This document shows, in pieces, positions 1 through 49,068 of a stretch of 49,068 bases of DNA (positions are counted from its first letter, which is position 1; each line of letters opens with the position of its first letter). Origin of the DNA: Methylotenera sp. GTDB lineage: Bacteria; Pseudomonadota; Gammaproteobacteria; Burkholderiales; Methylophilaceae. The translations under genes were made by a program, and so were the position numbers. The notes beneath the pieces are model-generated. The model did not search any database, had not been told where the DNA came from, and worked only from the letters and a program-made list of their open reading frames with translations. Location: contig JANYCB010000116.1 in assembly GCA_025360485.1 (NCBI GenBank), positions 1-49,068 of the forward strand, written 5' to 3'.

Positions 1-529
1 CATCGTAATCAGCAACACCAGTGGCACTATCATTGAAGCCTAGAATATAGTCGAATGTCCCAAACCCCTCGATATTTTGTCCTGGCATAATCGCAAAACC
101 CAGCACGGAGGTCTGAGCCTGACCATTCGCGAAGGTATGGCCAGCACCGCTGTTATCAGCAAAGCTGAAATTTACTAAACCAGATCCCACCGAGGTAGAA
201 ATAGTTGTTCCGAGCGCATTGGCTTCGAGGAGCGTACCTGCAATATTCAATGTAAACTTATCCACGAATGCACTCTCGTTCCCCAGATATGTCGCAAAAA
301 AAGTACCTGCAGAATCAGTTACCAGAGAGCCAAAAGAACCAGTAGTTTCTGCGCCAGTAACTGTTAGAGGTTGGCCATCGTAGCCAGTAAAGTTTACAGT
401 TGACCCACCATTAATAGATAAAACACCTGCCTGCGCTGTCCCTAGCAAGGTAGAGAGTAAAAGACCGAGCGCAATGCGCCTCATGTCCATACTCAAAACA
501 ACTGCCGTGCATAATTTATTGATTTTCAT
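1..529 (-). CDS. Exported protein, probable PEP-CTERM family, 3' end cut by the window edge
   Basis: An open frame runs without a stop from an ATG at 529 to base 1, so it is missing from the ORF track. The first ~35 residues form a signal peptide (MKINKLCTAVVLSMDMRRIA..LLSTLLGTAQA, cleavage after AQA). The mature part is Gly/Ser/Thr-rich and beta-like. A second in-frame ATG (MRRIALG) is an alternative start. The C-terminal sorting signal lies outside the window, so PEP-CTERM membership is inferred from the two neighbouring genes and from the shared palindrome/promoter block upstream. Function unknown; probably a secreted or surface-retained protein. Confidence 0.7.
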   Translation of the reverse strand, partial: MKINKLCTAVVLSMDMRRIALGLLLSTLLGTAQAGVLSINGGSTVNFTGYDGQPLTVTGAETTGSFGSLVTDSAGTFFATYLGNESAFVDKFTLNIAGTLLEANALGTTISTSVGSGLVNFSFADNSGAGHTFANGQAQTSVLGFAIMPGQNIEGFGTFDYILGFNDSATGVADYD

Positions 530-580
530 TTTACAGCCCCTTAACAACTTACTGAACATATAGCAATTTCAGACGATTAA

Positions 581-625
581 ACATTAAACTTTAATTACTA
601 GGGGCGCAATAGCCCTAAGGAGCTA
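581..625 (-). promoter_or_regulatory. Palindromic operator plus sigma70-like promoter of the first exported-protein gene
   Basis: The palindrome TAGCCCTAAGGAGCTA (610-625) directly abuts a minus-strand -35 TTGCGC (604-609). A 17-bp spacer follows, then a weak -10 TAATGT (581-586). The geometry is identical to that of the two next PEP-CTERM genes, which is what makes this weak promoter credible. The palindrome centre lies near -43 relative to the predicted start, a position typical of class II activators. The regulator is unknown. Confidence 0.55.
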
Positions 626-730
626 ATCTGTTTTGCATAAAGCTTGTGAATGTTGGGGAATATATACCGAAAGAAACTTACACACCTATTGATTAGGTGA
701 ACCTTGCAAACTACAGCCCTAGAGATGGAA

Positions 731-752
731 AACGGGAGCTATGGCTCCCGTT
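731..752 (-). terminator. Stem-loop terminator after the PEP-CTERM gene 779-1438
   Basis: AACGGGAGC and GCTCCCGTT form a 9-bp perfect stem with a 4-base loop, followed on the minus strand by TT. It lies 27 bases past the stop codon. A near-identical stem follows the next PEP-CTERM gene (1723-1742). Confidence 0.75.
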
Positions 753-778
753 AACATTTTTACATTGCCTAGTTTTAC

Positions 779-1438
779 TTAAACTTCATTATTCTTACGA
801 CGACGCACCATGAAACCCATCATACCGATACCAACGAGCATCATGCCATAGGTTTCAGGTTCAGGCACTGCAGCAGCCAAAACAGCATGATTGTCTGTTT
901 CAAAGGCATTATTGATAGACGTAAATTGCACAGTATCAAAGAATTCACCTGAATTCTCAGAGAAAATGTTCCAGTATCTTCCAACACTCTGATTACCGTT
1001 CGGCGGAACCCCTGCAAAACCTGCCAACTCAGTCCCTGTAAATGTTTTAACCAGCGCATCACCATTAAAAAGGCTTATAGAGTTATAGGTATCGGGTGAG
1101 CCACCGTAATAGCCAAAGTAACTAGCCAGAAAGCCAAAAGTAACTGAAGCCGGAGTCGAGGTAGAAGGGCCAACCGTGAAATAGTTTGAAGTATCTAAAG
1201 GTGGTGACGCCCATTGACCAGAAATAGAACCATTTTTAACTCCACCCCCAACATAACCTGCCGGAAGTACTAAGGAAGCATTAAAATCCGTCGTTACAGC
1301 TCCTGCTACAGATGATACCTGACCTTCATTAACTAATGGTGTACCACCAATATTGACTATGAAAGCAGAAGCTGACGTTGCAACGAACATTGCCACCAAC
1401 CCCGTCATAGCAACAATGTATAATTTTTTGGTTTTCAT
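779..1438 (-). CDS. PEP-CTERM sorting domain-containing protein
   Basis: This 219-residue exported protein starts with a signal peptide (about residues 1-25, ending ATSASA) and ends with a PEP-CTERM tail: VPEPETYG, a hydrophobic stretch, then an Arg-rich end (MVRRRKNNEV). By family knowledge such tails are recognised by exosortases, here most likely the XrtB encoded at 19.4-20.3 kb. The body has many Gly, Ser, Thr, Asn and aromatic residues and no enzymatic motif I recognise. The last ~25 residues are almost identical to those of the next gene, but the bodies differ, so the two share a sorting module rather than a function. It has its own palindrome/promoter upstream and terminator downstream, so it is probably monocistronic. 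Confidence 0.93.
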   Translation of the reverse strand: MKTKKLYIVAMTGLVAMFVATSASAFIVNIGGTPLVNEGQVSSVAGAVTTDFNASLVLPAGYVGGGVKNGSISGQWASPPLDTSNYFTVGPSTSTPASVTFGFLASYFGYYGGSPDTYNSISLFNGDALVKTFTGTELAGFAGVPPNGNQSVGRYWNIFSENSGEFFDTVQFTSINNAFETDNHAVLAAAVPEPETYGMMLVGIGMMGFMVRRRKNNEV

Positions 1439-1506
1439 ATTAAACTTATCTTTCTTAACAATCTAATCGAGCATTTCTGCGACTCAAAACTTTACCAATT
1501 GAGCAT

Positions 1507-1551
1507 ATTCTAATCAGGAAATTTTCTTGTTGCAATAGCCCTAAAGAGCTA
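1507..1551 (-). promoter_or_regulatory. Palindromic operator plus sigma70-like promoter of PEP-CTERM gene 779-1438
   Basis: The palindrome TAGCCCTAAAGAGCTA (1536-1551) is followed on the minus strand, without a gap, by -35 TTGCAA (1530-1535). A 17-bp spacer and -10 TAGAAT (1507-1512) come next. The -10 matches TATAAT at five of six positions and the spacing is optimal. I saw no GG-N10-GC sigma54 element here. Confidence 0.65.
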
Positions 1552-1722
1552 ATCAGTTAAGTACAAAATTGTGAAATAAAGTCAGCTATTGACTACATAT
1601 GTCTGATATATAAATGAACTTTGTTCGATCCAATCGTTTCATTCATTTCATTAAATTTCTACCACTACTTACAAAGCTATTAATTAAATTACTTCTGCAA
1701 ACTTGCAGCCCAATAATGAAAA

Positions 1723-1742
1723 ACGGGAGCTAAAGCTCCCGT
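1723..1742 (-). terminator. Stem-loop terminator after PEP-CTERM gene 1769-2377
   Basis: ACGGGAGCT and AGCTCCCGT form a 9-bp perfect stem with a 2-base loop, then TTTTTCA on the minus strand. It lies 26 bases past the stop and closely matches the stem at 731-752. Flanking bases are also similar (TGCAAACT..CAGCCC). Confidence 0.75.
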
Positions 1743-1768
1743 CAGTATTTGCAAATCGATACTTCTAA

Positions 1769-2377
1769 TTAGACTTGTTTATTTTTGCGACGACGCACCA
1801 TGAAACCCATTATGCCGATACCTACTAGCATCATGCCGTATGTTTCTGGTTCGGGTACTGCAGCAAGATTTACATCCGCCAAAATACTGCCCGTGTTGTC
1901 ACCGTTATTGGAATCAAAATAGTAAAGACTCAATACGCTACCTGCCGCTAACCCAGCGAAGCTAGTGCCAATTGTAAAGAATGTACTTGGGCTGGTATCC
2001 CATGCCCCTACTAACGTGCCGAATGGCGCTACCAAGCCATTTTGGCTCCAATTACCGAAACCGCCACCACCAATCACCGTGCCAGCAGCAACACCTGGAT
2101 TATCTCCATTAGTGTCTGCTGCACCTGTAGCCAGCAAATCTGGCGCCTGCTGCCCATCCGCATTGGACCAGCGCGGCAAATCCCCAGAATTCCATAAATC
2201 AAGTAGGTTAACAGATACAGTAAAAGAATCGCCAACTGTAAAAGATAAAGGAACCGTGGCACCTACTCCGCCGGTAGTCGAGTTCTCAAGAGCCTTGACC
2301 TGAACCACTGTAGCCATTGACTGCATCGGGAATGACAGAGCAAGTACTGTTGCAAGACCAATAAGTTTCTTTTGCAT
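1769..2377 (-). CDS. PEP-CTERM sorting domain-containing protein
   Basis: This 202-residue protein has a signal peptide (MQKKLIGLATVLALSFPMQSMA) and a C-terminal PEP-CTERM tail (VPEPETYGMMLVGIG, hydrophobic segment, MVRRRKNKQV). The middle is rich in Gly, Asn and Asp and resembles other beta-rich PEP-CTERM proteins, including phrases typical of that class (VGDSFTVSVNL, SLYYFDSNNG). No catalytic motif is visible. It is probably exported, processed by the exosortase and kept at or released from the cell surface with the polysaccharide. It has its own upstream palindrome/promoter and downstream terminator. Confidence 0.93.
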   Translation of the reverse strand: MQKKLIGLATVLALSFPMQSMATVVQVKALENSTTGGVGATVPLSFTVGDSFTVSVNLLDLWNSGDLPRWSNADGQQAPDLLATGAADTNGDNPGVAAGTVIGGGGFGNWSQNGLVAPFGTLVGAWDTSPSTFFTIGTSFAGLAAGSVLSLYYFDSNNGDNTGSILADVNLAAVPEPETYGMMLVGIGIMGFMVRRRKNKQV

Positions 2378-2418
2378 TTTAAATTCCTTTTCGCCAAAAA
2401 TCCACCGCTCAAGCGTTT

Positions 2419-2463
2419 ATTTTATATTGTATTTTTTTTAATTGCAATAGCCTAAAAGTGCTA
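2419..2463 (-). promoter_or_regulatory. Palindromic operator plus sigma70-like promoter of PEP-CTERM gene 1769-2377
   Basis: The palindrome TAGCCTAAAAGTGCTA (2448-2463) abuts minus-strand -35 TTGCAA (2442-2447). A 17-bp spacer and -10 TAAAAT (2419-2424) follow. It is the third instance of the same arrangement within 2 kb. Confidence 0.6.
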
Positions 2464-2628
2464 ATGGCATTCTAATGCATTGCTAGCTTAAATTCGCAAT
2501 TATAAAAATGTTAAGTTAGCTACTAACTATTTGATATAAAAGTAATTATTAAGTTAAAATTGCATTTTCGCAACATATTCACATAAAATTATTTACGTTA
2601 TTTTTGAGAAATTTTTAGCTTATTCATC

Positions 2629-3393
2629 TCAAAACTTTTTTAAACGTAGCAACTGCGCCGTGATTGCAAAAATAAAAATTGAATTGGTAATTAAATAACG
2701 TTTCCATAAGCGCTTGGGATCTGAAGCCAAGCGATGCAACCACTCAAGACCCGCGTTCTGCATCCACACCGGGGCGCGCTTAGTTGTACCTGCATGATAA
2801 TTAAACGCAGCCCCAACCCCTATCATCACGGCATTGATTTTGCCACGTTGCTGAAACATCCAGCGCTCCTGTCGAGGGCAACCTAAACCGATAAATATCA
2901 CATTTGCACCAGAAGCATTCAGGCGTTCGACAACTTCAGCATCTTCTGCCGCAGTTAATTCACGGAATGGTGGTGAATACATCCCTGCAATCTGCAACTC
3001 TGGAAAAGCGGCACTTAATTTACTCTCAAGAATCGAAAGCACCGCTATGGTACTGCCATAAAAGTAAATCTTCTGGCCAGTTTTTTCTGCCTTTGCACAG
3101 TAATTCCACATCAAGTCAGGGCCGTTAATCCGCTGCTGGGCGGGGAACCCCAGTTTGCGCAAAGCCCAAGCAATTGGCATCCCATCGGGCGTGGTCATGT
3201 CAGCGGCATTCAGGTCGCTGACATGATTTTTGTCAAGTAACGCGGTTACAATAGAATGAACATTACAAAGTGCAACGTATCTTGATTCGCGGTTTACTGC
3301 CCAACCACAAATTATATTGATGGTATCTTCCCAAGATAAAGCATCTATATGACTACCGAGAACACTGGCACCTTTTCGAACATTAATTGTCAT
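2629..3393 (-). CDS. WecB/TagA/CpsF family (GT26) glycosyltransferase
   Basis: This 254-residue protein spans the whole GT26 domain. It includes the region around TTPDGMPIAWALRKLG, the GLGCPRQERWM motif and the family signature GTTKRAPVWMQNAGLEWLHRL near the C-terminus. Family members transfer a HexNAc-type sugar (for example ManNAc or ManNAcA) to an undecaprenyl-diphosphate-linked sugar at the cytoplasmic membrane face. The C-terminal hydrophobic/basic stretch (YLITNSIFIFAITAQLLRLKKF) may aid membrane binding. It is the last glycosyltransferase gene of the EPS locus, separated from the preceding GT4 gene by 165 bases. The exact sugar cannot be read from sequence. Confidence 0.9.
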   Translation of the reverse strand: MTINVRKGASVLGSHIDALSWEDTINIICGWAVNRESRYVALCNVHSIVTALLDKNHVSDLNAADMTTPDGMPIAWALRKLGFPAQQRINGPDLMWNYCAKAEKTGQKIYFYGSTIAVLSILESKLSAAFPELQIAGMYSPPFRELTAAEDAEVVERLNASGANVIFIGLGCPRQERWMFQQRGKINAVMIGVGAAFNYHAGTTKRAPVWMQNAGLEWLHRLASDPKRLWKRYLITNSIFIFAITAQLLRLKKF

Positions 3394-3558
3394 TATAAAA
3401 CTTTATTTTATTGCTTAACAGAATGATACCCCAACCTTCTTCTATTGACAAAACTCAAGCTTAAAATAAATATATAAGATAAATTCGATATAACTATAAG
3501 GAATGAGTGCAAAAGTGATGTAGCACCATTTTTACGGCTTAGAGGTTAATAACACCAT

Positions 3559-4734
3559 TTAACTTTCAGTTTTGACTGACAATTCATTTCCCAACTCCGT
3601 TATGGCATCACGATAAATTGCTATGAGCTGCTCATAGTTTCGGTCTGCAGTATATTTAGCTTCATACAGTTTGCGTGCGTTCAATCCCATCTGAAGCATT
3701 TGCGTTGGATTCTGTTGCGCCCACTGCATCTTGATAGCCAAATCATCAGCGTTTCCTGGTTCAAACAATAGCCCAGTAACACCTTCTTCTATAAGCTCTG
3801 CGAGTGCACCAATACGGCTAGCGATTACCGGCAACCCGCAAGCAAAAGCTTCCACCAATGTACGTGGAAAGTTTTCATACCATATACTCGGTAAAATTAA
3901 TGCATTAGACTGGCTCATTTCAAGATGCACAGCCTCGCTAGGCAAATCTCCCAGTGCTTGCAAACCAACTGTACCTTCAAGCAGAGCTGCCTCTGGGCCA
4001 GTTCCTGCAATGCGCACCGAAACATTACTTAATTTCCTCACCGCATTAACCAGAACGTCTATACCTTTCTCGGCCGACAACCGACCAACAAATAGAAAAC
4101 CTTGGCGGAGGGCCTCTGACTGTGCAGGGAATTCAATAAAATTAGGTTTAACCACAATAAGCTTTTCTGGCAGACCACCTTCAATAAATTTTCGTCTGCA
4201 AAATTCATTCAGCGCGATATAACGCGTGACTTTATTGCGCCATGTGCCTATTGCGCGATGCAGCGTCACCATTCCTGCCAATACTGCAGTCTGCGCTTTC
4301 GAATCCCGATAACAGCCATGTACAACGCCACGCCAGGGAACGTTGCCTAGGCAATCTTCGCATACCCTGCCCTCACGTAAAAACATGGCTTGCGGACAAA
4401 GCAGCCGAAAATTATGCAATGTTTGAACAACTGGAATACTCGCTTTAGCTGCTGCCCAATATATTGAAGGTGAAATCAGCGGGAAAGTATTGTGAACATG
4501 AATGACATCTGGTTTGAAATTGGAAATCAACTCAGCAATATCCTCAGTTGTGCGGCTAGACCAAAGCGTTTGCCGTGCTAGCAATAAATTTGGCATAGCG
4601 GTGATTTCATCATTATGCTGGCCATAGACTTCTACTGCGTGGCCATGACTTCGCAACAGGTTTATTTCGGCATCTACTACTGAATCTTCGCCACCACGCT
4701 GCTGATAGCCATTATGTGCAATCAAAACACGCAT
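3559..4734 (-). CDS. Glycosyltransferase family 4 protein
   Basis: This 391-residue GT-B fold enzyme has an N-terminal acceptor domain with MRVLIAHNGYQQRGGEDSVV, typical of one EPS-linked GT4 subgroup. A central Cys-rich segment (LLCPQAMFLREGRVCEDCLG) is common in this subgroup. The C-terminal nucleotide-sugar domain has FVGRLSAEKGIDVL and the EX7E-type region VEAFACGLPVIASRIGALAELI. It adds one sugar to the growing lipid-linked repeat unit; donor and acceptor are unknown. Its ATG overlaps the stop of the upstream gene (TAATG), so the two are probably translationally coupled. Confidence 0.92.
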   Translation of the reverse strand: MRVLIAHNGYQQRGGEDSVVDAEINLLRSHGHAVEVYGQHNDEITAMPNLLLARQTLWSSRTTEDIAELISNFKPDVIHVHNTFPLISPSIYWAAAKASIPVVQTLHNFRLLCPQAMFLREGRVCEDCLGNVPWRGVVHGCYRDSKAQTAVLAGMVTLHRAIGTWRNKVTRYIALNEFCRRKFIEGGLPEKLIVVKPNFIEFPAQSEALRQGFLFVGRLSAEKGIDVLVNAVRKLSNVSVRIAGTGPEAALLEGTVGLQALGDLPSEAVHLEMSQSNALILPSIWYENFPRTLVEAFACGLPVIASRIGALAELIEEGVTGLLFEPGNADDLAIKMQWAQQNPTQMLQMGLNARKLYEAKYTADRNYEQLIAIYRDAITELGNELSVKTES

Positions 4735-5903
4735 TAGTTAGCTAGCACTTTTAAAATACCCGCTCGGAAATTTTCTGCCATATTCTCTATGGTATAGTGA
4801 TTTGAAGCTTCTAAACACCCCTTTTGCAAGCGAGAAGCCAATGCACTATCAGTTAGAATACGTTCCACAGTTTGAACATAATCTTCCAAAGAGTTTGCTG
4901 TCATATAACCATTCTCACCCTGACGCAAATAATCAATCTCTGGTGAATGCAAACCGCAATCTGTCGTTACAATTGGGATGCCTGCTGCAAAGCCATCCAA
5001 TATACTCAAACCCACCAAACCTGGGTTTAAAAGTACGCTTGCCGTTTTAAGATACTGCGCCTTATGATGCTCTACTTGTCGCCCAACATAACGTAGCCAT
5101 GGGTATTGGATTTGCGCATTCTCGATGAACCCTCTCTGAGGGCCATCACCGATCACTACTAGCCTGAAATCAGGGATCTTTTGAACTAATAATTGACCAG
5201 CGCTTAAAAGAAACTCCAAACGCTTATCTTTGTATAGCGAGCCAATATATAGACCAATTTGACCACTGCCAATATCTAGCGCGCTCCTAACAGACTCAAT
5301 TTCAGCACTTGTAACCGCATTGCAAAACGTCTTTAAACTTAATGTATCTAAGCTATTTTCAAGATTGGTAATTTTATCTTTTGAAAAACCTAGCTGATGC
5401 ACAAATTGTCCACCTAAATTAGAATAAACAAACCACCAATCTACGCGGTTGGTTGTTAAAAACTTTAACTGTTCTTTAAGCTTTCCCCTAAATGTGGGTA
5501 AAGCCTGCAAGTTTTTACCGTGTCCCCAAAATGCTAATTTATACTTTCGACAGCCAAACAATGGCCATAGATTACAGATGAGTTTGTTTTCTTGTGTGAC
5601 GATAACTAAATCCGCATTTTGCACTTTTGAAATAAAAGGCTGCCAGCAAATGCGGTTACCCAATAAATAGCGGGTAAAGAGTTTTTCGCCCCAAGCAATA
5701 TCAACGGTATCTCGTTTTGTTTGCTCCCCTAAAGTAGCCTTGCCATAAAGCAAACGTAGTTCAATACCATCACTTGCTAATAATGTTTTAAGTTGTTTAA
5801 AAAGAGGTACTCGATAGTCTGTAATGCAGCGCTGAACTACGGTAACAATTCTTTTTTTATTTGATTCTGATCTAGTCCATTTGAAGAAACTAAGTACTGA
5901 CAA
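4734..5903 (-). CDS. Glycosyltransferase (GT4-like)
   Basis: This 389-residue protein has a GT-B arrangement. The N-terminal half begins at IVTVVQRCITDYRVPLFKQL, followed by the C-terminal donor domain with IGLYIGSLYKDKRLEFLL, LVVIGDGPQ and ILDGFAAGIPIVTTDCGLHSPEIDYL (EX7E-like, with D/A changes in the first part). The listed ATG makes the gene overlap the upstream GT gene by 67 bases. Homologues of this type usually begin close to the RIVTVVQ segment, so the true start may be later, but no ATG or GTG lies just there. It belongs to the EPS operon. Confidence 0.85.
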   Translation of the reverse strand: MSVLSFFKWTRSESNKKRIVTVVQRCITDYRVPLFKQLKTLLASDGIELRLLYGKATLGEQTKRDTVDIAWGEKLFTRYLLGNRICWQPFISKVQNADLVIVTQENKLICNLWPLFGCRKYKLAFWGHGKNLQALPTFRGKLKEQLKFLTTNRVDWWFVYSNLGGQFVHQLGFSKDKITNLENSLDTLSLKTFCNAVTSAEIESVRSALDIGSGQIGLYIGSLYKDKRLEFLLSAGQLLVQKIPDFRLVVIGDGPQRGFIENAQIQYPWLRYVGRQVEHHKAQYLKTASVLLNPGLVGLSILDGFAAGIPIVTTDCGLHSPEIDYLRQGENGYMTANSLEDYVQTVERILTDSALASRLQKGCLEASNHYTIENMAENFRAGILKVLAN

Positions 5904-7267
5904 AGCCGATTTCCAAGCAACTTTTGTTCAAAATTGTTTAAAAAGTGATTTCGTGCAGCTTCACCAAAATTATCAAGTAGAGTTTGGTTTTGCAAGGCAG
6001 TGATAATTATTTTTGCAGCCTCGTTTGCATCATCTAAAGGTACAATTCTTCCATTTACGCCATCAATGAACAATTCAGGTACGCCACCCACAGCGGTAGC
6101 AAATATAGGCCTTGCATAAGCTAGAGCTTCGATTAGAGAAATTGGGAGATTTTCAATTTTTGCTACATGAATAAAAGCTTGATGTCTTGTAATTAAAGAA
6201 GATCCATTGGGTACAAATCCTTTAAAAAAAACTTGATCACTAATGCCCATTTTTTTAACTTTATTTTCCAGTAAAACTCGATCAGGTCCATCACCAACTA
6301 ATGTTAAAGTTAACTGTTTGCCTAGATTTTTTGCTGCTGAAATAATATCTAGTAAATAAGTTTGGTTTTTGCGAGGTTCTAAGGTGCCAATGGCAATGAG
6401 ATCGGCATCAAAAGACGTTTTGCTTTGCGGTGTGGGGTCTGCTACAAAATTAGGAATCACCTGCTGAGCTACTTTATTAATCTCGGGTATACGCTCTTGA
6501 ACCTTTTTTTGCATATAAGCAGATACAAAAATTAACTTATCGACTTGAGGAATTACTCGTTGTTCAAAATCTGTTATCCCCTTATAAATTTTACCTTCTT
6601 GTGAAATCATTCCTTTGTCTGCCCATTCATCAGCTTGGGAAATATTAAAATGCACAACAAGAGCTATTTGCTGAGTAACAGACCGCCTGTTAATTAGGGC
6701 AACATTTGCAGATACAGGGCATTGCGCGTAAATACTAGCTTTGGCGTTTAATTTTAAAACAGGTTTCAAAGCAAAACCAAGCAACCAAGCATGCCCATTA
6801 CGATAAAGCCATACTGCAGCAGCGGGTGAAATGGGTGCGATCAATCTACGTAGCACTAGTAATGGATAAAGCAAAAACTTTGGCGCGCTAAAAGGCGTAA
6901 CTAATTGCCAAGGTTGAGAAATCGAATCCAGATAGTCAGTAAAAGTGTTTACATGAGTTTGCACCCCAGTTGTACCTAATGGCCGCATAAGTGAAACAAT
7001 TAAAATTTTCTTTATTGCGTCATAATTATTACGATTTTTATTAGTAGCTTTTATGATGGCAGCATGCATACCATTTGCTGCGGCCTCGAAACTGAATTTT
7101 TTTACAATTTCAGTTGAACGATTACCCATTTGTTTAAGCAATACTTGATTGCTTAGTAGGTCTACGGCTACGGTAGCCCATTGTCGCAAATCTAATTCAC
7201 GAATATAGCCATTGTCACCATCTATTACCAACTCATTAGCAACGCCAGCGTGAGGTGAAACAATCAC
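5837..7267 (-). CDS. Glycosyltransferase GT4, C-terminal part of an interrupted two-domain GT4-GT4 frame
   Basis: The first ~75 residues are not a normal N-terminus. They are the donor-site end of a GT4 enzyme (IVSPHAGVANELVIDGDNG), and that enzyme's main part is the neighbouring ORF 7304-8155. From about residue 85 (AIKKILIVSLMRPLGTTGVQTHV) a second, complete GT4 follows, with LIAIGTLEPRKNQTYLLD, LTLVGDGPDR and LIEALAYARPIFATAVGGVPEL. The listed start is a GTG inside a conserved strand, so it is unlikely to be the genuine start. An independent second enzyme could be translated from a later start. The frame is continuous with ORF 7304-8155 apart from one TGA codon. Confidence 0.8.
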   Translation of the reverse strand: MIVSPHAGVANELVIDGDNGYIRELDLRQWATVAVDLLSNQVLLKQMGNRSTEIVKKFSFEAAANGMHAAIIKATNKNRNNYDAIKKILIVSLMRPLGTTGVQTHVNTFTDYLDSISQPWQLVTPFSAPKFLLYPLLVLRRLIAPISPAAAVWLYRNGHAWLLGFALKPVLKLNAKASIYAQCPVSANVALINRRSVTQQIALVVHFNISQADEWADKGMISQEGKIYKGITDFEQRVIPQVDKLIFVSAYMQKKVQERIPEINKVAQQVIPNFVADPTPQSKTSFDADLIAIGTLEPRKNQTYLLDIISAAKNLGKQLTLTLVGDGPDRVLLENKVKKMGISDQVFFKGFVPNGSSLITRHQAFIHVAKIENLPISLIEALAYARPIFATAVGGVPELFIDGVNGRIVPLDDANEAAKIIITALQNQTLLDNFGEAARNHFLNNFEQKLLGNRLCQYLVSSNGLDQNQIKKELLP

Positions 7268-7303
7268 TGGTAATCCTGCAGCGCAAGCCTCATTGCCAAC
7301 AAC

Positions 7304-8155
7304 TCACCATGGGTCCCATTCGGAGGGAAATAGAAAGATTTTTGCACCTTTATAATAAGCGGGAAGAGAACCTTGTGAAGCATATCCATGAAACCGCACT
7401 TGTACGTAATCTTTTAATTCATTAGCATGTTGCCGCAATTTATCTTCTTGGTCGCCAGAGCCAACAAAATCAATTGAAATTAATCTACCTAACTTTTTAG
7501 AAACTTCAGCAGCAACCTCTAAAGCAAACAAAGGACCTTTGTGCTTAATTAAACGACCACAAAATATAAAATCCACTTTTTCTTCAACATTTTTTTGATT
7601 GAAAAATCGTTGATTATTAATTGCCAATGGCGCTTCGAATACCTTTTCCTTGCTTACTCCATAAGAGTTAAATAAAGCCAATGAGCCCTGACACGCACCG
7701 ATAAAGCTTGCACTATAGCGGAATACAAATTTTCTAATTAATTTATGGATAAAACTATAGTTACTCTCAGAATTTAATGTCCCATCCGTCATTACAATGT
7801 GGGAAATTCCACGCCACCAAGTCCATATAAAAGCGTATAAAAATGTGGGTATATACCCAGTAGTGATTACTACGTCGGGTTGGATTTTGTTAAGAAGTTT
7901 GATAACACCTATGTCAGAATGTAAGAAAGAGCGCTTAAATGCAAAGTATGGCTTTGTTAAATAATATGTTTTATAACTATTTTCCCTCTTTTGTTCTGTT
8001 AGGTTTTCTATATGTGAATGCGTACAATAAATAATTGTTAGTGAAATATCTGGGTGTTTTGCAAGTAGGTCGTATGCAGGTATACGGTATGGCGCAGGGG
8101 CATTTGTAACTAGTACAACTCGCTTGCTTGTTTCTAGTATAGGGTTATTTAGCAT
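7304..8155 (-). pseudogene. Glycosyltransferase GT4 truncated by an in-frame TGA
   Basis: These 283 residues start normally (RVVLVTNAPAPYRIPAYDLLAKHPDI) and contain the donor-domain strand DFIFCGRLIKHKGPLFALEVA. The frame ends abruptly at FPSEWDPW in the middle of the nucleotide-sugar site. Past the TGA (7304-7306) the same frame continues VVGNEACAAGLPVIVSPHAGVANEL, the expected rest of the motif. A single base change (GGA to TGA, Gly to stop) explains it. With read-through, the whole frame would be 772 codons, ending at 5837. It is either a recent nonsense mutation, a sequencing error, or an unusual read-through case; the first two are much more likely. Confidence 0.8.
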
Positions 8156-8195
8156 AGGCTTGCTTCTTTAAGCATTCTTAAGTTTGCAGAGCAAA

Positions 8196-9905
8196 TCAAG
8201 GGATATATTCCTCATAACCATCTGTGGTTTTAAAAAACATCTCGCCTGTTTCTTTATTAAATCGCGCATCTGGGCTAATCGTTTTTCCTGCAATTCTGGT
8301 ATTGATTTTGTCATAGGCGACCGCGATTTCTGGCCTAGTTTCAAAATCTCCTAAAAAACCATTCATGTAGGGATAAAAAGCTTTCACACCAAATCCTGCG
8401 TATATCGCTGCAATCTTGAATATTTCATTCGCTTGTTGTTTAACAGGTAAAGAGTCAAAATATTTTATAGCTGGGCTTTTATAGTCACCATAATGTTCAA
8501 AACCACCTTCGGTCATATAGATAGCTATATTGGGTCTATTTATTTCAGGTCTTTTTAACATATCTTTAAGGTAAAATAGAGTGTCGTAAAGGGTCCAGTG
8601 ATTTGATCCAGAAAGCTGCCACGCAGCACCAAGGTCGTAAACATGAAATGGAACAAAATCTATCCAATCGGCTAATTTTCCGTTAGCACCATCCCCGGCA
8701 CTTAATAATTGATATCCATTGGCTTGGTTACTTTGGCTTTGGCTTATTGGCTGGCCTTTGTTCAACCCTGTAATAGAGGGAGCGCCAATAAGCACGCTAG
8801 GTTTAATGGCCTTAGCGGTGATATTGATTCTGCGCATGATTTCCCCAAGCTGGTCAAACGTCCCAGCCCACCATAAGCCTTGGCCCTGGCTATACCACAC
8901 TTCACCTTTAGGCGTGCGGCCTGAGTTTGCTTCGTTTTGTCCTTCAATCCAGTCTATATTTTTACCATAATTTTTCATCAACCAATTAACGAATGTATTT
9001 ACTTTAGAAAAATCTTTAGGAGGATTCATGTAACCAAAGCCACCATCATTGCTCCAAAGTAAAAGTTCAGAAGTTGTATCTGCAACTTCGCTTTCGTTTG
9101 CTGAGTTTACAGAAAAACTAGTAGATGTAGTCGCTGAGGCGCTAATTACCCATTCACCATTGAGGGCAGTATTGGCGCAATTTCGAATTTTAATTTTTGA
9201 ACCTATGGGAATCGCAAATGAAAGTGCAACATGATTGATAGTTGCTACATTATTAGTGACAGAACGTGATGATGGTGTGATGCTTGAAGACGCAAGCCAC
9301 TCTGGCGTGCCAGACATAGTAAACATTAGTTTTTTATTAGCATGGCGCGCAACCCATGCTGACATTAGTGCAGAATTATAAATGCCATCAGCAGGGTTTA
9401 AGGCAACCCAATTAACTCCACTATCGTGAGAGCGGACAGCGCCATAGCCAAATGTAGGAATGTACGATGGATATTTGATTATGCTAGGACCAAATTTAGG
9501 CGGTGCTTCTGCCAATTTTGCTACTGTAGGGTATTGCCCAGAAGGTGTTTCTAGCGCAGTGATAGTGGTTTCAAAATCTTTCCCACCAGCACCCATTCCA
9601 ACCAACTTTATTTTTACACCAGTACGATAATAGTAGAAAGTATAGCCATTTTTAGTTGTAAAGTAAGCGGTGCCATTATTTACCCTGACTTCACCAGGCA
9701 GGGGAAGATCACCAAGGCCGAGAGATGTATTATCGTTCCATCTGTTAAGATGTAGGCCAAGAAAAGATTTTGGTACTGCTAAACCTTTTGGGTTGGCAGA
9801 AATATCAATAAGAGGTATTGGATTTATTTTTTGAGATGCAGCAATAAATAGAAGCGCAGCAAATATAAAAACAATTATTTTCGTTATAAATAGTATCGTT
9901 TTCAC
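8196..9905 (-). CDS. Clan-A glycoside hydrolase-like protein of the EPS locus
   Basis: This 569-residue protein has an N-terminal membrane anchor or signal (residues ~5-24) and a cellulase-superfamily (TIM-barrel) region. Visible features are VRSHDSGVNWVALNPADGIYN, MFTMSGTPEWLA, the acid/base motif DWIEGQNEANSG (Glu ~325), a conserved VPFHVYD strand, and a probable nucleophile in IYMTEGGF (Glu ~466). It resembles GH39/GH5-type enzymes that trim or release exopolysaccharide, such as PslG, but the exact family is not certain. Residues ~206-285 look like a small beta-rich domain inserted in the barrel. The start is GTG and overlaps the upstream methyltransferase stop (GTGA), which supports coupling in the operon. 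Confidence 0.78.
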   Translation of the reverse strand: MKTILFITKIIVFIFAALLFIAASQKINPIPLIDISANPKGLAVPKSFLGLHLNRWNDNTSLGLGDLPLPGEVRVNNGTAYFTTKNGYTFYYYRTGVKIKLVGMGAGGKDFETTITALETPSGQYPTVAKLAEAPPKFGPSIIKYPSYIPTFGYGAVRSHDSGVNWVALNPADGIYNSALMSAWVARHANKKLMFTMSGTPEWLASSSITPSSRSVTNNVATINHVALSFAIPIGSKIKIRNCANTALNGEWVISASATTSTSFSVNSANESEVADTTSELLLWSNDGGFGYMNPPKDFSKVNTFVNWLMKNYGKNIDWIEGQNEANSGRTPKGEVWYSQGQGLWWAGTFDQLGEIMRRINITAKAIKPSVLIGAPSITGLNKGQPISQSQSNQANGYQLLSAGDGANGKLADWIDFVPFHVYDLGAAWQLSGSNHWTLYDTLFYLKDMLKRPEINRPNIAIYMTEGGFEHYGDYKSPAIKYFDSLPVKQQANEIFKIAAIYAGFGVKAFYPYMNGFLGDFETRPEIAVAYDKINTRIAGKTISPDARFNKETGEMFFKTTDGYEEYIP

Positions 9906-10612
9906 TTAATGCCAAAAAGTGCTATATGACCTGCCGTACGATATAAATTAACACTTCCATTTTTAGTATTCATGATGTGTATGTGTCGACACTTTTCTTT
10001 AATCATTTTATAGTTATCGAATACAGAATATGGGTAAGAAAGGCCATCACCTTCTGAAATTCTATAGCCTTTACCTAATGACTTTAACCAATATGCACTT
10101 CCCCATAAGCCCACGGCGGCAAGTAGCTGCTTTACTGTCCGTAACATTAGGGAGCCTGCCCCAAAATGATTATCGTCAGAAATAAAAATTGCAGATTTAG
10201 ACACACGCAACATTTCTGAAATTGCTTTAGCAGGATCCTTAATGTGATGTAGCACACCAAATTCACACACAACATCAAATGTTCCATCAGGATATGGTAA
10301 GTTCGTAGCGTCACCATCTATTAAAATGGACTTAGAAATTCCATTGTGGTAACCAATTTCACGTAATTCTTTTGATGGTTCTATCCCGACAATATTTAAA
10401 CTAGGTTGCTTTTTTATCAAATAGGAAATTGCTCTACCCGTTCCAGAGCCAATGTCCAATACTGAGTTCAATTCATAATGTTCCAACATTGCAGATAGTA
10501 AAGAAAGTGCAAAATAATGCTCATCATCCGCTTGTATGTGCATATTACTATATTGTTCTGCCGTATCTTTGTAGTAACGTCGCTGAATTTCAATTTCCTC
10601 TTTTTCGGTCAT
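9902..10612 (-). CDS. Class I SAM-dependent methyltransferase
   Basis: This 236-residue protein has a Methyltransf_11-type core: motif I VLDIGSGTGRAISYL, a following acidic strand IVGIEPSKELREIG, and FDVVCEFGVLHHIKDPAKAISEMLRVSK. It has no membrane segment or signal peptide, so it acts in the cytoplasm. From its position in the EPS operon it probably methylates a sugar or nucleotide-sugar used in the repeat unit; the substrate is inferred only from context. Its stop overlaps the start of the glycoside hydrolase gene by four bases, and it follows the GT4 gene after about 50 bases. Confidence 0.88.
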   Translation of the reverse strand: MTEKEEIEIQRRYYKDTAEQYSNMHIQADDEHYFALSLLSAMLEHYELNSVLDIGSGTGRAISYLIKKQPSLNIVGIEPSKELREIGYHNGISKSILIDGDATNLPYPDGTFDVVCEFGVLHHIKDPAKAISEMLRVSKSAIFISDDNHFGAGSLMLRTVKQLLAAVGLWGSAYWLKSLGKGYRISEGDGLSYPYSVFDNYKMIKEKCRHIHIMNTKNGSVNLYRTAGHIALFGIK

Positions 10613-10663
10613 TTACTCATCCTTATAATTTGCTCATGATTAGATTTTTTATAGAAATTCCAG

Positions 10664-11908
10664 CTATTTATTATACGAGTTTAGTTTTATTGTAGTATCT
10701 ATTACACTATGCCAACGTTCAATAAAATATGATGTATCGTAAAGTTTGGCAGATTTTAGAGCAAATTCTCCCATTTTTTGTAATTGTAGTTTTTTCGCCA
10801 TAGCCATCTGTAAACATTCAACTAGCGATTTAGTATTTCTCTCAATTAACCATCCATTTTTGCTGTGCTCTACGTACTCTTCAACTCCGTGCAGTCGAGT
10901 CACAATTACAGGCAAACTAGCTGCCATGGCTTGAATTGCAACTAATGCAAAAGTTTCATATGATGATGGAAGCACAAATAGATTGGATGCCCAGAAGTAA
11001 GAACGAATATCTTTCTGAAAACCAGTAAATACTACTCGATGAGCCACTCCAAAATGCCTTGCAAGCGCAGAGAACTCACTAATTTCACCAGCGTTTCCTC
11101 CAACAACTAGTAAACAAACTGATTGATCGTTAATCCTTGCTAAAGATTCTAGTAATATATCAAGGCCTTTGCGGGAAAAGTCCCCTAATGCACTAAAACA
11201 TAATATAAACCCATTTTCAGGTAAGCCAAATTTTTCAAGTAAAGGACCGCGATCAAAGGTTTTTGGCCGAGTGAATGATTGTATGTCGACTGGATTAGAA
11301 ATTACATGGATTTTGTTCTTTAGGAAAGGATAGGTTGCTACTAGTTCTCTCAATAATCCTTGGGAAGGAGTTATTATTACGCGGGCTTTACGAAAAGATT
11401 TTAGCTCAGTAATTGAGTTGTAATAATGAGCCATCCAACGTGCTAGCCTACGAAGTCCACGAGCGTTTTGGAGTTTCCACTGATTGTTCAAATAGAACCT
11501 ATGACAAAAGTGGGCATAACAAATATCAGAACCTATATATTGTCCTTGGGTTGCCTGAATTATTGCAGGCAAACATCCACGTTGTTCAATATGTTTACGT
11601 AGTGCGCGAGGTGCCAAAAATGTAAAATATATATAAGACAAAAATCCTAGTTTTGTTGGAATTGGTATTCTTACCCAAGACACGTTTCCAGTTCCATCAT
11701 TATCGAATTTGTTAGAAAAAACAGTGATATCAAATTTTTCTGCTAAACCGAGAACTTCAGCTAATACGCAACTTCCAGCAGGGCTGTTTTTTATCACATT
11801 CAGATCAAACACTGCGATCCATGGTTTCTTGTTAAGATTTCTCCTTGGCTGCTTACTTATCGTACTCAAACTTGCGATCCTTTCATAAAAATTAATTTCA
11901 TAACTCAT
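10664..11908 (-). CDS. Glycosyltransferase family 4 protein
   Basis: This 414-residue GT-B enzyme has an acceptor domain followed by the donor domain. The donor domain shows ILCFSALGDFSRKGLDILLESL, LLVVGGN, VVFTGFQKDIRSYFWASNLFVLPSSYETFALVAIQAMAASLPVIVTRLHGVEEYV and a helical C-terminus. The segment PSSYETFALVAIQAMA carries the EX7-type donor-binding pattern, with the second Glu replaced by Gln. It probably adds one residue of the EPS repeat. It lies in the AT-rich part of the locus, preceded by a ~275-base intergenic gap, so an internal promoter is possible. Confidence 0.9.
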   Translation of the reverse strand: MSYEINFYERIASLSTISKQPRRNLNKKPWIAVFDLNVIKNSPAGSCVLAEVLGLAEKFDITVFSNKFDNDGTGNVSWVRIPIPTKLGFLSYIYFTFLAPRALRKHIEQRGCLPAIIQATQGQYIGSDICYAHFCHRFYLNNQWKLQNARGLRRLARWMAHYYNSITELKSFRKARVIITPSQGLLRELVATYPFLKNKIHVISNPVDIQSFTRPKTFDRGPLLEKFGLPENGFILCFSALGDFSRKGLDILLESLARINDQSVCLLVVGGNAGEISEFSALARHFGVAHRVVFTGFQKDIRSYFWASNLFVLPSSYETFALVAIQAMAASLPVIVTRLHGVEEYVEHSKNGWLIERNTKSLVECLQMAMAKKLQLQKMGEFALKSAKLYDTSYFIERWHSVIDTTIKLNSYNK

Positions 11909-12183
11909 ATTAACTGTATTATAAATATTTGAACTAGCGGTTTGGAAGTTGAGTAATTATTTAGGGAGTTGATGATATCTATAATTGCTGCATATTTTTT
12001 TATTTTTTTGTAGTCTCATGGATAGTTGCTCTATAAGAAAGTAAATATTGGGTCAAATTTTTTCTTTTAATTTGAACTAACTTAATATAGTTAACACCTT
12101 TTATTGTTTCAATAAATCACAACTGTTTATCTGTCCTATGTAAACTATTAAATAATAGTAAACTTGATGATTCAGGATATAAT

Positions 12184-13056
12184 TTAATGACCTATCATGG
12201 TAAATCCGCGTTTTACTTTAATAGCAAAACAAAAATGGTCATTTGTCGTATTTGAAAAATTTTCTGGATAAATTCGCAATAAAGAAAAAACTAATTCAAT
12301 CACGCTTTTAATGCGCAATTGAAAATTTATTGGTGAGTATCTAAACTTATGCTTTACAGTAATTAAAAAACTATTCTTTTCACAGAATTGTTCGAGCCAT
12401 CTCTCACCAATAAAAGATATATGTTCAGGGTATTTTGAGTACCAGAACCTATTTTTCAAATGCTTCCATAACCAGTTATCAGTATTTCCAGTTGAAATAA
12501 TAATCTCCCCATTTTTCTCTAACATAGTTGATAATTTTTTGAGAAACTCTTCAGGGTTCTGAGTGTGCTCTATCACATCTATAGCAACTATTAAATCAAA
12601 TTTATCATTCGTTTTAATGTGATATAGATCATTGCCGATAATTTTGATTCCTCTACCTACAGATACCGTTGAGGCTTCCTTGGACATTTCAACACCATAC
12701 TTTATGTAATTGCTCGGCAGCGATGACAAAAAATCACCCGTGTAGCAACCTACATCCAGTACTTTACCAGCACTTTTTATATTCAAAATTATATTTCTAG
12801 CTATTGTTTGATCTGGGCGAAGTCGAATTTCCTTATTAGACCAAACAGATGAGCTCCCCTTAGCGTAGAGGTCGTTGTACTCAGGCACTGATAATATTGG
12901 GTGACGTGTAAGCATTAAACAAGTGTTACAACGATACAGATTTGTTTCAGGCAGTTTTTTTTCAAGCGGCTTACCTGCAAACTGCGTTTGGTTTTGCAGA
13001 CCCCCTAAACACTCTGTATGACTTGAGCCACAAATTCTACATTGATATTCTTCCAT
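12184..13056 (-). CDS. Zinc-ribbon class I SAM-dependent methyltransferase
   Basis: This 290-residue protein starts with a four-cysteine zinc-ribbon-like segment (YQCRICG and LYRCNTCLML, within the first ~50 residues). A Methyltransf_23-type core follows (AGKVLDVGCYTGDFLSSLP, KFDLIVAIDVIEHTQNPEEFLKKL, NGEIIISTGN). Proteins with this layout often methylate sugars or sugar nucleotides in polysaccharide and antibiotic gene sets. Here the EPS repeat unit or its precursor is the likely target by context. No membrane segment is seen. It follows the FkbM-type methyltransferase gene after ~70 bases. Confidence 0.87.
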   Translation of the reverse strand: MEEYQCRICGSSHTECLGGLQNQTQFAGKPLEKKLPETNLYRCNTCLMLTRHPILSVPEYNDLYAKGSSSVWSNKEIRLRPDQTIARNIILNIKSAGKVLDVGCYTGDFLSSLPSNYIKYGVEMSKEASTVSVGRGIKIIGNDLYHIKTNDKFDLIVAIDVIEHTQNPEEFLKKLSTMLEKNGEIIISTGNTDNWLWKHLKNRFWYSKYPEHISFIGERWLEQFCEKNSFLITVKHKFRYSPINFQLRIKSVIELVFSLLRIYPENFSNTTNDHFCFAIKVKRGFTMIGH

Positions 13057-13124
13057 CTATGAAATCTCGCTATAATAGATGATCTGCAATAAGTTAACTG
13101 CAGTGACATACAGAAATGATGTAT

Positions 13125-13853
13125 TCAAACGCGGAAAAATAATCCATCCAATTGCAATGTCCTACTGTTTTGTGAATCTTCAAATGCTGGCTGTAATGAC
13201 CACAATGTAAAACCCTCGGATTCTAATCGCTTAATAATATCCTGCCAAAGCTTCTGACCTTCATATAAAGGGGTTAGTGACATCTCAATCAACACACCAC
13301 GAACATTTTTTAATATAGATTCAGCACCATTGAGCACTTGCCATTCGTAACCTTGAGTATCTATCTTCAGTAATGTTGATTTTGATGCATCAAAATAGTC
13401 AATAGACAATGAATCAAGTCGGATTACTGCACATTTATCTATTCCAATATAATACGAATTCGGTGCAGCGTTTTTGTGTGAATCGAGCATAGGCAACACT
13501 GAACTGCTTACTGAGTTGGCAGATATATTGATTTCAATTTCATCAATACTATCGCCTACCGCGCATCTGGGGTATACCAACCAATTGGAATCTTGTCTAC
13601 TTGCCTCTAACAAACTTTCATACGCTACCGACAAAGGCTCAAAAGAGACCATAAGGCCTGTGTACCCAGACTGACGTAAACTTTCACAAAACTGACCTTT
13701 ATTAGCGCCTACATCAAGCACTTGATTAATACCAAACGCTTGAAAAGCAGGCATAAATCTACTAAATGGTGTTAATTTTGGGTCGTAATGACGCACGTCT
13801 AAACCTACTGAATGCAGCAAGCTTTTTGTAACTTGTTTCAATAAACCCATCAT
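13125..13853 (-). CDS. FkbM family methyltransferase
   Basis: This 242-residue protein has the FkbM layout: QVLDVGANKGQFCESLRQSGYTG (SAM-binding motif I), VSFEPLSVAYESL, SVSSSVLPMLDSH, the conserved IRLDSL and LLKIDTQGYEWQVLNGAE, then VRGVLIEMSLTPLYEGQ. FkbM enzymes are SAM-dependent O-methyltransferases and are common in O-antigen and EPS clusters, where they methylate sugar hydroxyls. The substrate is not determinable here. It is one of three methyltransferases in this locus. Confidence 0.92.
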   Translation of the reverse strand: MMGLLKQVTKSLLHSVGLDVRHYDPKLTPFSRFMPAFQAFGINQVLDVGANKGQFCESLRQSGYTGLMVSFEPLSVAYESLLEASRQDSNWLVYPRCAVGDSIDEIEINISANSVSSSVLPMLDSHKNAAPNSYYIGIDKCAVIRLDSLSIDYFDASKSTLLKIDTQGYEWQVLNGAESILKNVRGVLIEMSLTPLYEGQKLWQDIIKRLESEGFTLWSLQPAFEDSQNSRTLQLDGLFFRV

Positions 13854-13937
13854 TATTTCCTAAGCTAACTTTTCGTTATTTATCCCAGAAAAAAATCAGC
13901 CTTTTGTATTTTTTTATTAACTCAATGCTATAAAACT

Positions 13938-14852
13938 TTACTTATCATTATTGGGAATAATGATGGTGTTGATTTTGCCAAACTTCCACTTAAAATAGCC
14001 TTCCACCCGCCCTAATGACACCATCAAACCAGTAGATAGTAATTTAAAATGCAAACAAAAAATCGAACGCACTGCAGGGGCAAGAAATCCACGAAATATC
14101 ACCAGTAATGGCACTTTGTGCTTGGCGTAAAGTGCGCCAGTCCCACGTGACCGACTTCTAGCTCTTTTGCAGTCGAGGTTATCTGCAGTTGATAGTTCAA
14201 ACCTATGCCTGACTACAACTCTCGGCGATATCAACACTTTCATTTTTTTTCTCAGTGCCGAGAACAGAATGTCAGTATCTTCCCCACCGCCAAACCAAGA
14301 CCCTAGCCCCATTCGTTTATCAAACCCGCCGATAGCACGCACCGCTTCAGTTTTGTAGAATTGGGTAATCATGCTAGCCCCATCAATACGGAAATTTCTA
14401 GCTTCTTCCCAAAGTAAAATTCCTTCTTTCAACACTTTCTCACCAGATGCTTCACGCCAACGACCTACCAAAACATCAACCTCAGAAGTTTCAAAAATAC
14501 GGATGGCGTTAGCAATAGCTTCTAGCTCATACCAGCAGTCATCATCTGGGAAGGCAATGTAGCGACCTTTTGCCTTTTCAATTCCAACTGTTCTTGCTAA
14601 ATACTGATTAGGCTTATCCAACCTGACATGCGTGATGTTCATGCCTTTGCTAATAACATTTAGCACCAAAGGCACTAATCTATCATCTTGATTTTGGTCT
14701 GCCAGTATCACTTCAAAAGCGGTATTTTTTTGCGCCAATAGTGAGTCAAATAATCGAGCAACCTCATCTGTTCGCCCGATACTGGCCAACGCTAGTGTCA
14801 TTTTTACTGACTTATTTTGTGCGCTTTGCAACAATATATTTGATTTAGCCAT
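13938..14852 (-). CDS. Glycosyltransferase family 2 protein
   Basis: This GT-A fold transferase has the N-terminal nucleotide-binding strand (MTLALASIGRTDEVARLFDSL), FEVILADQNQDDRL, YIAFPDDDCWYELEAI (DXD-like Asp cluster for metal and donor binding) and a helical C-terminal part. The ORF track starts at 14906, but the ATG at 14852 (MAKSNILLQ) is preferred. It gives 304 residues and overlaps the upstream stop by only 8 bases rather than 62. A still later ATG before TLALASIGR is possible. It probably adds a sugar of the EPS repeat at the membrane. Confidence 0.87.
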   Translation of the reverse strand: MAKSNILLQSAQNKSVKMTLALASIGRTDEVARLFDSLLAQKNTAFEVILADQNQDDRLVPLVLNVISKGMNITHVRLDKPNQYLARTVGIEKAKGRYIAFPDDDCWYELEAIANAIRIFETSEVDVLVGRWREASGEKVLKEGILLWEEARNFRIDGASMITQFYKTEAVRAIGGFDKRMGLGSWFGGGEDTDILFSALRKKMKVLISPRVVVRHRFELSTADNLDCKRARSRSRGTGALYAKHKVPLLVIFRGFLAPAVRSIFCLHFKLLSTGLMVSLGRVEGYFKWKFGKINTIIIPNNDK

Positions 14853-15582
14853 ACACACCCAGCAATCTAAATAAGTGGTACCTAGCCCGCATTCGATAGT
14901 GGCCAAGCTTAAGTGTCAGCCCTTCTTCATACTGATATTGCACCAATAATCGTTCTTGTAGATTGTAATTTTGGTCGCTCATACTAATGCCCCCAGAGTG
15001 AAAAATTGATACTACTCTGGGAAAATATTTTGTAACTAAGTTAGCTCGAAACACTCGGATAATCCAGTCAAAATCCGCATAAATTCTATAGTTAAGGTTA
15101 AAGTCACCATTTTTGTCAAAAAGTGACCTGCGCGCAAAAATCGCCTGATGGCATATTCCAGTATGCAGCACATTATTCTTATTCACATGCTGGTGTTTGA
15201 TATATTTATCAAACTCTGCGTGACGCACTATTATGTCCCCATAAAGCATATCTAGCGAAGGATTTTTTTGAAACATATTGACAACATCAGCAACTATACT
15301 AGAACCCACCAACTCATCATCAGAATTCAGAAAGTATACAATATCACCCGATGCCAACGACACCCCTTTGTTCATCGCATCATAAATACCTCTATCTTTT
15401 TCTGAAACTAGAGTGATTACAATGTCATTAAACTCAGATACCACATACAAGGTTTCATCGGTAGAAACGCCATCAATGACAATTACTTCTATGTTATTGT
15501 AAATTTGCTGCCTAACAGACTCCAACGCTCTACGTATAGTCCTAGCGCTATTCAGGCAAACCGTGATGATTGAAACTTTCAT
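14845..15582 (-). CDS. Glycosyltransferase family 2 protein (WcaA type)
   Basis: This 245-residue GT-A enzyme opens with MKVSIITVCLNSARTIRRALESVRQQ. It has IEVIVIDGVSTDETL, SEKDRGIYDAMNKGVSLASGDIVYFLNSDDEL (SDD is the DXD-like donor/metal site) and the CHQAIFARRSLF segment typical of this subgroup. It probably transfers one sugar in EPS repeat assembly. The gene sits 51 bases after the polymerase-like gene and slightly overlaps the next GT2 gene, consistent with one transcript. Confidence 0.92.
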   Translation of the reverse strand: MKVSIITVCLNSARTIRRALESVRQQIYNNIEVIVIDGVSTDETLYVVSEFNDIVITLVSEKDRGIYDAMNKGVSLASGDIVYFLNSDDELVGSSIVADVVNMFQKNPSLDMLYGDIIVRHAEFDKYIKHQHVNKNNVLHTGICHQAIFARRSLFDKNGDFNLNYRIYADFDWIIRVFRANLVTKYFPRVVSIFHSGGISMSDQNYNLQERLLVQYQYEEGLTLKLGHYRMRARYHLFRLLGVYG

Positions 15583-15633
15583 TTATTACACTTTTCCTAA
15601 TTTCGACAATAACTCAGTTGGGGAAGATTATGA

Positions 15634-17088
15634 TTATTTGTTAGAGCTGTTAAATCTATCATCTTTGCTATTGACTGCTTTTCTTTTGCCAAGCGCGATA
15701 CATATTAGGGGAATAGCAAACAAAATTCCTCCAACTTGCATTGAGCGAATTTCAATTACCGGATTACCAAAGAAGAAACTCGGCATTTCGGCGGCAAACC
15801 CACATATTGCGCCCACAGCTAGCGCTTTATGTTCTGGCAAAATAAGGCGCCAACCTTTTTTAACGTGAAAAATAAATGTGACGAAAATGCTAAAAAAGAT
15901 AATGAGGCCGACAAAACCTGTTTTTAACAATACATGTCCAAAACCACTATGAACATAATCATAGTGACCATTATGATAGTAAAGGCCAACTGGACTTGTG
16001 ACTTTGAAAGAGCCTGATGGCCCTACGCCAAAAAAAGGCTCTTCACGAATCGTTTTCCATGCTGTCTGCAGTTCATAAAAGCGATTATCACGAGGATCTG
16101 ATTTATCGTCAAATTTCACATCTATCGTAACTTTTTCAATGAAGGTTCTATCTCTGTCACCACTTCTTATAACTAGTGCAGCTATTGTTAAGGGCACTGC
16201 AAGTGTGAGTACTATCAATATAGGACTTCGTCGACCACGTGGTAATAGAAAAAATAGCACTGCCATCGCCAAAAACATAGCACCTTGAGCTGTGCGCCGT
16301 GAAGTTAGAATCGGGGTTAATAATGCCATTATGCCTAAAAGGGCAAAGCCCACTTTCTCCCAGCTACTGAGGCGCTCTACTAGTAGCTTCCAAGTCACAA
16401 AACCAATCATTAGGCAGGCAAGAATAGAGTCACTAATATCCCAAAAAGTCATTTTCACACCGACCAACTCAAAGTTAGCATAATAATTTTGCGGGTCACC
16501 CCCCAGAAACAAATAACGAAAGAGACCCCATGCTTCCTGACCAGCAAGACAAGTTAAAATAATCCATGTTAATAATTTCAAATCACGTTCTGTACGAACT
16601 GTCGCCAATAGCAACGATATAAGCATACCTTGCCAAAAGACATTGATCACTCCTCTAGAACCAAACTCAAGTATAAAGGGGGCACTTCCAAATAGTGCTA
16701 GTACAACATACCCTAAAAACAATAGCCCGAATGCAATATACGATATTGCCATTGGTGAATTATAATTATCTGACTTTTTTCGACCCAACCAGCCTGAAAC
16801 AAAAAGCACTCCTAAAATCCAGGTTCCGAAAAGCATCATATCCAGAAAAGAAAAGAAAAAACTTTTAGTTCCTTTCACCCAGAAGTTATTAGTGTTTCCA
16901 CCATCTAAAGTACCGAAGCTGGTTGAGAGTGGAATAATCAACACACAAATGACGTACCCCAGAACAATATACCGCGTCCAAGAAACTGCAGCTCCCATCG
17001 CAAAGACCATAACTAGTAATACGACTAGCAAAACAACAATTGGCATTCCATAACCGAATAAATACCCAATTAATTCATTCATTTCCAT
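15634..17088 (-). CDS. O-antigen ligase/polymerase-like membrane protein (Wzy type)
   Basis: This 484-residue protein is predicted to have about 10-12 hydrophobic segments across its length. A large hydrophilic loop (~residues 320-375: RSGDRDRTFIEKVTIDVKFDDKSDPRDNRFYELQTAWKTIREEPFFGVGPSGSF) matches the periplasmic loop of the O-antigen ligase (Wzy_C/WaaL) family, including a GVGPSG-type motif. In this position, next to a flippase and chain-length genes, polymerisation of EPS repeats at the periplasmic face is the most likely role. Ligase function cannot be excluded because sequence alone rarely separates the two. Confidence 0.82.
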   Translation of the reverse strand: MEMNELIGYLFGYGMPIVVLLVVLLVMVFAMGAAVSWTRYIVLGYVICVLIIPLSTSFGTLDGGNTNNFWVKGTKSFFFSFLDMMLFGTWILGVLFVSGWLGRKKSDNYNSPMAISYIAFGLLFLGYVVLALFGSAPFILEFGSRGVINVFWQGMLISLLLATVRTERDLKLLTWIILTCLAGQEAWGLFRYLFLGGDPQNYYANFELVGVKMTFWDISDSILACLMIGFVTWKLLVERLSSWEKVGFALLGIMALLTPILTSRRTAQGAMFLAMAVLFFLLPRGRRSPILIVLTLAVPLTIAALVIRSGDRDRTFIEKVTIDVKFDDKSDPRDNRFYELQTAWKTIREEPFFGVGPSGSFKVTSPVGLYYHNGHYDYVHSGFGHVLLKTGFVGLIIFFSIFVTFIFHVKKGWRLILPEHKALAVGAICGFAAEMPSFFFGNPVIEIRSMQVGGILFAIPLICIALGKRKAVNSKDDRFNSSNK

Positions 17089-17136
17089 GGGTTTTGCTCC
17101 ATGAAAAATGATCTTTTTTTTGAGACAAAAAGTATT

Positions 17137-18654
17137 TCATATTTTACGACTTACACCAAGATGTAAATAACGCCATACAGCAGCTTTAAGCAATGGTTTA
17201 TGCTGTGGAAGACAAACAACTAGCCAGCCATAAATAGCGAGAGTAATCATAAGCAGCAAAACCATAGTAAAAAACCAAGAAAACGACAAAACTGCACGTT
17301 GACTTAGAAATAAAGAAATTGTCATCAGAGCAATTAGAGGCAGTACTGTCGGTTGATAAGATTTCTGATAAACCTCTTGTAGTGATATTGCAATTGAGCG
17401 ACCATGCACAAAAGTAAGAAATGCAATTGCAAAAAAACTTGATGTCAATAGGTATGCCCAAGCGATACCAATATAACCAAAACTACGAATAAAAAAATAA
17501 CCGAGTGCCATACAAGATGCGGTTCGTAGAACTGACAAGACACTTGTATAAATGGGTTTACCAAGACCATCACTAACTAGTGAAGGTAAATTAGTTAGTG
17601 AGTCAAAAAAAGTGGTGGCAGCAATCAATACTAGAATCTGCGCAGCACTTGAACCAAATATCGAACCAGCCCAATAATGCAACAATTCGCGAGAAAATAT
17701 TGATAGCAATAAACAAAGCGATCCATTCAGATAAATGTAATACCTAGTACTCACTAGATAAATATGGCGCAAATCATCATGTTGGTTATTTGCGGCTAAT
17801 GCGCTGGAAGCAGGGAAAATTACGCGCCCAAGACGATGTATCAAGCCAAATACACGATTGACCAATAAGGAAGGTACTGAGTAAAATGCCACTGTTTGCA
17901 TATTGGATAAGGCACCCAGCAAAAGCTTATCTCCATTTAGGTGAGTAATCTCAGCGATTCTGCTGAAGTATGAATAAGCGCTAAATGATGCTAGTTTGTG
18001 AATGGTATCTTTATCTGGGTAAGCTAATTTCGCAAAGGGTAGTATTTTGCGCACCAAATGTAGCAATAATCCACAATTGACGATACTTAAACCAAGTCGC
18101 ACAACCATAATTTCTACTAGTCCGCCCCCAAAAAGAACTACCAAAACCGTCGATATGGAGGTGAGCGCTCCGAAGGCACTTTCAAACTTTCCTGAAATAT
18201 CATAGCGTTGCAGCGACTGGGGAATACTCAGCAGATATACTTGTATTTGACTGAAGAAGAATGCAAAGGATGCTATCTGAAGCGTAACGCGTGCCACCAC
18301 ATGCAGATTTTCTGGCACGTTAAAGAAAGAACTCACTAGAGTATCAGCAAACATAAAAATACCTAACCCACCTAGCAGGCCAATCATAAAGTAAATAAAG
18401 CCACCAAAGCTGATTACTTGATTTATTTGCTCATGCTCTTCGCGGGCGTGATGCTCAGATAAATACTTAACTGAGCCTGCCGTGACATTGATATCTATTA
18501 ATGCAAAATAGCCAACAACTGCAGTTACTAAGGTAAATAGGCCGTATTCTACCGCACCTAACCGCGACACAATAATTGGCACCGTAAGTAGGGAAGCAAC
18601 AGCAGGCACAATTCCGCCAATGAAATTAGCGATAGATTTTTTTGCAAGACTCAT
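17137..18654 (-). CDS. Oligosaccharide flippase (Wzx-like)
   Basis: This 505-residue polytopic membrane protein starts with LAKKSIANFIGGIVPAVASLLTVPIIVSRLGAVEYGLFTL, the N-terminal signature of the polysaccharide biosynthesis/MOP flippase family. About 12-14 hydrophobic segments extend to the C-terminus. It is expected to move the undecaprenyl-diphosphate-linked repeat unit from the cytoplasmic to the periplasmic side. It lies between epsI and the polymerase-like gene. Confidence 0.9.
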   Translation of the reverse strand: MSLAKKSIANFIGGIVPAVASLLTVPIIVSRLGAVEYGLFTLVTAVVGYFALIDINVTAGSVKYLSEHHAREEHEQINQVISFGGFIYFMIGLLGGLGIFMFADTLVSSFFNVPENLHVVARVTLQIASFAFFFSQIQVYLLSIPQSLQRYDISGKFESAFGALTSISTVLVVLFGGGLVEIMVVRLGLSIVNCGLLLHLVRKILPFAKLAYPDKDTIHKLASFSAYSYFSRIAEITHLNGDKLLLGALSNMQTVAFYSVPSLLVNRVFGLIHRLGRVIFPASSALAANNQHDDLRHIYLVSTRYYIYLNGSLCLLLSIFSRELLHYWAGSIFGSSAAQILVLIAATTFFDSLTNLPSLVSDGLGKPIYTSVLSVLRTASCMALGYFFIRSFGYIGIAWAYLLTSSFFAIAFLTFVHGRSIAISLQEVYQKSYQPTVLPLIALMTISLFLSQRAVLSFSWFFTMVLLLMITLAIYGWLVVCLPQHKPLLKAAVWRYLHLGVSRKI

Positions 18655-18737
18655 AGAAGATTAATGTAAGGTTGATTTAATAAATTACCAATTTAGCTGG
18701 ATGCTAATCTTTTGTTACCATATCTAATAAACATTCA

Positions 18738-19418
18738 TTATAAAGTAGTAGTACCTATTAAGCGCTTTCTGTTTTCAGGGGTTATAGATTGTAATAAGGC
18801 TTTTATAAATCCTTCCTGAAGGGGGTATGCACTAGCCTTTTCTCCCAAGCTGGATACGCGAAATAGCATACCGTCTGGCACTTTTCCAGTCAGGCCGTAT
18901 TTTAGTCGCACCAATTTCCATTTAATGCTATTTACTGCTACTGTACCCCCAATATTAATCCAGTAGATAATCGGTTCGAGCCTGCCACCCATTTGAGCTA
19001 CCAATTTCTTCACTGGGATGACGCCGTAACCTGTATCTAAGCCCTCTATTTCAACTTCCAATATCTGAAAACCTTGCCCTGTATAACATACTTCAGGCTT
19101 ATGAACCTGCATGGAATCGCTCTGATCACCACCGTATGCAATTGAAAGCATAACCCGCTCACCACGTTTGTTGATATAGGTTCTAGAGAGCATTTGATTG
19201 TAAATTTTATTTAAAAGCGCCAATCTTTCAGGGTCTGGCTGAAGCGGGATAATAGACTCATCAATTTTCCAATCTGCAAACTGCTTAGGTATCATGCTCT
19301 CGAGGTTTACTTTTGGTCCTTGATCGGCTATATGTTTGGTCGGCTTAAGTACAACCCCACCACAAACGGCAACAATCATGGCCAAGCCAATCAACAAATT
19401 TTTATTTATTGCCGTCAT
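18738..19418 (-). CDS. epsI: EpsI family protein (exosortase B-associated)
   Basis: EpsI (DUF3485) proteins accompany exosortases, sometimes as a fused domain, and their precise role is unsettled. The ORF track begins at 19466 inside the xrtB gene. The ATG at 19418 (MTAINKNLLIGLAMIVAVCGG) starts 7 bases after the xrtB stop and gives 226 residues with an N-terminal signal anchor. Visible EpsI features are the N-terminal P..F..W region (MIPKQFADWKIDE), MLSIAYGGDQSDSMQVHKPEVCYTGQGF and PVKKLVAQMGGRLEPIIYWINIGG. It is probably periplasmic and acts with XrtB. Confidence 0.92.
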   Translation of the reverse strand: MTAINKNLLIGLAMIVAVCGGVVLKPTKHIADQGPKVNLESMIPKQFADWKIDESIIPLQPDPERLALLNKIYNQMLSRTYINKRGERVMLSIAYGGDQSDSMQVHKPEVCYTGQGFQILEVEIEGLDTGYGVIPVKKLVAQMGGRLEPIIYWINIGGTVAVNSIKWKLVRLKYGLTGKVPDGMLFRVSSLGEKASAYPLQEGFIKALLQSITPENRKRLIGTTTL

Positions 19419-19425
19419 CTGTAAG

Positions 19426-20313
19426 TTACTTCGGCTTCTGTGAAGAATGCCAGTATTTATTTGCATATTGTAGTATGGAATCTACACTCATAATCAAGAT
19501 GAGCGCAACGACAAAAAGCACCATACCTGCAAAACCATGCACAAAGCCCTGTCCTGCGGCATCGCCAAAATAGTAGGTTACAAGTGTGAGTACCATTACG
19601 CGAATAACATTAGCTGTGAATGATATTGGTATGATAAAGATGGCCAAAGTGATGTTGCGAAACAGAGAATCGTGCTTAACTAAATTTAGGTAAAGCAAGC
19701 CTAAAGCCTCTAATGAGATAAGGGTATGCATGCCAGCACATGCATTAGCTACCATTAATTGGTACTGGCCAATTTGCAGTATCACACCAGTACGTGCAAT
19801 TGGGTATCCTAACCAGAATAAAATGTTTTCTACTACGTATGAAACGGCCATCTTCATTGGCAAAGTCACCGCATCGATAAAGACACCAGGTAATGGGATC
19901 ATAAAAAGGATGAAAAATAACGGGAACCACATTGCTTTAAGCGCTGGCATACCGCGTGTGAGAAGCAAAATACCTACAATAACAGGGATTTGTGAGCTAA
20001 TATCCAATAAGATAACATCTTGCGAACGGCCTATAACGTAACAGATTAGGCCAAGTGTGAGGAAAATTCCTCCCCAAATAGGCCAAGTGTGGCTTGCAGA
20101 AGTTGGCCGCAGATATGCACGATTTTGCCAAAATAGAAACAATGTCAACATCAGCACAATTGGACCGTGGCGCTGATCCTCACTGTTCCATAGGCCTATA
20201 GAAAGTGCATAATAGATTGGTGCATAGAGAGCAATAAGACCCAACCAAATCGGCCACCACTCTCGCAACCATTCCGGCAATATTTTATGCTGATCAGCTA
20301 GGGTGCTGGTCAT
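19426..20313 (-). CDS. xrtB: Exosortase B
   Basis: XrtB (EpsH) is a polytopic membrane cysteine transpeptidase-like enzyme that cleaves PEP-CTERM tails. About eight hydrophobic segments are visible. The three catalytic positions are present (numbering from the ORF-track start): Cys195 in ANACAGMHTLISL, Arg241 in FTANVIRVMVL and His262 in GFVHGFAGM. RHGPIVLMLTLFLFW near the N-terminus is also typical. The ORF track starts with a GTG at 20322; the ATG at 20313 is equally good and leaves 8 bases after the upstream stop. It lies between epsG and epsI. The PEP-CTERM genes at 0.8-2.4 kb are probable substrates. Confidence 0.96.
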   Translation of the reverse strand: MTSTLADQHKILPEWLREWWPIWLGLIALYAPIYYALSIGLWNSEDQRHGPIVLMLTLFLFWQNRAYLRPTSASHTWPIWGGIFLTLGLICYVIGRSQDVILLDISSQIPVIVGILLLTRGMPALKAMWFPLFFILFMIPLPGVFIDAVTLPMKMAVSYVVENILFWLGYPIARTGVILQIGQYQLMVANACAGMHTLISLEALGLLYLNLVKHDSLFRNITLAIFIIPISFTANVIRVMVLTLVTYYFGDAAGQGFVHGFAGMVLFVVALILIMSVDSILQYANKYWHSSQKPK

Positions 20314-20321
20314 ATCAATCA

Positions 20322-21218
20322 CTAATAATCGTTAATCACGGCACCGACCACAGTAGCTCCAGTAACGGCTATCTGATTGCGCATCTCAGTAATATCTGAG
20401 AGGCGAGTGTGATTAAGCCTCGAAACCAGTAATGCCCCACCACAACGTGCAACCGTCACTTGAGCATCTGCACTGTTATTCGCAGGGGCCGCATCGACAA
20501 GAATGACATCATATTTGCTCTTGGTGTAGTTTAAAAAATGTGAAAAACGGAGGCGGTTTAGCAGCTCTTGAGGATTAGGAGGTGGGGTGCCGGCACCGAG
20601 TACAGAAAGATCTTCAAAATACGGCACCTTGCTGACAACATCTATACCTGCACGGCCCGCAATGATATCCGAAAGCCCACGGCTTTGTATCAGGTTAAAT
20701 ATCTTATGCTGCCGCGGAGCACGCATATTGGCATCAACCAACAGCGTGCGCTCGCCCAGCTGTGAGAACATTACCGCCAGGTTGGCCGCCAAGTAACTGA
20801 CACCCTCACCACCAGAAGAGCTAACGATAGCTAAGGACTTATTTCTTTCGTTGAACCAGCGCATCATAAGTTGGCTTCGCAGGGCGCGCAAAGCTTCTAC
20901 CTGTTTACTGAAAGGTTGGTAGGCAGCCACGAGTTCTTCACTATAATTACCTTGGCCAGTTTGTAGGTATGGGTAGCTGAATTGCAGCGCGAGCACTTGA
21001 CTGATATCAGCCTGAGTAATTAGGCCAAGCTTCAGCGCAGCATCACCAAATAACATACCTGTCTCTTGCTGAACACGGAGAATTTTATCCGTGTCCTCAA
21101 AGGATATTTTGCCTAGCTGCAGCAGCAACCGCCCAATTTTCCCTGCGCGCTCTTGATCCCTGGAGACTGACGAATTTAAAAGTGAAAGATTTTTATCTTG
21201 CGACGACATATTCTTCAT
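20322..21218 (-). CDS. epsG: EpsG-like chain-length tyrosine-kinase-type ATPase
   Basis: This 298-residue protein has two parts. Residues ~25-90 resemble the GspE/MshE N-terminal domain (LLLQLGKISFEDTDKIL..ALKLGLITQADISQVLALQF). Residues ~105-298 resemble the BY-kinase/MinD-like ATPase partner of Wzz proteins (SSSGGEGVSYLAANLAVMFSQLGERTLLVDANMRAPRQHKIF and VILVDAAP). The P-loop Lys is missing: the sequence reads GEGVS where GxGKS/T is normal. There is also no C-terminal tyrosine cluster. It probably regulates polymer length with EpsF. It overlaps epsF by four bases (ATGA). Confidence 0.9.
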   Translation of the reverse strand: MKNMSSQDKNLSLLNSSVSRDQERAGKIGRLLLQLGKISFEDTDKILRVQQETGMLFGDAALKLGLITQADISQVLALQFSYPYLQTGQGNYSEELVAAYQPFSKQVEALRALRSQLMMRWFNERNKSLAIVSSSGGEGVSYLAANLAVMFSQLGERTLLVDANMRAPRQHKIFNLIQSRGLSDIIAGRAGIDVVSKVPYFEDLSVLGAGTPPPNPQELLNRLRFSHFLNYTKSKYDVILVDAAPANNSADAQVTVARCGGALLVSRLNHTRLSDITEMRNQIAVTGATVVGAVINDY

Positions 21219-22618
21219 ACCACCTTAAGCAGACGGTTTGACAATTGCGTAAGCTGCCCACCACTTTTTTGGGTGGGCTTAGGACCAATCATAGTGAATA
21301 CTGGTATTTCGAGCAGATTGCTGAGGTCGTCTCGGCTGCGCACTCGTCTGTCCATCATTTCAGCGAGCAGTGCAAGACAGAGTCCTACTATAGTACCCAG
21401 TATTATGGATAACAGGATATTATAGAAAACCTTTGGACTTGCTGGACTCTGTGGAGGAGTGGCAGGGTTAAGCACAGCCACATCGGTTTGATTTGCATTG
21501 CCTTCAATTGAAGCCTGTGTGAAGCGCTGACTGGCAGCGTCCATGGCGTGCTGAGCATTCTCCACATCCCGCTGCAGCACAGAGAGCTCATCCCTTGAGA
21601 GATTAAGCTCTAGTACACGCGCTTTCTGGGCGGCCAATGCGGCTTTTAGTTGGGCCTCACGCTGTTGGTAAATACGTGCGGTACCGCCAATACTGCTGCT
21701 GACATTGCGAGTTTCCTGTTGCAACAGATTTTTAAGCTTATCCAGCTCTTCTTTTGAGGCTTGGTATTGTGGGTGATTTTCCCCTACGCGCTGTGATAGC
21801 TCTGAAAGTTTGGATTCTGCACGAGAAATATCAACCTTTAAATTCTGCACAACTGGGTTAGCTGTTACGTCTGGAGAGGCTAATCCATTGCCGCCGGCGC
21901 TTTGTTGGCGCGATGTGGATTCAATAGCTTGTGACTGTGCAGCGACCAACTGTGCAGAGAGGTCATTCAAACGGGTATTTTCTACGTCCAGACTACTCGT
22001 TATATTGGTCAGCCCTTTTTCTTGCTGATATTTTGAAATCTTGGCTTGAGCCGTTTCTAAATTCGCACGCAGCTCTTTGGTCTGCTGTCCCAAAAAACTT
22101 GCTGCCTTTTGTGCAGGATCAACCTTGAGCTTAAGGCTGGTTTGGATATAGGCATTTGCAAAGCCGTTCGCTACGGCAGCAGCAAACTCGGGATCAGCAC
22201 CAGTGAAAGAAATTTCAATGACGCTACTTTCACGTGATGGTTTGACATCTAATCCTTGCAGCAGCCGATCCGCAAACCAGGTATGAATATCGCCTTTACC
22301 TTTGGTAGCATTATCAAACTGCTTTTGCGCAGCAGTACTTTCGGTGAATTTAAGTTGATCGACAACCTTGATGGCAACGTTGCGACTGGTGATGATGTCG
22401 TTCTGAGTGGCCATATAACCAGGCATTAATTGCGCTGGCAAAACAACACCTGTCACTGGGTCCATACCCTTATAGTTAAGCACCAGAGAAGTGGTTGCTG
22501 TGTAGGTTTTAGGAAGAGATAAACTGACAATGACCGTTGCCAGCACGATCAGGGAAAATGTAATTAATATGATCTTGTAGCGAGCTCTCAGAATGAGCAA
22601 AAACTGAGTGAAATTCAT
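21215..22618 (-). CDS. epsF: Chain-length determinant protein EpsF (Wzz/PCP family)
   Basis: This 467-residue polysaccharide co-polymerase has a membrane segment at ~residues 15-35 (RYKIILITFSLIVLATVIVSL) and a long periplasmic part with coiled-coil helices (~165-370). A Pro-rich stretch (LNPATPPQSPASPKVF) precedes the second membrane segment (~400-420). The C-terminal cytoplasmic tail includes RRVRSRDDLSNLLEIPVFTMIG. It sets polymer length and links the inner membrane assembly to the EpsE export pore. It is 8 bases after epsE and overlaps epsG. Confidence 0.94.
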   Translation of the reverse strand: MNFTQFLLILRARYKIILITFSLIVLATVIVSLSLPKTYTATTSLVLNYKGMDPVTGVVLPAQLMPGYMATQNDIITSRNVAIKVVDQLKFTESTAAQKQFDNATKGKGDIHTWFADRLLQGLDVKPSRESSVIEISFTGADPEFAAAVANGFANAYIQTSLKLKVDPAQKAASFLGQQTKELRANLETAQAKISKYQQEKGLTNITSSLDVENTRLNDLSAQLVAAQSQAIESTSRQQSAGGNGLASPDVTANPVVQNLKVDISRAESKLSELSQRVGENHPQYQASKEELDKLKNLLQQETRNVSSSIGGTARIYQQREAQLKAALAAQKARVLELNLSRDELSVLQRDVENAQHAMDAASQRFTQASIEGNANQTDVAVLNPATPPQSPASPKVFYNILLSIILGTIVGLCLALLAEMMDRRVRSRDDLSNLLEIPVFTMIGPKPTQKSGGQLTQLSNRLLKVV

Positions 22619-22626
22619 GTGCGTTC

Positions 22627-23685
22627 CTAGAACAGACTTTCTTGAACGTATAGTACATCATCTGGCTGTATAGGATCGCTCAGCGCAGGATGTAACTCTA
22701 GCGTATCACCCTTAGCATTGCGGCGATTGAGTTTAATATTGCGTTGCGTGCCACGCAAAGTAGGGCCACCCCCTTGCGCAAGCGCCTGCATTACGGTCAT
22801 ACCACGCTCGATACGATAAGAGCCTGGGCGCTGCGCTTCACCATAGATATAGAACATGGGTGCATGTGGTACATAAATGCTATCACCACTCGCCAATTCT
22901 ATATTGGCAGCGTTATCCCCTGTGCGAAACAGGCTGTCGACATCCACATCAAAGCGATTGATTTTGCCATCTCTTACCGTGGTAACTGTAATCGTGTCTG
23001 AACCTGTGGGGCTTACGCCGCCAGCAACGCTAAGAAAATCAGCCACGGTACGTACGCCGCCGACAACAGCGTATTTACCTGGGCGCAGCACCTGACCCAT
23101 CACTGAGATATCACGTGAATGTACAAAAACAACCTCTCCGCCAGAGAGAATGATGCCCTTCATACCGTCGGCTTTACCCACAATCTTCTGCAAGTCGTAT
23201 TCGACCTTACCAGTTGCACTGACGATAGTCACCAGATCAGACCCATCCGGCGTTACACCACCAACGAGCGCGAGCAAATCTGCGAGATTTGTTGTCCGCT
23301 CAAGTGGATAACGTCCAGGCTTAAAAACGCTGCCTAATACGGAAACCAACTTACTTTGAAACTGTGTCACTAGGATATTAACTTGAGGCTTCTTTATGAA
23401 GCTCCCTTTTTCCAGTAAATCTGCAATTCTCTTTTCTGCAGCAAACGTGGACATTCCGCCAATTTTGACTTGGCCAATCAATGGGAAGCTAATAATATCG
23501 CCTTCTGCAATCCGCGTTTCGAGTGTTAGGTCGGGATTATTGAACACGGTAATCTTTACCAAATCACCTGCACCTAAGACATAGTTGGGTTCTTGTGCCG
23601 AAACGGTATTCAGCCAAGCTCCCATTATCAAAGCCATGATGCATGTTAAAAAGTATCTCATTATTTTACCTACCATTTTCACCAT
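22627..23685 (-). CDS. epsE: Polysaccharide export protein EpsE (Wza family)
   Basis: This 352-residue exported protein has a signal peptide (ending NTVSA before QEPNYVLGAGD) and the Poly_export domain (VLGAGDLVKITVFNNPDLTLETRIAEGDIISFPLIGQVKIGG). Three SLBB-like repeats follow: KLVSVLGSVFKPGRYPL, ISVMGQVLRPGKYAV and FYIYGEAQRPGSYRI. It is the periplasmic/outer-membrane export channel component for EPS. No lipobox cysteine is seen, unlike E. coli Wza. A later start at MRYFLTC (residue 9) is possible. Confidence 0.95.
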   Translation of the reverse strand: MVKMVGKIMRYFLTCIMALIMGAWLNTVSAQEPNYVLGAGDLVKITVFNNPDLTLETRIAEGDIISFPLIGQVKIGGMSTFAAEKRIADLLEKGSFIKKPQVNILVTQFQSKLVSVLGSVFKPGRYPLERTTNLADLLALVGGVTPDGSDLVTIVSATGKVEYDLQKIVGKADGMKGIILSGGEVVFVHSRDISVMGQVLRPGKYAVVGGVRTVADFLSVAGGVSPTGSDTITVTTVRDGKINRFDVDVDSLFRTGDNAANIELASGDSIYVPHAPMFYIYGEAQRPGSYRIERGMTVMQALAQGGGPTLRGTQRNIKLNRRNAKGDTLELHPALSDPIQPDDVLYVQESLF

Positions 23686-23743
23686 CCAAGCATATTAGCA
23701 GAAAAGAGCAACGACATACGCTTCCAGCCGCTTCCCATATTGG

Positions 23744-24769
23744 TTACAGACCAGACAAACCCTTCTCGATGTGACTTTCAACCTTACCATTGTCTGGTGA
23801 CTTTGCGACATCTGCAGCATTAGTTGGTTCAGTAGTGGTAACCTGTTTTTCTTGCTCAGTGGGCTTAGCGGCTTGAGGACTTGCATTGGTACCAGCGATA
23901 GCGGCATATTTCTTATCGATGTATTCAATCTTGGCAATACTGCGTAGGCGCGCTAATTCAGCCTCAGCTGATTGTTTGCGCTTCTGTCCAGAAAGTATGC
24001 GTTCTATTAGCGGTTTTGAGTCTGACTCGGAGATGGGCAAGTCCTTTATTTCATTTATGCGACCAACTACAATGCGACCGTTGGAGTTGATGAAAATTAA
24101 ATCGCCGACAACCATTTTGGAAAGCTTGCTGAGTAATTCTGGCGGTAATGATTCTGCCGCATGTGCCGCCTGGGCGCGAGCGTACTTGATTTGATGCGCT
24201 CCCAACCATTGCGTCACATTTTCCAACGCCTTGGCCGAATCGCTCAGCGTCTGAAGCTCTTGGGCATTGCCCGCCTCGATTGCAAATGCCAGCTCATCCA
24301 TCACGTAAATCTTGCGATTCGCAAAAATATTTGGATTTTTGGTACGATAATCAGTGATTTCAGCCTCTGTCGGCTTGGCTAATGAGGAGACTTTATCTTC
24401 AAGGTAAGCTTGAGCAAGAATCTGCATCTTGGCATTTTCAATGGCTTGCATCACGCGCGGATTGCGATCTAACTTAGTTTTGAGCGCTTCCTGAACAAGA
24501 ATCTGGCGATCTAAAAGTCTCTGCGCAATCTGTTTCCCAGCTTCCTCCTGTTGGCCAGGCTGAATATGAGCGCGCTGGAGTTCATCATTAAGTTGGAGTA
24601 CTGTAATTTCATCATCATTGACACGTATGATTGACTGACTAGCTTTTTCTTCGCTATTCTTTTTACCGCAAGAAGTCATTAAGCCGAGGATTACAAGCAT
24701 AAGCGCGACTTTAGCAATTCGATCGAACGGTGTAGCGAACAAACGCTTTGTTTCGTAGTTCATTAGCAT
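23744..24769 (-). CDS. epsD: EpsD family peptidyl-prolyl cis-trans isomerase lipoprotein
   Basis: This 341-residue SurA/parvulin-like protein is a predicted lipoprotein with lipobox LMTSC (Cys34). The SurA-like N-terminal region (IIRVNDDEITVLQLNDELQR, LDRQILVQEALKTKLDRNPRVMQAIENAKMQILAQAYLEDKV) and a PPIase-like region (~160-280) follow, then a Pro/Thr/Lys tail without homology. It probably helps fold or assemble the export machinery in the periplasm. The start may be the second ATG (MNYETKR). A palindrome like those of the PEP-CTERM genes lies about 100 bases upstream. Confidence 0.9.
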   Translation of the reverse strand: MLMNYETKRLFATPFDRIAKVALMLVILGLMTSCGKKNSEEKASQSIIRVNDDEITVLQLNDELQRAHIQPGQQEEAGKQIAQRLLDRQILVQEALKTKLDRNPRVMQAIENAKMQILAQAYLEDKVSSLAKPTEAEITDYRTKNPNIFANRKIYVMDELAFAIEAGNAQELQTLSDSAKALENVTQWLGAHQIKYARAQAAHAAESLPPELLSKLSKMVVGDLIFINSNGRIVVGRINEIKDLPISESDSKPLIERILSGQKRKQSAEAELARLRSIAKIEYIDKKYAAIAGTNASPQAAKPTEQEKQVTTTEPTNAADVAKSPDNGKVESHIEKGLSGL

Positions 24770-24872
24770 CCCTTATTAAAACTTAAAATTCAAGAAAAGC
24801 ACTCAACTAATCTTGAAAAGATCTAGTAGATGTCATTTTTACATTTTTTACATGTACAAGCAATGCAACAAA

Positions 24873-24888
24873 TAGCCTGTAAGGGCTA
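24873..24888 (-). promoter_or_regulatory. Fourth copy of the PEP-CTERM-type palindrome, upstream of epsD
   Basis: TAGCCTGTAAGGGCTA is a clean inverted repeat (TAGCC..GGCTA). It matches the pattern TAGCc-N6-GGCTA/GAGCTA found upstream of the three exported-protein genes at 0.5-2.5 kb. It overlaps the stop codon of the TIGR03790-type gene and lies in the 116-base gap before epsD. The -35/-10 spacing of the other copies is not preserved here, so promoter linkage is less sure. Confidence 0.5.
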
Positions 24889-25944
24889 TTCATGCGCATA
24901 AGGTGCCGCTAACGGTTCACCTATAAAAAGCCCTTGAGCAGGCCAAGCCACACTCTTCCAGTAGGCTTCAACCGCAGTCGCACCGTTTACATACCATTTG
25001 AGTAACACCAAAGGATTGGGAAATTTTTGCCAATAGTTACATGGCTCCGATACCGTGCCATAGCTGGCCGTCGCCCCAGCATCCAGCCAACGCAGTATAC
25101 TCATCTGGTTTTTGCCGTACAAATCTCCGCCTGTGGAAGTCAGGTGGTCAGCTAAAGCACCTGGAAGGAAATTAAGGGAGTCCAGCGCATCAACCCAAGC
25201 CAGCCCAGTCTGATAGATCATGATATCGCGCGCACCGACCAGCTTATCAGATTTAATGTTCATCACAGCAAGGCCACTACGAGGAATATTCAAGCCAGAA
25301 GGCGGAAAAAATCGGGAACGGGTATTGCGATTTGCATCAGAAGTCGTCAGGTAGTAAGCAGTAGATCGGAACACGCCAGCATCACTTTGTACGCCATGGT
25401 CGATTATGGACTTAGCACGCGGAAATGAGTCAGTGGGCAGTAGCATCGTCAAACGAATACCATAATCATCGAACGGCTTCTTGGATGCCGAGTTAAAATA
25501 AAGGCTTGGCTTACCTGCAGCACAGGTATTTTTGCATTGCTCAGCATCGTAGCCAAAAGTAAGCGCGGCCGTGATGGAGTTGCACTCAACAGCATAAGGC
25601 GCCGTCCATGCAAGCAATATCACTTGCTCAGCTGGGTTAAGTTGTGTTTCAATTTCCCACTTCAAACGGGTGAATTCACTGGCTGATAGCTTGGGATGCG
25701 CATCTGAAATCTTGACATGCACGATATTTTTGGTGGGGATCCCACGTGCAATACGATAATACTCGGCTATTTTGACGCTATTGGCATCAGCATCATTGAT
25801 GACCAATGCAACATTATTTGGGCCCAGCTCACTACTTTTGGCAGAAAAACTACTTTCTACGCCAGCTAGCAGAACACAACTCTGTATTAGAAGAAAAAAT
25901 AATGCAAGAAAGCCTACTTTATCAGGCAAACTAAAATGGCTCAA
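24886..25944 (-). CDS. TIGR03790 family protein
   Basis: This 352-residue exported protein has an N-terminal hydrophobic signal (ALFFLLIQSCVLLAG). A family-typical segment follows (ELGPNNVALVINDADANSVKIAEYYRIARGIPTKNIVHVKI), then ILLAWTAPYAVECNSITAALTFGYD, TAYYLTTSDAN, a central MIYQTGLAWVDALDSLNFLPGALADHLTSTGG, and a GATASYGTVSEPCNYWQKFPNPLVL end. I recognise it as the TIGR03790 family, which occurs with exosortase/EPS loci and in other contexts. The fold and activity are unknown to me. It lies between epsL and epsD. Confidence 0.85.
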   Translation of the reverse strand: MSHFSLPDKVGFLALFFLLIQSCVLLAGVESSFSAKSSELGPNNVALVINDADANSVKIAEYYRIARGIPTKNIVHVKISDAHPKLSASEFTRLKWEIETQLNPAEQVILLAWTAPYAVECNSITAALTFGYDAEQCKNTCAAGKPSLYFNSASKKPFDDYGIRLTMLLPTDSFPRAKSIIDHGVQSDAGVFRSTAYYLTTSDANRNTRSRFFPPSGLNIPRSGLAVMNIKSDKLVGARDIMIYQTGLAWVDALDSLNFLPGALADHLTSTGGDLYGKNQMSILRWLDAGATASYGTVSEPCNYWQKFPNPLVLLKWYVNGATAVEAYWKSVAWPAQGLFIGEPLAAPYAHE

Positions 25945-25989
25945 TTAGAAATTAGCGCTAACCTGCCGAAGATTGAAAATTGAGCCCAC

Positions 25990-27213
25990 CTAGAATAAAA
26001 GATTCGCATCAATTTCAGCTGTCGTGTCATTGTAATCCAGACCCGCAGTATTGGAGCTTCTAGTACTTCTCGCCAGATTTCCGCCAATAGTAACACTGCG
26101 CCAAGGCGTCCAATCGATGCCTATACTGGCCGATTTTCCTTTGTCGACCCGGTGAGTTGATGGAATTACACCTCCACCCAAAAATGTTCGTTCATAGATA
26201 CTGGCATCTGCCCGCAATGTTATTTTATCACTGAGTGCGTAGGCCGGCGAAATACTCAAAGTGTTATCGCGCGCATAGCTACTGTCAAGATTCCAATAGC
26301 TTGATAGGTCACTATACGCCGAAAATACCACCCGTATTTTTCCCGTCGGCAACCAGTTATAGTCTGCACGTCCCACCATGCCTGAATAATCACGCTGAGG
26401 AAAATGGTCGTGCTCACGCGTCACATAGGCAGAACGCACATAGATCTGTGATTTTCCAGAAACTAACCAATTAAGTTTGGCTTCTAACTCCCTTTCACTG
26501 AATCCAGTATCGAAAAGAGATACGGCATCAGGTACAGTCCGACCATATTCACCTTGCCGTCCATGACCCATCAGTGTTATTGAACTGCCAGAGCGGAAGT
26601 CGTATTTCACCCCTGCATCTAGAGAATTCATACTAAAGCTATCTTGCTGTATGAATGTCTGGCTATTTTTTTGTTCTGTACGGGTGACACCCCCAAGCAG
26701 ATGCCAAACGCCATGCGGTGAAAAATCAGCTTCGAAATGCTGATTTTGATTTACACGGACATTTTTAATAAAACTTCGAAAATCTTGGAAATCGTTCTGC
26801 TGCTGACTTCTTTCAGCAGAGAGCGTTCCTTTAAGATAAGGTGTTAGATTCCATAGCCAGGCTGCCTTGAAATCCTGTGCGTTAAAATTTAGGCCACTAT
26901 TGTTTTGGTAACGGTATGCCGTTAGGGTGTAATCTAACTTAAAACGCTGCAGCGAATACAGTTTATCCAATCGGATTCCAGCGTAAGCCTTGGTAATGTT
27001 GTCCGCACGCTCAGATGAAGATAATCGAAATAAGTTGTCGTCATGTTGCCTAGAAACGCCCACTACAAAATTCAAAGGATCATTGGCGTCGGCTTTTGCT
27101 GTTTGCGATAGAAACAAAGTGGACAGGCTTAATAAACACAATATGACTGAAGTCAGCCGTGGCGACTTGCTAAAATCAATGTAAACATTTTTAGCTAATT
27201 CTAACATTATCAA
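25990..27213 (-). CDS. epsL: EpsL-type outer-membrane beta-barrel protein
   Basis: This 407-residue protein has an uncleaved or long signal region at residues ~1-42 (ending SQTAKA). The rest consists of alternating amphipathic beta-strands ending in the C-terminal signature TAEIDANLLF (terminal Phe), typical of outer-membrane barrels. The sequence FVVGVSRQHDDNLFRLSS near the mature N-terminus is typical of XrtB/PEP-CTERM-associated EpsL proteins. It is probably part of the outer-membrane export path for the polysaccharide. As the first minus-strand gene of the EPS locus, it is divergent from the initiating phosphotransferase gene, with a 192-base gap. Confidence 0.87.
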   Translation of the reverse strand: MIMLELAKNVYIDFSKSPRLTSVILCLLSLSTLFLSQTAKADANDPLNFVVGVSRQHDDNLFRLSSSERADNITKAYAGIRLDKLYSLQRFKLDYTLTAYRYQNNSGLNFNAQDFKAAWLWNLTPYLKGTLSAERSQQQNDFQDFRSFIKNVRVNQNQHFEADFSPHGVWHLLGGVTRTEQKNSQTFIQQDSFSMNSLDAGVKYDFRSGSSITLMGHGRQGEYGRTVPDAVSLFDTGFSERELEAKLNWLVSGKSQIYVRSAYVTREHDHFPQRDYSGMVGRADYNWLPTGKIRVVFSAYSDLSSYWNLDSSYARDNTLSISPAYALSDKITLRADASIYERTFLGGGVIPSTHRVDKGKSASIGIDWTPWRSVTIGGNLARSTRSSNTAGLDYNDTTAEIDANLLF

Positions 27214-27405
27214 TATACTACGTCAGATACTTAAACTAATCAATCACTAATTTAGTCTAATTTAACGGTAATTAGTTCGCTTTTTTATAGCCTAGTAAGT
27301 AAAAAGTGTATATTCTTTACGTTGAATGTTAAGAAAAATATTAAATGCCGCTAAATGCCCATATTGCTGGGTAATTCTTGTTTATATGCACGCATTTAAA
27401 AATGA

Positions 27406-28818
27406 ATGAACAGACTTCACACTACACCGCCAATCCGTAAGAACACCAGCATCGCGATTACCCGCGATAATATTCTCTACAACACTGAGCTATTGTTGGA
27501 GCCCTGTGTTATTACGTTCACACTTTGGGGTATAGCACTTTGGCAATTGGGTAACCTACCAGCGCAATACTTAGTATTGTCGGCAGCGTTGTTCTACATT
27601 ACTTTCCCCTGTAGCTCAAAAATTCACATGGCTTCTTGGAGAATTATCAGAAACACTATTCTTTCGTGGGTACTCCTTGCTGGGCTGGTGCTTACTTTTG
27701 GCGTAGTCACTGGCTATATTCACCACTTCCATCCTGCTGCGATAAAACTTTGGCTTTGGCTGACTCCAGTCTTTCAAATTTTTGCCGTGTTTGCGCTGCG
27801 TGCTGGCGTTCCACTTCTCCTTAAATTACAAGGCCCACAAAAGCGAATTGTGGTGGCGGGAATGAATGAACAGGGGGTTGCGCTCGCGGAAAGCCTATTG
27901 GATAACGATTACACCACTGCAACTTGTCTTGGTTTTTTTGAAGATCGGGATCCAGAACGACTACAAAATCGTAAAAACTTTCCAATATTAGGCAAACTTG
28001 CGGACATAGCTGACTACGTCAAACAACATCATGTCAATTTTATCTATCTTTCGCTCCCCATGGTTAGCCAGCCTCGTATCATCAAACTGCTCGATGAGTT
28101 GCAAGATACGACTGCATCCATTTACATTCTTCCTGACATATTTTTAACAGATCTTATCCAAGGCCACATGGGACAGGTAAATGGAATACCCGTCATGGCC
28201 GTTTGTGAATCCCCTTTTACGGGAATGAATAGTTTGATTAAGCGGCTTACTGATATCGCACTCTCTCTGGTATTGTTGGCGTTACTCTCCCCTCTACTTC
28301 TCTCCATTAGCATTGGTGTAAAGCTCAGTTCACCAGGTCCGATTATTTTCAAACAACGCCGTTATGGATTGGATGGCAAGGAAATCAATGTCTACAAGTT
28401 TCGCAGCATGACTGCGAATGAAGACAATTACAATGTTGTTCAGGCTACCAAACAGGATGTGCGCATCACCCCTTTTGGCACATTTTTACGCAAAACATCT
28501 CTAGATGAGTTACCTCAGCTCTTCAATGTATTACAAAATACGATGAGTATCGTAGGCCCACGTCCGCACGCTGTGGTACACAACGAAATGTACCGCAAGC
28601 AAATCAAGGGCTATATGATTCGCCACAAAGTAAAGCCTGGCCTTACTGGATGGGCTCAGGTTAATGGGTTACGCGGTGAAACTGAAACGTTGGATAAAAT
28701 GCAGGCTCGCATCGAACTCGACATTGATTACCTACGTTACTGGAGCCCTAGATTGGATATTTATATTATGCTGAAAACAATATGGGTAATTATCAAAGGT
28801 CAAGATGGCGCATATTAA
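27406..28818 (+). CDS. Undecaprenyl-phosphate glucose phosphotransferase (WcaJ/EpsB family)
   Basis: This 470-residue polyprenyl phosphotransferase has four or five N-terminal hydrophobic segments (~40-140) and a Rossmann-like CoA-binding-type domain (~145-265; RIVVAGMNEQGVALAESL). The C-terminal catalytic bacterial sugar transferase domain contains KRLTDIALSLVLLALLSP, SPGPIIFKQRRYGLDGKEINVYKFRSM, LRKTSLDELPQLFNVLQNTMSIVGPRPH and KPGLTGWAQVNGLRGET. It starts the repeat unit by moving a sugar-1-phosphate (glucose in characterised relatives) onto undecaprenyl phosphate. Another ATG four bases upstream leads only to a short frame. Confidence 0.95.
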   Translation: MNRLHTTPPIRKNTSIAITRDNILYNTELLLEPCVITFTLWGIALWQLGNLPAQYLVLSAALFYITFPCSSKIHMASWRIIRNTILSWVLLAGLVLTFGVVTGYIHHFHPAAIKLWLWLTPVFQIFAVFALRAGVPLLLKLQGPQKRIVVAGMNEQGVALAESLLDNDYTTATCLGFFEDRDPERLQNRKNFPILGKLADIADYVKQHHVNFIYLSLPMVSQPRIIKLLDELQDTTASIYILPDIFLTDLIQGHMGQVNGIPVMAVCESPFTGMNSLIKRLTDIALSLVLLALLSPLLLSISIGVKLSSPGPIIFKQRRYGLDGKEINVYKFRSMTANEDNYNVVQATKQDVRITPFGTFLRKTSLDELPQLFNVLQNTMSIVGPRPHAVVHNEMYRKQIKGYMIRHKVKPGLTGWAQVNGLRGETETLDKMQARIELDIDYLRYWSPRLDIYIMLKTIWVIIKGQDGAY

Positions 28819-28920
28819 TGCGTAGCGCCTAAAGCCCATCCTAAATAGTCTTAAAGCTCCTTATCAGTAACCAACAACTATTCAATGAATAATTTTTTAG
28901 CTTTTGAAACTTTTAGACAC

Positions 28921-28946
28921 TAGCACTCTCAAATGGAGAGTGCTAA
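28921..28946 (+). promoter_or_regulatory. CIRCE element (HrcA operator) upstream of rpoH
   Basis: TAGCACTC-N9-GAGTGCTAA matches the CIRCE consensus TTAGCACTC-N9-GAGTGCTAA at every position except the first base (C instead of T). It ends 20 bases before the Shine-Dalgarno AAGGAG of rpoH. HrcA binding here would repress rpoH until heat shock removes the repressor. Confidence 0.92.
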
Positions 28947-28966
28947 TATAGCACTTATTGTTAATT

Positions 28967-28982
28967 AAGGAGTTTTATCATA
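28967..28982 (+). promoter_or_regulatory. Shine-Dalgarno and apparent ATA start codon of rpoH
   Basis: AAGGAG (28967-28972) is followed after 7 bases by ATA at 28980. That codon is in frame with rpoH and directly precedes NALTIPSITSLDSFDQY, the expected RpoH N-terminus. The next in-frame ATG (29034) has no ribosome binding site. Confidence 0.6.
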
Positions 28983-29831
28983 AACGCTTTAACTATACCG
29001 TCTATTACGTCGTTAGATAGCTTTGATCAGTATATGCGTGCGATTAAGGCCTTTCCGCTATTAAGCGCAGAGGAAGAATACGCGCTGGGTAGCCGTCTAA
29101 AAAACAATAACGACCTAGAGGCCGCACAAAAGCTCATTGTTTCTCACTTGCGCCTTGTGGTAAGCATTGCACGTGGCTATTTGGGTTATGGCTTGCCGCA
29201 GTCCGATTTAATTCAAGAAGGCAATATTGGCCTGATGAAAGCCGTTAAACGCTTTGACCCGGATCGTGGCGTGCGTTTGGTTTCATTCGCCATGCATTGG
29301 ATTAAAGCCGAAATGAACGAATATATCGTGCGTAACTGGCGCTTGGTAAAAACTGCGACCACAAAAGCACAGCGTAAGTTGTTTTTTAATTTGCGCAGTA
29401 TGAAAAATAGCCATGACACACTTCACTCGGATGAAGTAAAGCGTATTGCACGCCAACTTAACGTGAAGCCTGAAGAAGTAAGGGAAATGGAATACCGTTT
29501 GAACGGGCATGAAATCTCGCTTGACGCGCATATTGACGATGATGGCGATGAAAGCTTTAGTCCAATTGCTTATTTAGAAGATGAAAGCCCAGAACCATCA
29601 GAGTTTTTGGCGAATAAGCAAACGGAGCAATTGCAATCGAGCGGTTTAAGCAAAGCGCTAATGAGCCTTGATGAGCGTAGTCGCCGTGTGTTAGAGGCGC
29701 GTTGGTTAACTTACAACGCAAGCTCTACACTGCATGATCTAGCAGCTGAATTCAACGTTTCTGCCGAGCGTATTCGTCAAATTGAGCAAAAAGCCATGCA
29801 AAAAATCAAAGGGTTAATGTTGGCTGCTTAA
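28980..29831 (+). CDS. rpoH: RNA polymerase sigma factor RpoH (sigma32)
   Basis: This is the heat-shock sigma factor. The ORF track starts at 29034 (265 aa), but homology-like sequence continues upstream in frame (NALTIPSITSLDSFDQYMRAIKAFPLLSAEEE). It reaches an ATA codon with a good ribosome binding site, giving 283 codons, close to the 284 of E. coli RpoH. Region 2 is seen in SHLRLVVSIARGYLGYGLPQSDLIQEGNIGLMKAVKRFDP and RLVSFAMHWIKAEMNEYIVRNWRLVKTATTKAQRKLFFNLR (RpoH box). Region 4 has SSTLHDLAAEFNVSAERIRQIEQKAMQKIK. A CIRCE operator lies upstream and a strong bidirectional terminator downstream. Confidence 0.93.
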   Translation: MNALTIPSITSLDSFDQYMRAIKAFPLLSAEEEYALGSRLKNNNDLEAAQKLIVSHLRLVVSIARGYLGYGLPQSDLIQEGNIGLMKAVKRFDPDRGVRLVSFAMHWIKAEMNEYIVRNWRLVKTATTKAQRKLFFNLRSMKNSHDTLHSDEVKRIARQLNVKPEEVREMEYRLNGHEISLDAHIDDDGDESFSPIAYLEDESPEPSEFLANKQTEQLQSSGLSKALMSLDERSRRVLEARWLTYNASSTLHDLAAEFNVSAERIRQIEQKAMQKIKGLMLAA

Positions 29832-29851
29832 TGCTTTCCGCATAAGACGAT

Positions 29852-29896
29852 TTAGCAATAAAAAAGCCGACATTTAGTCGGCTTTTTTATTGCTAA
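29852..29896. terminator. Bidirectional terminator between rpoH and the dynamin-like gene
   Basis: A perfect 20-bp inverted repeat (arms ending GCCGAC/GTCGGC, 5-base ATTTA loop) has A-rich and T-rich flanks within the arms. The genes on both sides converge on it, so it can stop transcription in both directions. Confidence 0.93.
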
Positions 29897-29926
29897 TTTC
29901 TATGCAGCTTTAGTATCGGGTTCATT

Positions 29927-31858
29927 TTAAAAAGCCAATGCATTGCCCATGTGCTGACGTAACACTTTCAAATCAGTCAACTGCGCACGAATGCTTTTCT
30001 CGATATTTTCAAGCTCCAAAATACGATCTTCCAGCGTATCTGTAGCTTTGTAAATACGTTTAATACTTTCTAAACGACGACGTAGCTGAAGTTGGTGTTC
30101 ACGCACTTGTGATTCCATTGGCGCAATCACCGCTTTGAGCCAATTCTCTACATCACGATTCGCTACTTCATACACATGAATCACACGGCTCGCCAATGTT
30201 TCAAAAAACTTGGTAGTCAAAGTCATTTTTTCATTCGCAATCATATTGAAGGCGGTATTAAATTGCTCTTTATAGGCACGTTCTAGCTTGGCTAACTCTT
30301 TTTGGTAACGTAATGTAGAAAACGCCGGCGGTTCAGATTTACGTAAGCCATGTTCTTTAGAGAACTTGTCGTACATCACGTCCATCATTTTCTTAATTTC
30401 GTCAATTTGGGCATCTGACGACACTAAACGGCCTTTGAGGTCTAAGAAAAAATTATCCATCGCTTCACGAATGGTTTTAGTAAAACTAGCTTTAACCATG
30501 GTTTCACGCGTAGTGTGTACTTGCACTTTAAGGGCTTCCATACCTAACAAAGTAAATAGCTTGTTGGTTTGTTGCGAAAACACGCTGCGCAAAGCTTGAA
30601 AACGTTGTAAACCTTTTTCAAAGTTTTCTTTGTCGACTTTTACTTTGTTCATCATGTGCTCAACGACATCTTCGTTTTTACCACGCAAGCCACGAAGCTC
30701 TTCAAGCTGTTCCACCACGCCAGCTACACGTGACTCTAAAATCATGTTCGAATTGCCGATTAAATCTTCAATCTCATTTTTAGTGTTATCGCGCACGATT
30801 TCTTTTTTAGATGGAATCAACTCATCAGACAAAGCTTTTTCAAGCTCTGGCAAGCGACTTTGCGCAAGCAATGCATCGTCACCATTTATTTTTGCTAGCA
30901 AGCCTTTTTGTGCGGAGGTTGGGAAAATTTGATTCGTTTCCAAACCAAGCAATTCGGCGCTTGTTTTAACTTGCTTGTTAATCTCTTTTTCAATCTCTTT
31001 TTCATTCTTAAGTTCGTCCCATAAGCCGTCGATCTTATTCAACACGGCCAAGCGACCTTTTTGCTTCCAGCGTGTACCACTAATATATTGGCGCCACACA
31101 TCGATTTCAGATTTTGTCACGCCTGTATCTGCCGCCAAAATAAATAACACCGCATGCGCGTTTGGTAGCATATTCAAGGTCAATTCCGGCTCTGTACCAA
31201 TCGCATTCAAACCAGGCGTATCTAAAATCACCAATCCCTGCTCAAGCAGAGGATGTGGGAAATTGATCATGGCATAACGCCAGCAAGGAATATCGACTGT
31301 GCCATCTTTGTTTAGGCTCATGGCGTCATCGCTGCTGTTTGGGTCGAATAAGCCATATTTCTCGGCTTCTTCCGCTGTCACACGTTTAGTACTGCTCACT
31401 TCTTTAAATGCAGTGACCATACTTTCGTTATTGTCGACATCAAATTCCACCGTGTGCCATTCATCTGGGTAGCGTTTATATTCAGTGGTAGTTGCATCAG
31501 AGGCACGCGTATCAATCGGCAACATTGAAATTGAAGTAGGTTTGGCAGGATCGTATAATAATTCGGTTGGGCACATCGTGGTGCGGCCTGCACTTGAAGG
31601 CAATAGTCGCTGACCATAATCCGCAAAGAAAATAGCATTAATTAATTCTGATTTGCCGCGTGAGAATTCGGCCACAAAGGCAACGTTAAGTTTATCTTCG
31701 CGTAATCTTTCAAGCAAATTAGTAATGCGCTGATCGATCTGCGCGTCATTCAGCTCTTGCTCATTTAACCAGCTGCGGTAGTCACAAATGCTATCAACAA
31801 GCGCCTTTCTCCACTCGGCGTAGACTGCAAATTGATGTGCTAATTTATTTTCTGCCAT
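29927..31858 (-). CDS. Dynamin family GTPase-like protein
   Basis: This 643-residue protein has an N-terminal GTPase domain: P-loop VAFVAEFSRGKSELINAIFF (~65), switch Thr in the RTTMCPTELLYD region, VILDTPGLNA (G3) and LNKIDGLWDE (G4). Long helical, coiled-coil-rich sequence (~350-640) follows, as in bacterial dynamin-like proteins that act on membranes. No transmembrane segment is seen. The exact cellular role is unknown; membrane remodelling or stress protection is possible. It is convergent with rpoH and divergent from the DUF971-ubiE operon. Confidence 0.88.
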   Translation of the reverse strand: MAENKLAHQFAVYAEWRKALVDSICDYRSWLNEQELNDAQIDQRITNLLERLREDKLNVAFVAEFSRGKSELINAIFFADYGQRLLPSSAGRTTMCPTELLYDPAKPTSISMLPIDTRASDATTTEYKRYPDEWHTVEFDVDNNESMVTAFKEVSSTKRVTAEEAEKYGLFDPNSSDDAMSLNKDGTVDIPCWRYAMINFPHPLLEQGLVILDTPGLNAIGTEPELTLNMLPNAHAVLFILAADTGVTKSEIDVWRQYISGTRWKQKGRLAVLNKIDGLWDELKNEKEIEKEINKQVKTSAELLGLETNQIFPTSAQKGLLAKINGDDALLAQSRLPELEKALSDELIPSKKEIVRDNTKNEIEDLIGNSNMILESRVAGVVEQLEELRGLRGKNEDVVEHMMNKVKVDKENFEKGLQRFQALRSVFSQQTNKLFTLLGMEALKVQVHTTRETMVKASFTKTIREAMDNFFLDLKGRLVSSDAQIDEIKKMMDVMYDKFSKEHGLRKSEPPAFSTLRYQKELAKLERAYKEQFNTAFNMIANEKMTLTTKFFETLASRVIHVYEVANRDVENWLKAVIAPMESQVREHQLQLRRRLESIKRIYKATDTLEDRILELENIEKSIRAQLTDLKVLRQHMGNALAF

Positions 31859-32104
31859 TCAAATCCCCAAAAGTAAAGCCGAAATTTGGCTACTTTTCTA
31901 GTAATTGCACTCTATCATGCTCATAATAATAGTCAAATAAATCAGCAACATCTTCATGAGTATTTAATCTAGTTTCTGATGAAAGGTGACATTTTAGCGA
32001 CAAACGGCTCGAAACATAAAAAAGTTGTGGTAAAAACCGCTAATTTATTAGCCAAGTGGCATGTTCTGCTATCATTTCGGTTTGCCTGATTGTAACCCAT
32101 TTAA

Positions 32105-32485
32105 ATGAGCGGTCTAAACCTTAACTCACCACTACCCATTGATATTCGCCTACATCAGGCCTCTCGACTATTAGAAATAAAATTCGATAACAATACCGAG
32201 TGTATGCTCTCATGCGAGTTGTTACGTGTATATTCGCCGTCCGCAGAGGTTCGCGGACACGGAGCAGGCCAAGAAACACTACAAATCGACAAAGAAAACG
32301 TCAATATAACCGCTATCGAACCTGTCGGCAATTACGCGGTCAAGTTGGTGTTCTCAGATGGCCATGATACTGGCTTGTACTCATGGGATTATTTATATTA
32401 TTTAGGCGAAAATTACCAAGTCTTATGGCAAGATTATATTGCCAAGCTTGAAATGGCTGGGCATAAACGTCAGGATGCGAAATAA
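32105..32485 (+). CDS. DUF971 (gamma-butyrobetaine hydroxylase-like N-terminal) domain protein
   Basis: This 126-residue single-domain protein carries the DUF971 pattern: [41 protein letters not shown], then [36 protein letters not shown]. The domain has a small mixed beta fold found at the N-terminus of gamma-butyrobetaine hydroxylases and as a free protein, often near ubiE or iron-sulfur genes. Its role is unknown. It is the first gene of a ubiquinone operon, 10 bases before ubiE. Confidence 0.9.
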
Positions 32486-32495
32486 GGAGCATGCA

Positions 32496-33245
32496 ATGAG
32501 CGAAGACAACTTACAGCATACAACACACTTTGGCTTTAAAACGGTGGAGGAAACCGAAAAACAACATAAAGTTGGCGAGGTTTTTCATTCTGTTGCTAGC
32601 AAATATGACCTCATGAATGATGTGATGTCGGCAGGCTTACATCGCGGCTGGAAGCGCTTTGCAGTCGAAATAAGTGGCGTAAAAGCTGGCGATAAAGTGC
32701 TCGATATTGCTGGCGGTAGCGGCGATTTAAGCAAACTATTTGCCAAAAAAGTCGGAATTGAAGGCGAAGTGACCCTAACAGACATCAATGCTTCCATGCT
32801 AGCGGTAGGCCGCGATAGAATGATAGATGCTGGCTTGAGTGTGCCTGCAACGCAATGCAACGCAGAAAACCTGCCATTTGCCGATAATACGTTCGATTGT
32901 GTGATTGTGGCTTTTGGCTTGCGCAACATGACACATAAAGACATTGCACTCAAAGAAATGCAGCGCGTGCTCAAAGTAGGTGGGCGTTTGCTAGTATTGG
33001 AGTTTTCCAAAGTATGGCAACCACTAGAAAAATTATACGACGCTTACTCATTTAAACTTTTGCCGTTCATGGGCAAAATATTAGCCAAAGATGAGGCCAG
33101 TTACCAATACTTGGCCGAAAGTATTCGTATGCACCCAGACCAAGAAACGCTTAAACAAATGATGACTGACGCGGGCTTGAGCCGTGTAGATTACTACAAC
33201 TTGAGCGCGGGCGTTGTAGCATTGCACAAGGGCTATAAGTTATAA
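32496..33245 (+). CDS. ubiE: Ubiquinone/menaquinone C-methyltransferase UbiE
   Basis: This enzyme C-methylates the benzoquinol ring in ubiquinone biosynthesis (and demethylmenaquinol where present). From the ATG at 32496 it has 249 residues. That start follows an AAGGAG site by 6 bases and is preferred over the ORF-track start, which overlaps the upstream gene. Signatures: [64 protein letters not shown] (SAM motif I), [40 protein letters not shown] and the C-terminal [16 protein letters not shown]. Confidence 0.97.
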
Positions 33246-33842
33246 ATGATTAAGCTGCTCGTAACGCGTTTCTTACAACATCTAACCAACCAAAACGCTT
33301 GGTCACGCCCGCATTTGCAGCTTTATGCTGGTAAAGTTGTTTGCTTTGACTTTGTGCTCGCCAAAGCGAATTTGCTGATTTTAGAGGATGGTAGTTTAGC
33401 GTTAGCAGGCACTAACTATAGCAACAAGTCTGCATCGCCAGAAGCCACTATTCACCTGCCTCCCAGCCTTGCACTTAGAATCATGTCTGGCGATGAAAGC
33501 GCTAAAATGTTGATTAAAATTGAAGGTGATACGCATTTTGCAACAGAACTCAGCAAGGTTTTGCAAAATATGCGTTGGGATATTGAGGATGATTTAAGCA
33601 AAATTGTGGGTGATATTGGGGCTTTTAAAATCGGCGAAGTCAGCAAAAAAGCTTTTGCTGGAATCAAGCAGCAAAGCATTAATGCGACTGAAATGCTGAG
33701 CGAATATTGGCAAGAAGAAAGGCCAATGCTGGCTAAAAAACGTCATGTGGAACAGTTTAATGCGGAAGTGGACACTTTGCGTAGCGACGTTGCACGCTTC
33801 GAAAAACGGCTAGCTAAACTCACTAAATCATTAGAAAGTTAA
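33246..33842 (+). CDS. ubiJ: Ubiquinone biosynthesis accessory factor UbiJ (SCP2 domain)
   Basis: This 198-residue protein begins directly after the ubiE stop. Its N-terminal half is an SCP2-type lipid-binding domain (LQLYAGKVVCFDFVLAKANLLILEDGSLAL..IHLPPSLALRIMSGDESAKMLIKIEGDTHFATELSKVLQNMRWDIEDDLSKIVGD). Its C-terminal part is a charged coiled coil (VEQFNAEVDTLRSDVARFEKRLAKLTKSL). UbiJ is a scaffold lipid-binding factor for the soluble ubiquinone synthesis complex. The ubiE-ubiJ-ubiB order is the usual one in Proteobacteria. Confidence 0.94.
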   Translation: MIKLLVTRFLQHLTNQNAWSRPHLQLYAGKVVCFDFVLAKANLLILEDGSLALAGTNYSNKSASPEATIHLPPSLALRIMSGDESAKMLIKIEGDTHFATELSKVLQNMRWDIEDDLSKIVGDIGAFKIGEVSKKAFAGIKQQSINATEMLSEYWQEERPMLAKKRHVEQFNAEVDTLRSDVARFEKRLAKLTKSLES

Positions 33843-33853
33843 TCTCAATAAAC

Positions 33854-35407
33854 ATGCATTACTTTCGGTTGATTTACATTGTTTTTGTGGCGCTACGTTT
33901 TGGATTGGATGATTTTATTCACGAACATGCACCACTACGCCCTTTGCGCAAACTCATTCAGATCGCTTTCTTTTGGCGCAATAAACAGCAGCCTCGCGGC
34001 GAACGTCTGCGTTTAGCGCTAGAAAAGCTAGGTCCGATTTTTGTTAAATTTGGTCAAATGCTCTCGACTAGACGCGATTTATTGCCACCAGATGTCGCAG
34101 ACGAACTGGCAAAACTGCAAGACCAAGTGCCACCATTTGCCTTTGCTGAAGTACAAAAAAGCATAGAGGCCGCATTTGGCTTGCCGCTCAACCAAATTTA
34201 CAGTGACTTTGATGAAGTTGCTATCGCCAGCGCATCCGTCGCACAAGTACATTTTGCCTCGTTACTAGACGGCACGCCTGTCGCAGTTAAAGTGTTACGG
34301 CCAAACATCGCCAAAGTCATCAACCAAGATTTAAGCATACTCAAATCGCTCGCTTGGCTTTTACAAGCGGTTTCAGCGGAAGGCAAACGTTTAAAACCAC
34401 AAGAAGTCGTTGAAGAATTTGCACGCCACACCCAACACGAACTGGATTTAACGCTGGAAGCTGCCAATTGCAGCCAGCTGGCGCGTAACTTTCTAGACAA
34501 GCGATTATTAATTCCAGAGGTTTATTGGGATTATTGCCGCCGTGAGGTAATGACCATGCAGCGCATGCACGGCACGCCGGTGAGCCAAATTGATGTGCTG
34601 CGCACTAAAGGTATAGACATTACCAAACTGGCGCACGATGGCGTAGAGATATTTTTTACGCAGGTTTTTCGCGATGGTTTTTTCCATGCCGATATGCACC
34701 CTGGCAATATACAGGTGGCGACTGAAGGTGAGTATGCAGGTCGCTATATCGCGCTCGATTTCGGCATTATGGGTAGCCTGAATGACACCGATAAATATTA
34801 TTTGGCGCGTAACTTTTTAGCGTTCTTTAATCGCGATTACCGCGATGTCGCCGTGGCGCACATTGAATCAGGCTGGGTACCAAAAGATACCAATATAGAA
34901 GAGCTTGAAACCAGCATCCGCGCTATCTGTGAGCCGATTTTCAACAAGCCACTTAAAGATATTTCGTTTGGCAGAACCTTGCTAAGCTTGTTTCAAATGT
35001 CCCGCCGTTTTGGCGTGGTTATACAACCGCAATTAGTGATGCTACAAAAAACCCTGCTGAATATAGAAGGTTTAGGCCGTGATTTAGACCCGAATATCGA
35101 CTTGTGGCAATCGGCCAAACCGTTCTTAAAACGCTGGATGAGCGAACAGGTGGGCTGGCGCAGCGTAGCGAAATCGCTTAAAAAAGAACTGCCTTTTATA
35201 CTCAAGAACGTGCCGCAAATGCCGCGTTTAGTGCATCAATTTTTAAGTCAACAAACCAGCGCCGAACAGGAAGTGCCGCTACGAGCAAGCATTGACGCGC
35301 TGATTGAAGCACAACAAAAACAAGCACGCTGGCAAAAGCGCTTGACCTTAATTATTGCTTTGTTCGTGCTACTGCAAGTTGCAACTTTATTGCTACTCAT
35401 GCGCTAG
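33854..35407 (+). CDS. ubiB: Ubiquinone biosynthesis protein kinase-like ATPase UbiB
   Basis: This 517-residue ABC1/ADCK family protein has the family KxGQ motif in FVKFGQMLSTRRDLLPPDVADELAKLQDQVPP. The modified nucleotide loop is ASASVAQVHFA, followed by VAVKVLRPN, EFARHTQHELDLTLEAANCSQLARN, FHADMHPGNI (catalytic loop) and ALDFGIMGSL (DFG-like). One or two hydrophobic C-terminal segments (LTLIIALFVLLQVATLLLLM) anchor it to the membrane. It supports ubiquinone synthesis, probably by extracting lipid intermediates with ATP hydrolysis. Confidence 0.97.
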   Translation: MHYFRLIYIVFVALRFGLDDFIHEHAPLRPLRKLIQIAFFWRNKQQPRGERLRLALEKLGPIFVKFGQMLSTRRDLLPPDVADELAKLQDQVPPFAFAEVQKSIEAAFGLPLNQIYSDFDEVAIASASVAQVHFASLLDGTPVAVKVLRPNIAKVINQDLSILKSLAWLLQAVSAEGKRLKPQEVVEEFARHTQHELDLTLEAANCSQLARNFLDKRLLIPEVYWDYCRREVMTMQRMHGTPVSQIDVLRTKGIDITKLAHDGVEIFFTQVFRDGFFHADMHPGNIQVATEGEYAGRYIALDFGIMGSLNDTDKYYLARNFLAFFNRDYRDVAVAHIESGWVPKDTNIEELETSIRAICEPIFNKPLKDISFGRTLLSLFQMSRRFGVVIQPQLVMLQKTLLNIEGLGRDLDPNIDLWQSAKPFLKRWMSEQVGWRSVAKSLKKELPFILKNVPQMPRLVHQFLSQQTSAEQEVPLRASIDALIEAQQKQARWQKRLTLIIALFVLLQVATLLLLMR

Positions 35408-35422
35408 TGTTTTTGGCAGAAC

Positions 35423-36235
35423 TTATGTTTGGCAACTTTGGCAAAAAAACGTCGAGCGCTGTCCTAAGCGGATACATTTAATCGGTTTGCTACATACCTT
35501 ACAAAGTTCATCGGTGCGACCATAAACAAAGTATTCCTGCTGAAAATAACCAGGATTACCATCGGTACCAAAAAAATCTCGTAAGCTGCTGCCACCCGCG
35601 TTCAATGCATCGTTAAGCGTGGCCTTGATTTCGCTTACCAATTTTTCACACTGTTTTAACATCAGGCTTTTAGCTGGTTTTTCAGGGTGAATGCGCGCGC
35701 GGAATAACGATTCTGAAGCGTAGATATTCCCTACCCCTACAACCAAATGGCTATCCATAATCGCCACTTTAATAGCAGCACTGCGTGTACTTAATTGCCC
35801 ATGCAGATATTTAGCGTTAAAAGTATCATCAAGCGGCTCTGGGCCTAGTGGCGCAAGTAGCGCATGTTTGCTGGGCTCTAGCCCTGCCCACAACACTGCA
35901 CCAAAGCGGCGTGGGTCACGCAGGCGCAACACTCGCCCATCATTAAATACAATATCAAAATGGTCGTGCTTTTCAGGCGGATAGTTTCTATCCAGCAAGC
36001 TAATACGGCCAGACATGCCTAAATGCAGTAGCAATGTCCCACATTCGAAGTCAGCCAAAATATATTTAGCACGACGTCTTAGGGAAAGTAGTTTTTGATT
36101 TCCTAACGTTTGCGGCAAATGCGCAGGGATTGGCCAGCGCATGCTTGCATTGCGAATAACAATGTTTTTAACCGTTTGATTTAAAAGTGGAAGCAGCCCG
36201 CGGCGGGTAATTTCGACCTCGGGTAACTCTGGCAT
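35423..36235 (-). CDS. mutM: Formamidopyrimidine-DNA glycosylase MutM (Fpg)
   Basis: This 270-residue base-excision repair enzyme removes 8-oxoguanine and ring-opened purines and nicks abasic sites. The N-terminal catalytic Pro2-Glu3 is present in MPELPEVEITRRGLLP. The helix-two-turn-helix region includes VVGVGNIYASESLFRARIHP, and the zinc finger at the C-terminus has four cysteines (CKVCSKPI..FFCQSC). The Lys of the KYILAD strand is also kept. Length is normal. It is on the minus strand after ubiB (convergent, 15 bases apart). Confidence 0.97.
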   Translation of the reverse strand: MPELPEVEITRRGLLPLLNQTVKNIVIRNASMRWPIPAHLPQTLGNQKLLSLRRRAKYILADFECGTLLLHLGMSGRISLLDRNYPPEKHDHFDIVFNDGRVLRLRDPRRFGAVLWAGLEPSKHALLAPLGPEPLDDTFNAKYLHGQLSTRSAAIKVAIMDSHLVVGVGNIYASESLFRARIHPEKPAKSLMLKQCEKLVSEIKATLNDALNAGGSSLRDFFGTDGNPGYFQQEYFVYGRTDELCKVCSKPIKCIRLGQRSTFFCQSCQT

Positions 36236-36241
36236 AAAAAA

Positions 36242-37135
36242 TTACTGTATGTTAAGCGGTGGGTTAAGCATGGTAAACCCAACGTCGTTGCTAAAATGAT
36301 ACATCACGCCTTCATCCGGGCGGCCAAGCAGCAAATCGGGCGCTTCTGAAATTTTATCAAAATGCACCTTTTTTCCATCTTTTAACTTTATGTCAAACGA
36401 CGGATAGGTAATCTTGTGGTCTGGCGTATACAGCTCTACCTGTTTGGCTTGCGCTTGCTTCCAGCTGAAATCCAACCACTCGTTCATCTCATTTTGAGTA
36501 ATTTTAGCCTTTGGCACATTGACTTTCCATTTGCCATCATCTAGTTCCACATTCAAATGCGCTTGTTCCCATTGCTCTAAATGGGCAAAATCGAAACCTG
36601 AAATTTGCTTGGCTTCATTTTTGGTAAGCGGTGTTTTATCAATCAATTCAATTGACTGCGTGCTTGCTGCCTCAGCATAACTTCCTGGAAGCAGATAAAC
36701 CGCATTTTTATAAGCAACATATTGTTCTTCAGTTACCGAATTGAAAGTACCAAAACTAAACTCTTCCGCGCCCGCGGCACTGGTGAGTTTGAGTCTTAAT
36801 TGTGGGTTGTCGAGGCCAAACTTGGCTAAATCTGTATTCGGGAATTTTTCTGTACTTTTGGCCGCGATGACGGCCAAAATGCGCTGTACGGATAATTGGT
36901 CTGCACGCGTTTTGTAAGGCGCTGTCATGCGCCAAAAACCATCTACTTTCTCAAAGCTGGTCGCTGCTTTAGTAGGAAATTCCACTTTAATTGAAGTGAA
37001 ATCTGCAAGTTTTAGTGTTGAAACCTCGTGCTGGGAAGGCCCGTCGTTATTGGCTTTTGGGCGTGTGTATAAAAACGTCACAAGGCCTACAACAAGCGCC
37101 AACATCACCAAGTTTAACAACCATCTTTTTTTCAT
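36242..37135 (-). CDS. DUF4340 domain-containing protein
   Basis: This 297-residue protein has an N-terminal membrane anchor (LLNLVMLALVVGLVTFLY) and a large extracytoplasmic part with repeated beta-rich DUF4340 units (VDGFWRMTAPYKTRADQLSVQRILAVIAA, then KWKVNVPKAKITQNEMNEWL). Members usually follow a GldG-like protein and an ABC-2 permease/ATPase pair, as here. The function is unknown. It is the last gene of the cassette 36.2-40.3 kb and starts 17 bases after the GldG-like stop. Confidence 0.85.
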   Translation of the reverse strand: MKKRWLLNLVMLALVVGLVTFLYTRPKANNDGPSQHEVSTLKLADFTSIKVEFPTKAATSFEKVDGFWRMTAPYKTRADQLSVQRILAVIAAKSTEKFPNTDLAKFGLDNPQLRLKLTSAAGAEEFSFGTFNSVTEEQYVAYKNAVYLLPGSYAEAASTQSIELIDKTPLTKNEAKQISGFDFAHLEQWEQAHLNVELDDGKWKVNVPKAKITQNEMNEWLDFSWKQAQAKQVELYTPDHKITYPSFDIKLKDGKKVHFDKISEAPDLLLGRPDEGVMYHFSNDVGFTMLNPPLNIQ

Positions 37136-37152
37136 GCTAAATCCTCGCCGCC

Positions 37153-38592
37153 TTACGCTTTTCTACGTTTCCACCAAAAGTAAAAGCCTGCAAATATCAT
37201 GGCGAAAGGAATGATGAAATTAAACAACCCAAATGGATAAGTGCTTTTTTGATCACTCCCTAACTGAATTGGATTATAAATGATCATCGCCCAAATGTGC
37301 CCCCAGCCTGTTTCTGGTATGGTGATATTGACATCCTTAAGCGGCATTGGCTGAATCGTAATGAGACTGTCGTCCCCTGCCAGCCAATTGATTATATTCA
37401 CGCCAAAATCGACATTACTCTGACTAGTAATAAACGTGTTAGACAAAAAGTTTGCGTTACCCATCACTACCACACGCTGGCCTTTTTTGCCATATATTCG
37501 CTCTAACGCCACGCCAATATTAATGGGGCCGCGTTTGTCTTTTTTCTCATCGAATTCTACTGTAAAGTTTTTAACCCCTGGCGCAACTTTATCAGATTCC
37601 AACCAACCTTTTTGTGCAACATCTACTAAACGGGAAACCTTCCAGCCGAATTCATCTGAGGCATGCGCATCGACTTCATGTGCCTCTGGATACACCGTTA
37701 AATATTGGAAAGTACGGGTAATTGCATGGTCACCATAGGCAACGCTGAACGCATTTTTAGCATCTTGCTTGTAATCTTTAGCCGATAAATCCACCACTAT
37801 CCCAGGCGAAACGCTCACACCCAAATAAGTCGCAACCTCTTTTAAACCATGCAAGTTATCATCATCTAAAAGCCACAACACATTGCCACCAGCCTCAATG
37901 TAGGCCTTAATCTTTTTGGTTTCAATTGCATTCAAATCGACTTGCGGCGCGGCAACCACCAACATTGAGCCATTACTAGGTACATCTTGCGCGAGCATTA
38001 AATTGATATTGGCAAATTTAAACCCTTTCGATTCCAACACTTTGCCAAACTCGCCTAAATCTTGATTTTTCTTGCCTTGCAATAGGCGCTCACCATGTCC
38101 ATCCAAATACATAATCGGCTGATTATTGGTGCGCGACAAACGCACTAATAAGTTAGTCATTTCTTGCTCAGCGATAGGCGGTGAAATATGCTCGCTACGC
38201 TTATTGTACTCCACTATCATCTCGCCATCTTCCTTCACGCCAGCTTCTTGCGCGAGTTTTGGCTCTTCTGATGGGTTAATAAATTTAAGTTGAATATTTT
38301 TTTTCTCGCGTTTGTAACGCGCCATAAAATCGATCATGCCTTTGCGGAAATTATCACCCCCCGACGCATCATCTTTAGTGGCATACACCGTCACGTTTAT
38401 GGGCTCTTTCATTTGCTTGAGCACATTAACGCTGCCTTGCGTGAGGATGTTGCGATTGGCCTGTGTGATATCTTTAGTAATGCGATATTGCGTTGCCAAA
38501 TAACCGAGCAACACAATTAAGCAGATAAACAGCAGTACAAAAAGCCAACTTTGTGCCAGCATTTGAAGACGTAATTTTTTATTAATATTCAT
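37153..38592 (-). CDS. GldG family ABC-type uncharacterised transport protein
   Basis: This 479-residue protein has an N-terminal membrane helix (WLFVLLFICLIVLLGYLATQY). A large periplasmic domain follows (NVTVYATKDDASGGDNFRKGMIDFMARYKREKKNIQLKFINP, VVAAPQVDLNAIETKKIKAYIEAGGNVLWLLDDD, VVVMGNANFLSNTFI), then a C-terminal helix (LFNFIIPFAMIFAGFYFWWKRRK). The layout matches the DUF4350/GldG-like ABC_transp_aux family. It acts with the adjacent permease and ATPase; the substrate is unknown. Confidence 0.88.
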   Translation of the reverse strand: MNINKKLRLQMLAQSWLFVLLFICLIVLLGYLATQYRITKDITQANRNILTQGSVNVLKQMKEPINVTVYATKDDASGGDNFRKGMIDFMARYKREKKNIQLKFINPSEEPKLAQEAGVKEDGEMIVEYNKRSEHISPPIAEQEMTNLLVRLSRTNNQPIMYLDGHGERLLQGKKNQDLGEFGKVLESKGFKFANINLMLAQDVPSNGSMLVVAAPQVDLNAIETKKIKAYIEAGGNVLWLLDDDNLHGLKEVATYLGVSVSPGIVVDLSAKDYKQDAKNAFSVAYGDHAITRTFQYLTVYPEAHEVDAHASDEFGWKVSRLVDVAQKGWLESDKVAPGVKNFTVEFDEKKDKRGPINIGVALERIYGKKGQRVVVMGNANFLSNTFITSQSNVDFGVNIINWLAGDDSLITIQPMPLKDVNITIPETGWGHIWAMIIYNPIQLGSDQKSTYPFGLFNFIIPFAMIFAGFYFWWKRRKA

Positions 38593-38605
38593 AAACTTAA
38601 CCCAA

Positions 38606-39352
38606 TTATCCTCTTAGGCGATCAGCATCTAAGCGACGAATTGTTAATGTTAAAAAAGTGATGATCAGCAACATAAAATAAGCTATGTCACCCGTATCGA
38701 TAAGGCCGCCCGTGAACGATTGAAAACGGTGCATGATAGATAAGTTTGGCAAAATTCCACTTGGGTCGCCCGGCAGCACCAAATCTAAAAACGATAAAGC
38801 AAACAACACAATAAAGGTTAATATTGCCGCCACAACGGGCTGCTGCGTCATACTAGAAAAATAAAGCCCCGCCGCTGAAAAGCTGGCAACCAATAACAAC
38901 AAGCCAAATGAGTTAGCCAAAATATAACCAGTATCGATTTCTGCCCACGGACTAAGCGCGAACAGCATGATTGCGATATAAACCACCAATACACCTAGGA
39001 AAATGACCAAACCTAAAAACTTACCCAACACAATATCGGTGATAGAAACAGGCGCGCTAAACAAGAAAGGTAGTGTCAGGCTGCGGCGCTCTTCTGAGAT
39101 TAAACGCATTGAAAGCAATGGCACTGCAAATAAAGCTAAAAATGCTGCAAAACTAAATAGCTTTTCCCCAACAAACTGCGTAACCCCAATGCGCTCTGCG
39201 GGGCGCATGGCACCTTGCATCACGGCAAAATAGCTATCAATACCGTTTAAAAAATTCATGCCAAAAGCGAGCATTAACAGCGATAAAATGACCCAACCCA
39301 TGGGCGACGCAAACATACTTTTAAGTTCTTTTCTTAAAATATTAAATATCAT
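38606..39352 (-). CDS. ABC-2 type permease (GldF-like)
   Basis: This 248-residue polytopic protein has six predicted hydrophobic segments. The N-terminal FNILRKELKSMFASPMGWVILSLLMLAFGMNF and the central FAVPLLSMRLISEERRSLTLPFLFSAPVSITDIVLGKFLGL are typical of ABC-2 permeases of the GldF/NosY type. It forms the membrane channel of the cassette with the ATPase encoded just upstream (9-base gap). Confidence 0.92.
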   Translation of the reverse strand: MIFNILRKELKSMFASPMGWVILSLLMLAFGMNFLNGIDSYFAVMQGAMRPAERIGVTQFVGEKLFSFAAFLALFAVPLLSMRLISEERRSLTLPFLFSAPVSITDIVLGKFLGLVIFLGVLVVYIAIMLFALSPWAEIDTGYILANSFGLLLLVASFSAAGLYFSSMTQQPVVAAILTFIVLFALSFLDLVLPGDPSGILPNLSIMHRFQSFTGGLIDTGDIAYFMLLIITFLTLTIRRLDADRLRG

Positions 39353-39360
39353 TTTCTACC

Positions 39361-40314
39361 TTATTGTGGTGACTCTGCTGCAATCTCTGCAGCATCTTGA
39401 TGTGTTAATTGCGTAAACACATCTTCTAAACTTGTTTGGTCAGGCGCGATTTGGTACAAGCCCCATTTATTTTTCACGGCCGCCTGCACAATCGCCTCAT
39501 GTGGCGCCTCACCTTCAGCAAATCGCACACGCATCATATTGTTATCGGTCAGTTCGGCTTCAATGACGCCTTTAATTTTTAGTAGCTCGTCCACCATTGG
39601 AAGATTGCTGAATCCAATCAATAACTTATTTCCAATACGCTGACGTTTTAACACATCAATGTCGCCATTAAATACCAGCTTACCTTTGTCGATAATCTGC
39701 ACGTGATTACACATCAACTCCACCTCGGGCAGAATGTGTGTAGACAAAATCACGCTGTGCTCTTTGCCAATCTCTTTAATTAACTCACGGATAGGACGAA
39801 TCTGGTTTGGATCCAAACCAACGGTTGGTTCATCCAAAATCACGACCATTGGGCTGTGAATAATGGCTTGTGCAATACCTACGCGTTGCTGATAACCATT
39901 GGATAAATTTTCTATCAGGCGTTTGCTCATGTGAGTTAAGCCACAGCGCTCTTTAGCGTTTTCTACTGCTTTTTTAATATGCTTACCACTCACTCTATGC
40001 AAGCGTGCGGCGATGGTTAAATACTCATCTACGGTAAATTCTTTATATAAAGGGCGCATTTCAGGCAAGTAGCCAATCAGTGCCTTGGCTTCTTTAGGAT
40101 TTTCAATCATATCGATACCGCAAATTTTCATGCTACCCGCACTAGGCGCAAGGTTGCCAGTGAGCATTTTCATAGTGGTGGATTTACCTGCGCCATTTGG
40201 CCCCAAAAATCCGAGCACTTCGCCCTGCTTTACGCTAAAACTCACATTACTTACCGCCTCGCGGCCGCCGTAAAGCCTTGTAAGCTCAATTGCTTCTACT
40301 GTTAAATTATTCAT
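39361..40314 (-). CDS. ABC transporter ATP-binding protein (GldA-like)
   Basis: This 317-residue ATPase has Walker A GFLGPNGAGKSTTMKML, a Q-loop in IGYLPEMRPLYKEFT, signature ENLSNGYQQRVGIAQAI, Walker B MVVILDEPTVGLDP, and an H-loop in VILSTHILPEVE. A C-terminal extension of ~90 residues matches GldA/NodI-type ATPases. It energises the permease-GldG-DUF4340 cassette. It is the first gene of the cassette and is divergent from the TPR gene at 40513. Confidence 0.95.
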   Translation of the reverse strand: MNNLTVEAIELTRLYGGREAVSNVSFSVKQGEVLGFLGPNGAGKSTTMKMLTGNLAPSAGSMKICGIDMIENPKEAKALIGYLPEMRPLYKEFTVDEYLTIAARLHRVSGKHIKKAVENAKERCGLTHMSKRLIENLSNGYQQRVGIAQAIIHSPMVVILDEPTVGLDPNQIRPIRELIKEIGKEHSVILSTHILPEVELMCNHVQIIDKGKLVFNGDIDVLKRQRIGNKLLIGFSNLPMVDELLKIKGVIEAELTDNNMMRVRFAEGEAPHEAIVQAAVKNKWGLYQIAPDQTSLEDVFTQLTHQDAAEIAAESPQ

Positions 40315-40512
40315 AGTTATTTATTAGGCGCCAAGATAAAACTAATGCTTTATGAGACAAAATGGGTAGATTAGTTTCATGCAAAAAGCTATAGTCATAC
40401 TTATATTAATGTGAATTACTGTCCAACCCTTAATTATGGATGAACTTGCGTCAACTGTCACGGACTAAACAAGCACAAGTGACCATTTAAACGAACATAT
40501 GGATATTAATTA

Positions 40513-42195
40513 ATGCCTCAAATTAAAAAAATTGCTATTGCTTTACTCCTTGCTTTTATTGGCATGGGTAGCTTAACTACGCTTGCAGAAACAAAAGTAA
40601 CGCCCACCATTACCACCGCTAATGCAGAGTTTGTGTACAAATATCTGCTAGGTGAAATTGCTGGGCAGCGCGGCGAAACCACTTTGGCTAGTCAATTATT
40701 TTTAGATTTAGCCCAGCAAACACGTGATCCGCGCCTAGCAGAACGTGCCGCACGGGCAGCCGTTTATGCCAACCAACCTGGTATTGCCTTGCAGGCCTCA
40801 ACTTTGTGGGCAGAGCTAGACCCTAATTCGCTAGAAGCGCAACAGGCTTCAAGCCAATTATTGGTAGCAAGCGGCAATTTAAAACAAGCTAAGCCACATA
40901 TTCAACAATTATTGGCTAAAGAAGATACGCGCGCCAATGGTTTTTTATATTTAAATAACCTGCTTGCCAACCAAAAAGATAAAGCTGAAGTTTTAGCGGC
41001 AATTACCGAATTTGCAGCGTCTTACCCCAAATTGCCAGAAGCGCATTTTGCGGTTGCACAAGCAGCTTTAGTCGCAGACAAACCTGATATCGCGACTAAA
41101 GAGCTGCAAACTGCCAACAAACTGCGCTCTGGCTGGGAGTTGGGTGCGCAAATGCAAGCGCAAATGCTACTCAAAGAATCTCCTGAAAAAGCCATTGCAT
41201 TCCTACAAGGCTTTTTAAAACAATATCCAAAATCAAACGATGTACGCATGGCGTACGCCAAAACCTTAGTCAGCCAAAAACGTTATGCGGAAGCCAAACC
41301 TGAATTTGTAAAACTGGTTGAAAGCTCTAGCGGCAGCCCAGAAATCAGCGCCGTTGTTGGTTTGTTATCGCTAGAGTCCAATGACTACCCGATGGCAGAT
41401 AAATATTTTCAGCAATCTATCAGCACTGGCTTTAAAGACCCTGACCAACTATATGGCTATTTAGGACGTAGTGCTGAGCGTCAAAAAGACGATGCAAAAG
41501 CAATCAGTTGGTATGACAAAATTCAGCCTGGCGAACATTTTCTTGAGGGCAGACTTTCTGCCGCCAACGTAATCGCACGAACAAAAAATGTAGATGCCGC
41601 CATCAAAATGCTGGATGAGGTAGATGAATTAACACCAGAACAACAAGTTTTGGTACTTCAAACCGAAGCCAATATGTTGTCGCAGGCCAAGCGCAATCAA
41701 GAATCTTTTGATTTGATGGACAAAGCCGTTAACAACTGGCCAGATTCAAACGACCTCATTTACGATCATGCCATGGCTGCAGAGCGTATAGGTAAATATG
41801 ACGTAATGGAAACACAGTTGCGTAAGCTAATTAAAGCCAAACCTGATTTTGCAGCAGCCTACAACACGCTTGGATATTCGCTTGCAGACCGCAACGTAAG
41901 ACTTAGTGAAGCACAATCGCTACTTGAAACCGCGGTGAAATTATCCCCAGGCGACCACTATATGCTAGACAGCCTAGGCTGGGTGCATTACCGCTTAGGC
42001 AATTTAAGCAAAGCGGCCGACTATTTGCGCAAAGCCTATGAAATTCAGGCAGACCCAGAAATTGCGGCGCATTTGGGCGAAGTGCTATGGAAACAAGGCT
42101 TGCAAGAAGAAGCCAAAAAAATCTGGGCGAATGCACTAAAAGATTACCCAGAAAATGACGTGTTAGTAGCCACCACCAAAAAATTTAACTCTTAG
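40513..42195 (+). CDS. TPR-repeat exported protein
   Basis: This 560-residue protein has a signal peptide (MPQIKKIAIALLLAFIGMGSLTTLA) followed by many TPR-like helical pairs through to the C-terminus. A canonical example is AAYNTLGYSLADRNVRLSEAQSLLETAVKLSPGDHYMLDSLGWVHYRLGNLSKAADYLRKAYE. It probably acts in the periplasm as a scaffold in envelope assembly. This inference comes from its constant position just upstream of lolB in betaproteobacteria. No enzymatic domain. Confidence 0.9.
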   Translation: MPQIKKIAIALLLAFIGMGSLTTLAETKVTPTITTANAEFVYKYLLGEIAGQRGETTLASQLFLDLAQQTRDPRLAERAARAAVYANQPGIALQASTLWAELDPNSLEAQQASSQLLVASGNLKQAKPHIQQLLAKEDTRANGFLYLNNLLANQKDKAEVLAAITEFAASYPKLPEAHFAVAQAALVADKPDIATKELQTANKLRSGWELGAQMQAQMLLKESPEKAIAFLQGFLKQYPKSNDVRMAYAKTLVSQKRYAEAKPEFVKLVESSSGSPEISAVVGLLSLESNDYPMADKYFQQSISTGFKDPDQLYGYLGRSAERQKDDAKAISWYDKIQPGEHFLEGRLSAANVIARTKNVDAAIKMLDEVDELTPEQQVLVLQTEANMLSQAKRNQESFDLMDKAVNNWPDSNDLIYDHAMAAERIGKYDVMETQLRKLIKAKPDFAAAYNTLGYSLADRNVRLSEAQSLLETAVKLSPGDHYMLDSLGWVHYRLGNLSKAADYLRKAYEIQADPEIAAHLGEVLWKQGLQEEAKKIWANALKDYPENDVLVATTKKFNS

Positions 42196-42223
42196 CCTGT
42201 TTTTACCCTTAGTTAGGTCAAAT

Positions 42224-42835
42224 TTGCTTTTAAAAAGTAATAGCTTATTTCTAGCAATAGTATTGCTGGTGAGTGCTTGCGCAACACTGCCACCGCCAGC
42301 GACTCAACCGCCAACAACAGTCAGCATCAACCAAAAACATCTCGCTACGCTTGCCAATATTAAAGCTTTTTCGCTCAAAGGCCGTTTAGGTGTAGTCACC
42401 AATCCACGTGGCTTTACAGGTGGTATCGATTGGCAACATCAGCTAACTAACGATAATATCGACGTGTTTTCGCCTGTGGGAGGTAAAGTTGCTAATATTG
42501 TTAAAAATCCAAATGGCGTAACCCTCACCACGCAAGATGGCCACAGTGTTAAGGCAAATGATGCAGAAAGCTTAACCGAAGCCACGTTAGGTTGGCGCTT
42601 GCCGCTTAACGGTTTAAGCGATTGGGCACTAGGCAAGCCAACAAGCAGTAAAATAGAGGCCATAACTTGGGATGAAACTGGCCACCTGACTACACTAAAA
42701 CAAGACGGCTGGGATATTAGCTATGAAAACTATGCTGAAACCAATGGCATATTTTTACCTAGCAAAATTGTACTAAAAAGTGAAAAAGTGAACTTAAAAT
42801 TGTTGGTAGAAAAATGGGTCGCAGTAGAAAACTAA
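42224..42835 (+). CDS. lolB: Outer-membrane lipoprotein LolB
   Basis: This 203-residue LolB receives lipoproteins from LolA and inserts them into the outer membrane. The N-terminus has a lipobox LLVSAC (Cys19). The fold region includes FSLKGRLGVVTNPRGFTGGIDWQHQLTNDNIDVFSPVGGKVANIV and LPLNGLSDWALGKPTSS. The start is a TTG; no ATG lies upstream of the lipobox in frame, and the other codons before it would shorten the signal peptide. It follows the TPR gene by 28 bases. Confidence 0.92.
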   Translation: MLLKSNSLFLAIVLLVSACATLPPPATQPPTTVSINQKHLATLANIKAFSLKGRLGVVTNPRGFTGGIDWQHQLTNDNIDVFSPVGGKVANIVKNPNGVTLTTQDGHSVKANDAESLTEATLGWRLPLNGLSDWALGKPTSSKIEAITWDETGHLTTLKQDGWDISYENYAETNGIFLPSKIVLKSEKVNLKLLVEKWVAVEN

Positions 42836-42845
42836 ACCCGTTGAT

Positions 42846-42870
42846 GCGACTATCGTTAAGTCGCTTTCTT
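42846..42870 (+). terminator. Weak stem-loop terminator after lolB
   Basis: GCGACT and AGTCGC form a 6-bp stem with a 7-base loop, followed by TTTCTT. It begins 10 bases after the lolB stop and would separate lolB from the carbonic anhydrase gene. Confidence 0.5.
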
Positions 42871-42968
42871 CTGTCCGAAATAAATATTTCTAACCTTAGA
42901 ATTAGCCCCTAAATCCACCACTGCTTCTGCATTAAAATTCCCGCACTTTTACGCATAATTTAGTTATT

Positions 42969-44234
42969 ATGAATAAAAGCATTTTATTTTTATTGTTTCT
43001 TTTTACCATCAGTGGCAATAGCTATGCCACGACATGGCTAAAGCTAAGCGAAAATGGCACTTCAAAACTGATGCTGGATAAGCAATCGGTACTTCAGCAA
43101 GATTTGCTTAAAAAAGCTTGGGTCAAAATCGAGTACAAAACTCCGCAAGAAAACTTAGAGTCGCTTGGAAAACAATACAATCTATCAAAATTACTGTGGT
43201 TTTTTGATTGTAACTCGCAAAAATCAGCCACCTCTCAAGTTTTTCAATATTTAGATAACGAACTGGTGTATTCCGCTGGCGTGGATTCTAAAAATGCTGA
43301 GTTCATTGAGCCTGTACCAGAATCCGATATGGATATCGCCATGCGCCATATTTGTCTTTCAGGCAACGCTGTAGCAACGGCCACAGAAGTTAAACCAACA
43401 AAAACAAGCACACCACCAGCCGCTTCCAAAGAAGCCACAAGCAAAGCAGAAGCCAAGCCTGAGCCCTCCCCTGAAAAACCAGCCGCCCCAGTTGCTAAAA
43501 CAGGAACGCCTGCTGTAAAAACTACCCCTGTTAAATCTGGCGCAGCTAAAGACAATGCGCAAAAACCGCATTGGGCTTATGAAGGCAAAGAAGGTCCGGA
43601 AAATTGGGCTAAACTCAGCCCAGAATTTGCGACTTGCGAAATTGGACGCAATCAATCTCCCATTAATATTGAAGATACTATGCATACCACTTTAAAACCA
43701 GTTAGGGGCATACAAAAATTTCCTGCAAAAGAAATTTTTAATAACGGCCATACGGTGCAAGTTAACTTTAAAGAAGGCAATATGCTGGTGCTAGATAGCG
43801 CACCTTATCAAATGAAGGAGGTACATTTTCATGCGCCTAGCGAAAACAAAATACACAATAAGTCATTTCCATTAGAAGCGCATTTTGTACATGCTGATTC
43901 CAAAGGCAATCTTACGGTCATTGCCGTGATGTTTAAGGAAGGCAAAGCCAACCCTGCCTTGGCAAAGTTATGGCTAGAAATGCCGAAAAAAGAAGGTGAG
44001 CCTGTTGCGCTCAAAACTAGAGTTATTCCTAGCGAATTAATACCAGAAAATCGTGCTTACTATCGATTCAGTGGCTCTCTCACCACCCCGCCTTGCAGCG
44101 AAGGCGTGCGCTGGATATTAATGAAAACCCCAATGACCGCCTCTAAAGAACAAATTGAAACTTTTGAACAAGCCATACATCACACGAATAACCGCCCTGT
44201 GCAAGCGTTAAACGGGAGACTGGTTGTTGAGTAA
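42969..44234 (+). CDS. Alpha-carbonic anhydrase with N-terminal adhesin-E-like domain
   Basis: This 421-residue exported protein has three parts. A signal peptide (~1-20) and a ~110-residue domain resembling surface-adhesin protein E (TTWLKLSENGTSKLMLDKQSVLQ..VWFFDCNSQ-type, with Cys pairs) come first. A Pro/Ala/Thr/Lys-rich linker (~143-195) follows. The alpha-carbonic anhydrase domain (~198-421) has HWAYEGKEGPENWAKL, NQSPINI, the zinc-binding VHFHAPSE and LEAHFVH histidines, and the LTTPPCSEGVRWILM motif. It should hydrate CO2 in the periplasm or at the surface. It sits between lolB and ispE, which are usually neighbours. Confidence 0.9.
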   Translation: MNKSILFLLFLFTISGNSYATTWLKLSENGTSKLMLDKQSVLQQDLLKKAWVKIEYKTPQENLESLGKQYNLSKLLWFFDCNSQKSATSQVFQYLDNELVYSAGVDSKNAEFIEPVPESDMDIAMRHICLSGNAVATATEVKPTKTSTPPAASKEATSKAEAKPEPSPEKPAAPVAKTGTPAVKTTPVKSGAAKDNAQKPHWAYEGKEGPENWAKLSPEFATCEIGRNQSPINIEDTMHTTLKPVRGIQKFPAKEIFNNGHTVQVNFKEGNMLVLDSAPYQMKEVHFHAPSENKIHNKSFPLEAHFVHADSKGNLTVIAVMFKEGKANPALAKLWLEMPKKEGEPVALKTRVIPSELIPENRAYYRFSGSLTTPPCSEGVRWILMKTPMTASKEQIETFEQAIHHTNNRPVQALNGRLVVE

Positions 44235-44289
44235 ATTTATTTAAATTCCGCCGCTAGTCTCGTATTCACATGCGTTAAAATACGGGCGT

Positions 44290-45174
44290 ATGCAAAACTT
44301 TCAAGCATTTCAAGATTTTGAGCCATTCTTGGCTCCTGCAAAAATTAACCTGTTTTTGCACATTACTGGTCGTCGCGCTGATGGTTATCACACGCTGCAA
44401 AGTGTTTTTCAATTACTGGATTTTTACGATACGATTCACTTGAAACCAACAAAATCAGGTGAAATTAAACGCATTAATGAAATAATGGGTGTGCCTGCAA
44501 ACCAAGATATATGCGCCTTAGCGGCCAGTGTTTTACAGAAAAAAACAGGTTGCAAATTAGGTGTAGAGTTTATCGTTGAAAAACACATCCCTATGGGTGG
44601 CGGTTTGGGGGGTGGCAGTTCAGACGCTGCAACCGTTTTATTAGCGTTAAATCAGTTATGGCAACTTAACCTAAGCCGAGAAGAATTGATACAAATTGGC
44701 CTAAGTCTAGGTGCGGATGTACCCGTATTTATCTTTGGCCAAAACGCTTGGGCAGAAGGCGTAGGCGAGCAACTTACCAAGATTGATTTACCAGAACAAT
44801 ATTATGTGGTACTAACGCCGCCAATTCATGTGTCAACTCGTGATGTTTTTGCCAATTCACGATTGACAAGAGACACGAAACCATTGAAAATAGCGGACTT
44901 TTCAAGCGGTGCAAATTCTGATGAATTTAGAAACGATCTTGAAGCAATAGTGTGTGAAGAATTTCCTGCAGTTGCAACCACCCTCAATTGGCTGAGCCGC
45001 TTTGTGTTAAAAGACGGTGGTAAAGCAAAGATGAGCGGTTCAGGTGCCTCTGTATTTGTTGCGGTTAATTCAAAACAAAAAGCGAATGAAATTTTGGCGC
45101 AAAAACCTGAAAATGTAACAGGGTTTGTGGCAAAAGGCTTAAAACAACATCCATTGTTTTATTTAGCCAAGTAG
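44290..45174 (+). CDS. ispE: 4-diphosphocytidyl-2-C-methyl-D-erythritol kinase IspE
   Basis: This 294-residue GHMP kinase of the MEP isoprenoid pathway phosphorylates the 2-hydroxyl of CDP-methylerythritol. Visible motifs: [35 protein letters not shown] (substrate-binding Lys and Asp), the glycine-rich ATP loop [43 protein letters not shown], and C-terminal [14 protein letters not shown]. Length is normal. It lies upstream of tRNA-Gln and prs, the common proteobacterial order. Confidence 0.97.
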
Positions 45175-45192
45175 TTGATTGATTAAGTTTAT

Positions 45193-45269
45193 TGGGGAGT
45201 CGCCAAGTTGGTTAAGGCACTGGGTTTTGATCCCAGCATCCGAAGGTTCGAGTCCTTCCTCCTCAGCCA
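45193..45269 (+). tRNA. tRNA-Gln (anticodon TTG)
   Basis: 77 bases including an encoded CCA. The acceptor stem TGGGGAG pairs with CTCCTCA (one G-T pair). The anticodon loop TTTTGAT contains TTG, and the T-arm is GAAGG-TTCGAGT-CCTTC. Its place between ispE and prs is conserved in many proteobacteria. Confidence 0.97.
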
Positions 45270-45278
45270 GTTTTTATA

Positions 45279-45299
45279 ATGCAGACAATTGGTCTGCAT
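45279..45299. other. Stem-loop after tRNA-Gln
   Basis: ATGCAGAC and GTCTGCAT form an 8-bp perfect stem with a 5-base loop, starting 10 bases past the tRNA. No strong T-tract follows, so it may be a processing structure or a weak terminator. Confidence 0.4.
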
Positions 45300-45311
45300 A
45301 GATTTGAAGTA

Positions 45312-45367
45312 AAAGCGTGTAGATTTAAGCGAGTTAACAAACCGTAAAGTCCACACGCTTTAATTTT
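45312..45367 (+). terminator. Possible long-loop terminator before prs
   Basis: AAAGCGTGT (45312-45320) pairs with ACACGCTTT (45353-45361), and a T-rich tract (AATTTTTT) follows. The 32-base loop is long, so this is tentative; it may be part of the prs leader instead. Confidence 0.35.
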
Positions 45368-45390
45368 TTAAATGTTTTGAGGGCATCGCT

Positions 45391-46341
45391 TTGAGTAACG
45401 GCAACATGATGGTGTTTACAGGCAACGCCAACCCAGTATTAGCGCAGGAAGTTGCGTCGCACTTGGGCATTGAGCTGGGCCGCGCCGATGTTGGTCGTTT
45501 TAGTGATGGCGAAATCATGCTGGAGTTGCTGGAAAACGTGCGTGGTCGCGATGTATTTGTGTTGCAATCGACCAGTTACCCGACGAATGACAGCTTAATG
45601 GAAGTGATGGTCATGGTAGATGCGCTACGCCGCTCCTCTGCGGGCCGCATCACTGCTGCAATCCCCTATCTCGGCTATTCGCGACAAGATCGCCGTCCGC
45701 GCTCTGCTCGCGTGGCGATTACCGCGAAAGTAGTAGCCAACATGCTCACTAGCGTGGGCGTAAATCGCTTGCTGACCATGGATTTGCACTCAGATCAAAT
45801 TCAAGGATTTTTTGATATTCCTGTGGATAATATTTATGCCACACCGATTTTGTTAGATGATTTACTTAAACAAAATTACCATGATTTAGTCGTGGTTTCA
45901 CCTGATGTTGGCGGCGTAGTGCGCGCACGCGCTGCAGCAAAGCAATTGAGTGCTGATTTAGCGATTATCGATAAACGTCGCCCAAAACCGAATGTAGCTA
46001 AAGTAATGAATATTATTGGTGAAGTGGCTGGCCGCAACTGTGTCATTATGGATGACATGGTTGATACCGCGAATACGCTGTGCGAAGCTGCGGCAGCATT
46101 AAAAGCACAAGGCGCGAAAAAAGTATTGGCTTATGCCACTCACCCCATTTTATCGGGAAGCGCGGCAAAGCGTATAGCCGATTCTGACTTGGATGAATTA
46201 GTGGTTACGAATACCATTCCGCTCAGCCAAGCATCAATTGATTGCAAAAAAATTCGCCAATTAAGCGCGGCGCGATTATTAGCAGAAACGATTAAACGCA
46301 TTAGCCAAGAGGAATCTGTTTCCTCTTTATTTATGGATTAA
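45391..46341 (+). CDS. prs: Ribose-phosphate pyrophosphokinase
   Basis: This 316-residue enzyme makes PRPP from ribose 5-phosphate and ATP for nucleotide, His and Trp synthesis. Visible features: [47 protein letters not shown], the ATP-binding flexible loop [41 protein letters not shown], and the PRPP-binding [15 protein letters not shown]. The start is TTG, after a GAGGG site; the ATG of NMMVF five codons later is an alternative. Confidence 0.97.
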
Positions 46342-46458
46342 TACTAATCATCGAATTAATGATTAGTAATAGTGATTTCACCCTGTTTTCTGGTCGCGGA
46401 AGACAGATTTTTGTGTACTATCCGCTGTGAAACATACAGCACAATTAGGAGTAATAAA

Positions 46459-47121
46459 ATGAGTATCGAAATTAATGCAGTCAAACGTGACGTCAAAGGT
46501 ACGGGTGCGAGCCGCCGTCTACGTCGCGCTGGCACAGTGCCAGGTGTTGTTTACGGAGCGGGTAAAGCGGCCGTAAATCTTGAAGTGAATCATAAAGAAT
46601 TGTTTTTACAGTTCCGTCACGAATCGTTTCACGCGTCTATTTTAAGCCTGAATTTAGATGGCAAAAAAGAAGACGTATTGTTACGTGATTTTCAAATGCA
46701 CCCAGTACGCAATACCATTCAACACATTGACTTTCAACGTGTTTCAGCCACTGAAAAAATCCACGTTAAAGTGCCTTTCCACTTTATTAACGGTGAAACT
46801 GCCCCAGGCGTTAAGCTGGGCGGCGGTATCGTTGCGCACATCATGACAGAAGCCGAAGTAAGCTGCTTTCCAAAAGATTTGCCAGAGTTCCTTGAGGTTG
46901 ATTTAGGTGCATTAGAAATTGGTAACTCTGTGCATTTATCACAAATTACTTTGGCCTCAGGTGTTGAGTTTGTACAACTCGCACACGGTAACGATGCGGC
47001 AGTTGCGGCGATTGCCAAAACACGCGGTGGTATTTCTGATGAAGATGAAGCAGCAGCAGACGCTCCTGCATCTACTGCAGAAACTCCTGCAACTCCAGCC
47101 ACAGAACCTGCAGCTGAGTAA
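46459..47121 (+). CDS. rplY: 50S ribosomal protein L25, long (Ctc/TL5) form
   Basis: L25 binds 5S rRNA. From the ATG at 46459 (MSIEINAVKRDVKGTGASRRLRRAGTVPGVVYG) the protein has 220 residues. That start sits 7 bases after AGGAG and is preferred over the ORF-track start 29 codons upstream. The N-terminal L25 domain (~1-95) is followed by the beta-rich C-terminal domain of the Ctc form (VKVPFHFINGETAPGVKLGGGIVAHIMTEAEVSCFPKDLPEFLEVDL) and an acidic Ala/Pro-rich tail. It lies between prs and pth as usual. Confidence 0.96.
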   Translation: MSIEINAVKRDVKGTGASRRLRRAGTVPGVVYGAGKAAVNLEVNHKELFLQFRHESFHASILSLNLDGKKEDVLLRDFQMHPVRNTIQHIDFQRVSATEKIHVKVPFHFINGETAPGVKLGGGIVAHIMTEAEVSCFPKDLPEFLEVDLGALEIGNSVHLSQITLASGVEFVQLAHGNDAAVAAIAKTRGGISDEDEAAADAPASTAETPATPATEPAAE

Positions 47122-47140
47122 TTAAATCAATTTGACAATA

Positions 47141-47175
47141 AAAGCGCGTACTTAATATTAAGTGCGCGTTTTTTA
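47141..47175 (+). terminator. Rho-independent terminator after rplY
   Basis: A long stem (core ACTTAATATTAAGT extended by GCGCG/CGCG pairs) is followed by TTTTTTATTTT. It starts 20 bases after the rplY stop and ends 16 bases before pth. Confidence 0.8.
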
Positions 47176-47190
47176 TTTTAAACTAACAAC

Positions 47191-47784
47191 ATGACTGGTA
47201 TTAAACTCTTTGTAGGCTTGGGCAACCCTGGCGATAAATATACCGCCACGCGCCATAACGCAGGCTTTTGGTTTATAGATGCCATCGCCGCGCAAACTAA
47301 CAGCAAGCTTGCACTAGATGCGAAAATGTTTGGTATTACTGGTAAATTAATTACAGCCAAACTTAGCCCAAACGCCGATGTTTGGCTGATGATGCCAACC
47401 ACCTTTATGAACAATAGTGGCAAAGCGGTTGCCGCGCTGGCCAATTACTACAAAATCAACCCTGCGGAAATCTTAGTCATTCACGATGAACTTGATTTAC
47501 CCGCGGGTAGCGTTAAATTAAAGTTTGGTGGCGGGCATGGCGGCCACAATGGCTTAAAAGATATACATGCCGCACTTGGCACGCCCGATTATTGGCGGCT
47601 TAGAATTGGTATTGATCACCCGGGCGACCGTAATGAAGTAATTAATTACGTATTAAAAGCGCCTACAAAAACAGAAAACGATGCTCTGCAAGCCAATATC
47701 CATGCGGCTTGTGGAGTGGTCGATTTACTTATTAAAGGTGAATTTGAAAGCGCAATGCAGAAGTTACATACAAAAAATGAATAG
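47191..47784 (+). CDS. pth: Peptidyl-tRNA hydrolase
   Basis: This 197-residue Pth releases peptides from peptidyl-tRNA dropped by ribosomes. The family signature is complete: KLFVGLGNPGDKYTATRHNAGFWFIDAIA (catalytic His), VWLMMPTTFMNNSGKAVAALANYYKI (Asn), LVIHDELDLPAGSVKLKFGGGHGGHNGLKDI (Asp and glycine-rich segment) and RLRIGIDHPG. Length is normal. It is followed by ychF after 9 bases, as in most proteobacteria. Confidence 0.97.
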   Translation: MTGIKLFVGLGNPGDKYTATRHNAGFWFIDAIAAQTNSKLALDAKMFGITGKLITAKLSPNADVWLMMPTTFMNNSGKAVAALANYYKINPAEILVIHDELDLPAGSVKLKFGGGHGGHNGLKDIHAALGTPDYWRLRIGIDHPGDRNEVINYVLKAPTKTENDALQANIHAACGVVDLLIKGEFESAMQKLHTKNE

Positions 47785-47793
47785 AGAATTTAA

Positions 47794-48879
47794 ATGCAAT
47801 GTGGAATCGTAGGCCTACCTAACGTAGGAAAATCTACCTTATTTAACGCCATTACCAAAGCGGGCATTGCGGCAGAGAACTACCCTTTCTGCACCATTGA
47901 GCCAAACGTTGGCATTGTGGAAGTGCCAGACCCGCGCATGCAACCGCTTATTGATATTGTAAAGCCGCAAAAAGTGCAGCCTGCCATTGTCGAGTTCGTA
48001 GATATTGCAGGCCATGTGGCTGGCGCATCTAAAGGCGAAGGCCTAGGCAACAAGTTCTTGGCGAACATCCGCGAGACGGACGCTATTGCGCATGTGGTGC
48101 GGTGTTTCGAAGATGGCAATGTGATACACGTGGCGAATAAAATTGATCCGCTTTCAGATATCGAAGTGATTAATACCGAGCTGGCGCTTGCCGACATGGA
48201 AACGGTCGAAAAAACCATGCAACGCGAAGGCAAAAAAGCCAAAAGTGGCGATAAAGATGCTATTGCACTCATTAAGGTGCTGGATAAAGTCGTACCTTGT
48301 TTAGACCAAGCCAAAGCTGTGCGCACTTTAAATTTAGACGCAGAAGAATTGCAGTTGCTAAAACCGCTGTGTTTAATCACCGTAAAACCTGTGATGTACC
48401 TTGCCAATGTGGATGAAAAAGGCTTTGAGAATAATCCACATTTAGACAAAGTGGTTGCACTGGGCAAGGCTGAGCATGCGCCTGTGGTGTGCATTTGTGC
48501 CAAAATTGAAGGCGAAATTTCAGAGTTAGACGACGAAGATAAGTTATTGTTTTTATCTGAACTCGGCCAAGAAGAACCAGGCTTAAACCGCGTCATCCGC
48601 GCCGCTTACGATTTACTTGGCTTGCAGACTTACTTTACCGCTGGTGTGCAAGAAGTGCGCGCTTGGACAGTAAAAAAAGGCGCCACCGCGCCGCAAGCCG
48701 CAGGTGTGATTCATACCGATTTTGAAAAAGGCTTTATTCGCGCAGAAGTGATTCAATATGACGAATACGTGAAAAACAAAGGCGAACAAGGTAGCAAAGA
48801 GGCTGGGAAAATGCGTTTGGAAGGCAAAGAATATATTGTGCAAGATGGTGATGTGATGCACTTTAGGTTCAACGTTTAG
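47794..48879 (+). CDS. ychF: Redox-regulated ATPase YchF (Obg family)
   Basis: This 361-residue OLA1/YchF P-loop NTPase binds ribosomes and prefers ATP. Visible motifs: [40 protein letters not shown] (G1, G2), [39 protein letters not shown] (G3), [10 protein letters not shown] (NVDE in place of NKxD, which explains ATP preference), and a C-terminal TGS-like domain ([42 protein letters not shown]). Its stop codon lies inside a 22-bp tandem repeat. Confidence 0.97.
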
Positions 48880-48930
48880 CTCCGCGAGGTTTAATGTTTA
48901 GCTTCGCGAGATTCAACGTTTAACTTTGAC
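48865..48930 (+). repeat. 22-bp tandem repeat spanning the ychF stop codon
   Basis: Three units of 22 bases run head to tail. Units 1 (AGGTTCAACGTTTAGCTCCGCG) and 2 (AGGTTTAATGTTTAGCTTCGCG) differ at three positions, while unit 3 is more diverged. Unit 1 encodes the last YchF residues and its stop (TTC AAC GTT TAG). Confidence 0.8.
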
Positions 48931-48974
48931 ATACCGCCGCCGAAACCCTATAATGCGCGGCTCAGTTTTAAAAG

Positions 48975-49051
48975 GGTGATGTAGCTCAGCTGGTTAGAGC
49001 ACAGGATTCATAATCCTGGGGTCGAGGGTTCAAGTCCCTCTTTCACCACCA
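48975..49051 (+). tRNA. tRNA-Met (anticodon CAT)
   Basis: 77 bases with encoded CCA. Position 8-9 TA, D-arm TAGCTCAGCTGGTTAGAGC, anticodon loop TTCATAA with CAT, and T-arm GAGGG-TTCAAGT-CCCTC are present. It resembles elongator tRNA-Met more than initiator tRNA (the anticodon stem lacks the GGG/CCC run). A lysidine-modified tRNA-Ile2, which also has CAT, is the alternative. Confidence 0.88.
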
Positions 49052-49068
49052 CTAACAACGCCCCTTTC

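Follow-up and report, generated by a model that had tools for sequence, protein, structure and literature searches.

A shared box and promoter geometry

At one end of the window (the whole 49,068-nt stretch of DNA analysed here) three genes for exported proteins are each preceded by a 16-bp palindrome, which raises the question of what regulator acts there and whether it belongs to the PrsK/PrsR system with sigma54, the only control of PEP-CTERM genes that we found published in the literature searched. The initial annotation had described the three palindromes together with a TTG-type -35, a 17-bp spacer and a -10, and its sequences and coordinates proved exact (Table 1). In all three cases, on the minus strand, the -35 adjoins the box without a gap and a 17-bp spacer leads to the -10. 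To these can be added a fourth box in the window, which lies in front of epsD, together with further boxes on four other contigs. The fourth has no adjoining TTG and its core promoter is less clear than those of boxes 1-3; downstream of it, on the same strand, the run from epsE to epsI scores over the cut-offs of TIGR03028, TIGR03017, TIGR03029, TIGR03113 and NF045609. The first TAG of box 4 doubles as the stop codon of the TIGR03790 gene that precedes it.

Table 1. Boxes, predicted core promoters and genes in the window
Feature	Position	Strand	Details
Exported protein, 186 aa seen	2-559	-	truncated at contig end; C-terminus and any sorting signal lie outside
Core promoter of box 1 (predicted sigma70)	581-609	-	TTGCGC 604-609, 17-bp spacer, TAATGT 581-586
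Box 1, TAGCTCCTTAGGGCTA on gene strand	610-625	-	precedes exported-protein gene 2-559
PEP-CTERM protein, 219 aa	779-1438	-	PF07589 E=2e-9; TIGR02595 over cut-off
Core promoter of box 2 (predicted)	1507-1535	-	TTGCAA 1530-1535, 17 bp, TAGAAT 1507-1512
Box 2, TAGCTCTTTAGGGCTA	1536-1551	-	precedes PEP-CTERM gene 779-1438
PEP-CTERM protein, 202 aa	1769-2377	-	PF07589 E=3e-9; TIGR02595 over cut-off
Core promoter of box 3 (predicted)	2419-2447	-	TTGCAA 2442-2447, 17 bp, TAAAAT 2419-2424
Box 3, TAGCACTTTTAGGCTA	2448-2463	-	precedes PEP-CTERM gene 1769-2377
epsE, epsF, epsG, xrtB (19426-20322), epsI	18738-23685	-	XrtB exosortase and polysaccharide export genes
epsD, EpsD-family peptidyl-prolyl isomerase	23744-24769	-	heads eps-xrtB gene run; TIGR02925 over cut-off
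Box 4, TAGCCCTTACAGGCTA	24873-24888	-	103 bp upstream of epsD start

The core box reads TAGYCCG-WW-CGGRCTA, a 7-2-7 layout, and takes mostly the form TAGCnC-N5-GGCTA in this genome. It has the placing of a class II-type operator, an inverted repeat at a fixed position by the -35, its centre falling about 43-44 bp before the predicted start sites and so inside the -42 to -45 range of such operators. The adjoining promoters fit the sigma70 type, for which a spacing of 16-18 bp between the hexamers is expected: they stand at a fixed distance from the box, and the gap between -35 and -10 is 17 bp in the three promoters of the window and peaks at 16-17 bp in an independent set described below. The shared operator and promoter geometry is well supported. 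Tandem or recent duplication of the three promoters is ruled out by their diverged flanks, which are 35-47% identical when aligned in register, and strong alignment between the proteins encoded at 779-1438 and 1769-2377 is confined to their PEP-CTERM tails. When considering the window alone, TAGCN8GCTA has 4 matches compared to 0.78 +/- 0.89 in shuffled sequences, and since 1 of 100 shuffles also reached 4, this enrichment is no more than suggestive; the decisive evidence comes from the genome and its relatives.

The box in the genome, the family and the order

We searched the genome assembly (2.0 Mb, 164 contigs, 86% complete) with TAGYNCN5GRCTATT, which occurs at 8 places (9 matches, one place being matched on both strands) compared to 2 for a reversed-pattern control. 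Four of these places are in the window and one each is on contigs C36, C135, C11 and C84. The genome has four PEP-CTERM genes over the TIGR02595 cut-off (two in the window, the others on C36 and C135), and a box lies directly upstream of 4/4. On C11 the gene downstream of the box encodes a 97-aa exported protein with a hydrophobic tail, and a gene for polysaccharide export comes next. Two further observations concern the surroundings of these sites. Just upstream of the C11 box, which is perfect, lies a second EpsA-like C-terminus, cut by the contig end (G000:C11:32124-32323; L036). The C84 box (TAGTCCGAACGGGCTATTG; G000:C84:23023-23038, L215) stands directly after a gene for a NarL-type response regulator and before an exported ORF that is oxidase-like by reading of its sequence.

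A similar picture emerges for relatives. Across 187 genomes of the family Methylophilaceae, TAGCNCN5GGCTATTG gave 58 matches compared to 1 for the reversed pattern, and many of the sites precede genes ending in PEP-CTERM or VPxPA-type (VPxPA-CTERM) sorting signals. A strict automatic filter for such signals accepted 17 of the 53 distinct family sites, a count that misses various visibly similar tails. Enrichment upstream of PEP-CTERM genes, which the initial annotation had proposed as a test of its reading, is found in the genome, in the family and in other families, and the 16-bp box is common to promoters of sorted surface-protein genes across many Betaproteobacteria. Genus g15 (L072-L077, L082-L084, L087, L099-L101) has the box before a lipoprotein, a conserved short cytosolic protein and others; the regulon may reach beyond sorted proteins, unless part of these sites are unrelated. 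An uncultured Methylobacillus carries four identical boxes, TAGTCCGTTCGGACTA, in series before a PEP-CTERM gene, with starts 135-158 bp apart (L234:11911-12356). In genome G442 the site TAGTCCAAACGGGCTA recurs identically at least 8 times, alongside several similar ones, over many contigs, which could represent a large regulon or a repeat.

EpsA as a candidate regulator

The genome encodes EpsA (TIGR03020, over cut-off) at C11:5515-6231. The protein is over cut-off in 81 of the 187 family genomes, or in 83 at E<=1e-30, and the box is found in 32/83 EpsA-positive family genomes compared to 5/104 EpsA-negative ones (Fisher p=5e-9, with shared ancestry ignored). In other families of the order the corresponding figures for TAGTCCN4GGRCTA are 23/58 and 25/280 genomes (p=6e-8, again ignoring shared ancestry). 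The exact form TAGCCCN4GGGCTA was rejected as an order-wide marker owing to its weaker association (11/58 compared to 17/280, p=0.003), which reflects the use of TAGTCC by other families. A candidate regulator with a GerE helix-turn-helix is thus encoded in the genome and co-occurs with the box, with two exceptions: in G163 (93% complete) three boxes stand ahead of genes with tails of the sorting type and EpsA was not detected, and G034 (99% complete) has one box, with neither EpsA nor an exosortase detected.

The box also tends to lie close to the epsA gene. It is found within about 1 kb of epsA, mostly at less than 300 bp, in G393, G298, G346, G053, G062, G054 and G202, and boxes close to epsA are seen in other families (G387, G301, G197, G202 and others). 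In G387, for instance, three boxes fall within 7 kb of epsA, and for two of these the gene that directly follows has a PEP-type tail or is a neighbour of such a gene.

To look at these surroundings independently of the window, we took 80 epsA loci with named hosts, selected by EpsA alone, and counted every 6-4-6 palindrome. The half-site TAGTCC (variant TAGTCCN4GGACTA) ranked first, with 16 sites compared to at most 1 for each other of 180 permutations. The strict box has 29 sites in this set and 0 in reversed sequence, and a relaxed box 43 compared to 3. The start of a gene with a sorting signal lies within 400 bp of 23 of the 43 boxes, compared to 95 of 3000 random positions; TTG adjoins on the gene side in 14/23 and on the opposite side in 1/23, with a peak of TAnnnT 16-17 bp from the TTGnnn hexamer. 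In 52 of the 80 loci no box was found in the flanking DNA covered. Since the loci were selected by EpsA, this set speaks for co-localisation and not for binding. In Rhodoferax and Methylovorus boxes are found in the region upstream of epsA, which suggests autoregulation, and epsA itself is probably under control of the box in several species.

The architecture of EpsA fits such a role. A domain search identifies a GerE domain, CviR is the best solved relative by sequence profile, with QscR and SdiA also among the closest by sequence, and the AlphaFold model (mean pLDDT 84, pTM 0.64, with confident domains in a poorly fixed arrangement) matches CviR, QscR, SdiA and TraR over both domains. Domain search, profile and model thus agree on a LuxR-type receptor, with a quorum-receptor ligand-binding fold joined to a GerE helix-turn-helix. 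EpsA can be named with fair confidence as the putative regulator; as the binder of the box it is proposed from co-occurrence and gene proximity. We found no published operator or target sequence for EpsA in the literature searched. What is new here is the operator and its regulon, the EpsA family TIGR03020 being already known.

Discussion

We consider it likely that TAGYCC-N4-GGRCTA, in its 7-2-7 layout, is the operator of EpsA and that EpsA activates from beside the -35 of a sigma70 promoter. A dimer of this protein, whose N-terminal domain is quorum-receptor-like and whose helix-turn-helix is of the GerE/LuxR kind, would bind both half-sites about 43-44 bp upstream of the predicted start, touch a sub-optimal -35 (TTGCRN at most sites here) and recruit sigma70 RNA polymerase. 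The result would be that PEP-CTERM/VPxPA-CTERM surface proteins are expressed together with the eps-xrtB genes for export and sorting, and probably with epsA in several species; the box is indeed found upstream of both PEP-CTERM/VPxPA substrate genes and eps genes. Both the direction of control, activation, and the sensing of a signal by EpsA are inferred. The original proposal, an operator for a dimeric regulator that is centred some 43 bp before the start and serves a sigma70-type promoter apart from PrsK/PrsR-sigma54, is supported by the enrichment of the box upstream of PEP-CTERM genes, by the lack of PrsR over its cut-off in the genome and by the search for -24/-12 elements near the boxes, which gave no good match.

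More broadly, we lean towards a picture in which EpsA is a signal-responsive orphan quorum-type receptor and the TAGYCC-N4-GGRCTA regulon joins exopolysaccharide export, XrtB and surface substrates across Betaproteobacteria, forming a second, sigma70-based route parallel to PrsKR-sigma54. If this is true, control in genomes without PrsR would be explained by a second route of wide occurrence, for which the operator is defined and a candidate regulator has been named. The box would also serve as a marker for exosortase substrates that is independent of the C-terminal motif, and the signal for surface-protein and exopolysaccharide production would become testable through EpsA.

Alternative explanations

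The operator may be real and shared by the PEP-CTERM and eps promoters with a binder other than EpsA, namely another LuxR/NarL-type protein inherited together with EpsA, such as an orphan response regulator. The boxes before sorted-protein genes in G163 and G034, where EpsA is not detectable, would be accounted for in this way, the 7-2-7 layout is also used by NarL-type response regulators, and the genome encodes several LuxR-HTH proteins, with one response regulator directly before the C84 box. Additionally, since PEP-CTERM genes are concentrated around epsA, the box might be bound by some other regulator inherited alongside. However, the association of the box with EpsA extends across several families and includes proximity to epsA, and an unsystematic look turned up no other regulator whose occurrence follows the box; we regard a different binder as unlikely.

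EpsA might instead repress from the same operator, its dimer by the -35 blocking polymerase until released by a signal. A position near the -35 is compatible with repression, and QscR, a structural relative of EpsA, is titled quorum-sensing control repressor in the PDB. However, the box adjoins the core promoter in a fixed register and does not cover it, and the weak -35 elements (TTGCGC, TTGCAA) are as expected for activator-dependent promoters, which makes repression a rather improbable reading.

The known PEP-CTERM regulatory system has an obvious claim to these promoters, as sigma54 motifs were reported upstream of the majority of PEP-CTERM genes in proteobacteria (PMC1569441) and dependence on RpoN was shown for pepA of Aquincola (PMC9850573). 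In that system motif 1, ending in TTTACA, lies about 63 bp before the sigma54 motif 2, and PrsK, PrsR and PrsT match the motif in profile (Haft et al. 2006; PMC1569441); our box differs from motif 1. PrsR was not found over its curated cut-off in the genome, at 86% completeness (best 408 compared to 502.6 bits), nor in any other tested member of the genus, and it was rejected as the regulator of the box on that ground. We found no good match to a -24(GG)/-12(GC) element (GG-N10-GC) near the boxes. The TTGC next to the box could itself be taken for a sigma54 -12 element, but no GG stands at -24, and after many of the boxes the letters are TTGA or TTGT instead. Since neither PrsR over its cut-off nor a good -24/-12 element turned up, control by the known sigma54 route is unlikely in this genome, and that the boxes are PrsR/sigma54 sites is very hard to credit.

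That the palindromes are repeats, terminators or chance matches spread by duplication of neighbouring genes is likewise highly improbable, for though enrichment in the window is modest, the many near-identical copies in G442 may be a repeat of that genome and hairpins could account for some GC-rich sites elsewhere (G202), the box keeps its position in front of unrelated genes, on separate contigs and in separate families, between flanks that have diverged, the family search strongly favours the true pattern over its control, and a terminator or hairpin does not fit a site next to a -35.

Comparison with known systems

Like the PrsK/PrsR element (PMC1569441), the box is a conserved upstream sequence, found by co-occurrence, through which PEP-CTERM genes are connected with a dedicated regulator encoded close to eps genes. 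It differs in sequence and in being a single palindrome that adjoins a sigma70-type promoter, rather than an upstream site combined with a -24/-12 element, and the candidate regulator is the LuxR-type EpsA where that of the PrsK/PrsR system is NtrC-like.

The placing is familiar from the lux box, an inverted repeat for LuxR centred at -42.5 (PMC3376562), and EpsA resembles the LuxR-type quorum receptors CviR, QscR and SdiA in both domains. The box, however, is 16 bp long and of other sequence, compared to 20 bp for the lux box, and binding of acyl-homoserine lactones is not known for EpsA.

The nearest likeness in layout is to NarL, whose 7-2-7 sites at yeaR and ogt of E. coli lie just upstream of, or adjoin, the -35, the ogt site being centred at -44.5 (PMC7419079). 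NarL operators are, like the box, 16-bp inverted repeats of two 7-mers 2 bp apart, bound by a dimer with a GerE-type helix-turn-helix, EpsA being the candidate for this part at the box. The two differ in the half-site, TAGYCCN as against the NarL 7-mer, and in the proposed regulator, EpsA having a LuxR-like ligand domain where NarL has a receiver domain.
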